Source: an uncultured Pelagibacteraceae bacterium
GTDB taxonomy: Bacteria; Pseudomonadota; Alphaproteobacteria; Pelagibacterales; Pelagibacteraceae
Assembly: GCA_902607625.1 (NCBI GenBank)
Contig: CACLKR010000004.1
Coordinates: forward strand, 1-64,000
Length of the DNA: 64,000 nucleotides
Direction: 5' to 3'
The number at the start of each line of letters is the position of its first letter. The stretch's first letter is position 1. The notes beneath the pieces are model-generated. The model searched no databases, was not told where the DNA came from, and saw only the letters and a program-made list of their open reading frames with translations. Positions 1 to 64,000 of the stretch are shown piece by piece. The translations under genes were made by a program, and so were the position numbers.

Positions 1-230
1 GAGGGGGCTCAAATCTTTTTAATATAGAAAAATATTTTATTAATTTTTTTGGACCAAATGTTAAAAGAGTAAACGAAAATAGTACTGAGGATGTAGAAAA
101 AAATTTTATTTCATGTTTTGGAGCTCTCAAAATAATTAAAGATGGGTGGGAAACTGAAGCGATTCCAGAAATAGGTAGCAAAGGTATTGAAAAAAGTGGC
201 TTTTTTAATAAAATTTTTGGAATTCGTTAA
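1..230 (+). CDS. ftsA: FtsA, cell division actin-like protein (C-terminal end only)
   Basis: The gene enters from the left edge and ends at TAA 228-230; about 75 C-terminal residues are visible. The frame opens with a GGSNL segment, which matches the TGGG(S/A)xL nucleotide-binding motif near the end of the actin fold. It closes with a short basic/aromatic tail (SGFFNKIFGIR) like the amphipathic membrane-targeting helix of FtsA. FtsA anchors FtsZ filaments to the inner membrane. It lacks the flexible tail and C-terminal peptide expected of FtsZ, so I call FtsA. The next gene is lpxC, after a 73 bp gap; ftsZ, normally between them, is not here. Confidence 0.75.
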   Translation, partial: GGSNLFNIEKYFINFFGPNVKRVNENSTEDVEKNFISCFGALKIIKDGWETEAIPEIGSKGIEKSGFFNKIFGIR

Positions 231-303
231 TAAAATTAATCTGTAGTTTTTAGTAACATAAATTGTCTTCCAAGCATTTCAGACCTTTTATATATCCGTA
301 GTA

Positions 304-1224
304 ATGCTTCAATTTTTTCAAAAAACAATTAAAGATTCCATACAACTTGAAGGAGTAGGTTTGCATAACGGTATAAAGGTAAATCTTAGTTTGAAACCAT
401 CGGGAGTTAACTCAGGAATTATATTTAAAAGAACAGATGTTGATGAAGCTAAAAGCATAATAGAAGCAAGCTATAAAAATGTAAGTTCAGCAATACTTTG
501 TACGAAAATAAAAAATTCATATGGAGTGTCAGTTTCTACTATTGAACACTTAATGGCAGCCTTTTACGGAGAAGGAATTGATAATGTTCTGGTTGAGATT
601 GATGCACCGGAGGTACCAATAATGGACGGTTCTGCTTTCGATTTTGTTGAGGCTATTAGAGCGGTTGGTATTCAAGACCAAAATGATTCAAAAAAAATTA
701 TTAAAGTTCTTAAAAAAGTTGAAGTAAAAGATGGACCAAGGCATATCTCTATCGAACCACTTAACAAAGATTTAATAATCGATTTTAAAATAGTATATAA
801 AAATCCATTAATTAGAACTCGAAGGAAAGAATTTAAATTAAGTAATGGCGATTTAACTTCAATATATAATTCAAGAACATTTTGCTTATATGAAGATATT
901 GATCAAATAAGAAGACAAGGCTTAGCCAAGGGAGGTTCTTTGGAAAATGCAATTGTGGTTAAAGAAAATAAAATATTAAACGATGATGGTCTAAGACATA
1001 GACATGAATTTGTGGAACATAAAATATTAGATTGTTTGGGAGATCTAATGCTTTCGGGCCATAGAATTTTTGCTCATATTAAAACTTCACAAGGGGGGCA
1101 CCAACTTACTAATGTTTTGTTAAGAGAATTTCTTTCAAATAAATCAAATTGGGAATTTGAAAGTTTAGAGGGAAAAGATCTTAAAGATAGTGTATACTTA
1201 AACCCTATTGCCGTTAATGCATAA
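304..1224 (+). CDS. lpxC: UDP-3-O-acyl-N-acetylglucosamine deacetylase LpxC
   Basis: Zinc-dependent deacetylase that catalyses the committed step of lipid A synthesis in the cytoplasm. At 306 residues it matches the usual length of about 305. The zinc ligands can be placed at His82 (in TIEHLMAA), His239 and Asp243 (HKxxDxxGD), with the catalytic His266 in the SQGGHQLTN segment. The ATG at 304 gives a normal N-terminus (QKTIKDSIQLEGVGLH). It lies 73 bp after ftsA and just ahead of bamD, the standard alphaproteobacterial order apart from the missing ftsZ. The product implies a lipid A-containing outer membrane. Confidence 0.97.
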   Translation: MLQFFQKTIKDSIQLEGVGLHNGIKVNLSLKPSGVNSGIIFKRTDVDEAKSIIEASYKNVSSAILCTKIKNSYGVSVSTIEHLMAAFYGEGIDNVLVEIDAPEVPIMDGSAFDFVEAIRAVGIQDQNDSKKIIKVLKKVEVKDGPRHISIEPLNKDLIIDFKIVYKNPLIRTRRKEFKLSNGDLTSIYNSRTFCLYEDIDQIRRQGLAKGGSLENAIVVKENKILNDDGLRHRHEFVEHKILDCLGDLMLSGHRIFAHIKTSQGGHQLTNVLLREFLSNKSNWEFESLEGKDLKDSVYLNPIAVNA

Positions 1225-1286
1225 ATAGGTACCACTAAGAAAATTGTAATAGTTAAATATTTTGATAAAATGAAATTTTATCTAAA

Positions 1287-5859
<4,573 letters not shown>

Positions 5860-7895
5860 TTAATTCTCTTTAATTTTTTTTTTTTGCAATCTTGCCCAAC
5901 CAGGGCTTCTTATGCCCTTGTTGTAATCTATATCCTGGTTGAAAAAAAAATCTTCATTGTTTTGTTCCTTTACTTCTTTTTTTTCAATATTTTTTTCTGG
6001 AAGCTCATCAACAAATCTTGATACCAGGGAATCTATCCAATCTCCTCTATACATCCTGGACATTACGAAAGATATAAAAGATTCTTTTTTTGCTCGCGTT
6101 AACCCTACGTATGCAAGACGTCTTTCTTCTTCTAATGCCAAATCTCCTTTTTCTTCTAAGGATTTTTGGTGGGGAAATAATCCTTCTTCCCAGCCTGGTA
6201 AAAAAACAGCATCGAATTCTAATCCTTTTGCACCATGCATGGTCATCAAATTAACTTTTTCACCATCCCAATCTTGATCTATTGAGGTGGCTAGAGCAAC
6301 GTGTTCTAAAAAACCTTGAAGGTTATCAAAGTCATGCATACCTCTAATTAATTCTTTGAGATTTTCCAATCTTCCTTCGCTTTCTAAATCTTTTTTATCT
6401 TTAAGCATTTTGGAATAACCCGAATCATCTAAAATAATTTCCATCAACTCATAATGTTTTTTGTTATTTAAGTCTGATCTCCATTTGTTAAACATACCTA
6501 AAATTTTTATCAGTCCTGATTTTGCTTTTGGTTTGATCTTATTTAATTGTATGAGTTCAATCGCAGTATCTTCCAGTGATTTTTTGTTTTTTCTACCCCA
6601 ATCATGTAATTGTTTTAGTGTACTGTCTCCTATAGATCGTTTAGGAACATTAATTATTCTTTCAAAGGCCAAATCATCATTTTTTGATTTATAATTCTTA
6701 AGAAGGCAACACTGTCTTTAATTTCAGCTCTTTCATAAAATTTTGTACCCCCAATTACGCGATAACCCATTCCTATTTTTAAAAATCTTTCTTCAAATTC
6801 CCGTGTTTGAAAAATAGCTCTAACCAAAATAGATATGTTATTTAGTGAATATTTTTTTTTTAGTTTTTTTTCAATAATGTCACCGACACCTGTAGCTTCT
6901 TCTCTTCCATTTTTGTAACAGGTTAGTTTAACCGGATCTCCATCTTTGCTATCTGTCCACAGTTTTTTTCCTAATCTATCGGTATTCTTTGCGATCAACC
7001 CTGAAGCTGCACCAAGTATATTTTGAGTTGATCTATAGTTTTGCTCAAGTTTAATAATTTTTGTATTTTTATAAGTTTTACTAAAATCTAAAAAATTTCT
7101 TATCTCGGCTCCCCGCCAGCTATAAATTGATTGATCATCGTCACCTACACAGCAAATGTTATTTCTTTTTTGAGCCAGCAACTTAAGCCACTTACTTTGA
7201 ATGTAGTTTGAATCTTGATACTCATCTACAAGGATATATTTGAAATTGCTTAGATATAATTCAAGAACGTCTGGATTATTTTCAAACATGGTTACACAAA
7301 GTAAAATTAAGTCACCAAAATCACACGAATTTAAAATTTTGAGTCTTTCTTGATAAAATTTATAAACATTTAATATAGCTCTTTCTAAAGGTACTCCTCT
7401 TTTTGCAACGACGTCTTTAGGTAGTAAACCTTTATTTTTCCATTGGTTGATGAAAGATAAAATAAATTGTGGTGCTACTTTTTTTACATCTATATTTTCA
7501 GCTTTACATATATTTTTAATTAATCTTAGCTGATCTTCTTGATCAATAATTGTAAAACGTGAATTTAGTCCAACTGATTCAGCGTGTCTTCTTAAAATTT
7601 TGGCACTTACCGAATGAAAAGTTCCAAGCCAAGGCAAAGATGATATTTTTTCATTTAAAAAACCAGCTATTCTGTTTTGCATTTCTCTAGCTGCCTTATT
7701 AGTGAATGTTACGCAGAGAATTTGATTTGGCCAAGCTTTTTTTTCTTTTATGATATGTACCACTCTTGTAGTTAAGACTTTTGTTTTTCCTGAACCGGCT
7801 CCAGCGACAATTAAACAAGGTCCTTCAGGATCTATTATTGCTTCTTTCTGGCTATTGTTTAGGTTGCTTAAATAATTTTGTTTGATAACTTTCAT
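5860..7895 (-). pseudogene. uvrD: UvrD/PcrA-type DNA helicase II, frameshifted (two reading frames)
   Basis: Superfamily 1 3'-5' helicase of nucleotide excision and mismatch repair, split by a frameshift. The first frame (7895 down to about 6680) carries Walker A (GAGSGKT, from about residue 31), TFTNKAA, the DEYQDSN Walker B, the GDDDQSIYSWRGA motif and the QNYRST motif, and then runs into a TAA near 6660. The second frame (to 5860) continues the family sequence with NVPKRSIG, LMTMHGAKGLEFD, EEERRLAYVGLTRAK and a C-terminal tail. Adding one A to the run at 6680-6685 joins them into a normal helicase of about 678 residues with no motif missing. It could be a real mutation, a sequencing or assembly error, or slippage at the A run. 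Confidence 0.9.
6680..6685 (-). other. Frameshift site in uvrD (homopolymer A6 on the coding strand)
   Basis: On the minus strand the helicase frame reads through AATC followed by six A and then TGATGATTTGGCC. Seven A would read Asn-Gln-Lys-Asn-Asp-Asp-Leu-Ala, which fits the family's segment before ERIINVP. With six A the frame terminates about 20 bases later. All other motifs on both sides are intact, so this is one recent indel or an error. Confidence 0.85.
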
Positions 7896-7929
7896 GAAAT
7901 TTATAATTTACTAATTTAAATTAAAATAA

Positions 7930-9588
7930 ATGAAATACTTCAATTTTAAAAGATATAAGTTTTCCACAGTTTTAAAAAACATCTACACAATAAGAGATAA
8001 ATCTTTAAAATTTTTTAAATTTACAGATTTTAGAAAAATTTATAATTATATAGATATTAGAAGATATATAGATATTAGAAGATATATAGATATTAGAAGA
8101 TTAGATTTTACAAAAATTATCAAATATTTCAAATCGAAGAGATATTATATTTATCGTATAAAGAGAATCAATTTTGCAACGAATAAATTTTGGTTTTTTC
8201 ATTTACCTCTTTCGATTATTTTTTTTGCGTTTTTATATCTGATTATACCGACATTTTATAGTTATGATAAATCAAATATAGAAGGTCAGATATGTAAAAA
8301 TAAAGATATTGAGTGTTTAATAAGAGGAGAAGTCAATTATATTTTTTATCCAACTCCAAGAATTAAAGTAAAACATTTAATAATAAATGACTTTTTCGAA
8401 AAAAAAAATACTTTAATTACAGCTGAAGATGTAGCAATAAAACTATCTATTAAAAATTTATTGGCTAAAAATAAACATTTATTTAAAAAGATTGAAATAA
8501 ACAATTTTGAAATTAATTTTAACTTAAAAAATTTAAAAAAATATAATAATATCTTTAAGCAAACAATTAATTTTATTCCAATTGTTTTTAAAAAAGGTCA
8601 AATTATACTTTTAGATAGAAAAAATTATGTAGCAACTATTAATAACGCAAATTTTAATTTGAAACCTTTTAAAGATTTTAATGAAATAATTTTAAAAGGG
8701 AAATTTTTAGATGATATTGTTTACATTAACCTAAATAATAAAAAAGTTAATAACAAAAAATCTACAAATATTATTTTCAAAATGTCAGATTTGAATTTAC
8801 TGTCAAAAATTAGTCTTGCTAATTCCGAAAAAGATAAAAATATTATAAATGGTAATATCTCAATAAAAAGGAATAAGAACAAATTTAACGCAATATTTGA
8901 TTATAAAGATAATGAAATAATAATAAATAAATCAAATTTAAAAAATTCTTTTGCAGATGGAAAGCTAGAAGGTCAGATTAAATTCTTACCTTATTTTGAT
9001 TATAATTTGGACCTAAGCTTAAAGAGTATAAATTTTACAAGATTATATAATCATTTTTTAGTTTTAGAGAGCAAAAATAAAAAAAAATTATTTAAAATTA
9101 ATAATAAATTAAATGGAAATTTAAACTTTTCAGCTGACAAATTATATTCTAAGTATAATTTGGTCAAATCTTTTGAGTCACGTATAAAATTTTATAATGG
9201 AAATATATCAATAGAACAATTTTTATTAAATCTAGGTAAATTAGGTGCTGCAGATATATTGGGAACAATCAGTAATGATAAAAAATTTACCAGCCTAAAT
9301 TTTGAAAGCAACGTATTTGTAGATAATCAAAAAAAGTTTTTAAGCAAATTTGGTATCTACAATGCGCAAACCATACCATCCAATTTATTTATCTCGGGAA
9401 TTTTCGATTTGGAAAATATTAGAACTAGCTTTTATGAAATATCAGATGCCAAAAAATTTAGCGATGAGGATGTTAATTACATAGAAAAAGAATTTAATAA
9501 TATAATGCTAGAAGACGGTTACACAAATTTATTTGATTTTCCTAAATTTAAGGAATTTATTAAATTAATAACCAGCGATACAAATTAA
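7930..9588 (+). CDS. AsmA-like membrane-anchored envelope protein
   Basis: A 552-residue protein with a basic N-terminal cytoplasmic stretch (about 85 residues), one transmembrane helix (about 88-108, FWFFHLPLSIIFFAFLYLI) and a long asparagine/lysine-rich periplasmic part. Just after the helix it has the AsmA-like pattern of a short cysteine-containing loop followed by an IxGxVxYxFYPTPRIKVxxLxI strand segment. AsmA-family proteins are thought to act in phospholipid transport or outer membrane assembly. The N-terminus contains a threefold YIDIRR repeat. The start codon is uncertain because no Shine-Dalgarno sequence is visible and the pre-helix region is unusually long. It is divergent from uvrD and convergent with fumC. 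Confidence 0.7.
   Translation: MKYFNFKRYKFSTVLKNIYTIRDKSLKFFKFTDFRKIYNYIDIRRYIDIRRYIDIRRLDFTKIIKYFKSKRYYIYRIKRINFATNKFWFFHLPLSIIFFAFLYLIIPTFYSYDKSNIEGQICKNKDIECLIRGEVNYIFYPTPRIKVKHLIINDFFEKKNTLITAEDVAIKLSIKNLLAKNKHLFKKIEINNFEINFNLKNLKKYNNIFKQTINFIPIVFKKGQIILLDRKNYVATINNANFNLKPFKDFNEIILKGKFLDDIVYINLNNKKVNNKKSTNIIFKMSDLNLLSKISLANSEKDKNIINGNISIKRNKNKFNAIFDYKDNEIIINKSNLKNSFADGKLEGQIKFLPYFDYNLDLSLKSINFTRLYNHFLVLESKNKKKLFKINNKLNGNLNFSADKLYSKYNLVKSFESRIKFYNGNISIEQFLLNLGKLGAADILGTISNDKKFTSLNFESNVFVDNQKKFLSKFGIYNAQTIPSNLFISGIFDLENIRTSFYEISDAKKFSDEDVNYIEKEFNNIMLEDGYTNLFDFPKFKEFIKLITSDTN
8047..8100 (+). repeat. Three perfect tandem copies of an 18 bp unit inside the AsmA-like gene
   Basis: The unit TATATAGATATTAGAAGA is repeated three times without change and in frame. 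It encodes YIDIRR three times in a row in the cytoplasmic tail of the AsmA-like protein. Perfect identity suggests recent slippage expansion; the copy number may vary between strains. Confidence 0.95.
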
Positions 9589-9589
9589 T

Positions 9590-10978
9590 TTAATTTGGAC
9601 TAAGCATTTTCTTAGGATCTACAATTTTGTCGTATTCTTTTTCAGTTATCAATCCAGTTTTTATAGATTCTTCTTTTAAAGTCGTTCCATTTTTGTGAGC
9701 TCTTTTTGCAATTTTTGCAGCATTGTCATACCCAACTTTCGGAGATAATGCGGTTACGAGCATTAAAGAGTTATCTAAGAAATTTTTAATTCTCTTTTTG
9801 TCAGCCTTTAGTCCTCTAACACAATAATTTGCAAAACTTTTTGAAGAGTCAGCCATTATATGGATAGATTGTAAAATGTTATGAATAATTAAGGGTTTGA
9901 ATACATTTAATTCAAAGTGACCATGAGAACCCGCCATTGTAATACCGTTATGATTCCCAATTACTTTTACACAAACCATAGTAACAGCTTCACATTGAGT
10001 TGGATTGATTTTTCCTGGCATGATTGAAGAGCCCGGTTCGTTTTCTGGTAAAATAAGTTCTCCATATCCAGCTCGTGGTCCAGAACCTAAAAATCTAATA
10101 TCGTTTGCTATTTTCATTAAACAAACGGCAGTTGTATTCATTGTTCCTGAAAAATTTACTATAGCGTCATGGGCCGCTAATGCCGCAAATTTATTTGGAG
10201 CAGGCTTAAAAGGAAGTTTGGTAATTTTCCTCAATTCAGCAATTATTTTTTTATCAAAACCTTTTTTGGTATTTAAACCCGTGCCAACAGCTGTTCCACC
10301 TTGAGCTAAAAAATATATTTCTTCAAGCGCTAATTCTATTCTTTGAATACATTTGTTTAATTGTGAATGATATCCTGAAAATTCCTGTCCCAGTGTAATT
10401 GGGGTGGCATCTTGAAGGTGAGTTCTTCCTACTTTTATAATTTTTTTAAATTGTTTAGTTTTTTTCTCTAATTCAGAATCAAGCAATTTAAGGAAAGGTA
10501 GCAATTTCCCTTTTGCTCTAATTGCTATAGCCATATGCATTGCTGTTGGAAATACGTCATTTGTTGACTGAGACTTATTAACATGGTCATTTGGGTGCAC
10601 GGGTTTTTTACTGCCCAATTTGCCACCAAGCATTTGAATTGCCCTATTTGCTATTACTTCATTAACATTCATATTAGTCTGTGTACCCGAACCAGTTTGC
10701 CAAACTTTAAGAGGAAAGTGATGATTAAGTTTTCCTGATATCACTTCGTTTGCTGCTTTGATAATTGTTTTACTTATTTTTTTATCAAGACTTCCGTTTT
10801 TTGCGTTTACTATTGCCGCTGCTTTTTTAATCATTGCTATAGATTTAATAACAATTGGTCTTACTAAAAAATCACCAATATCAAAATGTTTATTTGATCT
10901 TTGAGTAGAAGCTCCCCAATATTTATCTGCCGGTACTTTAATTTTTCCTAATGAATCAAATTCTGTTCTAAATTTCAT
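9590..10978 (-). CDS. fumC: Fumarate hydratase, class II
   Basis: Iron-free TCA-cycle enzyme interconverting fumarate and malate. The superfamily signature [11 protein letters not shown] is at about residues 316-326, the catalytic His region in [10 protein letters not shown], and the substrate-binding [10 protein letters not shown] segment near residue 95. I start at the ATG at 10978 (462 residues, [11 protein letters not shown]), which is the normal class II N-terminus. An in-frame ATG at 10996 would overlap the upstream small gene by 16 bp. The gene ends one base from the convergent AsmA-like gene. Confidence 0.96.
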
Positions 10979-10980
10979 AT

Positions 10981-11172
10981 TTATAACAATAGCCATAAAA
11001 TTAGCGAAACTATGGCAATAATCAGAATTAGAATGCGAACACCAAATAGATAACTAGCTATTTTGGCAGATGAATCAGAGCTTTTACCTTTTCCTGCTCC
11101 CCAAGAAATTACAAAATAAAAAGCCAAGAGTAGAATGATTATGATAATGAGAATTTCAAATTTTTCAAACAT
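10981..11172 (-). CDS. Small protein with two transmembrane helices, unknown function
   Basis: A 63-residue protein: helix 1 at about residues 8-25 ([17 protein letters not shown]), a short polar loop with [11 protein letters not shown], and helix 2 at about residues 43-63 ([21 protein letters not shown]). The layout resembles the small two-TM DUF2909/HIG1-like proteins, but I do not see enough specific residues to assign a family. It lies 2 bp upstream of fumC on the same strand and is probably cotranscribed with it. The start at 11172 faces the divergent promoter region before the enoyl-CoA hydratase gene. Confidence 0.6.
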
Positions 11173-11187
11173 CAGTATAATGACTTA

Positions 11188-11216
11188 TACGTTTTTATTA
11201 TTAATTTATCTATAAT
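11188..11216 (+). promoter_or_regulatory. Candidate sigma-70-type promoter for the enoyl-CoA hydratase gene
   Basis: The 87 bp divergent spacer holds a perfect TATAAT at 11211-11216 on the plus strand, 44 bp before the ATG at 11260. The -35 side is only weakly matched. On the minus strand a TATACT-like element near 11174-11180 could serve the small gene and fumC. Confidence 0.4.
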
Positions 11217-11259
11217 CAAATAGATGACTTATTTAAAAAAAGATGACAAAGTTTGATAT

Positions 11260-12045
11260 ATGAAAGAAAACCCAAATATTATTGTAACATTTTTATCCGA
11301 AGGTATATCTCGAATTAAACTACATGAACCCAGCAATTATAATGCATTATCATCAAGAACTATCAAATCTTTAATTAGTATTTTCAAAAGTTTAAATAGT
11401 GATAATAAAACTAAAGTTATAGTTATAGAAGGATCTGGAAAAGGATTTAGCGCAGGTCATGATTTAAAGGAAATTCGTTCTTTAAAAAATAAAACAAAAT
11501 ATAAAAAATTGTTTACTTCATGCTCAAAATTAATGATTGAAATTATTGAAGGTAGAAAACCTGTCATAGCAAAAGTGCATGGAGCAGCTTTTGCTGCGGG
11601 CTGTCAATTGGTTGCAAGTTGTGATTTAGCAATTAGTTCGGAAGATGCAATATTTGCAACACCTGGGGTAAATATAGGGTTATTTTGTAGTACACCAATG
11701 GTAGCAGTTAGTAGAAAAGTAAGCAGAAAAAAAACAATGAAGATGATATTAACCGGAGATCCTATAAACGCAGTTTACGCCAAAGAGATTGGGTTAATTA
11801 ACGATTACTATCCTATTTTAAGATTAGAAGAAGAAGTTTTAAAGCTTGCAAAAAAAATTGCATCTAAATCTAATCTTACAATTAAGATTGGTAAAAAAGC
11901 TTTTTATAAACAATTAGAAATGCCCTTAAAAAAAGCTTACAAATATACGAGCAAAGTCATGACTGAAAATATGATGGCATTAGATGCAAAAGAAGGAATT
12001 TCTGCATTTTTAGATAAAAGAAATCCTCAGTGGAAAAATAAATAA
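11260..12045 (+). CDS. Enoyl-CoA hydratase/isomerase (crotonase) family protein
   Basis: Crotonase-fold enzyme of 261 residues acting on acyl-CoA thioesters. The two oxyanion-hole segments are visible: GFSAGHDLKEI near residues 65-75 and GAAFAAGCQLVASCDLAI near 108-125, followed by FATPGVNIGLF. The family covers hydratases, isomerases and other reactions; the sequence alone does not fix the substrate. The AGHDLKEI form is common in uncharacterised alphaproteobacterial and mitochondrial ECHDC3-like members. The stop codon is directly followed by the ATG of the CoA-binding protein gene, so the two form an operon. Confidence 0.88.
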   Translation: MKENPNIIVTFLSEGISRIKLHEPSNYNALSSRTIKSLISIFKSLNSDNKTKVIVIEGSGKGFSAGHDLKEIRSLKNKTKYKKLFTSCSKLMIEIIEGRKPVIAKVHGAAFAAGCQLVASCDLAISSEDAIFATPGVNIGLFCSTPMVAVSRKVSRKKTMKMILTGDPINAVYAKEIGLINDYYPILRLEEEVLKLAKKIASKSNLTIKIGKKAFYKQLEMPLKKAYKYTSKVMTENMMALDAKEGISAFLDKRNPQWKNK

Positions 12046-12513
12046 ATGGCTGAAGATGAATTAATAAAAAAAACTCTCGAGATATCAAAAACGATTGCAA
12101 TGGTAGGAGTAAGTTCAATTAAAAAAGAAGTATCTACCAATATTAGAAGAAGGCCATCAACTATTGTAATGAAATATATGCAAGAATTTGGTTATAGAGT
12201 TATACCGGTCAACCCATTTTCAACTGGAGAAAAGATACATGGGGAAACTATAATTGCAAAATTAAGTGATATTAAAGTACCAATAGACATAGTCGATGTA
12301 TTTCGTCCATCACAAGAAGCTCCAATGATAGCTGAAGAGGCTGTTAAAATTCAAGCAAAAGTTCTTTGGTTACAATACGGCATTCAAAGTGATGAAGCTA
12401 AAAAAATTGTGGAATTAAAAAATATAACTTACATTTCAAACAAATGTATAAAGCAAGAATATCAAAGATTGTTTTTAAAAGTAAATCCAGTCTTTCCAGC
12501 TCTTAAATCTTAA
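12046..12513 (+). CDS. CoA-binding (Rossmann) domain protein, YccU-like
   Basis: A 155-residue single-domain protein of the CoA_binding_2 family. The N-terminal beta strand and glycine turn (TIAMVGVSS, residues 15-23), the YRVIPVNPF segment (about 60-68), a DIVDVFRPSQEAP motif (about 85-97) and VLWLQYGIQSDEA are the family hallmarks. These proteins bind CoA, but their role is unclear. It starts directly after the enoyl-CoA hydratase stop. It ends one base before tRNA-Lys, so the tRNA may be processed from the same transcript. Confidence 0.85.
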   Translation: MAEDELIKKTLEISKTIAMVGVSSIKKEVSTNIRRRPSTIVMKYMQEFGYRVIPVNPFSTGEKIHGETIIAKLSDIKVPIDIVDVFRPSQEAPMIAEEAVKIQAKVLWLQYGIQSDEAKKIVELKNITYISNKCIKQEYQRLFLKVNPVFPALKS

Positions 12514-12514
12514 T

Positions 12515-12590
12515 GGACTGTTAGCTCAGTTGGTAGAGCGGATGACTCTTAATCATTAGGTCGTGGGTTCGATCCCCACACAGTCCACCA
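12515..12590 (+). tRNA. tRNA-Lys (anticodon CTT)
   Basis: A complete cloverleaf of 76 nt including an encoded CCA (12588-12590). The acceptor stem GGACTGT pairs with ACAGTCC. The anticodon stem GATGA/TCATT encloses the loop CTCTTAA with anticodon CTT, which reads AAG. The T loop GGGTTCGATCCCC is standard. It begins one base after the stop of the CoA-binding protein gene. Confidence 0.97.
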
Positions 12591-12626
12591 TTAGCTGGAG
12601 ATTAAAAAAAGTGTTATGTTTGCAAA

Positions 12627-13058
12627 ATGATTAGAGAAATTCAATTAAAAGACATAGAGCAATGGAAAAAACTTTATAAAGGTTATGCAGATTTTTATAA
12701 AGTAGAAATGAATAATAAAATTCTCCAAACGGTATGGAATTGGTTGCACGATAAAAATCATGAAGTTGAAGGTCTTGTTTATGAAGTTGATGGCAACATA
12801 GTTGGGCTTGCTCATTATAGGAGAATGCCAAGTCCATTGAGAGGACAAGATGTTGGTTTTCTCGATGATTTATTTGTTGATCCAAAATATAGAGGTCAAA
12901 AAATTGGTGAAAAATTAATTAATAAAATGAAAGAGGTATCAAAGTCCAAAGGATGGAATTTAGTGAGATGGATAACACATGATGATAATGTTAGAGCTAA
13001 ATCTTTATATGATAAAGTTGCAGAAAAAACAAATTGGGATGTGTACGAATTAAAATGA
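12627..13058 (+). CDS. GNAT family N-acetyltransferase
   Basis: A 143-residue single-domain acetyltransferase. The acetyl-CoA binding motif A lies at about residues 80-103 (DDLFVDPKYRGQKIGEKLI), preceded by the GLAHYRRMP strand and followed by the WNLVRWITHDDN and AKSLYDKV motif B region. The substrate cannot be told from the sequence; the form resembles small-molecule or diamine GNATs of environmental proteobacteria. It stands alone between tRNA-Lys and the accessory region. Its TGA overlaps the ATG of a small possible ORF (ATGA at 13055-13058). Confidence 0.87.
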   Translation: MIREIQLKDIEQWKKLYKGYADFYKVEMNNKILQTVWNWLHDKNHEVEGLVYEVDGNIVGLAHYRRMPSPLRGQDVGFLDDLFVDPKYRGQKIGEKLINKMKEVSKSKGWNLVRWITHDDNVRAKSLYDKVAEKTNWDVYELK

Positions 13059-13243
13059 AAAGTGTATCAAGTGGAAAAACTAGGGGAAGTCACCCTCAAC
13101 ATCGAAGAAAAAAGAAAAAGAAAAAATACGTAAAATTTTCAAAGCGTTTAAAAAAGCAAAGAAAAATGGTATCGGAGCAATCACAGGACGATTTGGAACC
13201 TATTATATCAACACCGTTTAATAGCCCTATGTCAGATGAATAA
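13055..13243 (+). CDS. Possible small basic protein after the GNAT gene (doubtful)
   Basis: A 62-residue ORF that starts in an ATGA overlap with the acetyltransferase stop. It has a strongly basic central stretch (RRKKKKKK, then KRLKKQRK) and an acidic tail. Its A-rich composition makes chance likely. In another frame, from about 13127 to 13221, a protein-like run (IRKIFKAFKKAKKNG ... TYYINTV) ends in TAA, so the block could instead be a decayed or frameshifted small gene. I recognise no family. Confidence 0.3.
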   Translation: MKSVSSGKTRGSHPQHRRKKKKKKYVKFSKRLKKQRKMVSEQSQDDLEPIISTPFNSPMSDE

Positions 13244-13247
13244 TGAA

Positions 13248-13265
13248 AAAACACACTTGTGTTTT
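13248..13265 (+). terminator. Possible weak terminator hairpin
   Basis: AAAACAC (13248-13254), a 4-base loop and GTGTTTT (13259-13265) form a 7 bp A/T-flanked hairpin just after the small ORF. It would end the GNAT transcript, and read on the other strand could also lie below cspA. The U tract is short. Confidence 0.35.
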
Positions 13266-13301
13266 GTTGGGTGTGTGTCAAAAAAAATTTTTCAAGTAAC
13301 C

Positions 13302-13350
13302 GAAAATCAAAAAATGTTAGTGTGATTGGTTACGAGCCTGACGCCCGTAC
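13302..13350 (-). repeat. tRNA-fMet-derived fragment A with conserved flank
   Basis: The stretch GAAAATCAAAAAATGTTAG and its continuation to about 13326 also occur at copy B (13808-13833). They are followed here by GGTTACGAGCCTGACGC, which matches the anticodon-arm part of the initiator tRNA (GGTTATGAGCCTGACG) with one change and lacks the T arm. Downstream it shares the CGTACC flank with copy C. This is the most degraded of three partial copies. It encodes no functional tRNA. Confidence 0.7.
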
Positions 13351-13351
13351 C

Positions 13352-13400
13352 TTTGGGGCAGCAATTAAATATTATAAACTTTTTTAAGTTCTACCCCAAA
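13352..13400. other. Nested inverted repeat downstream of cspA
   Basis: TTTGGGG (13352-13358) pairs with CCCCAAA (13394-13400), and the arms can extend inward past one mismatch to AG/CT. A second small inverted repeat (AACTT/AAGTT around a T4 loop, about 13378-13391) sits inside. It lies directly after tRNA-like fragment A and 25 bp past the cspA stop on that strand. It could be a transcript 3'-end structure or a remnant of a structured RNA. No T tract follows on either strand. Confidence 0.45.
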
Positions 13401-13425
13401 TGTTTTGAAATTTATTGAAATACGA

Positions 13426-13629
13426 TTAAGCTTTTTGCAGATTAACTGCGGAAGGACCTTTTTCGCCATTCTCAACATCAAATGTTAACGCATCACCTTC
13501 GTTTAACTCTAAGCTTGCTGCTTGAGCTGCAGAAGAATGAACAAAAACATCTTTTTCCTTATCTTCTCGTTCAATGAAACCATATCCTTTTTGTCCATTA
13601 AACCACTTAACTTTTCCTTTTATACTCAT
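13426..13629 (-). CDS. cspA: Cold-shock domain protein (CspA family)
   Basis: A 67-residue single cold-shock domain, the normal family length. RNP1 is seen as GQKGYGFIE (about 12-20) and RNP2 as DVFVHSSA (about 27-34). Such proteins bind single-stranded RNA/DNA and act as RNA chaperones. A purine-rich AGAAGA element lies a few bases before the ATG at 13629. The leader region 32-75 bp upstream contains two identical perfect hairpins. The gene stands alone inside the accessory region, between tRNA-fMet fragments A and B. Which csp paralogue it is cannot be decided. Confidence 0.93.
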
Positions 13630-13660
13630 TTTATCTTCTTTCTTTTTAGTTTAACTTTAA

Positions 13661-13704
13661 TTGTTAGAAAAAACTAACAACAAATTGTTAGAAAAAACTA
13701 ACAA
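13661..13704. promoter_or_regulatory. Twin perfect hairpin repeat upstream of cspA
   Basis: Two identical 20 bp palindromic units, TTGTTAG-A6-CTAACAA, lie at 13661-13680 and 13685-13704, separated by CAAA. Each has a perfect 7 bp stem. They sit 32-75 bp upstream of the cspA ATG, so they are either tandem operators in the promoter or paired stem-loops in the 5' leader. A weak terminator in the plus direction is unlikely because no T tract follows. Confidence 0.8.
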
Positions 13705-13805
13705 CAGTGAACCTTTAAATGGATTTAATAAGAAATGTCAAGTTAATATAATTATAATTTAAATTAGTAGTGTTCAGAGCGTGTTATCCAAATAATTTCT
13801 AGGCA

Positions 13806-13886
13806 ACTGAAAATCAAAAAATGTTAGTGTGATTGGTTGCGGAGGCTGGATTTGAGCCAGCGACCTTCAGGTTATGAGCCTGACGC
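13806..13886 (-). repeat. tRNA-fMet-derived fragment B (3' part of the tRNA) with conserved flank
   Basis: From 13834 to 13885 the sequence matches the intact tRNA-fMet from its CCA end through T arm, variable loop and anticodon arm with two differences, keeping the CAT anticodon. It stops matching at the D-arm side, where GCATATACCTT replaces the tRNA 5' half. The approximately 26 bp on the CCA side (from 13806) match the flank of copy A. It is a truncated copy with no 5' acceptor strand, typical of a duplicated attachment segment. Confidence 0.85.
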
Positions 13887-13893
13887 ATATACC

Positions 13894-13968
13894 TTAAGAT
13901 AGAATTGTAGCTATTACTAAAAGCACTAGAATTAGAGACCAAGAAGAGAAAAATAAAATTTTTACCAT
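13894..13968 (-). CDS. Possible 24-residue hydrophobic peptide
   Basis: A minus-strand ORF from ATG at 13968 to TAA at 13894 encodes MVKILFFSSWSLILVLLVIA followed by TILS, a single transmembrane helix with a lysine near its N-terminus. It lies next to tRNA-like fragment B. It has the look of a small membrane peptide such as a type I toxin, but its short length makes chance a real option, and no conserved family is recognised. Confidence 0.25.
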   Translation of the reverse strand: MVKILFFSSWSLILVLLVIATILS

Positions 13969-14239
13969 ATATTAATTTTTGTTTATCCAACTATTTTCTT
14001 CAGAATTTAAGCATAGTGGAGTATTGCTTAATGCATGAAATCCCAAGAATGTAGTGTATGAATACATGCCACGCTATTTAAAATTTAATTTTGTCAAAAA
14101 TGTGTTTATCCAATCTACAAAGAGAAACTTTTTGTCGCACTACCGTCTTTAAAATTTTTTATAAAAATTCCAAAAAATATTTTTAAAAACAAGATTCCTA
14201 ACAAGATTTAAACACAATCTAAGACTACATAAATCTCGA
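13969..14239. other. Non-coding accessory spacer
   Basis: I see no convincing gene, RNA or promoter in these 271 bases. They are AT-rich with stop codons in all frames. The motif GTTTATCCAA occurs twice (about 13980 and 14104), and a TGTGTTTATCC-type word is shared with the region before fragment B. Confidence 0.4.
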
Positions 14240-14314
14240 ATGCGTTTTAAATTATTTTATACTTTTATACTTTTATATTGGTCTGCTTTACTTGCTGGTC
14301 CATTTGTTACTTAA
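14240..14314 (+). CDS. Possible 24-residue hydrophobic peptide
   Basis: ATG at 14240 to TAA at 14312-14314 encodes MRFKLFYTFILLYWSALLAG followed by PFVT: basic residues, then one hydrophobic helix. It is preceded by an AAATCTCGA stretch without a clear ribosome binding site. It resembles short membrane peptides but could be chance in AT-rich DNA. It is the same length as the peptide ORF on the other strand at 13894-13968. Confidence 0.25.
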   Translation: MRFKLFYTFILLYWSALLAGPFVT

Positions 14315-14362
14315 ATTAAGCAAAAATTTCAGTCTGTGATCACTACACGTCCGTTAAAATTA

Positions 14363-14447
14363 ATGGAAGGCTAAATTTTGGTTGCGAGGGTAGGATTTGA
14401 ACCTGCGACCTTTAGGTTATGAGCCTGACGCACGTACTTGGTTGCGC
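14363..14447 (-). repeat. tRNA-fMet-derived fragment C and an adjoining CCA-end remnant
   Basis: From 14379 to 14430 the sequence follows the intact tRNA-fMet from CCA end through anticodon arm, with several changes in the T stem that are partly compensatory. It then departs into CACGTAC, the same flank as in fragments A and B. On the CCA side the flank GGAAGGCTAAATTT is identical to that of the intact tRNA-fMet. Immediately after it, TTGGTTGCG (14439-14447) looks like the beginning of yet another copy cut to its CCA end. Confidence 0.82.
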
Positions 14448-14523
14448 GTAAAATTAACAATACAACTTAAATGAGCTAGATAAATTTTCCGAAACTCATG
14501 CGGATTGTACTCAGAGTGTACTC

Positions 14524-14742
14524 GTGGACTTTTGCAAAAAAAACTGCGAAAATTGTGTTCAGAACAAAATGAAAAACAAGACAGTTATTTCAGCAATAGT
14601 TGTAATTATAATGCTCTTTTTAGTTCGAAGCATATATAGCGACCATACCTTAAAAAAAGTTATTGGCGCATGTATTTTAGCTCAAACACAAACTTCTAGT
14701 ATGGAAGAAGCCAAACAAATCTGTGCAGATAAGTTTAAATAA
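14524..14742 (+). CDS. Small membrane protein with N-terminal Cys cluster, unknown
   Basis: A 72-residue ORF from GTG at 14524, or 57 residues if the ATG at 14569 is used. The longer form begins with CKKNCENC, a possible metal-binding or lipid-modified cluster. One transmembrane helix follows at about residues 21-36 (VISAIVVIIMLFLVRS), then a soluble tail with two further cysteines (GACILAQ and KQICADKF). Its stop overlaps the start of the next small ORF (TAATG), so the two are probably translationally coupled. No family is recognised. Confidence 0.5.
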   Translation: MDFCKKNCENCVQNKMKNKTVISAIVVIIMLFLVRSIYSDHTLKKVIGACILAQTQTSSMEEAKQICADKFK

Positions 14743-14912
14743 TGACACTAGCAACTTTTTTTTGGATATTAGTTGGTATTAGTATTTTGGTGTTAATGGC
14801 AATTCGGTTTAACATTAAGAAAGAGCTATTTACATCCGTTTTCTGGTTATTAATTGGAATAAATTTTATGGTCTTAATAGGTATACTTTGGAACGTCATT
14901 AAAGGTTCATAG
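14742..14912 (+). CDS. Small two-TM protein, coupled to the preceding ORF
   Basis: A 56-residue ORF whose ATG (14742-14744) overlaps the TAA of the upstream gene. It has two hydrophobic helices (about residues 5-22 and 33-52) joined by a basic turn (RFNIKKELF), and ends with WNVIKGS. The start/stop overlap with another small membrane protein supports a real two-gene unit. No family is recognised. Confidence 0.5.
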   Translation: MTLATFFWILVGISILVLMAIRFNIKKELFTSVFWLLIGINFMVLIGILWNVIKGS

Positions 14913-14950
14913 GTTTGATTTATATGAAAAAAGTTTTAGAGTCTTAATTA

Positions 14951-15097
14951 ATGTCAAAAAGATATAGTGGAAAATCATTTAAAGATAGCAGTGTAATGAA
15001 AAAACCTAAATTAACTTTCAAAGAAAAAAGGAAATTAAAAGAGAGAAAACTCACTCTGCTTTCGGCACATCATCGGCAAAAATTAGTGGAAGGCTAA
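14951..15097 (+). CDS. Possible 48-residue basic protein
   Basis: ATG at 14951 to TAA at 15095-15097. The product is strongly basic (MSKRYSGKSFKDSSVMKKPK, then KEKRKLKERK), resembling small nucleic-acid-binding or ribosome-associated proteins. Its last codons lie in the flank repeated at fragment C, ending 4 bp before the CCA end of tRNA-fMet, so part of it may be a by-product of the duplicated tRNA flank. No family is recognised. Confidence 0.4.
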   Translation: MSKRYSGKSFKDSSVMKKPKLTFKEKRKLKERKLTLLSAHHRQKLVEG

Positions 15098-15101
15098 ATT
15101 T

Positions 15102-15178
<77 letters not shown>

Positions 15179-15227
15179 ATAAGTTTATTATTATAATAAT
15201 ATTTTTTAATTTTTTTAGTAAACCCAA

Positions 15228-15422
15228 TTAAAAATTATTTCTCATTCTTTGAATTTTTTTTACTCTTTTAATATTTTCTGACTTTTCTCTTTTTTTTCTT
15301 TCAGACGGCTTTTCGTAATTACTCTTAATTTTTAATATTTTAAAAAATCCCTCTCTTTGGAGTTTTCTTTTAAGAATCCTTAGAGCTTGATCAACATTAT
15401 TATCTTTAACTTCTATTTTAAT
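15228..15422 (-). CDS. rpsU: 30S ribosomal protein S21 (ATT start predicted)
   Basis: The translated frame reads IKIEVKDNNVDQALRILK, then KLQREGFFK and SNYEKPSERKKREKSEN, the full S21 pattern, with a basic tail. The length is 64 residues, normal for S21. No ATG, GTG or TTG occurs in frame between the upstream stop and the conserved core. A strong GGGAGG lies 5 bases before an ATT at 15422, making ATT the best start, as in infC. A one-base error that destroyed an ATG is the alternative. S21 sits near the anti-Shine-Dalgarno region of the 30S subunit. Upstream is purE, 60 bp away; downstream is tRNA-fMet. Confidence 0.88.
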   Translation of the reverse strand: MKIEVKDNNVDQALRILKRKLQREGFFKILKIKSNYEKPSERKKREKSENIKRVKKIQRMRNNF

Positions 15423-15482
15423 AACTACCTCCCAATTAAAGATGCATTAACTAGCATTAATAAAAAAGATTGTCTAGCTAGA

Positions 15483-15974
15483 TTAAAAGGGTTTTTTAGG
15501 TATTTTTTTTTCAAAATTGCTTCTATAAGCTTTAAGTTTATTTTTGATTTTTTTATACCTTACCGATAAAATAGAAATAGCTAACAAAGCTGCATTTATT
15601 GCTCCGGCTTTACCGATAGCTAAAGTTCCAACTGGTATTCCGCTTGGCATTTGAACTGTCGAAAGCAAGCTGTCCAGACCTTTTAATTTACTTTCGGTTG
15701 GAACTCCTAGTACTGGCAAGGTCGTTAAAGAGGCAGTTACACCCGCTAAGTGTGCAGACATTCCAGCGGCAGCAATTATTATTTCCATTTTATTTTTTTC
15801 TGCTTCTTTAAGAAACTTGTGCAATCTTTTTGGTGTTCTATGAGCAGATATTACTCTTACGTCATGTTTAATTCCAAATTGTTTTAAGGTGTCACTACAA
15901 TATTCCATAGTGCCTGCCCAATCAGATTTGCTTCCCATGATTATTCCTACCAAACTATTAGATTTACTCTTCAT
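15483..15974 (-). CDS. purE: N5-carboxyaminoimidazole ribonucleotide mutase PurE
   Basis: Purine biosynthesis enzyme converting N5-CAIR to CAIR. The 163-residue product shows MGSKSDW (about 13-19), the catalytic SAHRTP (His45) and [12 protein letters not shown] (about 68-79) motifs of class I PurE, and [12 protein letters not shown]. PurK, its usual partner that makes N5-CAIR, is not next to it in this window. The start is 6 bp below trcR, in a long minus-strand series running from tkt to rpsU. Confidence 0.95.
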
Positions 15975-15979
15975 TAATT

Positions 15980-16567
15980 TTAGCTAATTTGATCATTAGA
16001 TTCTAATTTTTTATTTTCTTTTTTTATTTCTTTTTTTTTCCTTTCAGCTTTTCTATCGGCTTTTTCTACTGCTTTTATAATATCAATTTGGGAACAGAGA
16101 TTAGAAGCCACAGGATCTTTCGGCGATAGATTTGAAGAATTCCAATATCTTTTATTTCTTATTAGTGACGCCGTATTTTTTGTACTGCCTACAAGTTTTA
16201 CTATTTGACCGTCTGAGAGTTGAGGATAATTTCTTGTTAACCAAAGTACAGCTTCAGGTCTATCTTGTCTTTTTGATAAGGGAATATATTTATTGGTTTT
16301 TTTTTCAGATTTTATATCTAAAATCTTTTTGTTTAAAATGAGAGGTCTATCAATATCATTGGAAGAAGCTTCAATTTCGTCTCTTGTTAATTGTCCTGCC
16401 AATATGGGGTTATATGCTTTTATTCCTTTTGCTACATCTCCATTAGCTATACCTTTAACTTCAAGTTCATGAAGATCACAAAAAGCAGCTATTTGTTTAA
16501 AACTTATTTTGGTATTTTCTACAAGCCAAACAGCAGTCGCTTTTGGCATAAAAGGTTTGTCAGTCAT
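15980..16567 (-). CDS. trcR: TrcR/DUF1013 family cell-cycle transcriptional regulator
   Basis: A 195-residue alphaproteobacteria-specific protein. It has the family's [13 protein letters not shown] start, the helix-turn-helix-like [22 protein letters not shown] segment (about 23-45), a [14 protein letters not shown] motif, and a second [30 protein letters not shown] block (about 102-131). The C-terminus is a charged lysine-rich helix. DUF1013 proteins are named TrcR, proposed cell-cycle regulators; the function here is by family only. It lies between rpmE (directly upstream) and purE. Confidence 0.85.
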
Positions 16568-16798
16568 TTATTTTTTTTCTTTTGATCTCAAGTTTTTAAA
16601 TTTTTTGAAGAATTTATTCACTCTTCCCTTATCCAATATTTTTTGAGATCCTCCTGTCCAAGCGGGATGTGATTTTGAATCTATATCTAATTTTAATGTT
16701 TCACCCTCCTTACCCCAGGTTGACATTGTTTCAAAGTGACTTCCGTCTGTCATGATGACTTTTATCTTATGATAATTTGGATGTATTTTTTTTTTCAT
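16568..16798 (-). CDS. rpmE: 50S ribosomal protein L31
   Basis: A 76-residue L31 when started at the ATG at 16798 ([10 protein letters not shown]), the typical L31 N-terminus; in-frame ATGs at 16807 and 16840 would add unusual residues. The family pattern [27 protein letters not shown] and [10 protein letters not shown] is clear. It lacks the four zinc-binding cysteines, so it is a zinc-free (C-) L31. It lies between suhB and trcR on the same strand with almost no spacers. Confidence 0.93.
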
Positions 16799-16848
16799 AT
16801 CGGACATTTTAATATAATAAAATAAAATAATTAACAACAATAAATTAA

Positions 16849-17634
16849 CTACTTCAAAACCTCAATCATTTCATTGTTAATTTTCGAATTTGTCGCCAGT
16901 ATAGTTTTATTTTGTATATACTCGTTTTCTCCTCGAAAATCTGTAACAAAGCCACCAGATTCTTTAACAAGAATTATGCCTGCTGCGATATCCCAATAAT
17001 TTAAATTTCTTTGCCAAAAACCATCACATCTTCCTGCCGCAACATAAGCCATATCGAGCGATGCACTTCCCAATTTTCTAATTGGTATAAGTACTTTTGA
17101 TGAAAAGTTATTATACTCTTTCATAGTTAATTCTCTATCCTTTGAACCATATTTTGGACCTCCTGTAAAAACAATGCAATCTTGCAATTTAGATCTAGAT
17201 GAAACTCTTATTCGTTGATTATTCATGTAAGATCCATTTCCTTTTTCAGCAGCAAACATTTCGTCTTTAATTGGATCGTAAATAATTCCACAAATTATTT
17301 CGTTATCATGTTCTAGCCCTATCGATATTGCAAAATGTGGTATGCCATGAAGAAAATTTGAAGTTCCATCAATAGGATCAATAATCCATTTAAATTCTTC
17401 ATCATTTTTTAATTCACCAATTTCCTCACTTAAAATAGAATAATTAGGTCTAGCTTTTTGAAGTTCTTCAATAAGAATTTTTTCAATTTTTTTGTCAGAA
17501 GTAGTTACAAAATCTCCTGGCCCTTTAAGCGAAACTTGAAGATTCTCTATTTCTCCAAAATCTCGTATTAAAATTTTAGAAGCTCTTCTGCAAGCTTTTA
17601 CCATTACATTTATATTTGCTGAAGAAAGTTTCAT
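16849..17634 (-). CDS. suhB: Inositol monophosphatase family protein (SuhB-like)
   Basis: Mg2+-dependent sugar/inositol phosphatase of 261 residues. Metal-binding motifs are visible: Glu70-Glu71 in LSEEIGE, the DPIDGT signature (Asp86, Asp89) followed by NFLHGIPHF, and the C-terminal WDIAAG (Asp215). In bacteria SuhB also has roles in rRNA transcription and ribosome maturation; the substrate here is not determined. Its start overlaps the end of efp by 4 bp (ATGA type), indicating translational coupling. Confidence 0.93.
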
Positions 17635-18197
17635 TTATTTAATTTTTTAATATATTCGAGAGTTCTTGTATCTAAAACTATTTTATCATCAGAATTGATA
17701 AATGGTGGTACCATAATTTTAATTCCATTTTCTAAAGTCGCAGGCTTGTAAGATGAAGAGGCGGTTTGTCCTTTAATTGCGACTTCAGTGCTTTCAATTT
17801 TCAATTCGACTGACGTTGGCAAATCAACCGATAAAAGTTGATCGTCATAAAATTGAACGTTTACTTCCATATTTTCTTTTAACAATTTACTTTTTTCTCC
17901 TAATAAAGATTTGTTAACTTGAATTTGTTCAAAATTAGTTTGATCCATAAAATGGCAATTTTTTTCATCTTCATAAAGAAAATTAAATTTTTTATCATCC
18001 AAAATTGTTCTTTCAACAGTGTCACTAGATCTAAATCTTTCATTTAATTTTGTTCCTTTCTTCATGCTTTTAAGTTCTACTTGATTAAAAGCACCACCTT
18101 TTCCAGGCTTAACGTGTTGAGTCTTTAGAACTGACCACAAATCATTTTTGTGTTCAATTATCATTCCTGGTTTAATTTCATTTCCTAGTATTTTCAT
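17631..18197 (-). CDS. efp: Elongation factor P
   Basis: EF-P rescues ribosomes stalled at polyproline. The 188-residue product has the three-domain length of the family. The domain I loop is KPGKGGAF with Lys33 at the position that is post-translationally modified. The middle domain carries VERTILDDKKFNFLYED, and the C-terminal domain ends with the VPPFINSDDKIVLDTRT motif. Whether EpmA/EpmB or another modifying pathway is present cannot be seen here. It sits between thiE and suhB in the minus-strand series. Confidence 0.97.
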   Translation of the reverse strand: MKILGNEIKPGMIIEHKNDLWSVLKTQHVKPGKGGAFNQVELKSMKKGTKLNERFRSSDTVERTILDDKKFNFLYEDEKNCHFMDQTNFEQIQVNKSLLGEKSKLLKENMEVNVQFYDDQLLSVDLPTSVELKIESTEVAIKGQTASSSYKPATLENGIKIMVPPFINSDDKIVLDTRTLEYIKKLNK

Positions 18198-18200
18198 TTT

Positions 18201-18809
18201 TTATTTAAATTTACTTATTGCTGAAATAGGGTCTAACTTTTTGTTGCTCCACACAAAGCTAGAGCAGGCAATATAATCAGCCCCATTGGATAAAATTTTT
18301 TTGTAATTAGAACTACTAATCCCACCTATCGCAACGGTGGGCATATTAATTTTTTTTTTAGCCCAACGCAATATAGCCAAGTTGGCTTTAAAAGCTGTTT
18401 TTTTTGTTTGAGATTTAAAAAATGATCCAAAGGCAACATAATTTGCACCATGCCTATGTGCTTTTAAGGCTAAATTTTTAGAGTTATGACATGTCATTCC
18501 TATAATTTTTTTTTTGCCTAAAATTTTTCTACTGCTAGCAAAATTCATATCTTTTTGACCAATATGACAGCCATCAGCACCTACTACCTTTGCTACAAAA
18601 GGATTGTCATTAATTAAAAATTTAACATTGTTTTTTTTAGCTATTTTTTTAATTTTTTTGGATATTTTTAATAAATTTGAAGTAGGTATTTTTTTTAATC
18701 TTAATTGAAAATATTTAACTTTATTAGTTTTAAATATTTGATTAAGTTCTTTATAAAACTTAAGCCCTCCTATCTTTTGAGGTGATATTAAATAAATATA
18801 TCTTTTCAA
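18201..18809 (-). CDS. thiE: Thiamine phosphate synthase
   Basis: Joins HMP-pyrophosphate and thiazole phosphate to make thiamine phosphate. The 202-residue TIM barrel shows FQLRLK (about 40), FLINDNP (about 64), the DGCHIGQKDM motif (about 80-89), YVAFGSFF and VAIGGISSSN near the end. It is divergent and lysine-rich. The only other thiamine gene in the window is thiD (37830), consistent with uptake or salvage of a pyrimidine precursor. It is followed by efp and preceded by the aldolase gene with a 6 bp gap. Confidence 0.87.
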   Translation of the reverse strand: MKRYIYLISPQKIGGLKFYKELNQIFKTNKVKYFQLRLKKIPTSNLLKISKKIKKIAKKNNVKFLINDNPFVAKVVGADGCHIGQKDMNFASSRKILGKKKIIGMTCHNSKNLALKAHRHGANYVAFGSFFKSQTKKTAFKANLAILRWAKKKINMPTVAIGGISSSNYKKILSNGADYIACSSFVWSNKKLDPISAISKFK

Positions 18810-18815
18810 TTGTAA

Positions 18816-19835
18816 TCAGGTCGTTAATTGTTTTTCTAAGTCCATACTCCATTTTGCTGAAGTGGAAAGCCCATTCATCTTAGATCTATGATTAAAGATT
18901 TTTTGAGTTTTATTTGTGTCTTTAATATCTTTTGCCCAATTCTTAAGAGCGCTCTGTTGTAATGCTCTTCCATAAGAAAAACTCATTGTAAAATTTGTGT
19001 TATTAATTTTATTTATCTCATTTAAATTTTGTGTTGCCTCAATTTCAGTCTGACCTCCAGATAAAAAAGTTATTCCAGGAACTTCATTAGGCACGCTTTC
19101 TTTTAAACATTTAAGTGTCATTTTAGCAATTTCTGACGTGTTACTTTTATCTTTTGATTTATTTCCGGGCAAGATCATATTAGGTTTTAATATTGTGCCT
19201 TTAAGATTTACGTTGTGCAAAGTTAATTCTTTATAACATTCTTTTAAAACTTTAATAGTGACTTCATAACACTTGTTAATGTTATGCTCGCCGTCCATCA
19301 AGACTTCAGGCTCAACAATAGGAACCATTTTTGCTTCTTGCACTAAAGCAGCATATCTTCCTAACGCATGTGCATTAGATTTAATTGCCAATTCAGAAGG
19401 ATATTTATCAGAAATATTATATACAGCTCTCCATTTTGTAAATCTTGCTCCTAATTTATAATACTCAGCTAGTCTTTCCCTTAGCCCGTCTAATCCTTCG
19501 GTGATTTTTTCATCAGGAGAACCAGCTAATTTTTTTGCACCAGTATCTACTTTAATTCCGGGAATTGCTCCTAAACTTTTAATTAAATCAGGTATAGTTT
19601 TTCCATATGAAGTTTTTTGTTTTATGGTTTCATCATAAAGTATTACTCCTCCAATATAATTTTTCATACCATCTGCAGAAAATAAAGTTTCTCTAAATTT
19701 AAGTCTATTTTCTAATGTTGATTCAACATTTACGCTGGATAATCTTTTTGTCATAGTTCCAGTACTTTCATCAGCAGCTAATATACCTTTACCCTTTGGT
19801 ACTATTTGTTTTGCAATATTTTCTATGTCACTCAT
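18816..19835 (-). CDS. fba: Fructose-bisphosphate aldolase, class I
   Basis: A metal-independent Schiff-base aldolase of 339 residues, of the type common in eukaryotes and some proteobacteria. The N-terminal GKGILAADESTGT (about 15-27), FTKWR (Lys134) and EPEVLMDG (about 175-182) segments and the Schiff-base Lys217 in GTILKPNM are all present, as is the LSGGQ phosphate-binding loop. It reversibly cleaves fructose 1,6-bisphosphate. It overlaps the end of pgk by 8 bp, forming a carbon-metabolism operon with pgk, gap and tkt. Confidence 0.95.
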   Translation of the reverse strand: MSDIENIAKQIVPKGKGILAADESTGTMTKRLSSVNVESTLENRLKFRETLFSADGMKNYIGGVILYDETIKQKTSYGKTIPDLIKSLGAIPGIKVDTGAKKLAGSPDEKITEGLDGLRERLAEYYKLGARFTKWRAVYNISDKYPSELAIKSNAHALGRYAALVQEAKMVPIVEPEVLMDGEHNINKCYEVTIKVLKECYKELTLHNVNLKGTILKPNMILPGNKSKDKSNTSEIAKMTLKCLKESVPNEVPGITFLSGGQTEIEATQNLNEINKINNTNFTMSFSYGRALQQSALKNWAKDIKDTNKTQKIFNHRSKMNGLSTSAKWSMDLEKQLTT

Positions 19836-21024
19836 TTGTTTCTAAAGCTTTTATACCAGGTAATATTTTTCCTTCAAGAAGTTCTAAAAATGCTCCACCC
19901 GCAGTTGATAAATAAGTAAATCCATTAGAACATTTAAATTTATTTATCGCTGCAACTGTGTCTCCTCCACCGGCAATAGAAACGAGAGATTTAGTTTTGG
20001 TATTTTCGGATATTTTATTTGCAATTTTTCTACTTCCAGCAGAAAACTCATCAACTTCAAAATAGCCAACTGGGCCATTCCACAAGATTGTTTTTGAATC
20101 ATCTATTACTTTAATTATATTTTGTAAGGTTTTTTCACCGATATCTAAAATTAAATCATCATCATTGATTTCATCTAGGCTCTTTAAAACACCTTTTGAA
20201 TTATGATCTTTGGATGTTATTACATCTTCGGGCAATATAAGATTGCATTTATTTTTTTTAGATTCTTGAATTATACTTTCTATCAAGTTTTCTTGATTTT
20301 TTTCAAATATAGATTGTCCAATATTATAGCCCTTATGTTTTATAAAAATATTTGCCATGGCACCAACAATGACAATATTTTGCATTTTTTTTATAAGATT
20401 AATTAAAATACCCGATTTAGTAGAAATTTTTGAACCCCCTATAATGCAAGTCGTTGGTTTTTTTGCATTGTTCGTTAACATTCTTATAACATTTACTTCT
20501 TTCAGCAGCTGTTTGCCTGCAAAGGAATTAATGTGCTTTGTTATTTCATGAACAGAAGCATGAGCTCTATGAGAACATGGAAATGCTTCATTTATATATA
20601 TATCGCCAATTTTTGAAAGCTCTTTAGCGAAAGATACTGAGTTTAATTCTTCTTCTTTATGAAAACGTATGTTTTCTAAGAGCATGATTTTTCCATTAGG
20701 AATTTTTTTTGAATTTTGAATTACTAATGCTCCAATACTTTCATTTAAAAACACTACATCTTGATCAAGATAATCAGATAATTTTTTTGCAATTGGTTTT
20801 AGAGTTAGTTGAGGAACGATTTTTCCATTAGGCCTTCCAAGATGTGCAATAATTATTATTTTTGCTTTTTTGTTTATTAGAAATTTTATAGTCGGTAAAA
20901 CTTTTTCAATTCGAGAATTTTCTGTTATAGCTCCATCATTTATTGGAACATTAAAATCAACTCTTAATAAAACTCTTTTTCCTTCTATGTTAAGATTATC
21001 ATCTAACCGTCTTATTTTGATCAT
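19828..21024 (-). CDS. pgk: Phosphoglycerate kinase
   Basis: Interconverts 1,3-bisphosphoglycerate and 3-phosphoglycerate with ATP. I start at the ATG at 21024 (398 residues), giving the usual RVLLRVDFNVP motif near residue 18; an upstream in-frame ATG would run into gap. Other family motifs are HLGRPNG, LLENIRFHKEEE, GGSKISTK and the C-terminal AGGGDTVAAI. It lies 7 bp below gap and overlaps fba by 8 bp. Confidence 0.96.
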   Translation of the reverse strand: MIKIRRLDDNLNIEGKRVLLRVDFNVPINDGAITENSRIEKVLPTIKFLINKKAKIIIIAHLGRPNGKIVPQLTLKPIAKKLSDYLDQDVVFLNESIGALVIQNSKKIPNGKIMLLENIRFHKEEELNSVSFAKELSKIGDIYINEAFPCSHRAHASVHEITKHINSFAGKQLLKEVNVIRMLTNNAKKPTTCIIGGSKISTKSGILINLIKKMQNIVIVGAMANIFIKHKGYNIGQSIFEKNQENLIESIIQESKKNKCNLILPEDVITSKDHNSKGVLKSLDEINDDDLILDIGEKTLQNIIKVIDDSKTILWNGPVGYFEVDEFSAGSRKIANKISENTKTKSLVSIAGGGDTVAAINKFKCSNGFTYLSTAGGAFLELLEGKILPGIKALETNE

Positions 21025-21031
21025 GACTGAA

Positions 21032-22033
21032 TTAAATCTTACCGAGATAATTAGCCAGGTCGCACATTCTACAAGCAAAACCCCATTCATTATCATACCA
21101 AGCAGAAACCTTTGCCATTTTAGCATCTATTACTTTTGTCAATGAAAGATCAACTATGGCTGAATGAGAATTATGATTAAAATCAGCGGAAATAAGCTGT
21201 TCATTGCTTGTGTCTAAAATATTTTTTAATTCTGATTTTGAAGCTTTGGATAACGAATTATTTATTTCTTCTACAGAAAGATTTTTTTTAGATGAAAAAA
21301 CAAATTCTACTAATGAAACATTTGGTGTTGGAACTCTGATCGAAATTCCTTCTACTTTACCTTTTAGTTGAGGAATAACATCACCAAGAGATTTCGTTGC
21401 CCCAGTAGTCGTTGGTATAATGGAATTGGGAGCACTTCTTGCTCTTCTTAAATCTTTATGTGAATTATCCAATAATTTTTGATCAGCTGTGTAAGAGTGA
21501 ATTGTTGTCATAAAACCTGTTTCAATTCCGAAATTATCATTTATCACCTTGGCAACTGGAGCTAGACAATTTGTAGTACAAGATGCTGCAGAAATTACTT
21601 GATCACTATTTTTTAAAGTTTTTTCATTTACCCCAAAAATAATATTTATTGCTCCTTTGCAAGGGGCTGAAACAAGAACCTTTTTTGCACCAGATTTAAT
21701 ATGTTGAGCTGATTTTTCTTTTGTATTAAATTTACCAGTACATTCCAAAACAACATCTACCACATGTTTTTTCCAGTCAATTTTCGAAATTTCTGTTTCA
21801 TGAATCATACTTATTTTTTTTCCATTAATTTCAATTATTTTTTCTGAATGATTTATTTTGGCTTTTAATTTTCCATGTATGGTATCATGTTTTAGTAAAA
21901 AACTGCTAACCTCAGAGTTACCTCTGTTATTAATAGCTACAACTTCAAGATCTTTTCTATTATTTTCAATAATAGATCTAAGAACCATTCTTCCAATTCT
22001 ACCAAATCCATTTATACCAATTTTTAAAGCCAT
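21032..22033 (-). CDS. gap: Glyceraldehyde-3-phosphate dehydrogenase, type I
   Basis: A 333-residue NAD(P)-dependent enzyme. It has the INGFGRIGR dinucleotide motif at the N-terminus, catalytic Cys152 in SAASCTTNC, the TTIHSYTADQ His segment, and YDNEWGFACRM near the C-terminus. In the position that selects NAD or NADP the sequence is AINNRGNS, lacking the usual Asp of strict NAD enzymes, so NADP use is possible. The gene starts 3 bp below tkt, in the tkt-gap-pgk-fba operon. Confidence 0.96.
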   Translation of the reverse strand: MALKIGINGFGRIGRMVLRSIIENNRKDLEVVAINNRGNSEVSSFLLKHDTIHGKLKAKINHSEKIIEINGKKISMIHETEISKIDWKKHVVDVVLECTGKFNTKEKSAQHIKSGAKKVLVSAPCKGAINIIFGVNEKTLKNSDQVISAASCTTNCLAPVAKVINDNFGIETGFMTTIHSYTADQKLLDNSHKDLRRARSAPNSIIPTTTGATKSLGDVIPQLKGKVEGISIRVPTPNVSLVEFVFSSKKNLSVEEINNSLSKASKSELKNILDTSNEQLISADFNHNSHSAIVDLSLTKVIDAKMAKVSAWYDNEWGFACRMCDLANYLGKI

Positions 22034-22035
22034 AA

Positions 22036-24018
22036 TTATTTACCCAACATTTTTTTTGCGATCATAACAACACTATTGCTAGTTAAGTTAAAATCTTCAT
22101 AAACTGCTTTATAAGGAGCACTCTTTCCAAAAGATTTTATTCCTAAAGAACTTCCTTCAGAACCCACATATTTTTCCCAACCAAATACACAGCTTGCTTC
22201 TATTGATATTTTTTTTGAATTTTTTTCAATAATTTTTTCCCTATATTCTTTGGGCTGTTTATCAAATAGCTCTTGACAAGGCATGGAAACTACTTTTGAA
22301 TTAATGTTAGCCTCTTTTAACTTGTTTAATGCTTCAATGGCGACTTGAACTTCTGAACCAGAAGCAATTAAAGTAATTTCAGGATTGGAATTAGTTTTTT
22401 TAAGTTCGTAGCCTCCAAGGCTACTCATATTTTTATTTGTGAGCGTTTCGGTGACAAATGGAATTTTTTGTCTTGATAAGGCTATCACGCTGGGATTAGT
22501 ACTACTTTTTAAGGCGATTTCCCAACACTCAAGTGTCTCAATTGTGTCAGCTGGTCTAAACACATTTAGATTTGGTATTGCTCTTAAATGAGCTAAATGT
22601 TCTACAGGTTGATGAGTTGGTCCGTCTTCTCCCAATCCGATTGAGTCATGAGAAAATATATAAATGACTTTTTGACCCATAAAGGCCGATAATCTTAATG
22701 AAGGTTTGCAGTAATCTAAAAAAATTAAAAAAGTACCACCATAAGGAATTATTCCTCCATGAAGAGCCATACCGTTCATAATTCCTGCCATGCCGTGTTC
22801 TCTCACACCATAATGAATGTAATTTCCATTAAAATTTGAAGGTTTAATTATTGTGGAAAATTTTGTTTTTGTATTATTTGAACCGCTTAAATCTGCTGAT
22901 CCTCCTATCAATTCTGGTAGATATTTTGTTATATTTTCTAAAACAAAAGCAGATGACTGTCTAGAAGCTATGTTGGATTTTAAATCAAAAATTTTTTTCT
23001 TTAGAGATGCTATATGGTTATCAAAGTCTTTAGGCAGCTTGTTATTTGTTATTCTCGTAATTTCGTCTCTAATTTTTTTATTTTTTTTGTTGTAAATGGA
23101 GTTCCATTTTTTTTCTTCTAGAATTCCTTTTTCTCCAATTTTTCTCCATTCATTTAGAATTTCCTTTGGAATTTTAAAGGGTTCGTGTTTCCACTTTAAT
23201 TTCTTTCTAACAAGAGCAACTTCTCCTCCTCCAAGAGCGGCACCATGAGAAGAGGCTTTGCCCGATTTATTTGGGGAACCATATCCAATTATAGTTTTAC
23301 AAGAAATTAAATTTGGTTTTTTTGAATTTAAACTTTTTTTTATAGCTTTGGATATTTGTTTTTCATTATGACCATTCACCTCTTGAAATGACCATCCGTA
23401 GCTTTCAAATCTTTTTTTGTAATTATCTGATACAGCTAAACTAGTAGAACCATCTATAGATATTTTATTGTTGTCAAAAAAAACAATAAGGTTTTTTAAT
23501 TTTAAATGCCCAGCCAAACTCATTACTTCGTGGCTTATCCCCTCCATTAAATCTCCATCGCTGGCGAAAACATAAGTTTTATGATTGATCAGATTAGAAC
23601 CAAATCTTTTTTTCATAATTTCTTCTGCAATAGCCATACCAACAGCATTTGATAAACCTTGCCCCAATGGTCCCGTTGTAGTTTCTATACCTGAGTTTTT
23701 TTCAAACTCAGGGTGGCCAGCACAAATAGAATTTAATTGTCTAAAATTTTGAATATCTTTTATAGAAACGCTTTTATATCCAGTTAAGTAGAGAAGAGAA
23801 TATAAAAGCATTGAACCATGTCCTGCTGAAAGCACAAAACGATCTCGATTAATCCAACCAGGATTTTTTGGGTTAAACCTTAGGTAGTATTTAAATAAAA
23901 CAGTTGCTACATCCGCCATGCCCATTGGTAAACCCGGATGGCCAGAGTTAGCTTTCTGAATAGCATCAATTGAAAGAAATCTTATTGCGTTTGTTAAATC
24001 TTTGAAGACTAGACTCAC
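22036..24018 (-). CDS. tkt: Transketolase
   Basis: Thiamine diphosphate enzyme moving two-carbon units in the pentose phosphate pathway. The 660-residue product has SGHPGLPMG at the N-terminus, the TPP motif GDGDLMEG followed by the FFDNNKISIDG segment, and the pyrimidine domain signature with GVREHGMAGIMNGMAL and SHDSIGLGEDGPTHQP. It is the first gene of the minus-strand carbon operon and diverges from the zapA group across a 60 bp spacer, where its promoter must lie. Confidence 0.97.
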   Translation of the reverse strand: MSLVFKDLTNAIRFLSIDAIQKANSGHPGLPMGMADVATVLFKYYLRFNPKNPGWINRDRFVLSAGHGSMLLYSLLYLTGYKSVSIKDIQNFRQLNSICAGHPEFEKNSGIETTTGPLGQGLSNAVGMAIAEEIMKKRFGSNLINHKTYVFASDGDLMEGISHEVMSLAGHLKLKNLIVFFDNNKISIDGSTSLAVSDNYKKRFESYGWSFQEVNGHNEKQISKAIKKSLNSKKPNLISCKTIIGYGSPNKSGKASSHGAALGGGEVALVRKKLKWKHEPFKIPKEILNEWRKIGEKGILEEKKWNSIYNKKNKKIRDEITRITNNKLPKDFDNHIASLKKKIFDLKSNIASRQSSAFVLENITKYLPELIGGSADLSGSNNTKTKFSTIIKPSNFNGNYIHYGVREHGMAGIMNGMALHGGIIPYGGTFLIFLDYCKPSLRLSAFMGQKVIYIFSHDSIGLGEDGPTHQPVEHLAHLRAIPNLNVFRPADTIETLECWEIALKSSTNPSVIALSRQKIPFVTETLTNKNMSSLGGYELKKTNSNPEITLIASGSEVQVAIEALNKLKEANINSKVVSMPCQELFDKQPKEYREKIIEKNSKKISIEASCVFGWEKYVGSEGSSLGIKSFGKSAPYKAVYEDFNLTSNSVVMIAKKMLGK

Positions 24019-24078
24019 TGTAAAACCTATATAGACTTGAACGTATCAAATCAATAATATGATTTTTAGATAAATCAA

Positions 24079-24402
24079 ATGAAAAATTACGAAGAAAAAG
24101 AAAAAGAATTGGATAATATTCTTAAAAAATTAAACACAATGTCAAATAGAGCTACCAAGATGAATAATGACATTAATTCTCTAAATTTAGAGAAAAATCA
24201 ATTATTAAGGGAAAAAGAAGAATCTGAAAAAAATTTCCAGAATCTTTCAAAACAACACCAAAAGTTAAAATCTGAATTAGAGAAAGTCAACAAAGATGTA
24301 AATTATAAATTTGGTAATAAAAACAATTTAAATCAAAAAATAGATGAACTTAACCAGGAAACTGAAACCTTGATAGATGAAATCGAAAAATGGCAAACGT
24401 AA
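24079..24402 (+). CDS. Coiled-coil protein, DUF4164-like, upstream of zapA
   Basis: A 107-residue, almost entirely helical protein with heptad repeats rich in Lys, Glu, Asn and Leu over its whole length. Position between tkt and zapA in alphaproteobacteria is typical of DUF4164 proteins, and size and composition fit. Its 3' end overlaps the zapA start by 13 bp. A role with ZapA at the division site is plausible by context only. Confidence 0.6.
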   Translation: MKNYEEKEKELDNILKKLNTMSNRATKMNNDINSLNLEKNQLLREKEESEKNFQNLSKQHQKLKSELEKVNKDVNYKFGNKNNLNQKIDELNQETETLIDEIEKWQT

Positions 24403-24842
24403 ATGTAAAATTTAATAACAAAGATTACTTGTTATCCTGTGACGAGGGGCAAGAAGAAAATCTAAAAAAATTAGCCAATCATCTAGATTTAAAATATGAC
24501 GAACTAAAAAAAAATTTAGGAAATATAGGCGAAAGCAAACTTTTACTAATAACGGCAATTCAAATGGTGGATGATTATTTTGACTTATTTAAAAAAATTA
24601 AAAATACGAAAAATGATTTTGAAAAATTGTCGATAAAATTTAAAGAACTTAGATCGCTTGCAATAAAATATAAAGGTGAAAAAGAGATGGAGATTGGAAA
24701 GTTAAAAGATGAGATAAATGCATTTAAAACAATGATAGAAAAAAGCAGAAATTCTTACGAAGAAATCCTAGACAAAACAACAAAATCAATCTCAAAATTT
24801 ATTGAGCAAGTGGAAACAAATCAAGAAAAAAATATTCAGTAA
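24390..24842 (+). CDS. zapA: Cell division protein ZapA-like
   Basis: ZapA cross-links FtsZ protofilaments at mid-cell. The N-terminal globular part matches the family (VNVKFNNKDYLLSCDEGQEENLKKLANHLD, spanning roughly residues 3-33), followed by ESKLLLITAIQMVDDYFDL. At 150 residues it is longer than typical ZapA (about 100-110), because of an extended C-terminal coiled coil with many Lys and Glu. It overlaps the upstream coiled-coil gene and directly abuts the cyclo-ligase gene. Confidence 0.82.
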   Translation: MANVNVKFNNKDYLLSCDEGQEENLKKLANHLDLKYDELKKNLGNIGESKLLLITAIQMVDDYFDLFKKIKNTKNDFEKLSIKFKELRSLAIKYKGEKEMEIGKLKDEINAFKTMIEKSRNSYEEILDKTTKSISKFIEQVETNQEKNIQ

Positions 24843-25415
24843 ATGAAATATGACAAGTCGTATTTGAGAAATAAGTTTCTTTTAAAAAGAAAAGAAAAAT
24901 ATTTAGCAACTAGGAAATTTAAGTTTAATTTTAATTTGATATTTAAATTAATAAAAAAACATTTTCATAAAAGAAAAATAATTATTGCTGGGTATTATCC
25001 TTCAAATTACGAAGTGAATATTTTAAATTTTATTGAAAAAGCTTCAAAAAATAAATTTAAAATTGTATTACCAGTTATAAAATCTTCAAACGATATGAGT
25101 TTTAAATCTTGGATTTTTAAAGAACCGCTTTATATAAATAAGTTTGGTATGTTGGAACCTAATAAATTAAATAAAGAAATTATACCCGATCTAATCATCG
25201 TTCCCCTTGCAGCTTTTGACAGAAAACTTAACAGGATTGGGTACGGTAAAGGATACTATGATAAAAGTTTGCAAAAAATTAGTAAAATTAAAAAAAAAGC
25301 TATTACTTTAGGAATAGCATATTCGTTTCAAAAGTGCGCTACTATACCGACGAACAAATATGATTTTAAATTGAACTATGTTTTTACTGAACAAGGGATT
25401 ATAAGTTCCAATTAA
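24843..25415 (+). CDS. fau: 5-formyltetrahydrofolate cyclo-ligase family protein
   Basis: Converts 5-formyl-THF to 5,10-methenyl-THF with ATP. The 190-residue product has the N-terminal LRNKFLLKRK helix, the IAGYYPSNYEVN segment (residues about 46-57), and the signature IVPLAAFDRKLNRIGYGKGYYDK (about 119-141). It starts immediately after the zapA stop, the conserved zapA-fau order; unlike gammaproteobacteria no gap is left for a 6S RNA gene. It contributes to the one-carbon metabolism seen also in folP and fhs. Confidence 0.9.
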   Translation: MKYDKSYLRNKFLLKRKEKYLATRKFKFNFNLIFKLIKKHFHKRKIIIAGYYPSNYEVNILNFIEKASKNKFKIVLPVIKSSNDMSFKSWIFKEPLYINKFGMLEPNKLNKEIIPDLIIVPLAAFDRKLNRIGYGKGYYDKSLQKISKIKKKAITLGIAYSFQKCATIPTNKYDFKLNYVFTEQGIISSN

Positions 25416-25421
25416 TCGATT

Positions 25422-26231
25422 ATGAACATTTTAATACTAGGTGATATTGTAGGACCCTCCGGAAGAAAAGCTCTAATTAAAACACTGCCCAACTTAATAA
25501 AAAAAAAAAAATTAGATTTTGTAATTGTTAACGGCGAAAATGCCGCAGATTCAGGTGTTGGAATAACTAAAAAAAATACCGAAGAATTTTTTGAGGCTGG
25601 CACTGATGTAATTACAAGTGGCAACCATATTTGGGATGAAAAAGAAACAATGGAATTTATTACTTCAGAAAAAAGATTATTAAGGCCCGAAAATTTGATT
25701 AAAGGCTCTCCAGGAATGGGAACAGGTATTTTTACTGCAAAAAATAACAAAAAAGTTGCAGTAATAAATTTAATGGGAAATATTTTCATGAAAAAGTGTG
25801 AAGATGTTTTTGAATCAGCAAAAAAATTTATTCAAACTGTAAAGTTAAAGAGAGATGCTGATTTTATAATTGTTGATCTACATGGAGAAATTACTAGTGA
25901 AAAAATGGCCATGGGGTATTTTTTTGATGGAAAAGCTACAATGGTTGTTGGAACTCATACACATGTTCCAACTTCAGATTACAGAATAATGGAAAAAGGA
26001 ACTGCATATCAAACTGACATAGGAATGTGCGGAGATTACAATTCTGTTATCGGAATGAACAGAGACAATTCTTTAAAAAAATTTTTTAAAGATTCTTCAG
26101 CAAAGAAACATTATCCTGCACTTGGTGAAGCCACTATTTCAGGTTTAATGGTAAAGGCTGATGATGAAACAGGTTTAGCTAGAGAAGTTGAACCTATTAT
26201 TATTGGCGGTGTTTTTGAAAGTAGAATATAA
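25422..26231 (+). CDS. YmdB-type metallophosphoesterase (TIGR00282)
   Basis: A 269-residue binuclear-metal phosphoesterase. It shows LGDIVGPSGRKAL (about 5-17), VNGENAADSGVGI (about 37-49), TSGNHIWDEKE (about 65-75), DLHGEITSEKMAMGYFFDGKA (about 146-166) and the GTHTHVPTSD metal site (about 171-180). YmdB relatives hydrolyse 2',3'-cyclic nucleotides and influence gene expression; the function in this lineage is not established. It lies between fau and yebC with 6 and 3 bp gaps. Confidence 0.92.
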   Translation: MNILILGDIVGPSGRKALIKTLPNLIKKKKLDFVIVNGENAADSGVGITKKNTEEFFEAGTDVITSGNHIWDEKETMEFITSEKRLLRPENLIKGSPGMGTGIFTAKNNKKVAVINLMGNIFMKKCEDVFESAKKFIQTVKLKRDADFIIVDLHGEITSEKMAMGYFFDGKATMVVGTHTHVPTSDYRIMEKGTAYQTDIGMCGDYNSVIGMNRDNSLKKFFKDSSAKKHYPALGEATISGLMVKADDETGLAREVEPIIIGGVFESRI

Positions 26232-26234
26232 TTT

Positions 26235-26981
26235 ATGGCAGGTCATTCACATTGGGCGGGCATTAAACACAGAAAAGGAAGAGCGGATAAACAACGTTCC
26301 AAAATTTTTTCCAAACTTTCTAAAGAAATTACTGTGGCAGCTAAGTTGGGATCGAAAGATCCCAATACGAATCCAAGATTAAGATCTGCAATGCAAGCTG
26401 CCAGAACGGCAAATGTGCCTAAAGATAATATTGAAAGAGCAATAAGGAAATCAGAAGTAAATAAAAATTTAGATTATAGTAGTCTTACATATGAAGGTTT
26501 TGGACCTGAAAAAATAGCAATTATTATTGAAGCTTTAACAGACAATAAAAATAGAACAGCTTCAAATATTAGAACAATATTTCAAAAATTTGGAGGGAAC
26601 TTGGGAGAGTCTGGTGTGGCTTCGCATCAATTTAAACAGGTGGGTATTATTAGAATTGATAAAAAAAAAATTTCTAGTAATGACATTTTAGAAATATCAA
26701 TAAATGGAGGAGCTGAAGATTGTTTATCAAATGACCAATATCATGAAGTGATAGCCGCAAAAGACAATTTCTATAAAGTCAAACTTGAAATAGAAAAAAA
26801 AATTCAAGAATTCGTCTCATCTCGCATTGAATGGCTACCTATAAATAAAATTTTGTTAAATCAAGAAAAAACTAAAACAGTATTAAATTTTTTGGAGATG
26901 CTAGAAAATGATGATGATATTCAACATGTATATGCAAATTTAGAAATCGATAATAATTTTGGAGAGAAAATTTTAATATGA
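26235..26981 (+). CDS. yebC: YebC/TACO1 family protein
   Basis: A 248-residue three-domain protein with the strongly conserved N-terminus AGHSHWAGIKHRKGRADKQR, then KIFSKLSKEI and the NPRLRSAMQAARTANVPKDNI segment. YebC proteins have been described as transcription regulators and, like TACO1, as factors relieving ribosome stalling at proline-rich stretches. The 3' end overlaps ruvC by 4 bp (ATGA), the conserved yebC-ruvC pairing. Confidence 0.95.
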   Translation: MAGHSHWAGIKHRKGRADKQRSKIFSKLSKEITVAAKLGSKDPNTNPRLRSAMQAARTANVPKDNIERAIRKSEVNKNLDYSSLTYEGFGPEKIAIIIEALTDNKNRTASNIRTIFQKFGGNLGESGVASHQFKQVGIIRIDKKKISSNDILEISINGGAEDCLSNDQYHEVIAAKDNFYKVKLEIEKKIQEFVSSRIEWLPINKILLNQEKTKTVLNFLEMLENDDDIQHVYANLEIDNNFGEKILI

Positions 26982-27457
26982 TAATTATTGGAATAGACCC
27001 TGGAGTTAGTGGCGCAATTAGTATCTTAAAAAACAAAAAAGTTATTGAGATTTATGACATGCCCACCATGATTGCTGGAAAAAAAAACAAAAAACAAGTA
27101 AATGGTTCTCAAGTTGTTAATATTATTAAAGAAAGATTAAATGATGATAAGGAAATTATTGTTGTTGTTGAGCATGTTAATGCTATGCCCGGACAAGGGG
27201 TGACCAGTATGTTTAATTTTGGTCAGTCTTTTGGAGTAATTAAAGGTATCTGTTCAGCTTTAAGTTTACCAATATATTTTGTTAGACCAACTAAATGGAA
27301 AAAGCATTTTAATTTGATTAACACCAATAAAGATGCAAGTAGGACAAAAGTAATAGAAGTTTATCCTCAAATATCGGGCAAACTTTCTAGGAAAAAAGAC
27401 TCAAATAAAGCTGATGCAATTTTAATTGCTAGATATTTCAACGATACACAACTTTAA
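26978..27457 (+). CDS. ruvC: RuvC-like Holliday junction resolvase, phage-type
   Basis: A 159-residue RNase H-fold resolvase. The acidic N-terminal motif GIDPGVSGAI gives Asp6. The second acidic residue is in VVVEHVNAMPGQG, followed by VTSMFNFGQSFGVIKGI. Then come a VRPTKWKKHF segment, SRTKVIEVYPQ, and the C-terminal KADAILIARY with an acidic residue. The MPGQGVTSMFxFG form and RPTKWKK are features of RuvC-like resolvases common in phages, while canonical RuvC has GQARG and VKxAVxGxG instead. It overlaps yebC in the place of normal ruvC, yet ruvA and ruvB do not follow. Confidence 0.8.
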   Translation: MIIIGIDPGVSGAISILKNKKVIEIYDMPTMIAGKKNKKQVNGSQVVNIIKERLNDDKEIIVVVEHVNAMPGQGVTSMFNFGQSFGVIKGICSALSLPIYFVRPTKWKKHFNLINTNKDASRTKVIEVYPQISGKLSRKKDSNKADAILIARYFNDTQL

Positions 27458-27519
27458 TTCTTATAATAATTAAGTTTTAGTGCCAAATTCATGACACATT
27501 TAGATGCACATTAACCCTA

Positions 27520-28200
27520 ATGGAACAAGAAGTAGCAACACAAGTTGTTGGATTAGGTGGATCAACAGATTTTTCTTTAATCCAGCTTTTTCTTAGGGCA
27601 GATTTTGTCGTAAAAAGCGTCATCATTATTTTAATTGCTGCTTCAATTTTTTCTTGGGCTCTAATTTTTGAAAAATATAAACTTTTTAAAAAAATTGAAA
27701 AAAGTACCACTAGTTTTGAAGAAAAATTTTGGAAATCAAGATCAGCAGAAAGTTTTTATAACAGTCTTACAAATAGAGAAAAAGACCCAGTGGCCAACAT
27801 ATTTCAGTCGGCAATGACAGAGTTAATTAAAACAAAATCTAAATCGTCTGCTGTTCAATCAAATAGAGTAAGTAGAGTTATTGAAATTTCAGCAGACAAG
27901 GAAATTAAATTAATTGAGAAACATTTTACTTTTCTGGCCACAGTGGGTTCAACCGCTCCTTTTATTGGTTTGTTTGGAACAGTTTGGGGAATAATGAACT
28001 CTTTCCAATCAATAGCCATTTCAAGAAATACAAGCCTAGCTATTGTAGCTCCAGGAATAGCCGAAGCGCTTTTTGCAACTGCTTTAGGCTTGCTCGCCGC
28101 CATACCTGCGGTAGTAGCTTATAATAAATTTAATAGCGATTCTAAAAAATATAGTGGGCGAATCGAAAATTTTTCTAAAAGATTTATATCAATTATTTAA
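27520..28200 (+). CDS. tolQ: Tol-Pal system protein TolQ
   Basis: Inner-membrane ion-channel subunit of the Tol-Pal complex, related to ExbB/MotA. The 226-residue product has three transmembrane segments (about 23-47, 128-150 and 165-190). The conserved ATVGSTAPFIGLFGTVWGIMNSFQ and PGIAEALFATALGLLAAIPAV stretches are present. It is the first gene of tolQRAB-pal. The 62 bp upstream include a TATAAT-like box near 27463. In related genomes ruvAB and ybgC precede it; here ruvC does. Confidence 0.95.
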   Translation: MEQEVATQVVGLGGSTDFSLIQLFLRADFVVKSVIIILIAASIFSWALIFEKYKLFKKIEKSTTSFEEKFWKSRSAESFYNSLTNREKDPVANIFQSAMTELIKTKSKSSAVQSNRVSRVIEISADKEIKLIEKHFTFLATVGSTAPFIGLFGTVWGIMNSFQSIAISRNTSLAIVAPGIAEALFATALGLLAAIPAVVAYNKFNSDSKKYSGRIENFSKRFISII

Positions 28201-28209
28201 GGTATATTA

Positions 28210-28623
28210 ATGAGCTTTCAATTGAATCGTTCATCTAAAGAACCAATGAGCGAAATTAATGTGACGCCATTTGTTGATGTGATGTTAGTTTTGCTTATAA
28301 TTTTCATGGTTACCGCTCCATTGTTAACTGTAGGTGTTCAAGTAGATTTACCAGAATCTGCCGCTGACTCTTTGTCCGAAGATCAAGAGCCCTTGACTTT
28401 ATCAATTAATTCTAAAGGTGAGGTTTTTATTCAAGAACATCAGGTTGAGTTTGACAAAATGATCCCAAAAATTTTGGCAATAGCAAATAACAGAACTGAT
28501 ACAAGAATATATGTTAGAGGAGATAGAACAATTAATTATGGTCGAGTGCTGGAAGTTATGGGAAAATTATCTGGAGCTGGTTTTTCAAAGGTTGCCCTGA
28601 TATCTGAACCATATAAAAATTAA
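28210..28623 (+). CDS. tolR: Tol-Pal system protein TolR
   Basis: The 137-residue partner of TolQ, related to ExbD. It has one N-terminal transmembrane helix with the proton-channel aspartate (EINVTPFVDVMLVLLIIFMV, about 16-35), then the periplasmic domain with VDLPES and the YVRGDRTINYG motif near residue 97. It lies 9 bp after tolQ and ends 1 bp before tolA. Confidence 0.95.
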   Translation: MSFQLNRSSKEPMSEINVTPFVDVMLVLLIIFMVTAPLLTVGVQVDLPESAADSLSEDQEPLTLSINSKGEVFIQEHQVEFDKMIPKILAIANNRTDTRIYVRGDRTINYGRVLEVMGKLSGAGFSKVALISEPYKN

Positions 28624-28624
28624 T

Positions 28625-29437
28625 ATGACTAGAAGTGTATTTTTGTCATTAATTTTTCATTCGGTCATGATTGTTTTAACAGCTTTAAGTTTACCATTTA
28701 TGATGAGATCACCAGTTGATTTGCCCCCTATTTTGTCTGTTGAATTGATACAAATTACTGACAAAACCAGTATACCGTTTGCAGCTAAAGCTGCAAAAAC
28801 TCTTGAAGAATTAAAAAAAAAAGAAGAAGAAAGAGTAGTTTCTGAACAGGCTCCGCCGACAGAAAAGAAAAAAGAAAAACCAGATAGAATTCCTTTGCCA
28901 GAGGATTTAAATAAAGAGAAGAAAAAAATTGTGAAAAAAAAACAAAATCCTGAAGAAGTTGAAGAACAAATTAGACAAGCTTCTGAATTTGAAAAAAAAG
29001 AACTGTTTGACCCCAATCAAATCGCTGCACTAATTGACAAGTCAAAAGAAGAGACCGCTGAAACACTAAAAAAGAATAAAAAACTTACACAAAGCAACGT
29101 TAAAACTTCATTTGCAACTGGATTAACGTTAAGTCAGGAGGATGCATTAAAAGCACAAATTTTTGGTTGTTGGAGCTTGCCTTTAGGTTTACCTTATCAA
29201 CAAAATTTATTAGTAAGAATTAAGTTAAAATTAAAACCGGATGGTACTGTTTTGAGATCAGAAATATTAGATCATGCACGAATGAACAAGCCTGGCCAGG
29301 CTTTTTATAAAGTTTTGGCAGAAAGTGCGCTCAGAGCAATAAGAATTTGTCAACCACTTAGAGTTCCACCTACTGGTTATGAAAAATGGAAAGATTTACA
29401 ATTAAATTTTGACGCAAATGAAATGTTAAAAGGATAG
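28625..29437 (+). CDS. tolA: Tol-Pal system protein TolA
   Basis: Spans the periplasm to link TolQR to Pal and TolB. The 270-residue product has an N-terminal TM helix (about 3-24), then a Lys/Glu/Pro-rich helical region (about 55-150) and a C-terminal domain with the [25 protein letters not shown] and [15 protein letters not shown] features of alphaproteobacterial TolA. The middle domain is shorter than in E. coli. It is in the operon between tolR and tolB with 1 bp gaps. Confidence 0.9.
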
Positions 29438-29438
29438 T

Positions 29439-30782
29439 ATGAAAAAATTAATATTTTTTATTTTTTGTATATTTTTATTTAATAGTTCAGCAAATGCATT
29501 AGTTGAAGTTGATATAACAAGAGGAAATCTTGATCCTTTACCTATAGCTGTTTCTCCACTTTATATTGAATCGGGTTCAAAAGATATAAAACAAGGAGAC
29601 AAGATTATTAAAAACATAGGAGAGAGGATTTCCAAAGTTATTGAAGTGAATTTTAGAAGATCTGGTCTATTTAACCCATTAAAAAAAGATTCATTTGTTC
29701 AAAAACCTGACATAGCTCATGTTAAACCGAGATTTGAAGATTGGAAATTAATTAAAGCGCAGGCTCTTGTAACAGGCAAAGTGTTAGTTACGGAGGATAA
29801 ACTAAGAGTCGAATTCAGATTATGGGACGTGATAGCTGCAAAAGAAATGGTTGCTCTAGCGTTTTCTACTACACCGAACAATTGGAGACGAGTAGCCCAC
29901 ATTATTTCTGATAAAGTTTATCAAAGGTTAACAGGAGAGGAAGGTTATTTTGATACAAGAATTATTTATGTTGCTGAAACTGGTCTCAAAACACAAAGAT
30001 ATAAAAAACTTGCAATTATGGACCAAGATGGAGCAAACCTTAAATATTTGACTTTGGGAAATGAATTAGTATTAACACCAAGATTTAATCCAAAAAATCA
30101 GTTAGTAACTTATTTATCCTATTTTAGAAATTTGCCTAGAGTTTATTTACTTGATATTGAAACGGGAGTGCAAGAGGTAGTTGGTGATTTTCCTGGAATG
30201 ACTTTTGCTCCAAGATTTTCTCCAGATGGAAAAAAAATTATCATGAGTTTTGCAAAGGATGGTAATTCAGATATTTATACGATGAATTTAGATACAAGAG
30301 TTGTTGAAAAACTTACGGACCATACTTCAATCGATACATCTCCTTCATATTCTCCAGATGGAAAATTTATTTGTTTTAATTCAGATAGAAGCGGTTTACA
30401 ACAAATCTACGTGATGAGAAGCGACGGGTCTAATGTCAAGAGAATAACTTTTGGAAAAGGTTTGTACGGGACTCCTGTTTGGTCACCAAGAGGTGATCTT
30501 ATTGCATTTACAAGAGTTCATAAAGGAAAGTTTTATATAGGGGTCATGAGGACCGATGGAAGCGGAGAAAGATTGTTAACTGAAAATTTTTATCAAGAAG
30601 CTCCTTCTTGGTCACCCAACGGCAGGGTTCTTATTTTTTATAGAGAAACAAAATCAGACTCTGAAGGAAAAGGCTTTTCAGCAAAGCTTTGGTCAATTGA
30701 TTTAACTGGGTATAACGAAAGACTTGTAGAGACAGAAACTGATGGTTCAGACCCATCATGGTCCTCTTTGTTATCAAAGTAG
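29439..30782 (+). CDS. tolB: Tol-Pal system protein TolB
   Basis: Periplasmic beta-propeller protein that interacts with TolA and Pal. The 447-residue product has a signal peptide ([20 protein letters not shown], cleavage near 20), an N-terminal alpha/beta domain, and repeated TolB propeller blades recognised by [26 protein letters not shown] and [10 protein letters not shown]. It ends 100 bp before pal. Confidence 0.97.
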
Positions 30783-30882
30783 GCTCTTTTTTAAGGAAAA
30801 TTTGACTTGCAACTTGAAATTTAATTTGAAATATTATAAGTCAAGTTACATATAAAAAAACGTAATTTGGGAGAAACTAAAC
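30783..30882 (+). promoter_or_regulatory. Intergenic region with probable pal promoter
   Basis: This 100 bp gap inside the tol-pal cluster has -35-like TTGACT (30802-30807) and TTGCAA (30807-30812), and a TATTATAAG box (30832-30840) about 45 bp before the pal ATG. A clear GGGAG Shine-Dalgarno precedes the start. An internal promoter would let pal be made in excess of tolQRAB, as is usual for the abundant lipoprotein. Confidence 0.4.
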
Positions 30883-31359
30883 ATGATTTTAGGAATGAAT
30901 TTGAAAAGAATTTTGATAGTCGTTCTAGCAGGTATTGCGCTAACGGCATGTGCTGTGCAGAAAAAAAGCGGCATGATGACAGGCGATGTTTACACTGGAA
31001 CGGACACAGTAGAATATTTAGCAACTGGTGTAAAAGATAGAGTTTTCTTTGCAACAAATAAATCTACATTAACGACAGCATCTAGAGACACTTTACGTAA
31101 GCAAGCAGCTTGGATGAGAAAAAAAGGTAAACTTTCATTTACTATTGAAGGTCATGCTGATGAAAGAGGTACAAGAGAGTATAACTTGGCCCTTGGTGAA
31201 AGAAGAGCTAATGCCGCTAAAGATTATTTAATGACTTATGGTATTTCTGGAAGCAGACTATCCGTTATAAGTTATGGAAAAGAAAGACCAGTTAACTCTG
31301 GCTCTAATCCTTTAGCTTGGTCTCAAAACAGAAGATCTGTAACTGTTAAAGCTAATTAA
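30883..31359 (+). CDS. pal: Peptidoglycan-associated lipoprotein Pal
   Basis: Outer-membrane lipoprotein that binds peptidoglycan and TolB. The 158-residue product has a signal with lipobox LTAC, making Cys23 the lipidated residue, then an OmpA-like domain with FFATNKSTLT, the EGHADERGTREYNLALGERRA peptidoglycan-binding motif (about 93-113) and QNRRSV at the end. The first ATG, at 30883, follows a good GGGAG; an internal ATG four codons later is possible. A strong terminator follows 22 bp after the stop. Confidence 0.96.
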   Translation: MILGMNLKRILIVVLAGIALTACAVQKKSGMMTGDVYTGTDTVEYLATGVKDRVFFATNKSTLTTASRDTLRKQAAWMRKKGKLSFTIEGHADERGTREYNLALGERRANAAKDYLMTYGISGSRLSVISYGKERPVNSGSNPLAWSQNRRSVTVKAN

Positions 31360-31381
31360 GATTAAGAAAAAATAAAATTCT

Positions 31382-31420
31382 AAAAAGACCCACGAAATTG
31401 TATTTCGTGGGTCTTTTTTT
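31382..31420 (+). terminator. Strong rho-independent terminator after pal
   Basis: A perfect 15 bp stem (31384-31398 with 31402-31416), GC-rich in its centre (GACCCACG), a 3-base loop (TGT) and a T7 run (31414-31420). It ends the tolQRAB-pal transcript ahead of cpoB. It is the clearest intrinsic terminator in the window. Confidence 0.95.
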
Positions 31421-31452
31421 AGCCTTATTTTTCTTTAAACATAAAACAATCT

Positions 31453-32418
31453 ATGAATAGAATTTTTACATTATCAATCAAAGTATGGATAATTTTTTCT
31501 TTAGTGATCTTGTGTTCTTCAAAAGTTTATGCCGAAGAGATGGAAACAGTATTACAACAACTTCAAGAAGATATTAAAACTTTGGAAAAAGCAGTTTACA
31601 GTCAAGGGGTAAAAACAAATTCTATCAGTGGAGAACTATCAAGTGGAGAAAGTAGTATTTTAACTAAGCATTTACTTAAATTATCTGAACTTGAGGAGCA
31701 ATTTAAAATTTTAACAAATAATTTTGAAGAAATTAATTTTAAATTAGATAAATTGTCTAATAGAATTACAAAAGTTCAAACAGATAATCAAATGCGTTTT
31801 CAGGATTTAGAAACATCAGGTGTAAGCAAAACTCTTAGCACTAACGAACCAAAAAAGTTAGCAGGTAGTGGCGAGGCAAAGGATTTGGGACAAACTTTAG
31901 AAATAGGTGTAACAGATTCTGATCGTGCAGCTGCAGAACAAATTCAAAAAACACAGTCTATTGAGTCAGTAGGTACAGTTGTAACAGAAGATGCGCCGAG
32001 AGCTGAGAAGATACTTCCAGAAACAAGTCCTGAAGAGCAATATAAATTTGCTGTAAGTTTTATTAAAGTAGGAGACTATGAAACTGCAGAATTAGCTTTA
32101 AGAGAGTTTGTAGATACTAATCCCAAACACAAACTTGCCGGCAGTGCACAATATTGGTATGGAGAAACTTTCAGAGTTAGACAGCTTTATCAGGATGCAG
32201 CTACAGCGTATCTAGATGGTTATCAAAAGTATCCAAAGAGTGCCAAGGCACCAGTAAATCTTCTTAAGCTAGGAGTTATGTTGGTTCAGATCGGAGAAAA
32301 AGAACAAGGTTGTTCTATGATTTTAGGAGTAAAAGATCAATATCCAAAGGCAAATCAATCTGTTATCCAAAAAGCTGAGTATGAAAATAAAAAATTTAAT
32401 TGCAATAAAAAAAGTTAA
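31453..32418 (+). CDS. cpoB: Cell division coordinator CpoB (YbgF)
   Basis: Periplasmic TPR protein that couples the Tol system to peptidoglycan synthesis at division. The 321-residue product begins with a signal peptide ending near AYAEE (about 28), then an N-terminal coiled coil (about 30-115), a low-complexity linker, and C-terminal TPRs (EEQYKFAVSFIKVGDYETAELALREFV, AGSAQYWYGETF). Downstream of pal is the conserved location. Its last 38 bp overlap tilS. Confidence 0.9.
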   Translation: MNRIFTLSIKVWIIFSLVILCSSKVYAEEMETVLQQLQEDIKTLEKAVYSQGVKTNSISGELSSGESSILTKHLLKLSELEEQFKILTNNFEEINFKLDKLSNRITKVQTDNQMRFQDLETSGVSKTLSTNEPKKLAGSGEAKDLGQTLEIGVTDSDRAAAEQIQKTQSIESVGTVVTEDAPRAEKILPETSPEEQYKFAVSFIKVGDYETAELALREFVDTNPKHKLAGSAQYWYGETFRVRQLYQDAATAYLDGYQKYPKSAKAPVNLLKLGVMLVQIGEKEQGCSMILGVKDQYPKANQSVIQKAEYENKKFNCNKKS

Positions 32419-33451
32419 AAAAAATAAATTATTAATTAAAGATACAAAAATTCTAAATTACTATAAAGAATTTAAATCCATAATTTTGAATAATATTAAA
32501 GATAAGAGTTTTGCAGTGGCAGTTTCTGGTGGTTCAGATAGTTTATGCTTAGCTTATTTTAGCAAAATATATTCTTCTGAATTTAGCAATAAAATACATG
32601 TATTAATTGTTGATCATAAACTTAGAAAAGAATCTGGTAAAGAAACATTAAAAGTTAAGGAAATATTAAAAAAGAGAAAAATATCAAGTAGAATTCTTAG
32701 TTGGAAGGGAGAAGTTCCAAAGAATAATATTCAAAAAAATGCTAGAGATATTAGATACTCATTAATATCTAATTATTGTAATAAAAAAAATATAAAATAT
32801 TTGATCACGGCTCATCATGCTGATGACCAAATTGAGAATTTTTTTATAAGGCTGATACGAGGAAGTGGATTAGCCGGCTTGGCATCAATGTCAGTAAGCA
32901 GGAATTATAATGACCGCTTAAAAATTATACGACCTTTTTTGAATTTAAATAAAGAAGATTTAAGATATGTAACTTTAAATTATTTTAAGACTTACATTAA
33001 AGATCCATCAAATAAAGATCAAAAATTTTTGCGCGTGAGGATTAGAAAATATAGAAAAAATATGGAAAAAGAAGGCCTAGATGCAAGAAAAATTATTAAA
33101 ACAGTTGAGAATCTAATATCTGCCAATCAAGCTCTAAATTTTTATAAAAACAAAGCTTTATATAAGTATGTATCTTTTGTATCAAAAAATAAATGTTTAA
33201 TTAACAAACAAATATTTACAGAAGAAGCCAACGAAATTATTTTTAAGTCTTTTTCCGATATTTTCTCGCTTGTTTCAGGAACATATTATCCACCAAGATC
33301 AAGAAAAGTTATAAATTTAATTAATAGAGTAAAAAAAAATAAATTCTCCAAATCCACTCTAGGTGGGTGCATTATAGAGAAAAAGGAAAATTTTATTTTA
33401 ATTTCTAAAGAATCGAAGACAAGAAAAACGTCATATCAACCCACAAAGTAA
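32381..33451 (+). CDS. tilS: tRNA(Ile)-lysidine synthase TilS
   Basis: Converts C34 of tRNA-Ile(CAU) to lysidine with ATP so that AUA codons are read. The 356-residue product has the PP-loop motif SGGSDS (about 49-54), VDHKLRKES, a TAHHADDQIENFFIRLIRGSGLAGLASM segment and a PDN-like DPSNKDQKFLRVRIR stretch. The first ATG (32381) lies inside cpoB; a later start would also fit because the N-terminal 40 residues are not conserved. It precedes ftsH in the standard alphaproteobacterial order. Confidence 0.92.
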   Translation: MKIKNLIAIKKVKKNKLLIKDTKILNYYKEFKSIILNNIKDKSFAVAVSGGSDSLCLAYFSKIYSSEFSNKIHVLIVDHKLRKESGKETLKVKEILKKRKISSRILSWKGEVPKNNIQKNARDIRYSLISNYCNKKNIKYLITAHHADDQIENFFIRLIRGSGLAGLASMSVSRNYNDRLKIIRPFLNLNKEDLRYVTLNYFKTYIKDPSNKDQKFLRVRIRKYRKNMEKEGLDARKIIKTVENLISANQALNFYKNKALYKYVSFVSKNKCLINKQIFTEEANEIIFKSFSDIFSLVSGTYYPPRSRKVINLINRVKKNKFSKSTLGGCIIEKKENFILISKESKTRKTSYQPTK

Positions 33452-33520
33452 CAATTTATTATAATAAAACGGTAAAATGCCACTTGTTTACAAAAAAATA
33501 ATGCTTATCTTATTTATAGT

Positions 33521-35410
33521 ATGAATTTGAAAAACTTAATGATGTGGGGTTTAATAGTTTTGCTTGTAACAGGGCTTTTTCAGCTATTTCAGAATCCGAA
33601 AAATTCTGTAGTTTTAGATAAAACTCCTTTCTCCGAATTTTTAAAAAATGTTGATGATGGTAGGGTCGTCCAAGTAGAGATCAAAGGCAATGATATTGAA
33701 GGAATTTTGTCTGACGGTACTGTTTTTAAAACCTACGCTCCGAACGACCCGAATTTAGTAGAGAAATTAACTTCAAAGGGAGTTAGCATTAACGCTTCAC
33801 CAATAGAAGATAAAATGCCATCACTATTAGGAATTCTACTTTCTTGGTTTCCTATGCTTTTGCTTATTGGAGTATGGATATTTTTTATGCGTCAAATGCA
33901 AGGCGGTAGAGGCGGAGCCATGGGTTTTGGAAAATCGAAAGCAAAATTATTATCTGAGGCTAGAGGAAAGGTAACATTTAATGATGTTGCTGGAATTGAT
34001 GAAGCTAAAGAAGAAGTAGAAGAAATAATTGAATTTTTAAGAGATCCAAGAAAATTTAGAAGACTTGGAGGAAAACTTCCAAAAGGTGCACTTTTAATAG
34101 GACCTCCCGGAACAGGAAAAACCTTGCTTGCAAGAGCTATAGCTGGAGAAGCAGATGTCCCATTTTTTACAATTTCAGGATCTGATTTTGTTGAAATGTT
34201 TGTTGGAGTTGGTGCTTCGAGGGTTAGAGATATGATGGACCAAGGAAAAAAAAATGCCCCTTGTATAATTTTTATAGATGAGATTGATGCCGTTGGAAGA
34301 AGTAGGGGCGCAGGACTTGGTGGTGGAAATGATGAAAGAGAACAAACATTAAATCAATTGCTCGTTGAAATGGATGGTTTTGATACAAACGAAGGTGTAA
34401 TAATTATTGCAGCAACTAATAGACCTGACGTTTTGGACCCAGCTTTGTTAAGACCCGGAAGATTTGACAGACAGGTAGTTGTGCCAAATCCTGATATTAT
34501 TGGCAGAGAAGCTATTTTAAAAGTTCATATAAAAAAAATTAATATTGGCCCCGATGTAAAATTAAGAACAATTGCTAGAGGTACACCAGGTTTTTCTGGA
34601 GCTGATTTAGCAAATTTATGTAATGAGTCTGCGTTGTTGGCTGCTAGAAAAAACAAAAGAATAGTAACGATGTCAGACATTGAAGAAGCTAAAGATAAGG
34701 TTATGATGGGAGCAGAAAGAAGATCAATGGTTATGACCGAGGATGATAAAAAATTAACAGCATATCATGAAGGAGGTCATGCAATTATTGCTTTAAACGA
34801 AAAAGCGTCAGATCCTATACATAAAGCTACAATTATACCTAGAGGAAGAGCTTTAGGTGTAGTTTGGACATTACCAGAAAGAGATAAATATTCTCATACG
34901 AGAGAATATTTAGAAGCAAACATCTCAAAAGCGATGGGAGGCAGAGTTGCAGAAGAGATGATTTTTGGTCATGATAAAGTTACATCTGGAGCTTCTTCCG
35001 ATATTCAAATGGCTACTAAATTAGCAAAAGATATGGTTACAAAATTTGGTATGAGCAACGAATTGGGGCCTTTGTCATATGGTGCCAATGAAGATGAAGT
35101 TTTTCTTGGCAGGCAAATAACTAGACAAGAACATATGTCTGAAGAAACATCGAGAAAAGTTGATATAGAAGTTAAAAAAATTGTCGATGCTGGCTATCAC
35201 AGAGCGAAGAAAATTCTCACAGAAAAGCTAGATGACTTACATAAACTAGCAAAAGCTTTACTTATTTTCGAAACATTAAGCGGGGAAGAAATAAAAGATC
35301 TTATATTTAAAAATATTCAGCCAAAAAGAACAACCAGCGAGGATGAAGAAAATATTGAAAAATCCTCAGCGTTAGGATCTTTAGGCTTAAAACCAAAGCC
35401 CGCACACTAA
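33521..35410 (+). CDS. ftsH: ATP-dependent zinc metalloprotease FtsH
   Basis: Membrane AAA+ protease that degrades membrane and regulatory proteins, including RpoH in many bacteria. The 629-residue product has two N-terminal TM helices (about 7-23 and 103-122), Walker A GPPGTGKT (194-201), Walker [12 protein letters not shown], the second region of homology ([19 protein letters not shown]) and the zinc motif HEGGH (416-420; the family norm is HEAGH). A 69 bp spacer upstream likely holds its promoter. rpoH lies 4.5 kb downstream. Confidence 0.97.
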
Positions 35411-35416
35411 TTATCA

Positions 35417-36493
35417 ATGCGAAAATATTACACAAGACCGTGTAATTTCTATTATGGTAATTATGCAAAAAAGTTAATTAATAAGAAAAAAGCTTTTCCT
35501 CTCGCAGGAAATCCAAATATAGCGTTTGACCAAGTAGAAATTTTTCAAAGAAAAAAGAAGGGAATAGCACAAAGCAATATATATTCAATTGCATCAATAA
35601 AGGTTTTACCCAAGGAAATAAAATCAACAATTAAATCTGATTTAAAAAAAATAACTTCCAAAAGAAAAGATATATGCGGAGTCAAATTTGATGGTCCTCA
35701 TATTATTGGTGTTCTTAATGTAACACCAGATAGTTTTTCTGATGGTGGCTTATTTTTTGACGGATCAAAAGCATATGATCAAGCAAATTTAATGATTAAC
35801 AATGGAGCAACAATTATAGATATTGGTGGCGAGTCAACTAGACCAGGTTCAAAAATTATTAATGATAAAGATGAATGGGATAGAATAAAAAATATTATCA
35901 TAAAATTAAAAGAAAATTTTTCAACTACACCCTTGTCTTTAGATACAAGAAAATCTCAAGTAATGAAAAAAGGAATAGAATGTGGAGTAAATATTATTAA
36001 TGATGTATCAGGTTTAAATTTTGATAAAAAATCTTTTGATATCATTAAATCTAAAAATATTCCTTTTATTTTACATCATATGCAAGGAACACCAGATACG
36101 ATGCAAAAAAATCCTAAATATGATGATGCGTTATTGGATATCTATGATTTTTTTGAAGAGAAAATTAATTTTTGTATAAAAAAAAATTTTAAAAAGGAAT
36201 TTATTGTAATAGACCCAGGAATAGGTTTTGGAAAAAACTTAGAACACAACCTAAGAATTATGTCAAAAATTTCAACATTTCATAGTTTGGGATGCCCAAT
36301 ATTAATTGGAACTTCTAGAAAAAGATTTATAGAACATATAGTAACAAAATTTGATACTTCAGATCGCACAGGAGGAACATTAGCATCAGTGTTATGTGGA
36401 CTTTCACAAGGAGTTCAGTTATTCAGAGTTCATAATGTTAAAGAAATTAATCAAGGAATATTAGTTTTTAATAAAATTATAAACACAAATTAA
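35417..36493 (+). CDS. folP: Dihydropteroate synthase
   Basis: Condenses p-aminobenzoate with hydroxymethyl-dihydropterin diphosphate in folate synthesis. Signature motifs are IIGVLNVTPDSFSDGG (about 97-112), IDIGGESTRPGS (about 135-146), LSLDTRKSQV, INDVSG and LIGTSRKRFI. At 358 residues it is longer than the common 270-280, because of an N-terminal extension of about 90 residues of unknown function. It starts 6 bp after ftsH and ends 3 bp before glmM, keeping the ftsH-folP-glmM order. Confidence 0.95.
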   Translation: MRKYYTRPCNFYYGNYAKKLINKKKAFPLAGNPNIAFDQVEIFQRKKKGIAQSNIYSIASIKVLPKEIKSTIKSDLKKITSKRKDICGVKFDGPHIIGVLNVTPDSFSDGGLFFDGSKAYDQANLMINNGATIIDIGGESTRPGSKIINDKDEWDRIKNIIIKLKENFSTTPLSLDTRKSQVMKKGIECGVNIINDVSGLNFDKKSFDIIKSKNIPFILHHMQGTPDTMQKNPKYDDALLDIYDFFEEKINFCIKKNFKKEFIVIDPGIGFGKNLEHNLRIMSKISTFHSLGCPILIGTSRKRFIEHIVTKFDTSDRTGGTLASVLCGLSQGVQLFRVHNVKEINQGILVFNKIINTN

Positions 36494-36496
36494 TTC

Positions 36497-37828
36497 ATGG
36501 GTAACAAATATTTCGGAACGGACGGTATAAGAGGTACTGTCAATCAGGGCAATATTACTGGAGAAAAATTCTTTAAATTTGGTTTAGCAGCTGCTACTTA
36601 TTTTAAAAATCAAAAAAAAACAAAACAAATTGCGATAATAGCTAAAGATACAAGATTATCTGGATATACTTTAGAGCCAGCTTTGGTATCAGGTTTAGCG
36701 TCGGGAGGGATGCATATTTTTACATTGGGACCTTTACCAACTAATGGACTTGCAATGTTAACAAAATCAATGAAAGCAAATATGGGTATTATGATTACTG
36801 CATCACATAATCCTTATTACGATAATGGTCTTAAATTATTTGGACCTGATGGCATGAAATTATCAGATCAAATAGAAAAGAAAATTGAAAAATTAATAGA
36901 TGCCAAAAATACAAAACAACTTACAAATCCTAAATTGTTAGGTAGAGTTAAGAGACTTGAAGATGGTAATGATAAATATATTGAAATATTGAAAAAAAAC
37001 TTTCCAAATAATTTTAACTTAAGAGGAACTAAGATAGTCTTAGACTGTGGTAATGGAGCAGGTTACATAGCTGCTCCTCAATTACTTAAAAACCTTGGAG
37101 CAAAGGTCGTGTCAATTGGCGTAAAACCCGATGGCTTTAATATTAACGATAAATGTGGATCTACCTATCCATCTAAAATTCAATCAGCCGTAAGAAAATA
37201 TAAAGCTCATGTCGGCATTTCATTTGATGGTGATGCTGACAGAATTATCATGTGTGATCAAAATGGAAAAATTATAAACGGAGATCAAATTATTGCGATG
37301 CTTGCTCGCAGATGGAAATTAAAAAAAATTTTAAAAGGCGGGGTAATTGGAACTTTAATGTCGAATTATGGATTAGAAAATTTTTTGAGAAAGGAAAAAA
37401 TTAAATTTCTTCGATCTAAAGTGGGAGACAGATACGTTAAAGAAAAAATGAAAAAATTAGATTTTAATTTGGGTGGAGAACAGTCTGGTCATATAATTCT
37501 TGGAAAATTCGCAACTACTGGTGATGGTCTAATGGTTGCATTAGAAGTTTTATTTTCACTGAGAAAAGGAAAAAAAGCTAACGAATTGCTCAATGTTTTT
37601 GTACCTACGCCACAAATATTAGAGAATATAATCACAAAAGATAAAAACATAATTAACAAACCAAAATGTAAAAATGCAATTAAGAAAGCTAATAAACTTA
37701 TGAGCAATCATGGGAGATTATTAGTAAGAAAATCAGGAACGGAGCCTAAAATAAGAATTATGGGAGAGTCTCACAACAAAAAATTAATTTTGAAATGTAT
37801 AAAGTTAATTAAAAGATCAATAAAATAA
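36497..37828 (+). CDS. glmM: Phosphoglucosamine mutase
   Basis: Converts glucosamine-6-phosphate to glucosamine-1-phosphate for peptidoglycan and lipid A. The 443-residue product has FGTDGIRG at the start, the catalytic phosphoserine Ser103 in TASHNP, the metal loop DGDADRI, the sugar-binding GGEQSGH motif, and the phosphate loop RKSGTEPKIR near the end. It follows folP by 3 bp and is followed by thiD 1 bp later. Confidence 0.97.
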   Translation: MGNKYFGTDGIRGTVNQGNITGEKFFKFGLAAATYFKNQKKTKQIAIIAKDTRLSGYTLEPALVSGLASGGMHIFTLGPLPTNGLAMLTKSMKANMGIMITASHNPYYDNGLKLFGPDGMKLSDQIEKKIEKLIDAKNTKQLTNPKLLGRVKRLEDGNDKYIEILKKNFPNNFNLRGTKIVLDCGNGAGYIAAPQLLKNLGAKVVSIGVKPDGFNINDKCGSTYPSKIQSAVRKYKAHVGISFDGDADRIIMCDQNGKIINGDQIIAMLARRWKLKKILKGGVIGTLMSNYGLENFLRKEKIKFLRSKVGDRYVKEKMKKLDFNLGGEQSGHIILGKFATTGDGLMVALEVLFSLRKGKKANELLNVFVPTPQILENIITKDKNIINKPKCKNAIKKANKLMSNHGRLLVRKSGTEPKIRIMGESHNKKLILKCIKLIKRSIK

Positions 37829-37829
37829 A

Positions 37830-38642
37830 TTGAAAATAAAATCTAAAATTTTAATCATTGCAGGCTCAGACTCTTCTGGCGGGGCAGGTATACAAGCAGA
37901 TATTAAAACGGTTACAGCCCTTGGTAGTTACGCAATGACAGCAGTTACGGCAGTTACGGCACAAAATACCAAGGGTGTAAAAAAAATTACTCCAATTCCC
38001 ACAAAAAATGTTCAAAAGCAAATAACAATGATTTTAGACGATATTGGGGCTGATAGTGTAAAAATTGGCATGCTTCATAATGTTAGTGTAATCAAATGTG
38101 TTTATAGTATTTTAAAAAAATATAAATTAAAAAATGTTGTCCTTGATCCAGTAATGATTGCTAAAGATGGAACAAAATTAATCAATAGCAATTCAATCGC
38201 CTATTTAAAAAAACTACTTTTGCCCTTATCTAATCTCGTTACACCCAATATACCCGAAGCAGAAGTATTAACAGGATACCCAATCTCAAATAAAGACGAC
38301 ATGATTAGAGCAGCAAAAAAAATTCTCAACATGGGATCAAAAAATGTGCTATTAAAAGGCGGCCACCTTAAAAGTAAAATGATTTTTGATATTCTAGCTA
38401 CAAAAAAAGAAATAAAAATTTTTAAAAAAAGAAAAATTAGAACAAAAAATACACATGGAACGGGTTGCACTTTGTCTTCTGCTTTCGCTACATGTTTATC
38501 TCAAAAGAAAAATATAGTTAAATCATGTAAAATTTCTCTAAGATACGTAGATAAAGCAATAGCTTCTGCACCGGGTTATGGGAAAGGCTTTGGTCCATTG
38601 AATCATTTAGTGTCACTTAATTTAAAAAATAGCAATGTCTAA
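37830..38642 (+). CDS. thiD: Hydroxymethylpyrimidine/phosphomethylpyrimidine kinase
   Basis: Phosphorylates HMP and HMP-P for thiamine synthesis; ribokinase fold. The 270-residue product shows IIAGSDSSGGAGIQADIKT (about 9-27), VLDPVMIAKDG (about 108-118), ITPNIPEAE-like VTPNIPEAEVL, and the C-terminal THGTGCTLSSA anion hole. A TTG at 37830 is the only start that fits the conserved N-terminus. With thiE (18201) this suggests thiamine made from an acquired pyrimidine, since no thiC is seen here. It overlaps purA by 8 bp. Confidence 0.93.
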   Translation: MKIKSKILIIAGSDSSGGAGIQADIKTVTALGSYAMTAVTAVTAQNTKGVKKITPIPTKNVQKQITMILDDIGADSVKIGMLHNVSVIKCVYSILKKYKLKNVVLDPVMIAKDGTKLINSNSIAYLKKLLLPLSNLVTPNIPEAEVLTGYPISNKDDMIRAAKKILNMGSKNVLLKGGHLKSKMIFDILATKKEIKIFKKRKIRTKNTHGTGCTLSSAFATCLSQKKNIVKSCKISLRYVDKAIASAPGYGKGFGPLNHLVSLNLKNSNV

Positions 38643-39924
38643 TGTGGCTGTCATAGGCGCTCAATGGGGAGATGAGGGCAAAGGTAAAATTGTTGATTGG
38701 CTTTCGGAAAAAGCTGATGTGATAGTAAGGTTTCAGGGCGGTGATAATGCAGGCCACACACTTGTAGTAAATAACATTACATATAAGCTAAGACTGTTGC
38801 CATCGGGCATAGTTAGAAAAAATAAAATTTCAGTTATTGGCAATGGTGTAGTTGTGGATCCCTGGTCTCTGCTAAATGAAATTCAGCAAATGAAAAAATT
38901 AGGAATTAAAATTACAAGTAAAAATTTATATATTGCTGAAAACGCTACATTAATTTTGCCGATGCATAAAGAATTGGATGGAATTAGAGAAGATTTAAAA
39001 AGTAAGGAAAAAATAGGTACCACAAGAAAAGGGATAGGCCCAGCATATGAAGATAAAGTAGGAAGAAGAGGGATTCACTTAATTGATCTTGCAAGTAAAA
39101 AAAATTTATCAAAAAAAATTGACATGATTTTATTTCATCATAACATAATAAGAAAAGGTTTAGGAAAAAATCAAATAGATAAAAAAAAAATAATTAATGA
39201 TCTGAGAAAAATTTCCTCAAAAGTTTTAAAATATTCTCAACCTGTATGGAGAAAAATTGAAGAATTTAAAAAAAAAAGGAAAACTATTCTTTTTGAAGGT
39301 GCCCAAGGTGTTTTGTTAGATGTTGACCATGGAACATATCCTTTTGTTACCTCCTCAAATACTGTTGCGGGATCGATATTTGCAGGCACAGGTTGTAGCC
39401 CAGATACTGTTAATTATATTCTTGGGATAGTTAAGTCGTACACTACTAGAGTAGGAAGAGGACCTTTTCCAACAGAGTTAAAAAATCAATTAGGAGAAAA
39501 AATGGGTAACAGGGGAAAAGAATTTGGGACGGTCACTAATAGAAAAAGAAGATGCGGTTGGTTTGATGCGGTATTAGTTAAACAGTCATGTATTATATCT
39601 GGTATTAACGCAATTGCTTTAACTAAAATTGATGTTTTAGATGAATTTAAAGATTTGTACATTTGTGTTGCATACAAACTTAACGGAAAAAAAATTAACT
39701 ATTTTCCAAGTTCTTTAGAAGATCAAATTAAAGTGAAACCAATTTATAAACGATTTGATGGTTGGCTAAAAAGTACTAGCGGTGTAAAGCAGTGGAAAAA
39801 ACTTCCTAAAAATGCCCAAAAATATGTTTCTTTTATTAAGAAGTTTTGTAATGTGAAAATATCCAGCATCTCTACTAGTCCTAAAAGAGAAGATACAATT
39901 CTTTTAGAAAATCCTTTTAAATAA
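38635..39924 (+). CDS. purA: Adenylosuccinate synthetase
   Basis: First committed step from IMP to AMP using GTP and aspartate. The 429-residue product begins with the signature QWGDEGKGKIVDWL (about 9-22), has DNAGHTLV (about 37-44), GTTRKGIGPAYEDK, and FEGAQGVLLDVDHGTYPFVTSSN (about 221-243). The start overlaps thiD by 8 bp. The gene converges with rpoH, ending 3 bp from it. Confidence 0.97.
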   Translation: MSNVAVIGAQWGDEGKGKIVDWLSEKADVIVRFQGGDNAGHTLVVNNITYKLRLLPSGIVRKNKISVIGNGVVVDPWSLLNEIQQMKKLGIKITSKNLYIAENATLILPMHKELDGIREDLKSKEKIGTTRKGIGPAYEDKVGRRGIHLIDLASKKNLSKKIDMILFHHNIIRKGLGKNQIDKKKIINDLRKISSKVLKYSQPVWRKIEEFKKKRKTILFEGAQGVLLDVDHGTYPFVTSSNTVAGSIFAGTGCSPDTVNYILGIVKSYTTRVGRGPFPTELKNQLGEKMGNRGKEFGTVTNRKRRCGWFDAVLVKQSCIISGINAIALTKIDVLDEFKDLYICVAYKLNGKKINYFPSSLEDQIKVKPIYKRFDGWLKSTSGVKQWKKLPKNAQKYVSFIKKFCNVKISSISTSPKREDTILLENPFK

Positions 39925-39927
39925 AAA

Positions 39928-40827
39928 TTAATTTCTTGGAAGTAAATTATTTGATTTTGCTGCATGGAGAATAGCTTTTTGCAGCTTTTCAAAAGCTTTT
40001 GTTTCGATTTGTCTTATTCTTTCTCTGCTAACTTTATATTTTTTACTTAAATCTTCCAAAGTAGGTACTTCTTCAGACAATCTTCGAGCAACTAATATTT
40101 CTTTTTCTCTTGGATTCAAAATACTCATTGAATCATCCATTAATTTTTTTCTTTGAGTAAGTTCTTGTTGATGAGAAAATTTTAATTCTTGATCAATTTT
40201 GTCGTCTATTATCCAATCTTGCCATTCTCCACCATTTTCATCTTTTATTGGATCATTGAGCGATTTTTCTTTTCCAAGCAATCGTCTATTCATTGAAACA
40301 ACTTCCTCTTTTTTCACATTTAATCTTTTTGATATTTCTTCAACATGTTCAATATTTAGATCGCCTGTATTATTTGGAGCTAATTGATTTTTAATTTTTT
40401 TTAAATTAAAAAAAAGTTTTTTTTGTGCAGAAGTTGTTCCCATTTTTACTAAACTCCATGACCTTAATATGTATTCTTGGATTGATGCTTTAATCCACCA
40501 CATTGCGTAGGTAGCTAATTTAAAACCTTTTTCTGGCTCAAACTTTTTAACTGCTTGCATTAATCCAATATTTCCTTCAGAGATCATTTCGTTCACGGGC
40601 AACCCATAGCCTCTATATCCCATTGCAATTTTTGCAACTAATCTTAAGTGGCTTGTGATTAATTTTTGAGCAGATTTTAGATCTCCTCTTTTTTTCCATC
40701 TTTTTGCTAACATGTACTCTTCCTTTGGATCAAGAATGGGAAATTTTTTAATTTGTGTTAGATAGTTAGATAAGCCACCATCTATTGATATAGCAGGTAA
40801 GTTCAAGTTAATTGTTTTTGTTGTCAT
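39928..40827 (-). CDS. rpoH: RNA polymerase heat-shock sigma factor RpoH (sigma-32)
   Basis: A 299-residue group 3 sigma factor. Region 2 is AQKLITSHLRLVAKIAMGYRGYGLP followed by EMISEGNIGLMQAVKKFEPEKGFKLATYAMWWIKASIQEYILRSWS. The RpoH box QKKLFFNLKK follows at about 138-147 and marks it as sigma-32 rather than RpoD. Region 4 has LEDLSKKYKVSRERIRQIETKAFEKL. A two-sigma-factor lifestyle (RpoD, RpoH) is known for SAR11. It lies 47 bp downstream of rluD's start side on the same strand. Confidence 0.95.
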   Translation of the reverse strand: MTTKTINLNLPAISIDGGLSNYLTQIKKFPILDPKEEYMLAKRWKKRGDLKSAQKLITSHLRLVAKIAMGYRGYGLPVNEMISEGNIGLMQAVKKFEPEKGFKLATYAMWWIKASIQEYILRSWSLVKMGTTSAQKKLFFNLKKIKNQLAPNNTGDLNIEHVEEISKRLNVKKEEVVSMNRRLLGKEKSLNDPIKDENGGEWQDWIIDDKIDQELKFSHQQELTQRKKLMDDSMSILNPREKEILVARRLSEEVPTLEDLSKKYKVSRERIRQIETKAFEKLQKAILHAAKSNNLLPRN

Positions 40828-40874
40828 TTGTGCAATGAACTATGTATTACTAAATTAAGGCAAATACAAGACGC

Positions 40875-41858
40875 CTAAATACTAGCTTTTTTAAGAGTTT
40901 TAATCAATCTGTCAAAATCTTCTGGTCTTCTCGCTTCAAAAAATACTTCTTTTCTAGTTCTAGGATGAAGAAAACCTAAATTTTTTGCATGTAAAGCTTG
41001 TCTATTAAAATCATTTATTTGATTTTCTATTTTTGGATCTATTTTTTTAAATTTTTTTTTTGACTTACCATAAGATTTGTCTCCCAAGATTGGATTTCCC
41101 TTAAAATTCATGTGAACTCTTATTTGATGCGTTCTTCCTGTTTGTAATTGACATTCTATAAGACTAATTTTTGGTAGATTTAAATTTTGAAAAATTTTTA
41201 GAGTTTTGTAATTTGTTATTGCCATTTTACCTTTTTCTTTTCTTACAGCCATAAGCTGCCTATTTTTTACGCTTCTAGATATTTTTTCTCTTATTTTTCC
41301 GTTTTGTGGTTTTAAAGAACCCCACACTAAAGCTTCATATATTCTTTTTATTGTATGATTGCTAAATTGTTGAGATAAATTTATGTGAGCGTTATCATTT
41401 TTTGCAACAACAATTACACCACTGGTATCTTTATCAATTCTATGAACTATACCAGGTCTTAATTTCCCCCCTACGCTTGAAAGATTGTTTTGATATTTGT
41501 ACAACAAACCATTCACAATTGTTTTTTCATAATTACCCGCTCCAGGATGCACCACAATTCCAGGGAGTTTATTAATGACAATTATATCATTGTCGTCATA
41601 TAAAATATTTAAAGGAATTTTATTTGGTTTAATAAAAGTTTCTTTCGGAGGGGGAAAATTAACTTTTATTTGATCGGCTTCTTTTATTTTTTTTGAAGGA
41701 TTATTAATTATAATATTATTTAATTTGACTTGACCATCACGAATCAGAGTTTGAAGCCTAGTTCTGCTTAATTCATTTATTTGTGATTGTAAAAATTTGT
41801 CAATTCTATATCCATGACAATTTGAAGGTACAATTATATTAAATATATCTTTTTTCAT
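40875..41858 (-). CDS. rluD: Ribosomal large subunit pseudouridine synthase D (RluD family)
   Basis: Makes pseudouridines in 23S rRNA. The 327-residue product has an N-terminal S4 RNA-binding domain (about 15-75) and the RluA-family catalytic motif HRIDKDTSG with Asp142. The TGRTHQIRVHM motif follows near the C-terminal third. In alphaproteobacteria rluD is found upstream of rpoH, as here (47 bp gap). Confidence 0.94.
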   Translation of the reverse strand: MKKDIFNIIVPSNCHGYRIDKFLQSQINELSRTRLQTLIRDGQVKLNNIIINNPSKKIKEADQIKVNFPPPKETFIKPNKIPLNILYDDNDIIVINKLPGIVVHPGAGNYEKTIVNGLLYKYQNNLSSVGGKLRPGIVHRIDKDTSGVIVVAKNDNAHINLSQQFSNHTIKRIYEALVWGSLKPQNGKIREKISRSVKNRQLMAVRKEKGKMAITNYKTLKIFQNLNLPKISLIECQLQTGRTHQIRVHMNFKGNPILGDKSYGKSKKKFKKIDPKIENQINDFNRQALHAKNLGFLHPRTRKEVFFEARRPEDFDRLIKTLKKASI

Positions 41859-41892
41859 TAATTATATTATATACTGTAAATAGCGTACTTAA

Positions 41893-41969
41893 GCGCTCGT
41901 AGCTCAATTGGATAGAGCGTCTGGCTTCGGACCAGAAGGTTGAGGGTTCAACTCCTTCCGGGCGCACCA
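41893..41969 (+). tRNA. tRNA-Arg (anticodon TCG)
   Basis: A complete 77 nt cloverleaf with encoded CCA (41967-41969). Acceptor GCGCTCG pairs with CGGGCGC (one T-G). The anticodon stem TCTGG/CCAGA encloses CTTCGGA with anticodon TCG, reading CGA. The T loop is GGGTTCAACTCC. It lies between rluD and the 2OG oxygenase gene, both on the minus strand, 8 bp from the latter. Confidence 0.97.
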
Positions 41970-41977
41970 AGATCTAT

Positions 41978-42850
41978 TTATTTTTTTGAGCCTGTCTTTC
42001 CTCTTCTAATGTATTTTTTTTCAAAGTTTTTTAATAATTGATAAAATTTGAAATTTCTTAAAAAATTTTTAAAATATTCTTTTTTTTCATCAGCGTCACC
42101 TTTAATACCTTTTCTACTTTTAAAAAAAGTTCTATTTTTCTTATGTTTGCTATATATTTCGTTTTGAGGGCGACCGGAAGAAAAATAATACAGAGCTATT
42201 GATTTTCTTGATATATCTTTGGAACAATTCAAAGGTTCCGGATGACCATGATTACTGAAGTCTGTAGTTGAAAAAATAACCATTGTATTAAAGGTGGGTG
42301 ATATTTTTTTTTCACACATCGACATGTTTTTGTTCCACAATTCTAAGAATCCCCCATAAGAATCTTTCCAATTTTTATTTAGGTAAATAAGTACATTTAC
42401 TCTTCTATCCAAATCAAGCGTTGGGTGTCGATTAAAATCTGTGTGAACTTTTAAAACACCACCGCTTTTAATTTCGTGAAGACCACCACCTTCTAATTGT
42501 GGATCGGATATAAGTTTTTCTTCAATTGATGTTATATTTTGTAAAAATGATAAAAAGGTATCAGAATTAAGAAAATCTATAAATGATTTAATGGTTGTAG
42601 GAAATTTATCATAATTTTTGTTGGATAATTTTATTTCATTTTTAATTTTATAATTTTGAGATCCATGTAATTTTGATAAATCAGGAAATTCATTAAGGAT
42701 TGTATTTAAAAAATCGTTATTGAAAAAATTATTAAGAGCTATATTCGGAAAAGGTTTAGCAGTTAGATAATTTTTTTTTTCTTTAAGTGCAAACTCTGTT
42801 AAATTTTGAAATTCTTCCGACAATATATGTTTTATATTCAAATTATCCAT
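41978..42850 (-). CDS. 2-oxoglutarate/Fe(II)-dependent oxygenase, prolyl hydroxylase-like
   Basis: A 290-residue protein with the double-stranded beta-helix fold of the 2OG-Fe(II) oxygenases. The HxD pair is His136 and Asp138 (KVHTDFNRHP), the distal His is 201 or 203 (NHGHPEPL), and Arg215 in SRKSIALYYF would bind 2-oxoglutarate. Relatives hydroxylate prolyl residues or sugars of surface molecules; the substrate is unknown. It overlaps the GT17 gene by 13 bp, so both likely modify the same surface polymer. Its C-terminal 50 residues are basic. Confidence 0.85.
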   Translation of the reverse strand: MDNLNIKHILSEEFQNLTEFALKEKKNYLTAKPFPNIALNNFFNNDFLNTILNEFPDLSKLHGSQNYKIKNEIKLSNKNYDKFPTTIKSFIDFLNSDTFLSFLQNITSIEEKLISDPQLEGGGLHEIKSGGVLKVHTDFNRHPTLDLDRRVNVLIYLNKNWKDSYGGFLELWNKNMSMCEKKISPTFNTMVIFSTTDFSNHGHPEPLNCSKDISRKSIALYYFSSGRPQNEIYSKHKKNRTFFKSRKGIKGDADEKKEYFKNFLRNFKFYQLLKNFEKKYIRRGKTGSKK

Positions 42851-43647
42851 TCTTTAAGCTTTTCTTTATTATCTATTATATATTTTGGGTAAGTATGATC
42901 TATATCAATTTTTTTATAGGAAAATTCCAGATCAAAGATATTTTTTTGCATTTTAATTTTTTCTATTATGCTTTCTTCATTTGCAAATTCGGGTTTGTTA
43001 CGTTCTCCATGGGAAAATGAAGAAATTTTTTTTAATAGATTTTTTGGACTTTGTAGATAAGAGAAATGCCAACCCCCATCCTTAATAATTTGTAAGTCTC
43101 TTATTTTATCAATTCTCCAAAAAGGATATTTTTTAAATTTCAAATCTCTAAGCCATTGCGGTGATTTAAGATCTTTTTTTAAGCAAATTTTTGATCCAAG
43201 CCACTCACCTTCTGTTACATTTAACAGATTTAGTTTGTAATCGAACTTTTTCTGAGCAAATACCGCATATCCACTTTTTTTATTGAATAGATTAAGTTTG
43301 TTTAAATCAGGTATTTCATCTACGTCTGATATAATTACTAAATCATTATCAGAACAATTTTTTAAACCGCGCATGATAGAATTTCTTTGATGTCTTTCAA
43401 CTAGAGAGTTTTGTCCTATATGTGCTTTTTTTATACTATCTAAAGTATCTTCAATTATTACATGAATAATTTTTTTCTTAAATTTCTTAAATTTTTCTAT
43501 ATCAAAATTTAATTTTTTATCACGGCCCTGATGATCGGTTGTAGATTCGGCGATCACAAAAAAATCAACGAATTCATCTAATATATTAAATCTTAAATCT
43601 AATACATTTTCCTCATTAAAAAATTGGAAGCAGTCATAGATTTTCAT
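42838..43647 (-). CDS. Glycosyltransferase family 17 protein
   Basis: A 269-residue protein with the GT17 pattern: MKIYDCFQFFNEENVLDLR at the start, VIAESTTDHQGR (about 31-42), the RHQRNSIMRGL stretch and the metal-binding-type DVDEIPD (Asp108, Asp110). The C-terminal GGWHFSYL segment is also typical. The family is named for a eukaryotic N-acetylglucosaminyltransferase; bacterial members are presumed to act in surface polysaccharide synthesis. It lies between the ABC-2 permease (4 bp) and the oxygenase (13 bp overlap), in one operon. Confidence 0.85.
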   Translation of the reverse strand: MKIYDCFQFFNEENVLDLRFNILDEFVDFFVIAESTTDHQGRDKKLNFDIEKFKKFKKKIIHVIIEDTLDSIKKAHIGQNSLVERHQRNSIMRGLKNCSDNDLVIISDVDEIPDLNKLNLFNKKSGYAVFAQKKFDYKLNLLNVTEGEWLGSKICLKKDLKSPQWLRDLKFKKYPFWRIDKIRDLQIIKDGGWHFSYLQSPKNLLKKISSFSHGERNKPEFANEESIIEKIKMQKNIFDLEFSYKKIDIDHTYPKYIIDNKEKLKEWII

Positions 43648-43651
43648 TTTT

Positions 43652-44443
43652 TTATTCTCCCATATTAATTAATGTGCCTTTTTTTCGCGCCCCATAAAAA
43701 GCTAAATAGAAAATAACAATGGCACCCGCAAAATAAAATAAATTTAGTGCTAATGCGGTCATGATATTGTTATAATTTACTACATTATTTACTAAAATAG
43801 ATCTTGCTTCCTCAAATAAATAAACCAATGGCAAACCTTTAGCTATTATTTGTAACCATTCAGGTAAAATTGATAGCGGATAATAAACACAACCTAATGG
43901 AGCTAAAATAAAAAGAGATGACCATGCTACATTTTCAAAAGCAGGGCCAAATCTTAAAAGTCCAGATGTGACAAGCAAACCCAATGTTGTTCCAAAAAGA
44001 TACAAACTTAAAAAAAGCAAAAACAGAGGAGGACCCATTTGTAATAAAGAAACTCCAAATAATGGATTCATTAAAATTATTGCAGGAATTATCCCAATCA
44101 AAGTTCTAAGTAAAGCGGTAGATGTTAGTGCGGTTATAATCTCACTTACTTTTAATGGCGAAACAAATAAGTTGGTAAAATTTCTACTCCAAATTTCTTC
44201 TAAAAATAACATGTTGAAGCTTATGCTTGATCTAAACAAAAAATCATAAAGAATTGCACAGCTTAAAATAACTCCAATGGTATTATTATAATAATCGCTA
44301 TACATAGTAAAAAATCGAGAAATAAAGCCCCAAAGAATTATTTGAATTGTTGGCCAATAAATTAAATCTAGGATTCTTGGAAAAGAGCCCTTGATCAAAT
44401 AAAGATGACGAATAGATAGCGCATATATTCTGTGAAATTTCAT
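43652..44443 (-). CDS. ABC-2 type transporter permease
   Basis: A 263-residue membrane protein with about six transmembrane segments (around 20-45, 55-75, 100-125, 130-160, 165-190 and 220-245) and an ABC-2 type GCVYYPLSILPEWLQ segment between helices 5 and 6. It pairs with the ATPase gene 1 bp upstream. Such two-gene systems export drugs, lipids or polysaccharides; the next genes are a glycosyltransferase and an oxygenase, so an envelope substrate is plausible. The substrate is not shown by the sequence. Confidence 0.87.
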   Translation of the reverse strand: MKFHRIYALSIRHLYLIKGSFPRILDLIYWPTIQIILWGFISRFFTMYSDYYNNTIGVILSCAILYDFLFRSSISFNMLFLEEIWSRNFTNLFVSPLKVSEIITALTSTALLRTLIGIIPAIILMNPLFGVSLLQMGPPLFLLFLSLYLFGTTLGLLVTSGLLRFGPAFENVAWSSLFILAPLGCVYYPLSILPEWLQIIAKGLPLVYLFEEARSILVNNVVNYNNIMTALALNLFYFAGAIVIFYLAFYGARKKGTLINMGE

Positions 44444-44444
44444 T

Positions 44445-45176
44445 TTATTCCCTAACTATTTTTAAAAAGGTTTCTTCTAAGTTTTTTCTTCCGTGCTTTT
44501 TGATTAAGTCATTGCATGTTCCTTTATCAATTATTTTGCCGTTCTTCATCATCATTACTTCATTACAAAGTCTTTCCACCTCATTCATGTTATGTGAAGC
44601 TAATAGGATAGTTGCACCTTTTTTTGATGCAAAGCTTTCTAAATAGGTTCTAATATAATCGCCTACGTCTGGATCGAGGCTTGCAGTTGGCTCGTCTAAA
44701 AGAAGTATTTCAGGGTCATTAATTAATGCTTTGGCTAAAGAAACTCTATTTTTTTGTCCAGAAGAAAGCTCACCAGTTTTTCTTGTTTTAAATTCAGATA
44801 AATTTAACTGTTTCATTAAATCCGAAATTTTATCTTTTAAATTTTTTGTCCCATACATTTTTCCATAAACTTTAAGATTTTCCTCAACTGTAAGTTTTTT
44901 TGGTAATTCAACATATGGAGAAATAAAATTCATTTTTTCTAATATTTTAGTTCTATTTTTTTCGCGCTCAATATTCTGACCGTTAATAAAAACAGTTCCA
45001 GAAGAGGGTTTAATTAATCCTAGCATCATGCCTATCGTAGTGGTTTTACCACAACCATTTGGTCCCAAGAGTCCGACTATTGATCCTTTATTAATTGTAA
45101 AGTTTATATTTTTAACAGCCTCAATATTATTGTAGCGCTTATTCAAATTTTTTATTTCAATAGAGATATTACTCAT
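44445..45176 (-). CDS. ABC transporter ATP-binding protein
   Basis: A 243-residue ATPase with Walker A GPNGCGKT (38-45), signature LSSGQKNRVSLAKAL (137-151), Walker B ILLLDEP (157-163) and the switch His in LASHNMNEVERL. The sequence is of the CcmA/DrrA type linked to ABC-2 permeases. It overlaps the tsaC end by 4 bp and precedes the permease by 1 bp. Confidence 0.93.
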   Translation of the reverse strand: MSNISIEIKNLNKRYNNIEAVKNINFTINKGSIVGLLGPNGCGKTTTIGMMLGLIKPSSGTVFINGQNIEREKNRTKILEKMNFISPYVELPKKLTVEENLKVYGKMYGTKNLKDKISDLMKQLNLSEFKTRKTGELSSGQKNRVSLAKALINDPEILLLDEPTASLDPDVGDYIRTYLESFASKKGATILLASHNMNEVERLCNEVMMMKNGKIIDKGTCNDLIKKHGRKNLEETFLKIVRE

Positions 45177-46129
45177 TTATTTGATGCCTTCTTTAATCTA
45201 TCATTTATCGCATAACCAATTCCTTTATTTGGTATTTTGATTACGGCAATTGATTTGAATTTTTTCTTCTTAACTTCTCTCATTGTTTTATATAAGTTAT
45301 TTGCTGCTTCTTTCAAGCTGCCTTTTTTGCTTAGATTAAAGTAGTTTCTTCCAACCTTAAATTTTTTACCAAATCCAATAAGTGCTTGGTTTTTTTTGGA
45401 ATTTTTTCTATTCAATTTTACTGGTATTCCAGGTGAATAGTGTAGTTTCGATTGACCTGGAGCTTTAATCTTTTTAGCATTTTTTTTTATTTTAATTTTT
45501 TTTTTCAAGACTTTTTTAATTTTTTCCAGAGTTACGCTGCCTGGTCTTAAAATAGAAGGTTTTCCTGTTAAATCCACTATAGTAGATTCGAGCCCAATTT
45601 TGCATTGGCCCCCATCTAGTATGAATTTAATTTTATTTCCAAATTCCTCAAACACATCTTTTGCAGATGTCGGGCTTAGTTTTGACGAAATATTTGCACT
45701 TGGTGCTGCAAGTGGAAATTTTAAAATATCAAGCAAATTTCGTGCAACTCTGTGTTTTGGTACTCTAACAGCTACAGTTTTTTTTCCAGCAGTTGCTATT
45801 ATTGAAATTCTCGATTTTTTCTTTTTTTTTAAGACAAAAGTAATTGGTCCTGGGCAAAAAGCATCATAGAGTTTCCTAAAATTTGTATTTAGAATCACAT
45901 CATTTTTTAAATCACTTAAGTTTTTAAAATGAATTATAAGAGGATTAAATAATGGTCTTCTTTTTAAATTAAATATTTTTTTTACAGATTTGTCCGAGTA
46001 AGCATTTCCAGCCAACCCATAAACAGTTTCTGTTGGTAGACCAATTACATTATTATTTTCTATGCTTTTTTTTACCTTTTTAAGGTTAATATAATTTGGT
46101 CTATATATATTTAAATAGATATTTTTCAT
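45173..46129 (-). CDS. tsaC: Threonylcarbamoyl-AMP synthase (Sua5/YrdC)
   Basis: Makes threonylcarbamoyl-AMP for the t6A modification of tRNAs. At 318 residues it is the long Sua5 form: the YrdC domain (about 15-205) with GLPTETVYGLAGNA, KRRPLFNPLIIH, AVRVPKH and APSANISSKLSPT, followed by a linker and a C-terminal Sua5 domain. The linker is very rich in lysine. It diverges from xseB across a 25 bp spacer. Confidence 0.93.
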   Translation of the reverse strand: MKNIYLNIYRPNYINLKKVKKSIENNNVIGLPTETVYGLAGNAYSDKSVKKIFNLKRRPLFNPLIIHFKNLSDLKNDVILNTNFRKLYDAFCPGPITFVLKKKKKSRISIIATAGKKTVAVRVPKHRVARNLLDILKFPLAAPSANISSKLSPTSAKDVFEEFGNKIKFILDGGQCKIGLESTIVDLTGKPSILRPGSVTLEKIKKVLKKKIKIKKNAKKIKAPGQSKLHYSPGIPVKLNRKNSKKNQALIGFGKKFKVGRNYFNLSKKGSLKEAANNLYKTMREVKKKKFKSIAVIKIPNKGIGYAINDRLKKASNK

Positions 46130-46154
46130 AATTTAATTAGTATACGGATATATT

Positions 46155-46394
46155 ATGAAATCAAAAAAGATTCCAGTTGATATAAAATCAAAATCAATAA
46201 AAGAAGCGCAAAATGAGATCAAAGAAATCATTGAAAACCTTGAGAGTACCGAGACAAATCTGGTGGAATCAATAGATAAATATAATAGAATGATGCAGTT
46301 AAATTACCATATTCAAGAGCAATTTAAGAAGAAATTAAAAGAAATTAAAGGGCACAATTTTGGTAATAACAAACAATCATCGACTAAAGATTAA
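46155..46394 (+). CDS. xseB: Exodeoxyribonuclease VII small subunit
   Basis: A 79-residue helical protein with the XseB pattern EAQNEIKEIIENLESTETNLVESIDKYNRMMQL (about 20-52). It forms the exonuclease VII complex with XseA, not present in the window. Position upstream of ispA and dxs is the standard arrangement. It ends 10 bp before the chosen ispA start. Confidence 0.88.
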   Translation: MKSKKIPVDIKSKSIKEAQNEIKEIIENLESTETNLVESIDKYNRMMQLNYHIQEQFKKKLKEIKGHNFGNNKQSSTKD

Positions 46395-46404
46395 AAACTA
46401 TCCC

Positions 46405-47289
46405 ATGAGAAATTTTTCAAATAAATTGAGTGGAATTGCAAATGATACAAACAATTATTTAAAAAATTTTTTTTTGAAAAGAGATAAATATTCATATTTA
46501 GTTAAGCCTATGAAATATGGTATTTTTTCAGGAGGAAAAAGATTTAGATCAGCTATTATTGTTAACACGGGTAAAATTTTTAATATAGATTATAAAAAAC
46601 TAATTACTATTGGAGCCGCAATAGAATGCGTACATTCTTATTCGCTAATGCATGACGACCTGCCCGCGATGGATAATGATGATCTAAGAAGAGGTAAACT
46701 TGCGGCGCATAAAAGATTTAACGAATTTACTGCAATCTTAGCTGGAAATTCCTTACTTACACTAGCGTTCGAGCTTTTGTCCAGTAAAAATTTAAAACTT
46801 TCTTCAAAGGTTAAAAATGAATTAATAACATCATTGGCAAATTATTCAGGTTTTTCAGGACTTGCTGGAGGTCAATATTTCGATCTCACTTTTGAAAATA
46901 AAAAAATATCAAAAAAAAGAATTATCGATATACAAAACAAAAAAACTGGAAAATTATTTGCTTTCTGTTGTGAGTGTTCAGGAATTATTAGGCAGCAAAA
47001 TTTTAATAAAAGGAAAATGTTAAAAGACATAGGCTCAGATATTGGTCTATTATTTCAAATCGCCGATGACCTAATTGATTTCAAAGGAGATAGCAAGATT
47101 GTTGGAAAACCCACAAAAAGAGATAAAAATAAAGGTAAGCCAACGTTGGTAAACTTACTTGGTTACAAAGAAACTCTAAATTTTGCAAATAATTTAAAAA
47201 ATAAAATAAACAACAAAATTAAAAATTATGGTATTAAATCTTACGATTTAATACAATCGGTAGAATTTATATTAGATAGAAAGTTTTAA
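46405..47289 (+). CDS. ispA: Farnesyl/geranyl diphosphate synthase IspA
   Basis: Short-chain trans-prenyltransferase condensing IPP and DMAPP to farnesyl diphosphate. I use the ATG at 46405 (294 residues); an in-frame start at 46360 would overlap xseB. The first aspartate-rich motif is HDDLPAMDNDDLRRG and the second is FQIADDLIDFKGD, with the GGKRFRS segment before them. The xseB-ispA-dxs order is conserved, and dxs follows with no gap. Confidence 0.94.
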   Translation: MRNFSNKLSGIANDTNNYLKNFFLKRDKYSYLVKPMKYGIFSGGKRFRSAIIVNTGKIFNIDYKKLITIGAAIECVHSYSLMHDDLPAMDNDDLRRGKLAAHKRFNEFTAILAGNSLLTLAFELLSSKNLKLSSKVKNELITSLANYSGFSGLAGGQYFDLTFENKKISKKRIIDIQNKKTGKLFAFCCECSGIIRQQNFNKRKMLKDIGSDIGLLFQIADDLIDFKGDSKIVGKPTKRDKNKGKPTLVNLLGYKETLNFANNLKNKINNKIKNYGIKSYDLIQSVEFILDRKF

Positions 47290-49209
47290 ATGACAAAAAA
47301 AAATTTATTGGATCAGATTCAATATCCTACAGATTTAAGGAAATTAAAAAAAGAAAAACTAAAACAATTGGCAAAGGAACTTAGAGAAGAATTGATAGAT
47401 GTTGTCTCAACAACTGGTGGTCATTTAGGAGCTGGTTTAGGCGTTGTTGAATTAACTGTCGCATTGCACTATGTGTTTAATACACCAAAAGATAAGTTGG
47501 TTTGGGATGTTGGGCACCAAGCTTACCCCCATAAAATAATTACTGGTAGAAGAGATAATATTAGAACTTTAAGAAAAGGTGGTGGTCTTTCAGGTTTTAC
47601 AAAAAGATCAGAAAGCGAGTATGATCCCTTTGGAGCTGCACATAGTTCAACTTCTATTTCTTCAACATTAGGAATGGCTGTTGCAAAAAGTTTATCGAAT
47701 AATTCTAACCATGTGATTGCAGTAATCGGGGATGGAGCTATGAGTGCTGGTATGGCCTACGAGGCGATGAACAATGCGGGAGCAATGAAATCAAAATTAA
47801 TTGTAATACTTAACGATAACGATATGTCCATAGCTCGACCCGTTGGTGCTATGAGCTCATATTTGGCAAGACTATTATCTGGAAAGACTTATTTTGGCTT
47901 TAGAGAAATAATAAAATTTATTACCTCTTTATTTTCAAAAAGATTTAAAGATAAGGCTGGTAAAGCTGAAGTGTTTATAAGAGATATAGTCTCGGGAGGA
48001 ACTCTTTTTAATGAACTAGGTTTTTATTATGTTGGGCCAATAGATGGTCACGATTTAGATAGTCTAGTTCCTGTTTTAAACAATGTTAAAAATTCAAAAT
48101 ATGACGGACCAATTTTAGTTCATCTTGTTACGAAAAAAGGTAAAGGATATAAGCCAGCTGAGGATTCAAGAGATAAATATCATGGTGTTGGTAAATTTAA
48201 TATTGTAACAGGAGAACAATCTAAATCGAAAACTAAAGTACCAACTTACACCAAAGTATTTGCTAACACTCTAGTTAAACATGCTGAGAATGATACCAAA
48301 ATTATAGGAATTACTGGAGCTATGCCATCGGGTACTGGCATGGACATCTTCGGAAAAAAATTTCCTGACAGAATGTTTGATGTGGGAATAGCCGAACAAC
48401 ATGCTGTGACATTTGCAGCCGGTTTAGCTACCGAAGGCTACAAACCTTTTGCAGCGATTTATTCTACATTTCTTCAAAGAGCTTACGATCAAGTTGTTCA
48501 CGATGTTGCTGTACAAAATCTTCCAGTTCGATTCGCGATTGATAGAGCAGGGCTGGTCGGTGCAGACGGACCCACACATGCAGGTTCCTTTGATATTACT
48601 TACTTGTCAACTTTACCAAATTTTGTAGTGATGGCTGCAAGTGATGAAGCCGAACTTGTTAGGATGATTAATACCGCAGTAAGTATTAATGACAGACCTA
48701 CCGCTTTTAGATATCCCAGAGGAAATGGCTTAGGTGTTGAACTTCCTGAAATTAATGAAATTTTAGAAATAGGAAAAGGAAAAATTGTCAAAGAAGGAAA
48801 CAAAGTTGCAATACTAAGTTTTGGAGGAAGATTACAAGAATGTTTAAAAGCTGCGAGCAAATTAGATGCTAAGGGAATCTCCACAACAGTTGCTGACGCA
48901 AGATTTGCTAAACCGCTCGATCAGAAATTAATTATGAATCTTTGTTTAAATCATGAAGTTTTGATAACTATTGAAGAAGGATCAATTGGTGGATTTGGTT
49001 CTCATGTTTTTCAAATGCTTTCAGAAAAAGGAATTTTTGATAAAGGTTTAAAAATAAGATCTATGATTTTACCCGATCAATTTATTGATCAAGATACTCC
49101 AGAAAATATGTATAAAACCGCAGGTCTAGATGCCGAAGCAATTGAACAAAAAATTCTTAATGCATTGAAATCGAATATAGTTATACCCAAAGCTAAACAA
49201 TTTAATTAA
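47290..49209 (+). CDS. dxs: 1-deoxy-D-xylulose-5-phosphate synthase
   Basis: First enzyme of the MEP isoprenoid pathway; TPP-dependent. The 639-residue product shows [14 protein letters not shown] (about 43-56), [12 protein letters not shown] (about 74-85), the TPP motif [17 protein letters not shown] followed by [10 protein letters not shown], the transketolase-like [13 protein letters not shown], and the C-terminal domain. It begins directly after ispA. Convergent with aroC with a 6 bp gap. Confidence 0.97.
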
Positions 49210-49215
49210 GTCCTA

Positions 49216-50298
49216 TCAACCACACTGTGCGCGGTTTAACAGATAATGATCTAATAATACGCAGGACATCATAGCTTCACCAATTGGTACTGCTCTAATT
49301 CCTACACAAGGATCATGTCTACCTTTTACGGAGATTTTTGTATTCTTTCCTTTTCTATTAATAGTGTCTCTATTTGTTAAAATTGATGAAGTAGGTTTTA
49401 CTGCAAAGGAAGCAATAATTTCTTGACCAGAAGATATACCACCCAGTATTCCTCCAGCATTGTTAGATTTAAATTTTGCTTTACCTTTATTACTTCTAAT
49501 TTCATCAGAATTTTCTTCACCACTTAAATAGGCCGCGCTCATACCAGCTCCAACATTTACGCCTTTAACAGCATTGATGCTCATTAATGCACTTGCTAGG
49601 TCTGAATCTAGCTTTGAATAAATCGGGGCACCCAAACCTGCTGGTATGCCAGAAGCTCTTAATTCAATAATTGCACCACATGAAGAACCAGCTTTTCTTA
49701 TAGCAAGTAAATATTTTTCCCAAAGTTTGATTGATTTTTTATCGGGACAAAAAAATGGATTTTTTCTTATTTCTTTTTCGTTCCAATTATTTTTGTTACA
49801 ACCAAGAAGACCTAATTGAATAACTCCTCCTACGATTTTAAATTTTTTACCTATTAGTTTATTTAAGACAATTCTTGCAATCGCACCCGCCGCTACTCGT
49901 GACGCAGTTTCTCTTGCCGATTGTCTTCCGCCACCACGATAATCTCTCGTTCCATATTTTAAAAGATAAGTATAATCAGCATGACCTGGTCTAAATTTAT
50001 TTTTAATAGTTTCGTAATCTCTAGATCGTGCATCTTTGTTGTAAATAATCATAGAAATAGGTGTGCCTGTGGTTTTTCCTTGAAAGACACCAGATAAAAT
50101 TTCTACTTTGTCAGACTCTTTTCTTTGAGATGTAAATTTTGATTTTCCTGGACGTCTTCGATCCATATCTATCTGTATATTTTTTTCAGATAAAGCAATA
50201 TTAGGAGGGCAGCCGTCCACCACACAACCTATGGCTGGACCATGAGATTCTCCCCACGTAGTAAAACGAAATATCTTTCCAAAAGTGTTAAATGACAT
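49216..50298 (-). CDS. aroC: Chorismate synthase
   Basis: FMN-dependent last step of the shikimate pathway. The 360-residue product has the signatures [19 protein letters not shown] (about 17-35), [38 protein letters not shown] (about 118-139) and [17 protein letters not shown] near the C-terminus. The family length is about 360. The 5' end is close to pdxH, which runs the opposite way, with a 34 bp spacer. Confidence 0.97.
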
Positions 50299-50332
50299 TA
50301 GATTGTATTATATAGAATATTTTGACTATTTT

Positions 50333-50956
50333 ATGAATCAAAAAAACTCATTAGGATTAGATTCTTGTTTTATGGATTTAGACGATCCTTTAGAATTATT
50401 CAAAATATGGATGACTGAGGCTGAAAAAAAGGAAATTAGAGACCCAACATCCTCATCTTTAGCAACTGCAAATGAATCAGGTCAGCCAGACGTAAGAATG
50501 GTCCTGCTAAAAGGGTTAAGTTCTAAGGGATTCGTTTTTTATACAAATTTAAATAGTTCGAAAAGTCTTGATCTTAAAGAAAATCCTAAAGCAGCAATGT
50601 GCTTTCATTGGAAAAGTTTTAACAGACAAATAAGAATTTTAGGAAGCGTAACTCAAGTTGATGATAGAGAAGCAGATCTTTATTTTAATAGCAGGCCCTA
50701 CGAAAGTAAAATTAGCGCTTGGGCTTCAGACCAGTCAAATCTTATGAATGAAAGATCTGAACTTTTAAAAAAAATAGAAGACTTTAAAAAAAAGTATAAC
50801 AATAAAAAAAATGTACCCAGACCACCTCATTGGTCTGGATGGTGTTTAAAACCTTCATCTATTGAGTTTTGGCTACACAAAGATAATAGAATTCACGAGA
50901 GGCTTAAATATAACAAAACTGTTAATGATTGGAAAAAAGAAATTTTGTATCCTTAA
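50333..50956 (+). CDS. pdxH: Pyridoxamine 5'-phosphate oxidase
   Basis: FMN-dependent oxidase making pyridoxal 5'-phosphate. I start at the ATG at 50333 (207 residues); an in-frame ATG at 50285 would lie inside the divergent aroC gene. Family motifs are DPLELFKIWMTEA, MVLLKGLSSKGFVFYTNL, FHWKSFNRQIRILG, and the C-terminal PHWSGW followed by EFWLHKDNRIHERLKY. It overlaps the end of ispB, convergent, by 4 bp. Confidence 0.94.
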   Translation: MNQKNSLGLDSCFMDLDDPLELFKIWMTEAEKKEIRDPTSSSLATANESGQPDVRMVLLKGLSSKGFVFYTNLNSSKSLDLKENPKAAMCFHWKSFNRQIRILGSVTQVDDREADLYFNSRPYESKISAWASDQSNLMNERSELLKKIEDFKKKYNNKKNVPRPPHWSGWCLKPSSIEFWLHKDNRIHERLKYNKTVNDWKKEILYP

Positions 50957-51966
50957 AAAGATCTCTCTAAACTAAAAGAAGTTAGATTTTGTAAAATTGC
51001 CTTTTCCTTCGAAGGATTAAAGATATTTAAAGCATTATAAGAAATATTCACGAAATGTTCAGCACGTCTAAAACAAGAATCAATGGAATTGTACTTTTTT
51101 ATCAAGTTTTGTGTTTCGCTAAATTCAGATTTAGAACGGCTTTTTTTTTTAAAAATTTTTTCTAAAAATTTTTTTTCTTCTGAATTAGACTTTTGGCACA
51201 AGAATATTATAGGTAATGTTACTTTTCCTTCAAAGAAATCTTTACCTATTTCTTTCCCAAAGATTGTTTTTGTAGAGTAATAATCTAATGCATCGTCTGC
51301 TATTTGAAAAGCTAATCCAAGATTTCTTCCATACGATTCTAGAGCATCTTTTTCTTTTTTATTTTTGTTAGTTATACAAGCTCCTACTTTGCTAGCGGCC
51401 GCAAACAAAGCTGCAGTTTTTGAATTTATAATATTAAAATAGGTTTCTTCTAATATATCTATTTCACCTTTGTATTCTAATTGCAGAACCTCCCCTTGGG
51501 CTATTCTTGAAGAAGTAGAAGACAATAATTTTAATATTTCCAGAGATCCATCTTCTACCATCATTTCAAAACATCTACTAAACAGATAATCCCCAACCAA
51601 TATTGAAGATTGATTTCCCCAAATGGTATTTGATGTTTTGTTTCCCCTTCGAAGATCACTGTTATCAATTACGTCGTCATGTAATAATGTGGCGTTATGA
51701 ATTAATTCAACACAAGCTGCCAAATTTATATCTCTGCTTCCTTCCTTGTATCCGCACAATTTTGCTGAACCCAAGGTTAACAAGGGCCTGATTCTTTTTC
51801 CTCCTGATTTCAAGTGATGGCTTGTCATTTTGCTTATAAGGTTTATTTCACTAGCTAGCCTATATTTTATTTGTTGGTTGACATTCTCCAGCCTATTTCC
51901 AACAAGATTTTTTAGGTCTAGATAAGAATTATCTATTTCTTTTTTTAAAGGTATTACTGATCCCAT
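50953..51966 (-). CDS. ispB: Long-chain (octaprenyl-type) polyprenyl diphosphate synthase
   Basis: Builds the side chain of ubiquinone. The 337-residue product has GGKRIRPLLTLGSAKLCG (about 56-73), the first aspartate-rich motif LLHDDVIDNSDLRRG (about 94-108), IVGDYLF-like LVGDYLFSRCFEMM, and the second motif FQIADDALDY (about 218-227). The chain length cannot be read from the sequence with certainty. Distinct from ispA at 46405 by length and motif spacing. It is convergent with pdxH. Confidence 0.93.
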   Translation of the reverse strand: MGSVIPLKKEIDNSYLDLKNLVGNRLENVNQQIKYRLASEINLISKMTSHHLKSGGKRIRPLLTLGSAKLCGYKEGSRDINLAACVELIHNATLLHDDVIDNSDLRRGNKTSNTIWGNQSSILVGDYLFSRCFEMMVEDGSLEILKLLSSTSSRIAQGEVLQLEYKGEIDILEETYFNIINSKTAALFAAASKVGACITNKNKKEKDALESYGRNLGLAFQIADDALDYYSTKTIFGKEIGKDFFEGKVTLPIIFLCQKSNSEEKKFLEKIFKKKSRSKSEFSETQNLIKKYNSIDSCFRRAEHFVNISYNALNIFNPSKEKAILQNLTSFSLERSF

Positions 51967-52119
51967 ATAAATAATTATAGCTTTTATTTTATATCAAAAA
52001 AAAACTCTTTTAGACTACAAGTGACGCACCTAAAAAATTACAACCTAAGGTAGCTTTAAAACTTTACTTACACTTTTAAAGGTTCTAAAAACTATGGTAA
52101 TTAGAATATAAACCATCAC
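51967..52119. other. Divergent spacer between ispB and the S49 peptidase gene
   Basis: This 153 bp AT-rich gap should hold promoters for both neighbours. I see no convincing structured RNA, repeat or operator in it. Confidence 0.4.
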
Positions 52120-52941
52120 ATGTTTTCGATTTTTAAAATTTTTAAAAAGAAAAAGATAGTTCCTCATATTAGGTTATCAGGAGTAATTGGAGCGGTTGGA
52201 AAATTTAAACAGGGATTGGATTTTGCAGGACAACAACAAATTATTGAAAAAGCTTTCTCTATCAAAAAGGCTTTAGCTGTAGCAATTTCTATAAATTCTC
52301 CAGGAGGATCTCCAGTTCAATCCCATCTTATATATAGTTACATAAGGAAACAGGCTAAAAAAAATAATAAGAAAGTTTTAGTTTTTACAGAAGATGTTGC
52401 GGCATCAGGGGGATATTTAATTGCGTGTGCTGGAGATGAAATTTATGCAAATTCAAGCTCAATTATAGGTTCAATCGGAGTAATCTATGCTTCTTTTGGT
52501 TTACAAGAATTAATTAAAAAAGCTGGAATACAAAGAAGAATTTATACAGCTGGTAAAAATAAAAGCACTCTAGATCCATTTGTTGAAGAAAAACAAGAAG
52601 ACATTGATAGAATAAAAAAAATACAATTAGAATTGCATGCGGATTTTATAAAAGTTGTAGAGGAAAGTAGATCTACAAAATTAAAAAAAGATAAAAATCC
52701 TGATTTATTTACGGGTGAATTTTGGTCAGGATCCAGAGCAAAGGAACTAGGTTTAATTGACGGTTTGGGTAATGCTGACGAAATCTTAAAAGAAAAATTT
52801 GGTGAAGATGTTGCCATTAAAAAATTTGAGAAATCAAAAAGTTGGTTAAATAAAAAATTATCAGGCGCAAGCGAAAATCAAATTGAAAATTTGTTAAACA
52901 TTTTAGAAGAAAAATCGATTTGGCAAAGATATGGTTTCTAA
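52120..52941 (+). CDS. S49 family serine peptidase (SohB/SppA-like)
   Basis: A 273-residue signal-peptide-peptidase-type protein. The catalytic Ser is in EDVAASGGYLIACAGDEIYA (about 89-108) and the catalytic Lys in YTAGKNKSTLDPF. The GSIGVIYASFG segment follows the Ser region. It is a short single-domain form (E. coli SppA has two domains) without a clear N-terminal TM helix, the start being MFSIFKIFKKKKIVPHIRLS. It directly precedes glyQ with no gap, so it is cotranscribed with glyQS. Confidence 0.87.
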   Translation: MFSIFKIFKKKKIVPHIRLSGVIGAVGKFKQGLDFAGQQQIIEKAFSIKKALAVAISINSPGGSPVQSHLIYSYIRKQAKKNNKKVLVFTEDVAASGGYLIACAGDEIYANSSSIIGSIGVIYASFGLQELIKKAGIQRRIYTAGKNKSTLDPFVEEKQEDIDRIKKIQLELHADFIKVVEESRSTKLKKDKNPDLFTGEFWSGSRAKELGLIDGLGNADEILKEKFGEDVAIKKFEKSKSWLNKKLSGASENQIENLLNILEEKSIWQRYGF

Positions 52942-53835
52942 ATGCCTAAAAAAATTAATTTAAAGAAAAAAAAAGGAAAACCTGCCCCAGTCAATTTTCA
53001 AGATACGATATTAAATTTACAAAAGTTTTGGGGAAATTATGGATGTGTTGTATTGCAACCATATGATATAGAAGTTGGTGCAGGAACATTTCATCCCGCT
53101 ACAACATTGCGTTCATTAGGATCAAAACCTTGGAAAGCGGCATATGTTCAGCCCTCAAGGCGTCCAACTGATGGAAGATATGGGAAAAATCCAAATCGTT
53201 TACAACATTATTATCAATTTCAAGTGATAATTAAACCTTCTCCCGATGATATAAAAAAGATATTTTTAAAAAGCTTGTTAACAGTTGGGATAAATCATAA
53301 AGAGCATGATATAAGATTTGTCGAAGACGACTGGGAAAGCCCAACTCTTGGAGCTGCAGGACGTGGCTGGGAAGTGTGGTGTGATGGCATGGAAATTACT
53401 CAATTTACTTATTTTCAACAAATGGCAGGAATTGAGTGTAAACCTGTTTCAGTTGAGCTTACATATGGATTAGAAAGAATATGTATGTTTACTCAAGGAA
53501 AAAATAATGTATTCGAGCTTATTTGGAATAATGCCGGAATAAAATACAGAGATGTTTTTTATCAAGCAGAAAAGGAATATTCGGCTTATAATTTTGAATT
53601 TGCTAACACAGAATATTTGTTAAAAAATTTTGAAATTGCAGAGTCTGAGTGTAAATCTTTGCTGGAAAAAAAACTTCCTTTGCCAGCTTATGACCAATGC
53701 TTGAAAGCAAGCCATGTTTTTAACCTTTTGGATGCGCGGGGAGTAATAGGTGTGGCTCAAAGAACTGAATATATTTCTAGAATAAGAGAGCTCGCTAAAG
53801 GTTCAGGCCAAAGTTGGATAGAAAGTCAAAAATAA
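52942..53835 (+). CDS. glyQ: Glycyl-tRNA synthetase alpha subunit
   Basis: Catalytic subunit of the bacterial alpha2-beta2 glycyl-tRNA synthetase. The 297-residue product carries [31 protein letters not shown] (about 27-57), [14 protein letters not shown] and [21 protein letters not shown]. The extra 14 lysine-rich N-terminal residues are unusual. The gene abuts the peptidase gene and is followed by glyS after 3 bp. Confidence 0.97.
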
Positions 53836-53838
53836 ATA

Positions 53839-55905
53839 ATGGCAGAGTTGTTTATAGAACTATTTAGTGAAGACATTCCTCCAATACTTCAAATTGATGC
53901 AAGACAAAAAATTAAACAAACAATTGAAGAAAGATTAAAAAAAAAAGAAATTAAATTTGATTCAAGCAAATCTTTTTCAACACCTCAAAGACTTGTTTTT
54001 TTTATAGACGGAATTCCTGAAAAAATAGAACAAAAAAAAAAAATCATAAAAGGACCAAACGTAGAAGCTCCCCAAGCAGCACTAGATGGTTTTATCAAAT
54101 CAAATAACTTAAACAAGCTAGACATATATAAGAAGAATCTTGAGAGTGGAGAGTTTTATTTTGCAGAAATTAAACCAAAAGTAATTGATATTTTAAGAGA
54201 ACTTCAATCAACTATTCCTGAAGTGCTTCAAGGTTATTCATGGAAAAAATCAATGAAATGGTCGGTTTATGATTTAAGTTGGGGCAGGCCATTAAAATCA
54301 ATTATTGTACTATTTAACAATAAAGTAATTAATTTTAATTTTTTTCATCTACAAAGTAGCAATCTAACTTTAATAGAAGGAACAAATGAGGACAAAATAA
54401 AAAAGGTAAATAGCTTTAAATCATACTTAAGCATTCTAAAATCCAAAAATATTATTTTAGACCAAGAAAAAAGGAAAAACATAATAGTAGAAAAAATGAA
54501 TAATATTTGTAATGCTAGAAATTTAAAAAACAATTTTAATAAAAAACTGATAGAAGAAGTTGCTAATTTGGTTGAAAGACCCAATATTATGGTGTGTAAA
54601 TTTAATGAAATTTATTTAAAGGTACCTCAAGAAATTTTAATTGTCACAATGCAACAGCATCAAAAATATTTTCCTCTTTTTGATAGTAACAATAAATTAA
54701 CAAATTTATTTTTATTAGTTTCTAACTTGGCAGATAAGAAAGGATATATTAAAACTGGAAATCAAAGAGTTATTGAAGCCAGACTGGCTGATGCTAAATT
54801 TTTTTGGGATAAAAACAAAGCACAGAACTTGGTTAAACAGGTTGGTAAATTAAAAAATTTATCTTTTTTTAATCAATTAGGTACATTTTATGACAGAACA
54901 CAAAGGCTTAGAAAGTTTTCAGCTTTAATTTCTGATCAATTAAATTTAAGTAAAGAAAAAATAGAAATAGCGGCATCAATTTGTAAAGCAGATTTAGTTT
55001 CAGATTTGGTAGGAGAATATCCTGAGCTGCAAGGTATTATGGGAAAATATTTTGCACTGGAACAAGGGTTTGAAGAAGATATTTCCTTTGCAATTAGCGA
55101 CCATTACCTGCCAATCGGAGTTAATAGTGAAGTTCCTAAAAAACCGATTGGGTTAGCTGTAGCTTTAATTGATAAAATTGACATGTTGGTAGGTTTTTTT
55201 GGAATTAATGAAAAACCAACGAGTTCAAAAGATCCTTTTGCCTTAAGAAGAACTAGCATTGGATTATTAAGAATAATAATTGAAAATAAATTAAGCATTC
55301 AATTGAAAGATTTAATTAACTACTCGATAGTTACTTATGAAGAACAAAATGTAAAATTTTTAAACAATTCAGTTGCAAAAGATGTTTTAATTTTTCTAAG
55401 AGAAAGATTTAAAAATTTACTAAAAGATAAAAAAATAAGAAATGATATTATTGAAGCGGTCTATTCATCACATATTGGTAGCGATTTTTTATCACTTTAT
55501 AAAAAATGTTTGTTAATTAATAAAAATATTTCTAAAGATATATGTAAAAATATTATTGGAACATATAAGAGAGCTTCAAATATTATTTATCAAGAGTTAA
55601 AAAGTAAAAAAGAAAACATTTTAGGTCAACCAGAATTATTTTTATTTAAAAAAGATGAAGAGAAACATTTATACAATAAAATAAATGAGATTCGTCAGTA
55701 TTTTTCAAATACTAAAAAGCATGAAAGTTATGAGGAGACGCTAAAAGTGCTAGCTGGAGCAAAACTTGTCACAGATAATTTTTTTGACAATGTAATTGTA
55801 AATGATGAGAACTCAGACATAAAAAAAAACCGTTTAGAACTGTTACAAATGTTTTGTAAGACTTACAATAATTTTATAGATTTTTCAAAAGTAGAAGGTG
55901 CCTAG
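53839..55905 (+). CDS. glyS: Glycyl-tRNA synthetase beta subunit
   Basis: The tRNA-binding partner of GlyQ. The 688-residue product begins with AELFIELFSEDIPP, followed by RLVFFIDGIPEK and GPNVEAPQAALDGF. The central region has YLKVPQEILIVTMQQHQKYFPLF, RVIEARLADAKFFWDKNK and LADLVSDLVGEYPELQGIMG-like sequence. Together with glyQ it forms a heterotetramer. Directly followed by ppdK with no gap, the classical alphaproteobacterial glyQ-glyS-ppdK order. Confidence 0.96.
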   Translation: MAELFIELFSEDIPPILQIDARQKIKQTIEERLKKKEIKFDSSKSFSTPQRLVFFIDGIPEKIEQKKKIIKGPNVEAPQAALDGFIKSNNLNKLDIYKKNLESGEFYFAEIKPKVIDILRELQSTIPEVLQGYSWKKSMKWSVYDLSWGRPLKSIIVLFNNKVINFNFFHLQSSNLTLIEGTNEDKIKKVNSFKSYLSILKSKNIILDQEKRKNIIVEKMNNICNARNLKNNFNKKLIEEVANLVERPNIMVCKFNEIYLKVPQEILIVTMQQHQKYFPLFDSNNKLTNLFLLVSNLADKKGYIKTGNQRVIEARLADAKFFWDKNKAQNLVKQVGKLKNLSFFNQLGTFYDRTQRLRKFSALISDQLNLSKEKIEIAASICKADLVSDLVGEYPELQGIMGKYFALEQGFEEDISFAISDHYLPIGVNSEVPKKPIGLAVALIDKIDMLVGFFGINEKPTSSKDPFALRRTSIGLLRIIIENKLSIQLKDLINYSIVTYEEQNVKFLNNSVAKDVLIFLRERFKNLLKDKKIRNDIIEAVYSSHIGSDFLSLYKKCLLINKNISKDICKNIIGTYKRASNIIYQELKSKKENILGQPELFLFKKDEEKHLYNKINEIRQYFSNTKKHESYEETLKVLAGAKLVTDNFFDNVIVNDENSDIKKNRLELLQMFCKTYNNFIDFSKVEGA

Positions 55906-58542
55906 TTGAGTAAATTAATTTATAGATTTAATAATCAAAGAACTCAAAGTAGTTTTAATTCAAAGATTATTCTTGGTGGCAAAGGAGCAAATTTAGCTCA
56001 AATGGCTAAACTAGGGTTGCCAGTGCCGCCCGGTTTTACAATATCAACCAAAGTGTGCGAAGATTTTTATAAAAATAACAAAAAAATCCCAAAAAAACTT
56101 ATCCAACAAGTAAAAAAAGAAATTAAAATAATTGAAAAAATTTCAAAAAAGAAATTCGGAAATTTATTAAATCCATTGTTAATATCTGTAAGATCGGGCT
56201 CAAGAGTTTCAATGCCAGGTATGATGGATACAATTTTAAATTTGGGATTAAATGATAAGACAGTAATTGCACTGAAAAACAAAAATTCCAATGGAAGATT
56301 TGCAAAAGATAGTTATAGAAGGCTTATTCAAATGTACGGCAATGTTGTACTTGGAGTAGAGCCTCATTTTTTTGAAGAAATAATTGAAAACTATAAATTA
56401 ACCAAAGGTGTAATACAAGATACTGAACTTGAAGAAGATGACTGGGACGGCTTAATAAAAAATTTTAAAGAAATAGTTAAAGAAAAAACCAAAAAAAACT
56501 TTCCTCAAGATATTAACGAACAGTTGTGGGGAGCAATTAGAGCGGTTTTTTTATCTTGGAACAGCAAAAGGGCAAAAACTTATAGAAAAATAAATTATAT
56601 ACCAAATCATTGGGGAACAGCGATTAATGTTCAAGCCATGGTATTTGGAAACATGGGTAATGATTGTGCCACTGGTGTTGCTTTTACAAGAAATCCATCA
56701 ACGGGGGAAAAAGAAGTTTTCGGAGAATATTTGATCAATGCACAAGGAGAAGACGTTGTTGCTGGAACGAGAACTCCTCAAAATCTTATTTTAATGAACA
56801 AATCTATGCCAAAAATTTTTCAACAACTAAAAAAAATTTTCAAGTTATTAGAAAAAAAATATAAAGATATGCAAGATATTGAATTCACAGTTGAAAATAA
56901 TAAATTGTGGATGTTGCAAACTAGATCTGGAAAGAGGGCAGCTAGGGCTTCAATTAAAATTGCAGTTGATATGGTCCAGGAAAAATTAATTTCAAATAAA
57001 GAAGCAATTTTAAGAATAGATCCAAATACATTAGACACTTTATTGCATCCCACATTGGATGAAAAAGCTGAGAAAAAAGTAATTGCATCAGGTCTTCCAG
57101 CATCTCCCGGAGCCGCAAGTGGAAAAGTTACTTTTTCTGCGAATGAAGCAGAAAGATTAAAAGAGCAAATGCAAGATACAATTTTAGTAAGAATGGAAAC
57201 ATCTCCAGAAGACATTAATGGCATGCATGCAGCAAAAGGAATTCTTACTGCAAGAGGTGGAATGACAAGTCATGCAGCAGTTGTAGCAAGAGGAATGGGT
57301 AAGCCCTGTGTTTCTGGATCAAGTGAAATTAAAATTGATTATGATAATAAAATATTTAAATCAAGAGAATACAAAATTAAAGAAGGTGACGTTATAACAA
57401 TAGACGGCGGTAACGGAAAAGTTATGTTAGGAAAAATTTCAACTGTAAAACCTGATATATCAAGAGATTTTTCTAAATTAATGAGTTGGGCAGATCAATT
57501 TAGAAAACTCAAAGTTAGAACTAATTCGGAAACACCAACAGATACAAAAATTGCAAGAGATTTTGGAGCTGAAGGTATTGGCTTGTGTAGAACAGAACAT
57601 ATGTTTTTTAATGAAAAAAGAATTATTTCTGTAAGACAAATGATCCTTTCAAAAACACTAGAAGATAGAAAAGAAGCGTTAGCAAAACTTCTTCCATATC
57701 AAAGGAATGATTTTTTTGAAATTTTTAAAATCATGAACGGTTTACCTGTGACAGTTAGACTCTTAGATCCACCCTTACATGAGTTTTTACCAAAAACTGA
57801 TAAAGATATTCAGGATATTGCTAAGGAATTAAATATTTCTAATCAAGATGTTAAATCTAGAATCATTGAACTTCACGAACAGAATCCAATGTTAGGACAT
57901 AGAGGATGTAGATTAGGTATTTCTTTTCCAGAAATTTATCAGATGCAATGTAAAGCTATCTTTGAAGCATTAGCAGAATGTAAAAAGAAAAAAATAAAAT
58001 TAGTTATACCAGAAATAATGATTCCTCTTGTATCTACTGTTGCTGAGATTCAAATACTTAGAAATTTAGTTGAAAAAACTGCAGAAGAAATTCAAAAATT
58101 GTATTCAATAAAAATAAAGTATTACGTTGGCACTATGATTGAACTTCCAAGGGCGGCACTGAGAGCAAAAGATATTGCAAAGTTTGCTGATTTTTTTAGT
58201 TTCGGAACTAACGATTTAACACAAACTACTTTTGGGATAAGCAGAGATGATTCTGGAAAATTTTTAAACGATTATGTAGAAAACAAAATTTTTAATAAAG
58301 ATCCATTTGTCAGCATTGATGAAAAAGGAGTAGGAGAACTAATCAAGATTGCTGCTGAACGGGGAAGAATGCAAAAAAAATCGCTCAAACTTGGTATTTG
58401 TGGAGAACATGGAGGTGATCCTGTAAGCATAGAATTTTGTGAAAAAACAAAACTAAATTACGTATCCTGCTCTCCATACAGAGTTCCGATAGCACGTCTA
58501 GCTGCAGCACAAGCTTATTTAAAAAAAAAGATGATTAAATAA
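55906..58542 (+). CDS. ppdK: Pyruvate, phosphate dikinase
   Basis: Reversibly interconverts pyruvate and phosphoenolpyruvate using ATP/AMP and PPi. The 878-residue product contains the N-terminal ATP-grasp region (GGKGANLAQMAKLGLPVPPGF; SVRSGSRVSMPGMMDT), the phospho-histidine domain with catalytic His in GGMTSHAAVVARGMGKPCV, and the C-terminal TIM barrel with FGTNDLTQTTFG and GICGEHGGDP. A TTG start at 55906 fits directly after the glyS TAG. Enables PEP formation for gluconeogenesis alongside the fba-pgk-gap genes. Confidence 0.97.
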   Translation: MSKLIYRFNNQRTQSSFNSKIILGGKGANLAQMAKLGLPVPPGFTISTKVCEDFYKNNKKIPKKLIQQVKKEIKIIEKISKKKFGNLLNPLLISVRSGSRVSMPGMMDTILNLGLNDKTVIALKNKNSNGRFAKDSYRRLIQMYGNVVLGVEPHFFEEIIENYKLTKGVIQDTELEEDDWDGLIKNFKEIVKEKTKKNFPQDINEQLWGAIRAVFLSWNSKRAKTYRKINYIPNHWGTAINVQAMVFGNMGNDCATGVAFTRNPSTGEKEVFGEYLINAQGEDVVAGTRTPQNLILMNKSMPKIFQQLKKIFKLLEKKYKDMQDIEFTVENNKLWMLQTRSGKRAARASIKIAVDMVQEKLISNKEAILRIDPNTLDTLLHPTLDEKAEKKVIASGLPASPGAASGKVTFSANEAERLKEQMQDTILVRMETSPEDINGMHAAKGILTARGGMTSHAAVVARGMGKPCVSGSSEIKIDYDNKIFKSREYKIKEGDVITIDGGNGKVMLGKISTVKPDISRDFSKLMSWADQFRKLKVRTNSETPTDTKIARDFGAEGIGLCRTEHMFFNEKRIISVRQMILSKTLEDRKEALAKLLPYQRNDFFEIFKIMNGLPVTVRLLDPPLHEFLPKTDKDIQDIAKELNISNQDVKSRIIELHEQNPMLGHRGCRLGISFPEIYQMQCKAIFEALAECKKKKIKLVIPEIMIPLVSTVAEIQILRNLVEKTAEEIQKLYSIKIKYYVGTMIELPRAALRAKDIAKFADFFSFGTNDLTQTTFGISRDDSGKFLNDYVENKIFNKDPFVSIDEKGVGELIKIAAERGRMQKKSLKLGICGEHGGDPVSIEFCEKTKLNYVSCSPYRVPIARLAAAQAYLKKKMIK

Positions 58543-58569
58543 ATTTTAAATATTAGAATTTAATAAATA

Positions 58570-59373
58570 ATGGATAAATTAAAGATACTTATTGTAGAAG
58601 GTAATACGAAAGAAGAAAATTCTAATTTTAATGCAGCTGGTTGCGTACCTCAATCAGAGAATTTTAGTCAACATATTAAAATGTATGAATCAAATTCCGA
58701 AATAGACATTATTGAACCTTGTGATGATAATTCTATTTTGAAAATTATTTCATCCTTAAAAAAATATAATGGTATAGTTTTGACTGGAAGCACCTTACGT
58801 ATAAATGATAAATCTAAGGAAGTTAAAAAACATATAGAGTTTGCAAAAAGATGTTTTGAAGATGGAAATTATTTTTTTGGAGCTTGCTGGGGTTTGCAAA
58901 TATCTGTAATTGCAACGGGAGGAAAGTGTAGAACAGGACAAAAAGGAGCACATACTGGCATAGCAGTAGATATTGAATTGACTGAAGCAGGAAAGAAACA
59001 CAAACTTTATAATTCTAAACCTCACAAGTTTACAGCTCCTGCCTTTAATTTTGATGAAGTAGAAACTCCCCCAAAAAATTCTGTTTTATTAGCTAGTGAT
59101 AAAATTAATAAATTTGGTGCGATGCATTTTAAAGCTGGAAAATCAGAAATATGGGGATTGCAATACCATCCAGAAATTCCTTATTCATACATGATTAAAT
59201 TACTAAAACATCGAAAAAAAAGATTATTAGAAGCAAAAAATTTTAAAAATGAAGAAGAAATTAATCAACATATAGATTTAATCACTAAAGAAGATCTTGT
59301 TTCAAATGATATCAGCCGTACTTTAGAATTAAAAAATTGGTTAGATTATATAAAAATCAAAAACAATGGATAA
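58570..59373 (+). CDS. Class I glutamine amidotransferase-like protein
   Basis: A 267-residue single GATase-1 domain. The nucleophile is Cys106 in FFGACWGLQ; the triad's His200 and Glu202 are in QYHPE. The HTGIAVDIELTEAGKKH stretch before the His is typical of stand-alone class I GATases such as GMP-synthase-like ones; no synthetase domain is attached. Substrate and reaction are unknown. Its 3' end overlaps gshA by 8 bp, so it is coupled to the glutathione genes and may act on a gamma-glutamyl compound; this is inference from position only. Confidence 0.8.
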   Translation: MDKLKILIVEGNTKEENSNFNAAGCVPQSENFSQHIKMYESNSEIDIIEPCDDNSILKIISSLKKYNGIVLTGSTLRINDKSKEVKKHIEFAKRCFEDGNYFFGACWGLQISVIATGGKCRTGQKGAHTGIAVDIELTEAGKKHKLYNSKPHKFTAPAFNFDEVETPPKNSVLLASDKINKFGAMHFKAGKSEIWGLQYHPEIPYSYMIKLLKHRKKRLLEAKNFKNEEEINQHIDLITKEDLVSNDISRTLELKNWLDYIKIKNNG

Positions 59374-60670
59374 AATAAATTCAAAGCAAGATTTAATAAA
59401 TTTTTTTGAAAAAGGTTGTAAAAAGGAAAACCAGATAAAAATCGGAGTAGAACATGAAAAATTTATATTTGACAAAAATTCCAGCAAAAGAATTAATTTT
59501 GAAACAATAACAAAAATTTTCAACTTTTTATTAAAGTTTGGCTGGCAACCTATAAAAGAAGGTACAAACGTTATAGCTTTAACAAGAAATAAACAGCGTA
59601 TTACACTTGAACCGGGCAATCAAATAGAACTTTCGGGCGCCACACTAAAATCTATTCATCTTATATGTGAAGAGTCCTACAAATTTTTAGATGAAATGAA
59701 TAAAGCGTGTTCAAATCTTAATTTAAAAATGATGTCTGTTAGTTACGATCCATTAACAATTTTAGAAACAACTAACAGAGCACCAAAACAAAGGTATGAA
59801 ATTATGACAGAAGAAATGCCAAAAAATGGAGAACTAAGTTTGCATATGATGTATCAAACTTGTGGTACACAAATAAATTTGGACTATACATCCGAAAAAG
59901 ATTTTATTAAAAAATTTAAACTAAGCTCATTTCTAGTGCCTCTGACGATAGCAATTTTTGCAAACTCTCCTATAAAAGAAAATAAACTAAGTGGTTATTT
60001 ATCCTATAGATCAAAAGTATGGCAAAATACTTCGAGAGGAGGTTTACCAAAAGTTTTCTTAGAAGATATGGACTTTGAAAAGTATACAGATATGGCAATT
60101 AACATGCCTTTATTATTTGTTCTCAAAAATTCTGAACATCTTAAGACAGAAGGAAAAACATTTAAAGATTTTATGGAGGGAAAACTTGAAATTCTAAATA
60201 ATAAAAAACCTAATATTAAAGATTTTGAAAATCACTTAGCAACAATTTTTACCGAAGTTCGTTTAAAACATTTTATTGAAATTAGATCCCTAGATACTTG
60301 TGAATGGGATTGTCATTGTGGAGGTCCGGCTTTTTATACAGGGTTACTTTATGGAAATTTGAATGAAGCTTTTGATGTTATTAATAAGTGGGATGCTTCA
60401 GAAGTGCTTAATGCTTATACAGATGCTCCCAAAAAGGGTTTAAATACTGTTATTAATAATAAGACATTATTAGATTGGGGAAAAATATTTTTAAATTTAT
60501 CAAAGAAAGGTCTTGAGAATAGATCAATCAAAAATGTAAGTGATAAAGATGAATCAATCTTTTTACGCAGTGTTGAAAATATATTAACTAACAAAAAAAC
60601 AAAAGCTGACGTTACGATTGAAAAATTTCAAAAGAATAATAGTTTAGAATTTTTATATGAAAAAAAATAA
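59366..60670 (+). CDS. gshA: Glutamate-cysteine ligase (GCS2/plant-like type)
   Basis: Makes gamma-glutamylcysteine, the first step of glutathione synthesis. The 434-residue product has GVEHEKFIFDKN (about 28-39), LEPGNQIELSG, and the ARWQ-like features of the plant/alphaproteobacterial class (EEMPKNGELSLHMMYQTCGTQINLDY, SYRSKVWQNTSRGG), clearly different from the E. coli GshA type. It overlaps the amidotransferase gene by 8 bp and gshB by 14 bp. Confidence 0.93.
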   Translation: MDKINSKQDLINFFEKGCKKENQIKIGVEHEKFIFDKNSSKRINFETITKIFNFLLKFGWQPIKEGTNVIALTRNKQRITLEPGNQIELSGATLKSIHLICEESYKFLDEMNKACSNLNLKMMSVSYDPLTILETTNRAPKQRYEIMTEEMPKNGELSLHMMYQTCGTQINLDYTSEKDFIKKFKLSSFLVPLTIAIFANSPIKENKLSGYLSYRSKVWQNTSRGGLPKVFLEDMDFEKYTDMAINMPLLFVLKNSEHLKTEGKTFKDFMEGKLEILNNKKPNIKDFENHLATIFTEVRLKHFIEIRSLDTCEWDCHCGGPAFYTGLLYGNLNEAFDVINKWDASEVLNAYTDAPKKGLNTVINNKTLLDWGKIFLNLSKKGLENRSIKNVSDKDESIFLRSVENILTNKKTKADVTIEKFQKNNSLEFLYEKK

Positions 60671-61589
60671 AATAATTGCAATTCAGGGAGATCCTTTAAA
60701 TACACTAAACAGAACGACCGATACAACTATATTATTAGCGTTAGAAGCTCAAAAAAGAGGATATAAAATTTATTATTACGAAACAAAAAATCTTACCTTT
60801 TTAAATGGAAAAATTGTCTCCTCTTGCAAAGAAGTTGTTTTTTTTGAAAAAAAGAAAAGGTTTTATTCCATTAAAAATTTGAAAACAATAGATCTTTCGA
60901 AAGTTAATTTTATATTAATGAGGCAGAATCCTCCTTTTAATATGGATTATATTACCGCAACATTTTTACTTGAAAAAATATCAAAAAAAACACGCATAAT
61001 TAACGATCCTGTTTCTGTAAGGAACATGCCTGAAAAACTCCATTCAATGGAATTTTTAAAACTGATGCCAGCTACAATATTTACAAAAGATATTGATGAA
61101 ATTGATAAATTTATGAAAAAACATAAAGAAATTGTTATTAAGCCTACCCATGGCTATGGAGGAAAAAATATTATTTTTTTAAATAAGAAATTAAAAAGGA
61201 GCAAAATTTTAAATTATATAAATCGGCACGACCAAGTAATGGTTCAAAAATTTCTTCCAAAAATTAAGTTAGGAGATAAACGAGTTTTTGTGATTGGAGG
61301 AGTTATTAAAGGTGTTATTAAAAGAGTTCCTAAGCGCGGCTCAATAATTAGCAATATAGGGCAGGGGGGAATTCCCAAGAAAACTACTTTAACAAGACAA
61401 GAACTAAAAATTACAAAAATTGTAGCAAAAAATCTTAAGAAAAATAAAATAGTTTTTGCAGGGATAGATTTGATTGCTGGTTATCTAACTGGAGATATTA
61501 ATATAACTTCCCCAACAGGCTTAAAAAACTACAAAGATATTTCAGGCGTAAACCTTGCGGTTGACTTTTGGAATTATTTAGAAAATTAA
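60657..61589 (+). CDS. gshB: Glutathione synthetase
   Basis: ATP-grasp ligase adding glycine to gamma-glutamylcysteine. The 310-residue product has the N-terminal [31 protein letters not shown] region, [22 protein letters not shown] (about 89-110), [27 protein letters not shown] (about 158-170) and [11 protein letters not shown], then [23 protein letters not shown]. It ends convergent with fhs, overlapping it by 4 bp. Confidence 0.95.
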
Positions 61590-63271
61590 AATAAACCTTC
61601 TATTTCACCTTTATTATTTAACTTAATGGAATTTGCGGCTGGTACTCTTGGTAGTCCGGGCATTGTCATAATGGATCCACAAATCACAACTATAAATTCT
61701 GCGCCACTTGAGAGTTTAATCTCTCTAACAGGTAAGACGTGACCTGATGGAGCTCCTTTTAAATTGGGATCCGTAGAGAAACTATACTGAGTTTTAGCTA
61801 TACAAATAGGCAGTTTACCAAATCCGTCATCTTGCATTTTTTTTAGTTGATCTCTAATTTTTGTATCAGCCACTACTTCGCTTGCTCCGTATATTTCTTG
61901 TGCAATAATTTCTATTTTATTCCAAAGATTAATATCATTTGAATACAAAAGTTTAAAATTTTCCTTTTTTGATTTTTTACAAAGCTCCAATACATGATTT
62001 GCAAGTTCTTTGGTTCCCACTCCACCTTTGGCCCAATGCATACAGAGATTTGCTTTTACGCCAAGTTTTGAGCAATAATCTTGAATGATTTTAACTTCTT
62101 GATCAGAGTCAGTAATAAAATGATTAATTGCCACTGTAACTTCTAAACCAAATTTTTTAATATTTTTGATATGTCGTTCAAGATTAGGCAAACCTTTTTT
62201 AAGTGCATCAACATTTTCTTTTTTTAAATTATCTTTTTTTACGCCTCCATGCATTTTCAATGCTCTAATTGTAGCAACAACGACAACACAATCCGGTTGA
62301 ATATTTGCTTTACGACATTTAATATTTAAAAATTTTTCAGCACCAAGATCAGCTCCAAATCCCGCTTCTGTCACAACATAATCAGATAATTTTAATGCTG
62401 CCTTTGTTGCAATGATTGAATTGCAACCATGAGCGATATTGCCAAATGGACCACCATGAATAATTGCAGGATTATTTTCAAGAGTTTGAGTAACATTGGG
62501 TTTAATGGCATCTCTTAACAATACTGTCATTGGACCATGAGCATTCAAATCTTTTGCATAGATTGGTTTTTTTTCTCTAGTATAAGCTACAGTAATATTT
62601 CCAATTTTTTCTTCGAGATCTTTTAAGTTATTGGATAAGCAGAAAATTGCCATGATCTCGGACGCGACGGTAATATCAAATCCATCTTCCCTAGGAAAAC
62701 CATTGGCTACACCACCAAGATTAATATTGATATGTCGGAGCGCGCGATCATTTAAATCGACCACTCGTCTCCATTCAATTCTTCTAACGTCAATATTTAA
62801 TTTGTTTCCCCAATAAATATGATTATCAATTAAAGCAGATAATAGATTATGAGCGGAGGTTATGGCATGAAAATCACCAGTGAAATGTAAATTAATTTGT
62901 TCCATAGGAACAACCTGTGCGTAGCCGCCTCCTGCAGCGCCACCCTTCATTCCAAAAGAAGGTCCAAGGCTTGGTTCTCTCAAGCATACGACAGTTTGTT
63001 TTCCAATTTTGTTTAGCCCATCACATAAACCGACGGAAGTTGTAGTTTTACCCTCACCAGCTGGGGTAGGAGTAATAGCTGAGACTAGAATTAAATTACT
63101 TTTTTTTTCTTTTAATTTATCGATATACTCCAAGTTTAATTTTGCAATATGGCGCCCAATAGGACTATAAGCAGAAGGTTCATCAGGAACACTAAGTTTT
63201 GCAAGCACATCTTTGATGGGTTTCATTTTTGAGGCTCTTGCAATTTCAATATCAGATTTTACACTACTCAT
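61586..63271 (-). CDS. fhs: Formate-tetrahydrofolate ligase
   Basis: ATP-dependent ligase producing 10-formyl-THF from formate, or in reverse making ATP from formyl-THF. The P-loop [16 protein letters not shown] is at about residues 67-82; [40 protein letters not shown] and the [16 protein letters not shown] segments follow. I start at the ATG at 63271 (561 residues), which has GGAG 5 bases before it; an in-frame ATG at 63289 is less well placed. It diverges from soxB; both act in folate-linked one-carbon metabolism. Confidence 0.96.
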
Positions 63272-63369
63272 TGTGTCTCCTATATTCAAAAATATGCGTT
63301 ATGTATACATTATTTATAAGATCTATTACAAATAGAAAAATTTGGCGAGGTCATATAAGGTAAATCTCT
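63272..63369. promoter_or_regulatory. Divergent regulatory region between fhs and soxB
   Basis: This 98 bp spacer must contain the promoters of fhs (minus) and soxB (plus). On the plus strand TATAAG at 63315-63320 is a possible -10 element. The GGAG ribosome binding site of fhs lies at its left edge. I see no glycine or SAM riboswitch fold in it. Confidence 0.4.
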
Positions 63370-64000
63370 ATGCAAAGGTATTCTATATTCAGTTTAATAA
63401 AAAACGCTTTTAGCAATCATCAAAATTGGGATGTTGTCTGGAGAGATCCAGAACCAAAAAAAGAATATGATGTGGTAATCGTCGGTGGCGGAGGCCACGG
63501 ACTTGCTACCGCATACTACTTAGCTAAAGAACATAATATTACCAACGTTGCCATATTAGAAAAAGGCTGGATAGGAGGAGGTAATGTTGGAAGAAATACA
63601 ACGATACTTAGATCCAATTATATGTGGGATCCTAACGGTCTTTTTTATGAATATGGAATGAAACTTTGGGAAAATTTATCTCAAGAATTAAATTACAACG
63701 TTATGTATTCACCGAGAGGAATTATTAATCTTGCCCATTCAGATGCGCAATTAAACGCATATTCAAGAAGAGGAAATTCTATGAGATTAAATGGAATTGA
63801 TGCGGTGATGTTGGGTAGAGAAGAATTAAAAAAAATGATCCCATTTGCAGATTTTTCTACATCAGCACGATTTCCAATTTTTGGAGGTTTAATGCAACCT
63901 AGAGGAGGAACAGCAAGACACGATGCAGTAGCATGGGGATATGCAAGACAAGCAGATTCAATGGGAGTAGATATTATTCAACATTGCGAAGTTACGGGGT
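63370..64000 (+). CDS. soxB: Sarcosine oxidase beta subunit (N-terminal part)
   Basis: The frame opens at ATG 63370 and runs to the window edge, giving about 210 residues. It has the FAD-binding Rossmann motif VVIVGGGGHGLATAYYLA (about 35-52) and the WIGGGNVGRNTTILRSNY stretch (covalent-FMN region of heterotetrameric sarcosine oxidase), followed by YEYGMKLWENLSQELNYN and FGGLMQPRGGTARHDAV. The heterotetrameric enzyme oxidises sarcosine to glycine with transfer of the C1 unit to THF. The subunits DAG would follow downstream, outside the window. The divergent fhs would use the folate pool it feeds. Confidence 0.94.
   Translation, partial: MQRYSIFSLIKNAFSNHQNWDVVWRDPEPKKEYDVVIVGGGGHGLATAYYLAKEHNITNVAILEKGWIGGGNVGRNTTILRSNYMWDPNGLFYEYGMKLWENLSQELNYNVMYSPRGIINLAHSDAQLNAYSRRGNSMRLNGIDAVMLGREELKKMIPFADFSTSARFPIFGGLMQPRGGTARHDAVAWGYARQADSMGVDIIQHCEVTG

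Follow-up and report, generated by a model that had tools for sequence, protein, structure and literature searches.

The two identical palindromes upstream of the solitary cold-shock protein (csp) gene in the window (the whole stretch of 64,000 nucleotides that was analysed) probably represent a recent, exact 24-bp duplication of a 5'-terminal stem-loop that is carried by SAR11 csp mRNAs and would slow their decay. Judged by comparison of sequences, the single hairpin is conserved in the csp leaders of the Pelagibacteraceae, where its pairs covary, and the second copy seems to have arisen by tandem duplication not long ago.

The twin palindrome and its locus

The window belongs to an assembly of 927 kb in 33 contigs, estimated to be 77% complete, whose closest named kin are Pelagibacteraceae, the SAR11 group of bacteria, which is abundant in the ocean. 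The features of the csp leader are compiled in Table 1. Both palindromes are, as the first-pass annotation described them, exact, 20 bp long and 4 bp apart, and they lie 32–75 bp from the ATG at 13629. The loop had been given as A6 from a reading opposite to the gene strand; since the csp gene is on the minus strand, the loop of the transcript is UUUUUU, not AAAAAA. Shuffled sequences contain on average 0.8 matches to the palindrome per 64 kb with up to two mismatches, compared with two copies without mismatch side by side in the window, and no further copy was found in the 927-kb assembly with one mismatch permitted. A repeated genomic element was rejected because the motif is confined to the csp leader within the assembly, and an intrinsic terminator because the stems are not followed by a U-run. 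Only two of the 83 TTGAC sites in the window are accompanied by such a hairpin at the right distance, one of them being that of the twin-hairpin csp gene, and in this leader the promoter and the ribosome-binding site are found at their usual distances from the nearest hairpin.

Table 1. Features of the csp gene and its leader, in positions of the window
Feature	Position	Strand	Basis or remark
Cold-shock protein gene (67 aa)	13426–13629	minus	Pfam CSD, 85 bits
Hairpin 1 (5'-proximal), UUGUUAG-UUUUUU-CUAACAA	13685–13704	minus	conserved position, directly after predicted +1
Hairpin 2, exact copy of hairpin 1	13661–13680	minus	sequence
Exact 24-nt × 2 tandem repeat (family D4) that produced the twin	13659–13706	minus	repeat search
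-35-like box TTGACA	13736–13741	minus	TTGAC scan; same box before the hairpin in csp leaders of relatives
-10-like ATTTAAA	13714–13720	minus	sequence; TATTAAA/TATTTAA at the same place in relatives
Predicted +1	~13707–13708	minus	inferred from the promoter-like boxes
Purine-rich ribosome-binding region GAAAGAAG	13635–13642	minus	mostly unpaired in predicted folds at 15–37 °C
Hairpin GGGGUAG...CUGCCCC, just 3' of the csp gene	13355–13397	minus	sequence resembles the spacer of the genome's tandem csp pair

Several other observations were made at this locus. Pieces of tRNA-Met, all from its 3' part, are present at 13328–13353, 13870–13895 and 14415–14440, in steps of 0.5–0.7 kb beside an intact tRNA-Met at 15102–15178 on the minus strand, and a 52-nt direct repeat (85%) at 13283–13334 and 13790–13841 flanks the csp segment; the arrangement is suggestive of the addition of short cassettes at the tRNA. 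The tandem csp pair of the same genome (L006, G000:C8:18600-20000) has a GGGGCAG-type hairpin between its genes, and this is the spacer that the sequence following the solitary csp gene resembles.

The single hairpin in related leaders and its doubling

The csp leaders gathered from related genomes were reduced to 57 non-redundant sequences, and each was scored for its best hairpin in the region from 75 to 12 nt ahead of the start. In 41 of the 57 a strong stem precedes the ATG, with a score that is reached by 7% of dinucleotide shuffles and by 7 of the 59 window ORFs. A TTGAC (-35) box lies ahead of the stem in 33 of the 41 hairpin-bearing leaders, with a median distance of 35 nt from the box to the 5' end of the stem (range 26–50 nt, the 50-nt extreme being the window itself, where the scoring settled on the stem that lies between the twins, hairpin 1 itself being 37 nt from the box). 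From this spacing the stem is expected to begin near the predicted +1. The second genes of tandem csp pairs have a similar hairpin, but without a TTGAC box ahead of it. The other two csp genes of the window genome have single hairpins with different letters, TATTGTAGA-TTT-TCTACAATA and TTGTTAG-ATTAG-CTAATAA, and across the csp leaders the length of the loop varies from 3 to 8 nt.

In an alignment of 19 leaders the 8-bp stem is paired at 94.7%, and double changes that keep the pairing occur in six of the eight pairs. The double-change cells number 46, as compared with 16.2 expected from shuffles and 0–6 in controls with slid partners. With 46 leaders, double changes are present in all eight pairs (134 cells versus 41.5), in an alignment that was fitted to the covariance model built from the 19 leaders and hence leans to the structure. 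When this model (R1) was run against 60 genomes of the family, all 14 matches at E ≤ 0.001 lay directly upstream of csp genes. Weak members escape the model, and in the whole-genome search these included the leader of the window itself; 14 matches in 60 genomes is therefore a minimum, and it is only for strong matches that none lies away from csp genes. The stem thus carries the compensatory changes expected of a 5'-terminal stabilising stem-loop, and the first-pass annotation was right to suggest a paired RNA structure for the leader, with pairing kept while the letters of the stem differ.

The same annotation had also offered a tandem DNA operator for a dimeric repressor, a reading favoured by the position of the identical palindromes, shortly after promoter-like boxes. 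A selected RNA stem fits the persistence of pairing under changing letters better than an operator sequence does: the letters are not the same from species to species, nor among the three csp genes within this one genome, and the half-sites, which in an operator should be conserved across orthologues, are conserved within one subfamily only. The sequence is also absent elsewhere in the assembly and its loop is of inconstant length, and we consider an operator very unlikely.

A search of 397 genomes of the family for TTGTTAG-N3-9-CTAACAA gave two matches in one genome only, that of the window. The nearest counterparts (L036, L016/L040, L019 and the viral-labelled L128) hold one copy, with loops of U6–U8; L036 is from AG-464-P04 and, like the window, has a tRNA-Lys nearby. 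The alternatives of function or recent duplication raised by the first-pass annotation both seem to stand, for different things: it is the single hairpin that is conserved and covarying, and the doubling that appears to be recent. Likewise, the absence of the repeats upstream of orthologous cspA genes, named there as counter-evidence, is true of the doubling, which is in no other genome searched, and not of the hairpin. The chances are about even that the second copy, taken alone, reflects neutral slippage or an assembly artefact and has no effect of its own. An exact 24-bp repeat of a palindrome present in a single draft assembly would be explained in this way; the conserved single hairpin would be left untouched, and a neutral or artefactual copy is compatible with protection of the 5' end by that hairpin.

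A viral origin of the hairpin was rejected: a 5' hairpin of the SAR11 type was present in just two of the viral leaders looked at, L128 and L185, and both resemble leaders from SAR11 genomes. Genes similar to the csp gene of the window are common on IMG/VR viral contigs. Some of the viral csp leaders (L116, L150, L211) are GC-rich and structured in a way that differs from the SAR11 hairpin; two of them, L116 and L150, match the Rfam cspA family RF01766 below the gathering score. Among about 30 csp leaders sampled from other orders of Alphaproteobacteria, a hairpin in this position occurs in some only; in L256, L264, L274, L275, L278 and L280 it lies ~24–35 nt before the start. In the sister family of the order (L197, L199, L200, L201, L202 and L204) predicted folds pair a GUUCCU(U) of the csp leader with the AGGAA(U) of the ribosome site, and by these folds the leader is of a different, site-sequestering type.

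Predicted folds and proposed roles in message decay and Csp binding

Predicted minimum-energy folds of the twin leader at 15, 25 and 37 °C include both hairpins and leave the start region mostly open. The mean predicted pairing of this region is 0.13, 0.18 and 0.29 at 37, 25 and 15 °C, respectively, and is not contributed by the hairpin stems; at 5 °C a refolded leader is predicted, in which the pairing of the start region rises to 0.50. A single hairpin has a predicted energy of -5.2 kcal/mol at 37 °C and -10.3 kcal/mol at 10 °C. A switch between the twin and one long hairpin is disfavoured: the energies of the two are close (-11.2 versus -11.5 kcal/mol at 37 °C), but it is the twin that is preferred from 30 °C down.

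The proposal that the structure melts or refolds with temperature is therefore unsupported in the form of a switch at the ribosome site, because both hairpins are kept from 15 to 37 °C with the start mostly open and pairing rises in the cold. In the broader form, in which shifts in the stability of an A/U-rich stem with temperature would alter decay or translation of the message, a temperature-responsive leader draws on the change in stem energy and on the refolding at 5 °C, but any short stem is stabilised by cold, the predicted closing of the start region in the cold is the reverse of cold induction of translation, and the window has no match to an Rfam thermoregulator. We regard it as improbable.

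Since the start region is mostly open at 15–37 °C, the hairpin appears to be placed to guard the 5' end and not the ribosome site, and the ribosome site lies outside the stem, as expected of a 5'-terminal stabilising stem-loop. In the mechanism that we favour, transcription would begin within a few bases of the stem, and the transcript would consist of a small hairpin followed by ~20–40 nt of A-rich, mostly unpaired leader holding the ribosome site. The paired 5' end would block both removal of the 5' triphosphate by RppH and the 5' end-dependent pathway of RNase E, and the short csp message would in consequence be long-lived. Up to ~5 unpaired nucleotides may precede the stem, which would weaken the protection. 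The duplication would add a second barrier, with promoter and ribosome site untouched. This reading draws on the presence of both enzymes in most relatives, on the hindrance of RppH and RNase E by 5' structure (PMC3997798) and on the precedent of Staphylococcus aureus cspA mRNA, whose stabilisation, with a half-life going from <2.5 to >16 min, has been tied to a short hairpin at the 5' end (PMC3386247). Of 40 genomes, 35 have genes for RNase E/G and 32 have RppH above the cut-off; no RppH turned up in the window's assembly, which is 77% complete.

In the subfamily of solitary csp genes, the letters of the hairpin are kept as well as its pairing: across five leaders, that of the window and those of the single-copy counterparts named above, none of the 20 stem and loop columns varies, compared with 27 of 67 other leader columns (Fisher p = 0.0002, for a set picked after the pattern had been seen). 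On this alignment, fixed letters in addition to pairing are more than a pure end protector would need. Csp binding at the U-rich loop would be the main rival of end protection, or an addition to it. The U6–U8 loop of the subfamily would fit one Csp molecule, so that accumulating Csp could bind the leader of its own message, with two loops taking up two molecules. In support, loops are U-rich overall (53% U, compared with 21% in the leader that follows), U-rich RNA is bound by E. coli CspE and CspC (PMC4520561), and E. coli CspA is reported to stimulate, in the cold, the translation of the message that encodes it (PMC9947658). The invariance of stem and U-loop belongs to the post hoc choice of five leaders, however, and most loops of csp leaders are only 3–5 nt long and include AAT, ATA, AATAA, GAAA and ATTA; an oligo-U loop is therefore not the conserved feature, and a feedback site of this kind seems rather unlikely. 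Slightly more doubtful still is an undescribed csp-specific 5'-terminal element in which the stem would hold a U-rich docking loop for Csp and couple the level of Csp to the lifetime of the mRNA in cells with few transcription factors, the copy number of the hairpin tuning the set point.

Relation to known leader elements

The kind of element, a 5'-terminal stem-loop, is known. For the SAR11 csp element no description was found in Rfam 15 or by a word search of the text available from PMC2704228 and PMC2864571: the scan of window and leader with Rfam 15 gave no csp element, the cspA thermoregulator RF01766 had no match in the window at the gathering score and none at E up to 5 over 13300–13900, and the word search of these two motif papers turned up no csp motif. 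In oligotrophic bacteria whose genomes are reduced, SAR11 among them, transcription regulators are comparatively few (PMC13198564), and for Ca. P. ubique post-transcriptional control based on Csp has been put forward (PMC2864753). A strongly covarying element of csp leaders provides a concrete part with which this idea can be probed.

The 5' stem-loops of E. coli ompA and papA, which act against RppH and RNase E, share with the SAR11 element a short stem at or near the 5' end (predicted in SAR11) and an open ribosome site downstream, whereas the SAR11 element is found at csp genes, is doubled in one genome and was found by comparison of sequences. The E. coli cspA leader (RF01766) is likewise a structured csp leader; it is longer and refolds with temperature, whereas the leader in the window has a predicted length of ~80 nt and contains two hairpins, or one in relatives. 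The 5'-UTR hairpin of S. aureus cspA (cspAS) is, like that of SAR11, a short 5' hairpin on a csp mRNA, and the S. aureus message is reported to be stabilised (PMC3386247). The S. aureus hairpin is a product of RNase III, which cuts a leader containing a 32-bp helix; in SAR11 the DNA itself encodes the short hairpin at the predicted start.
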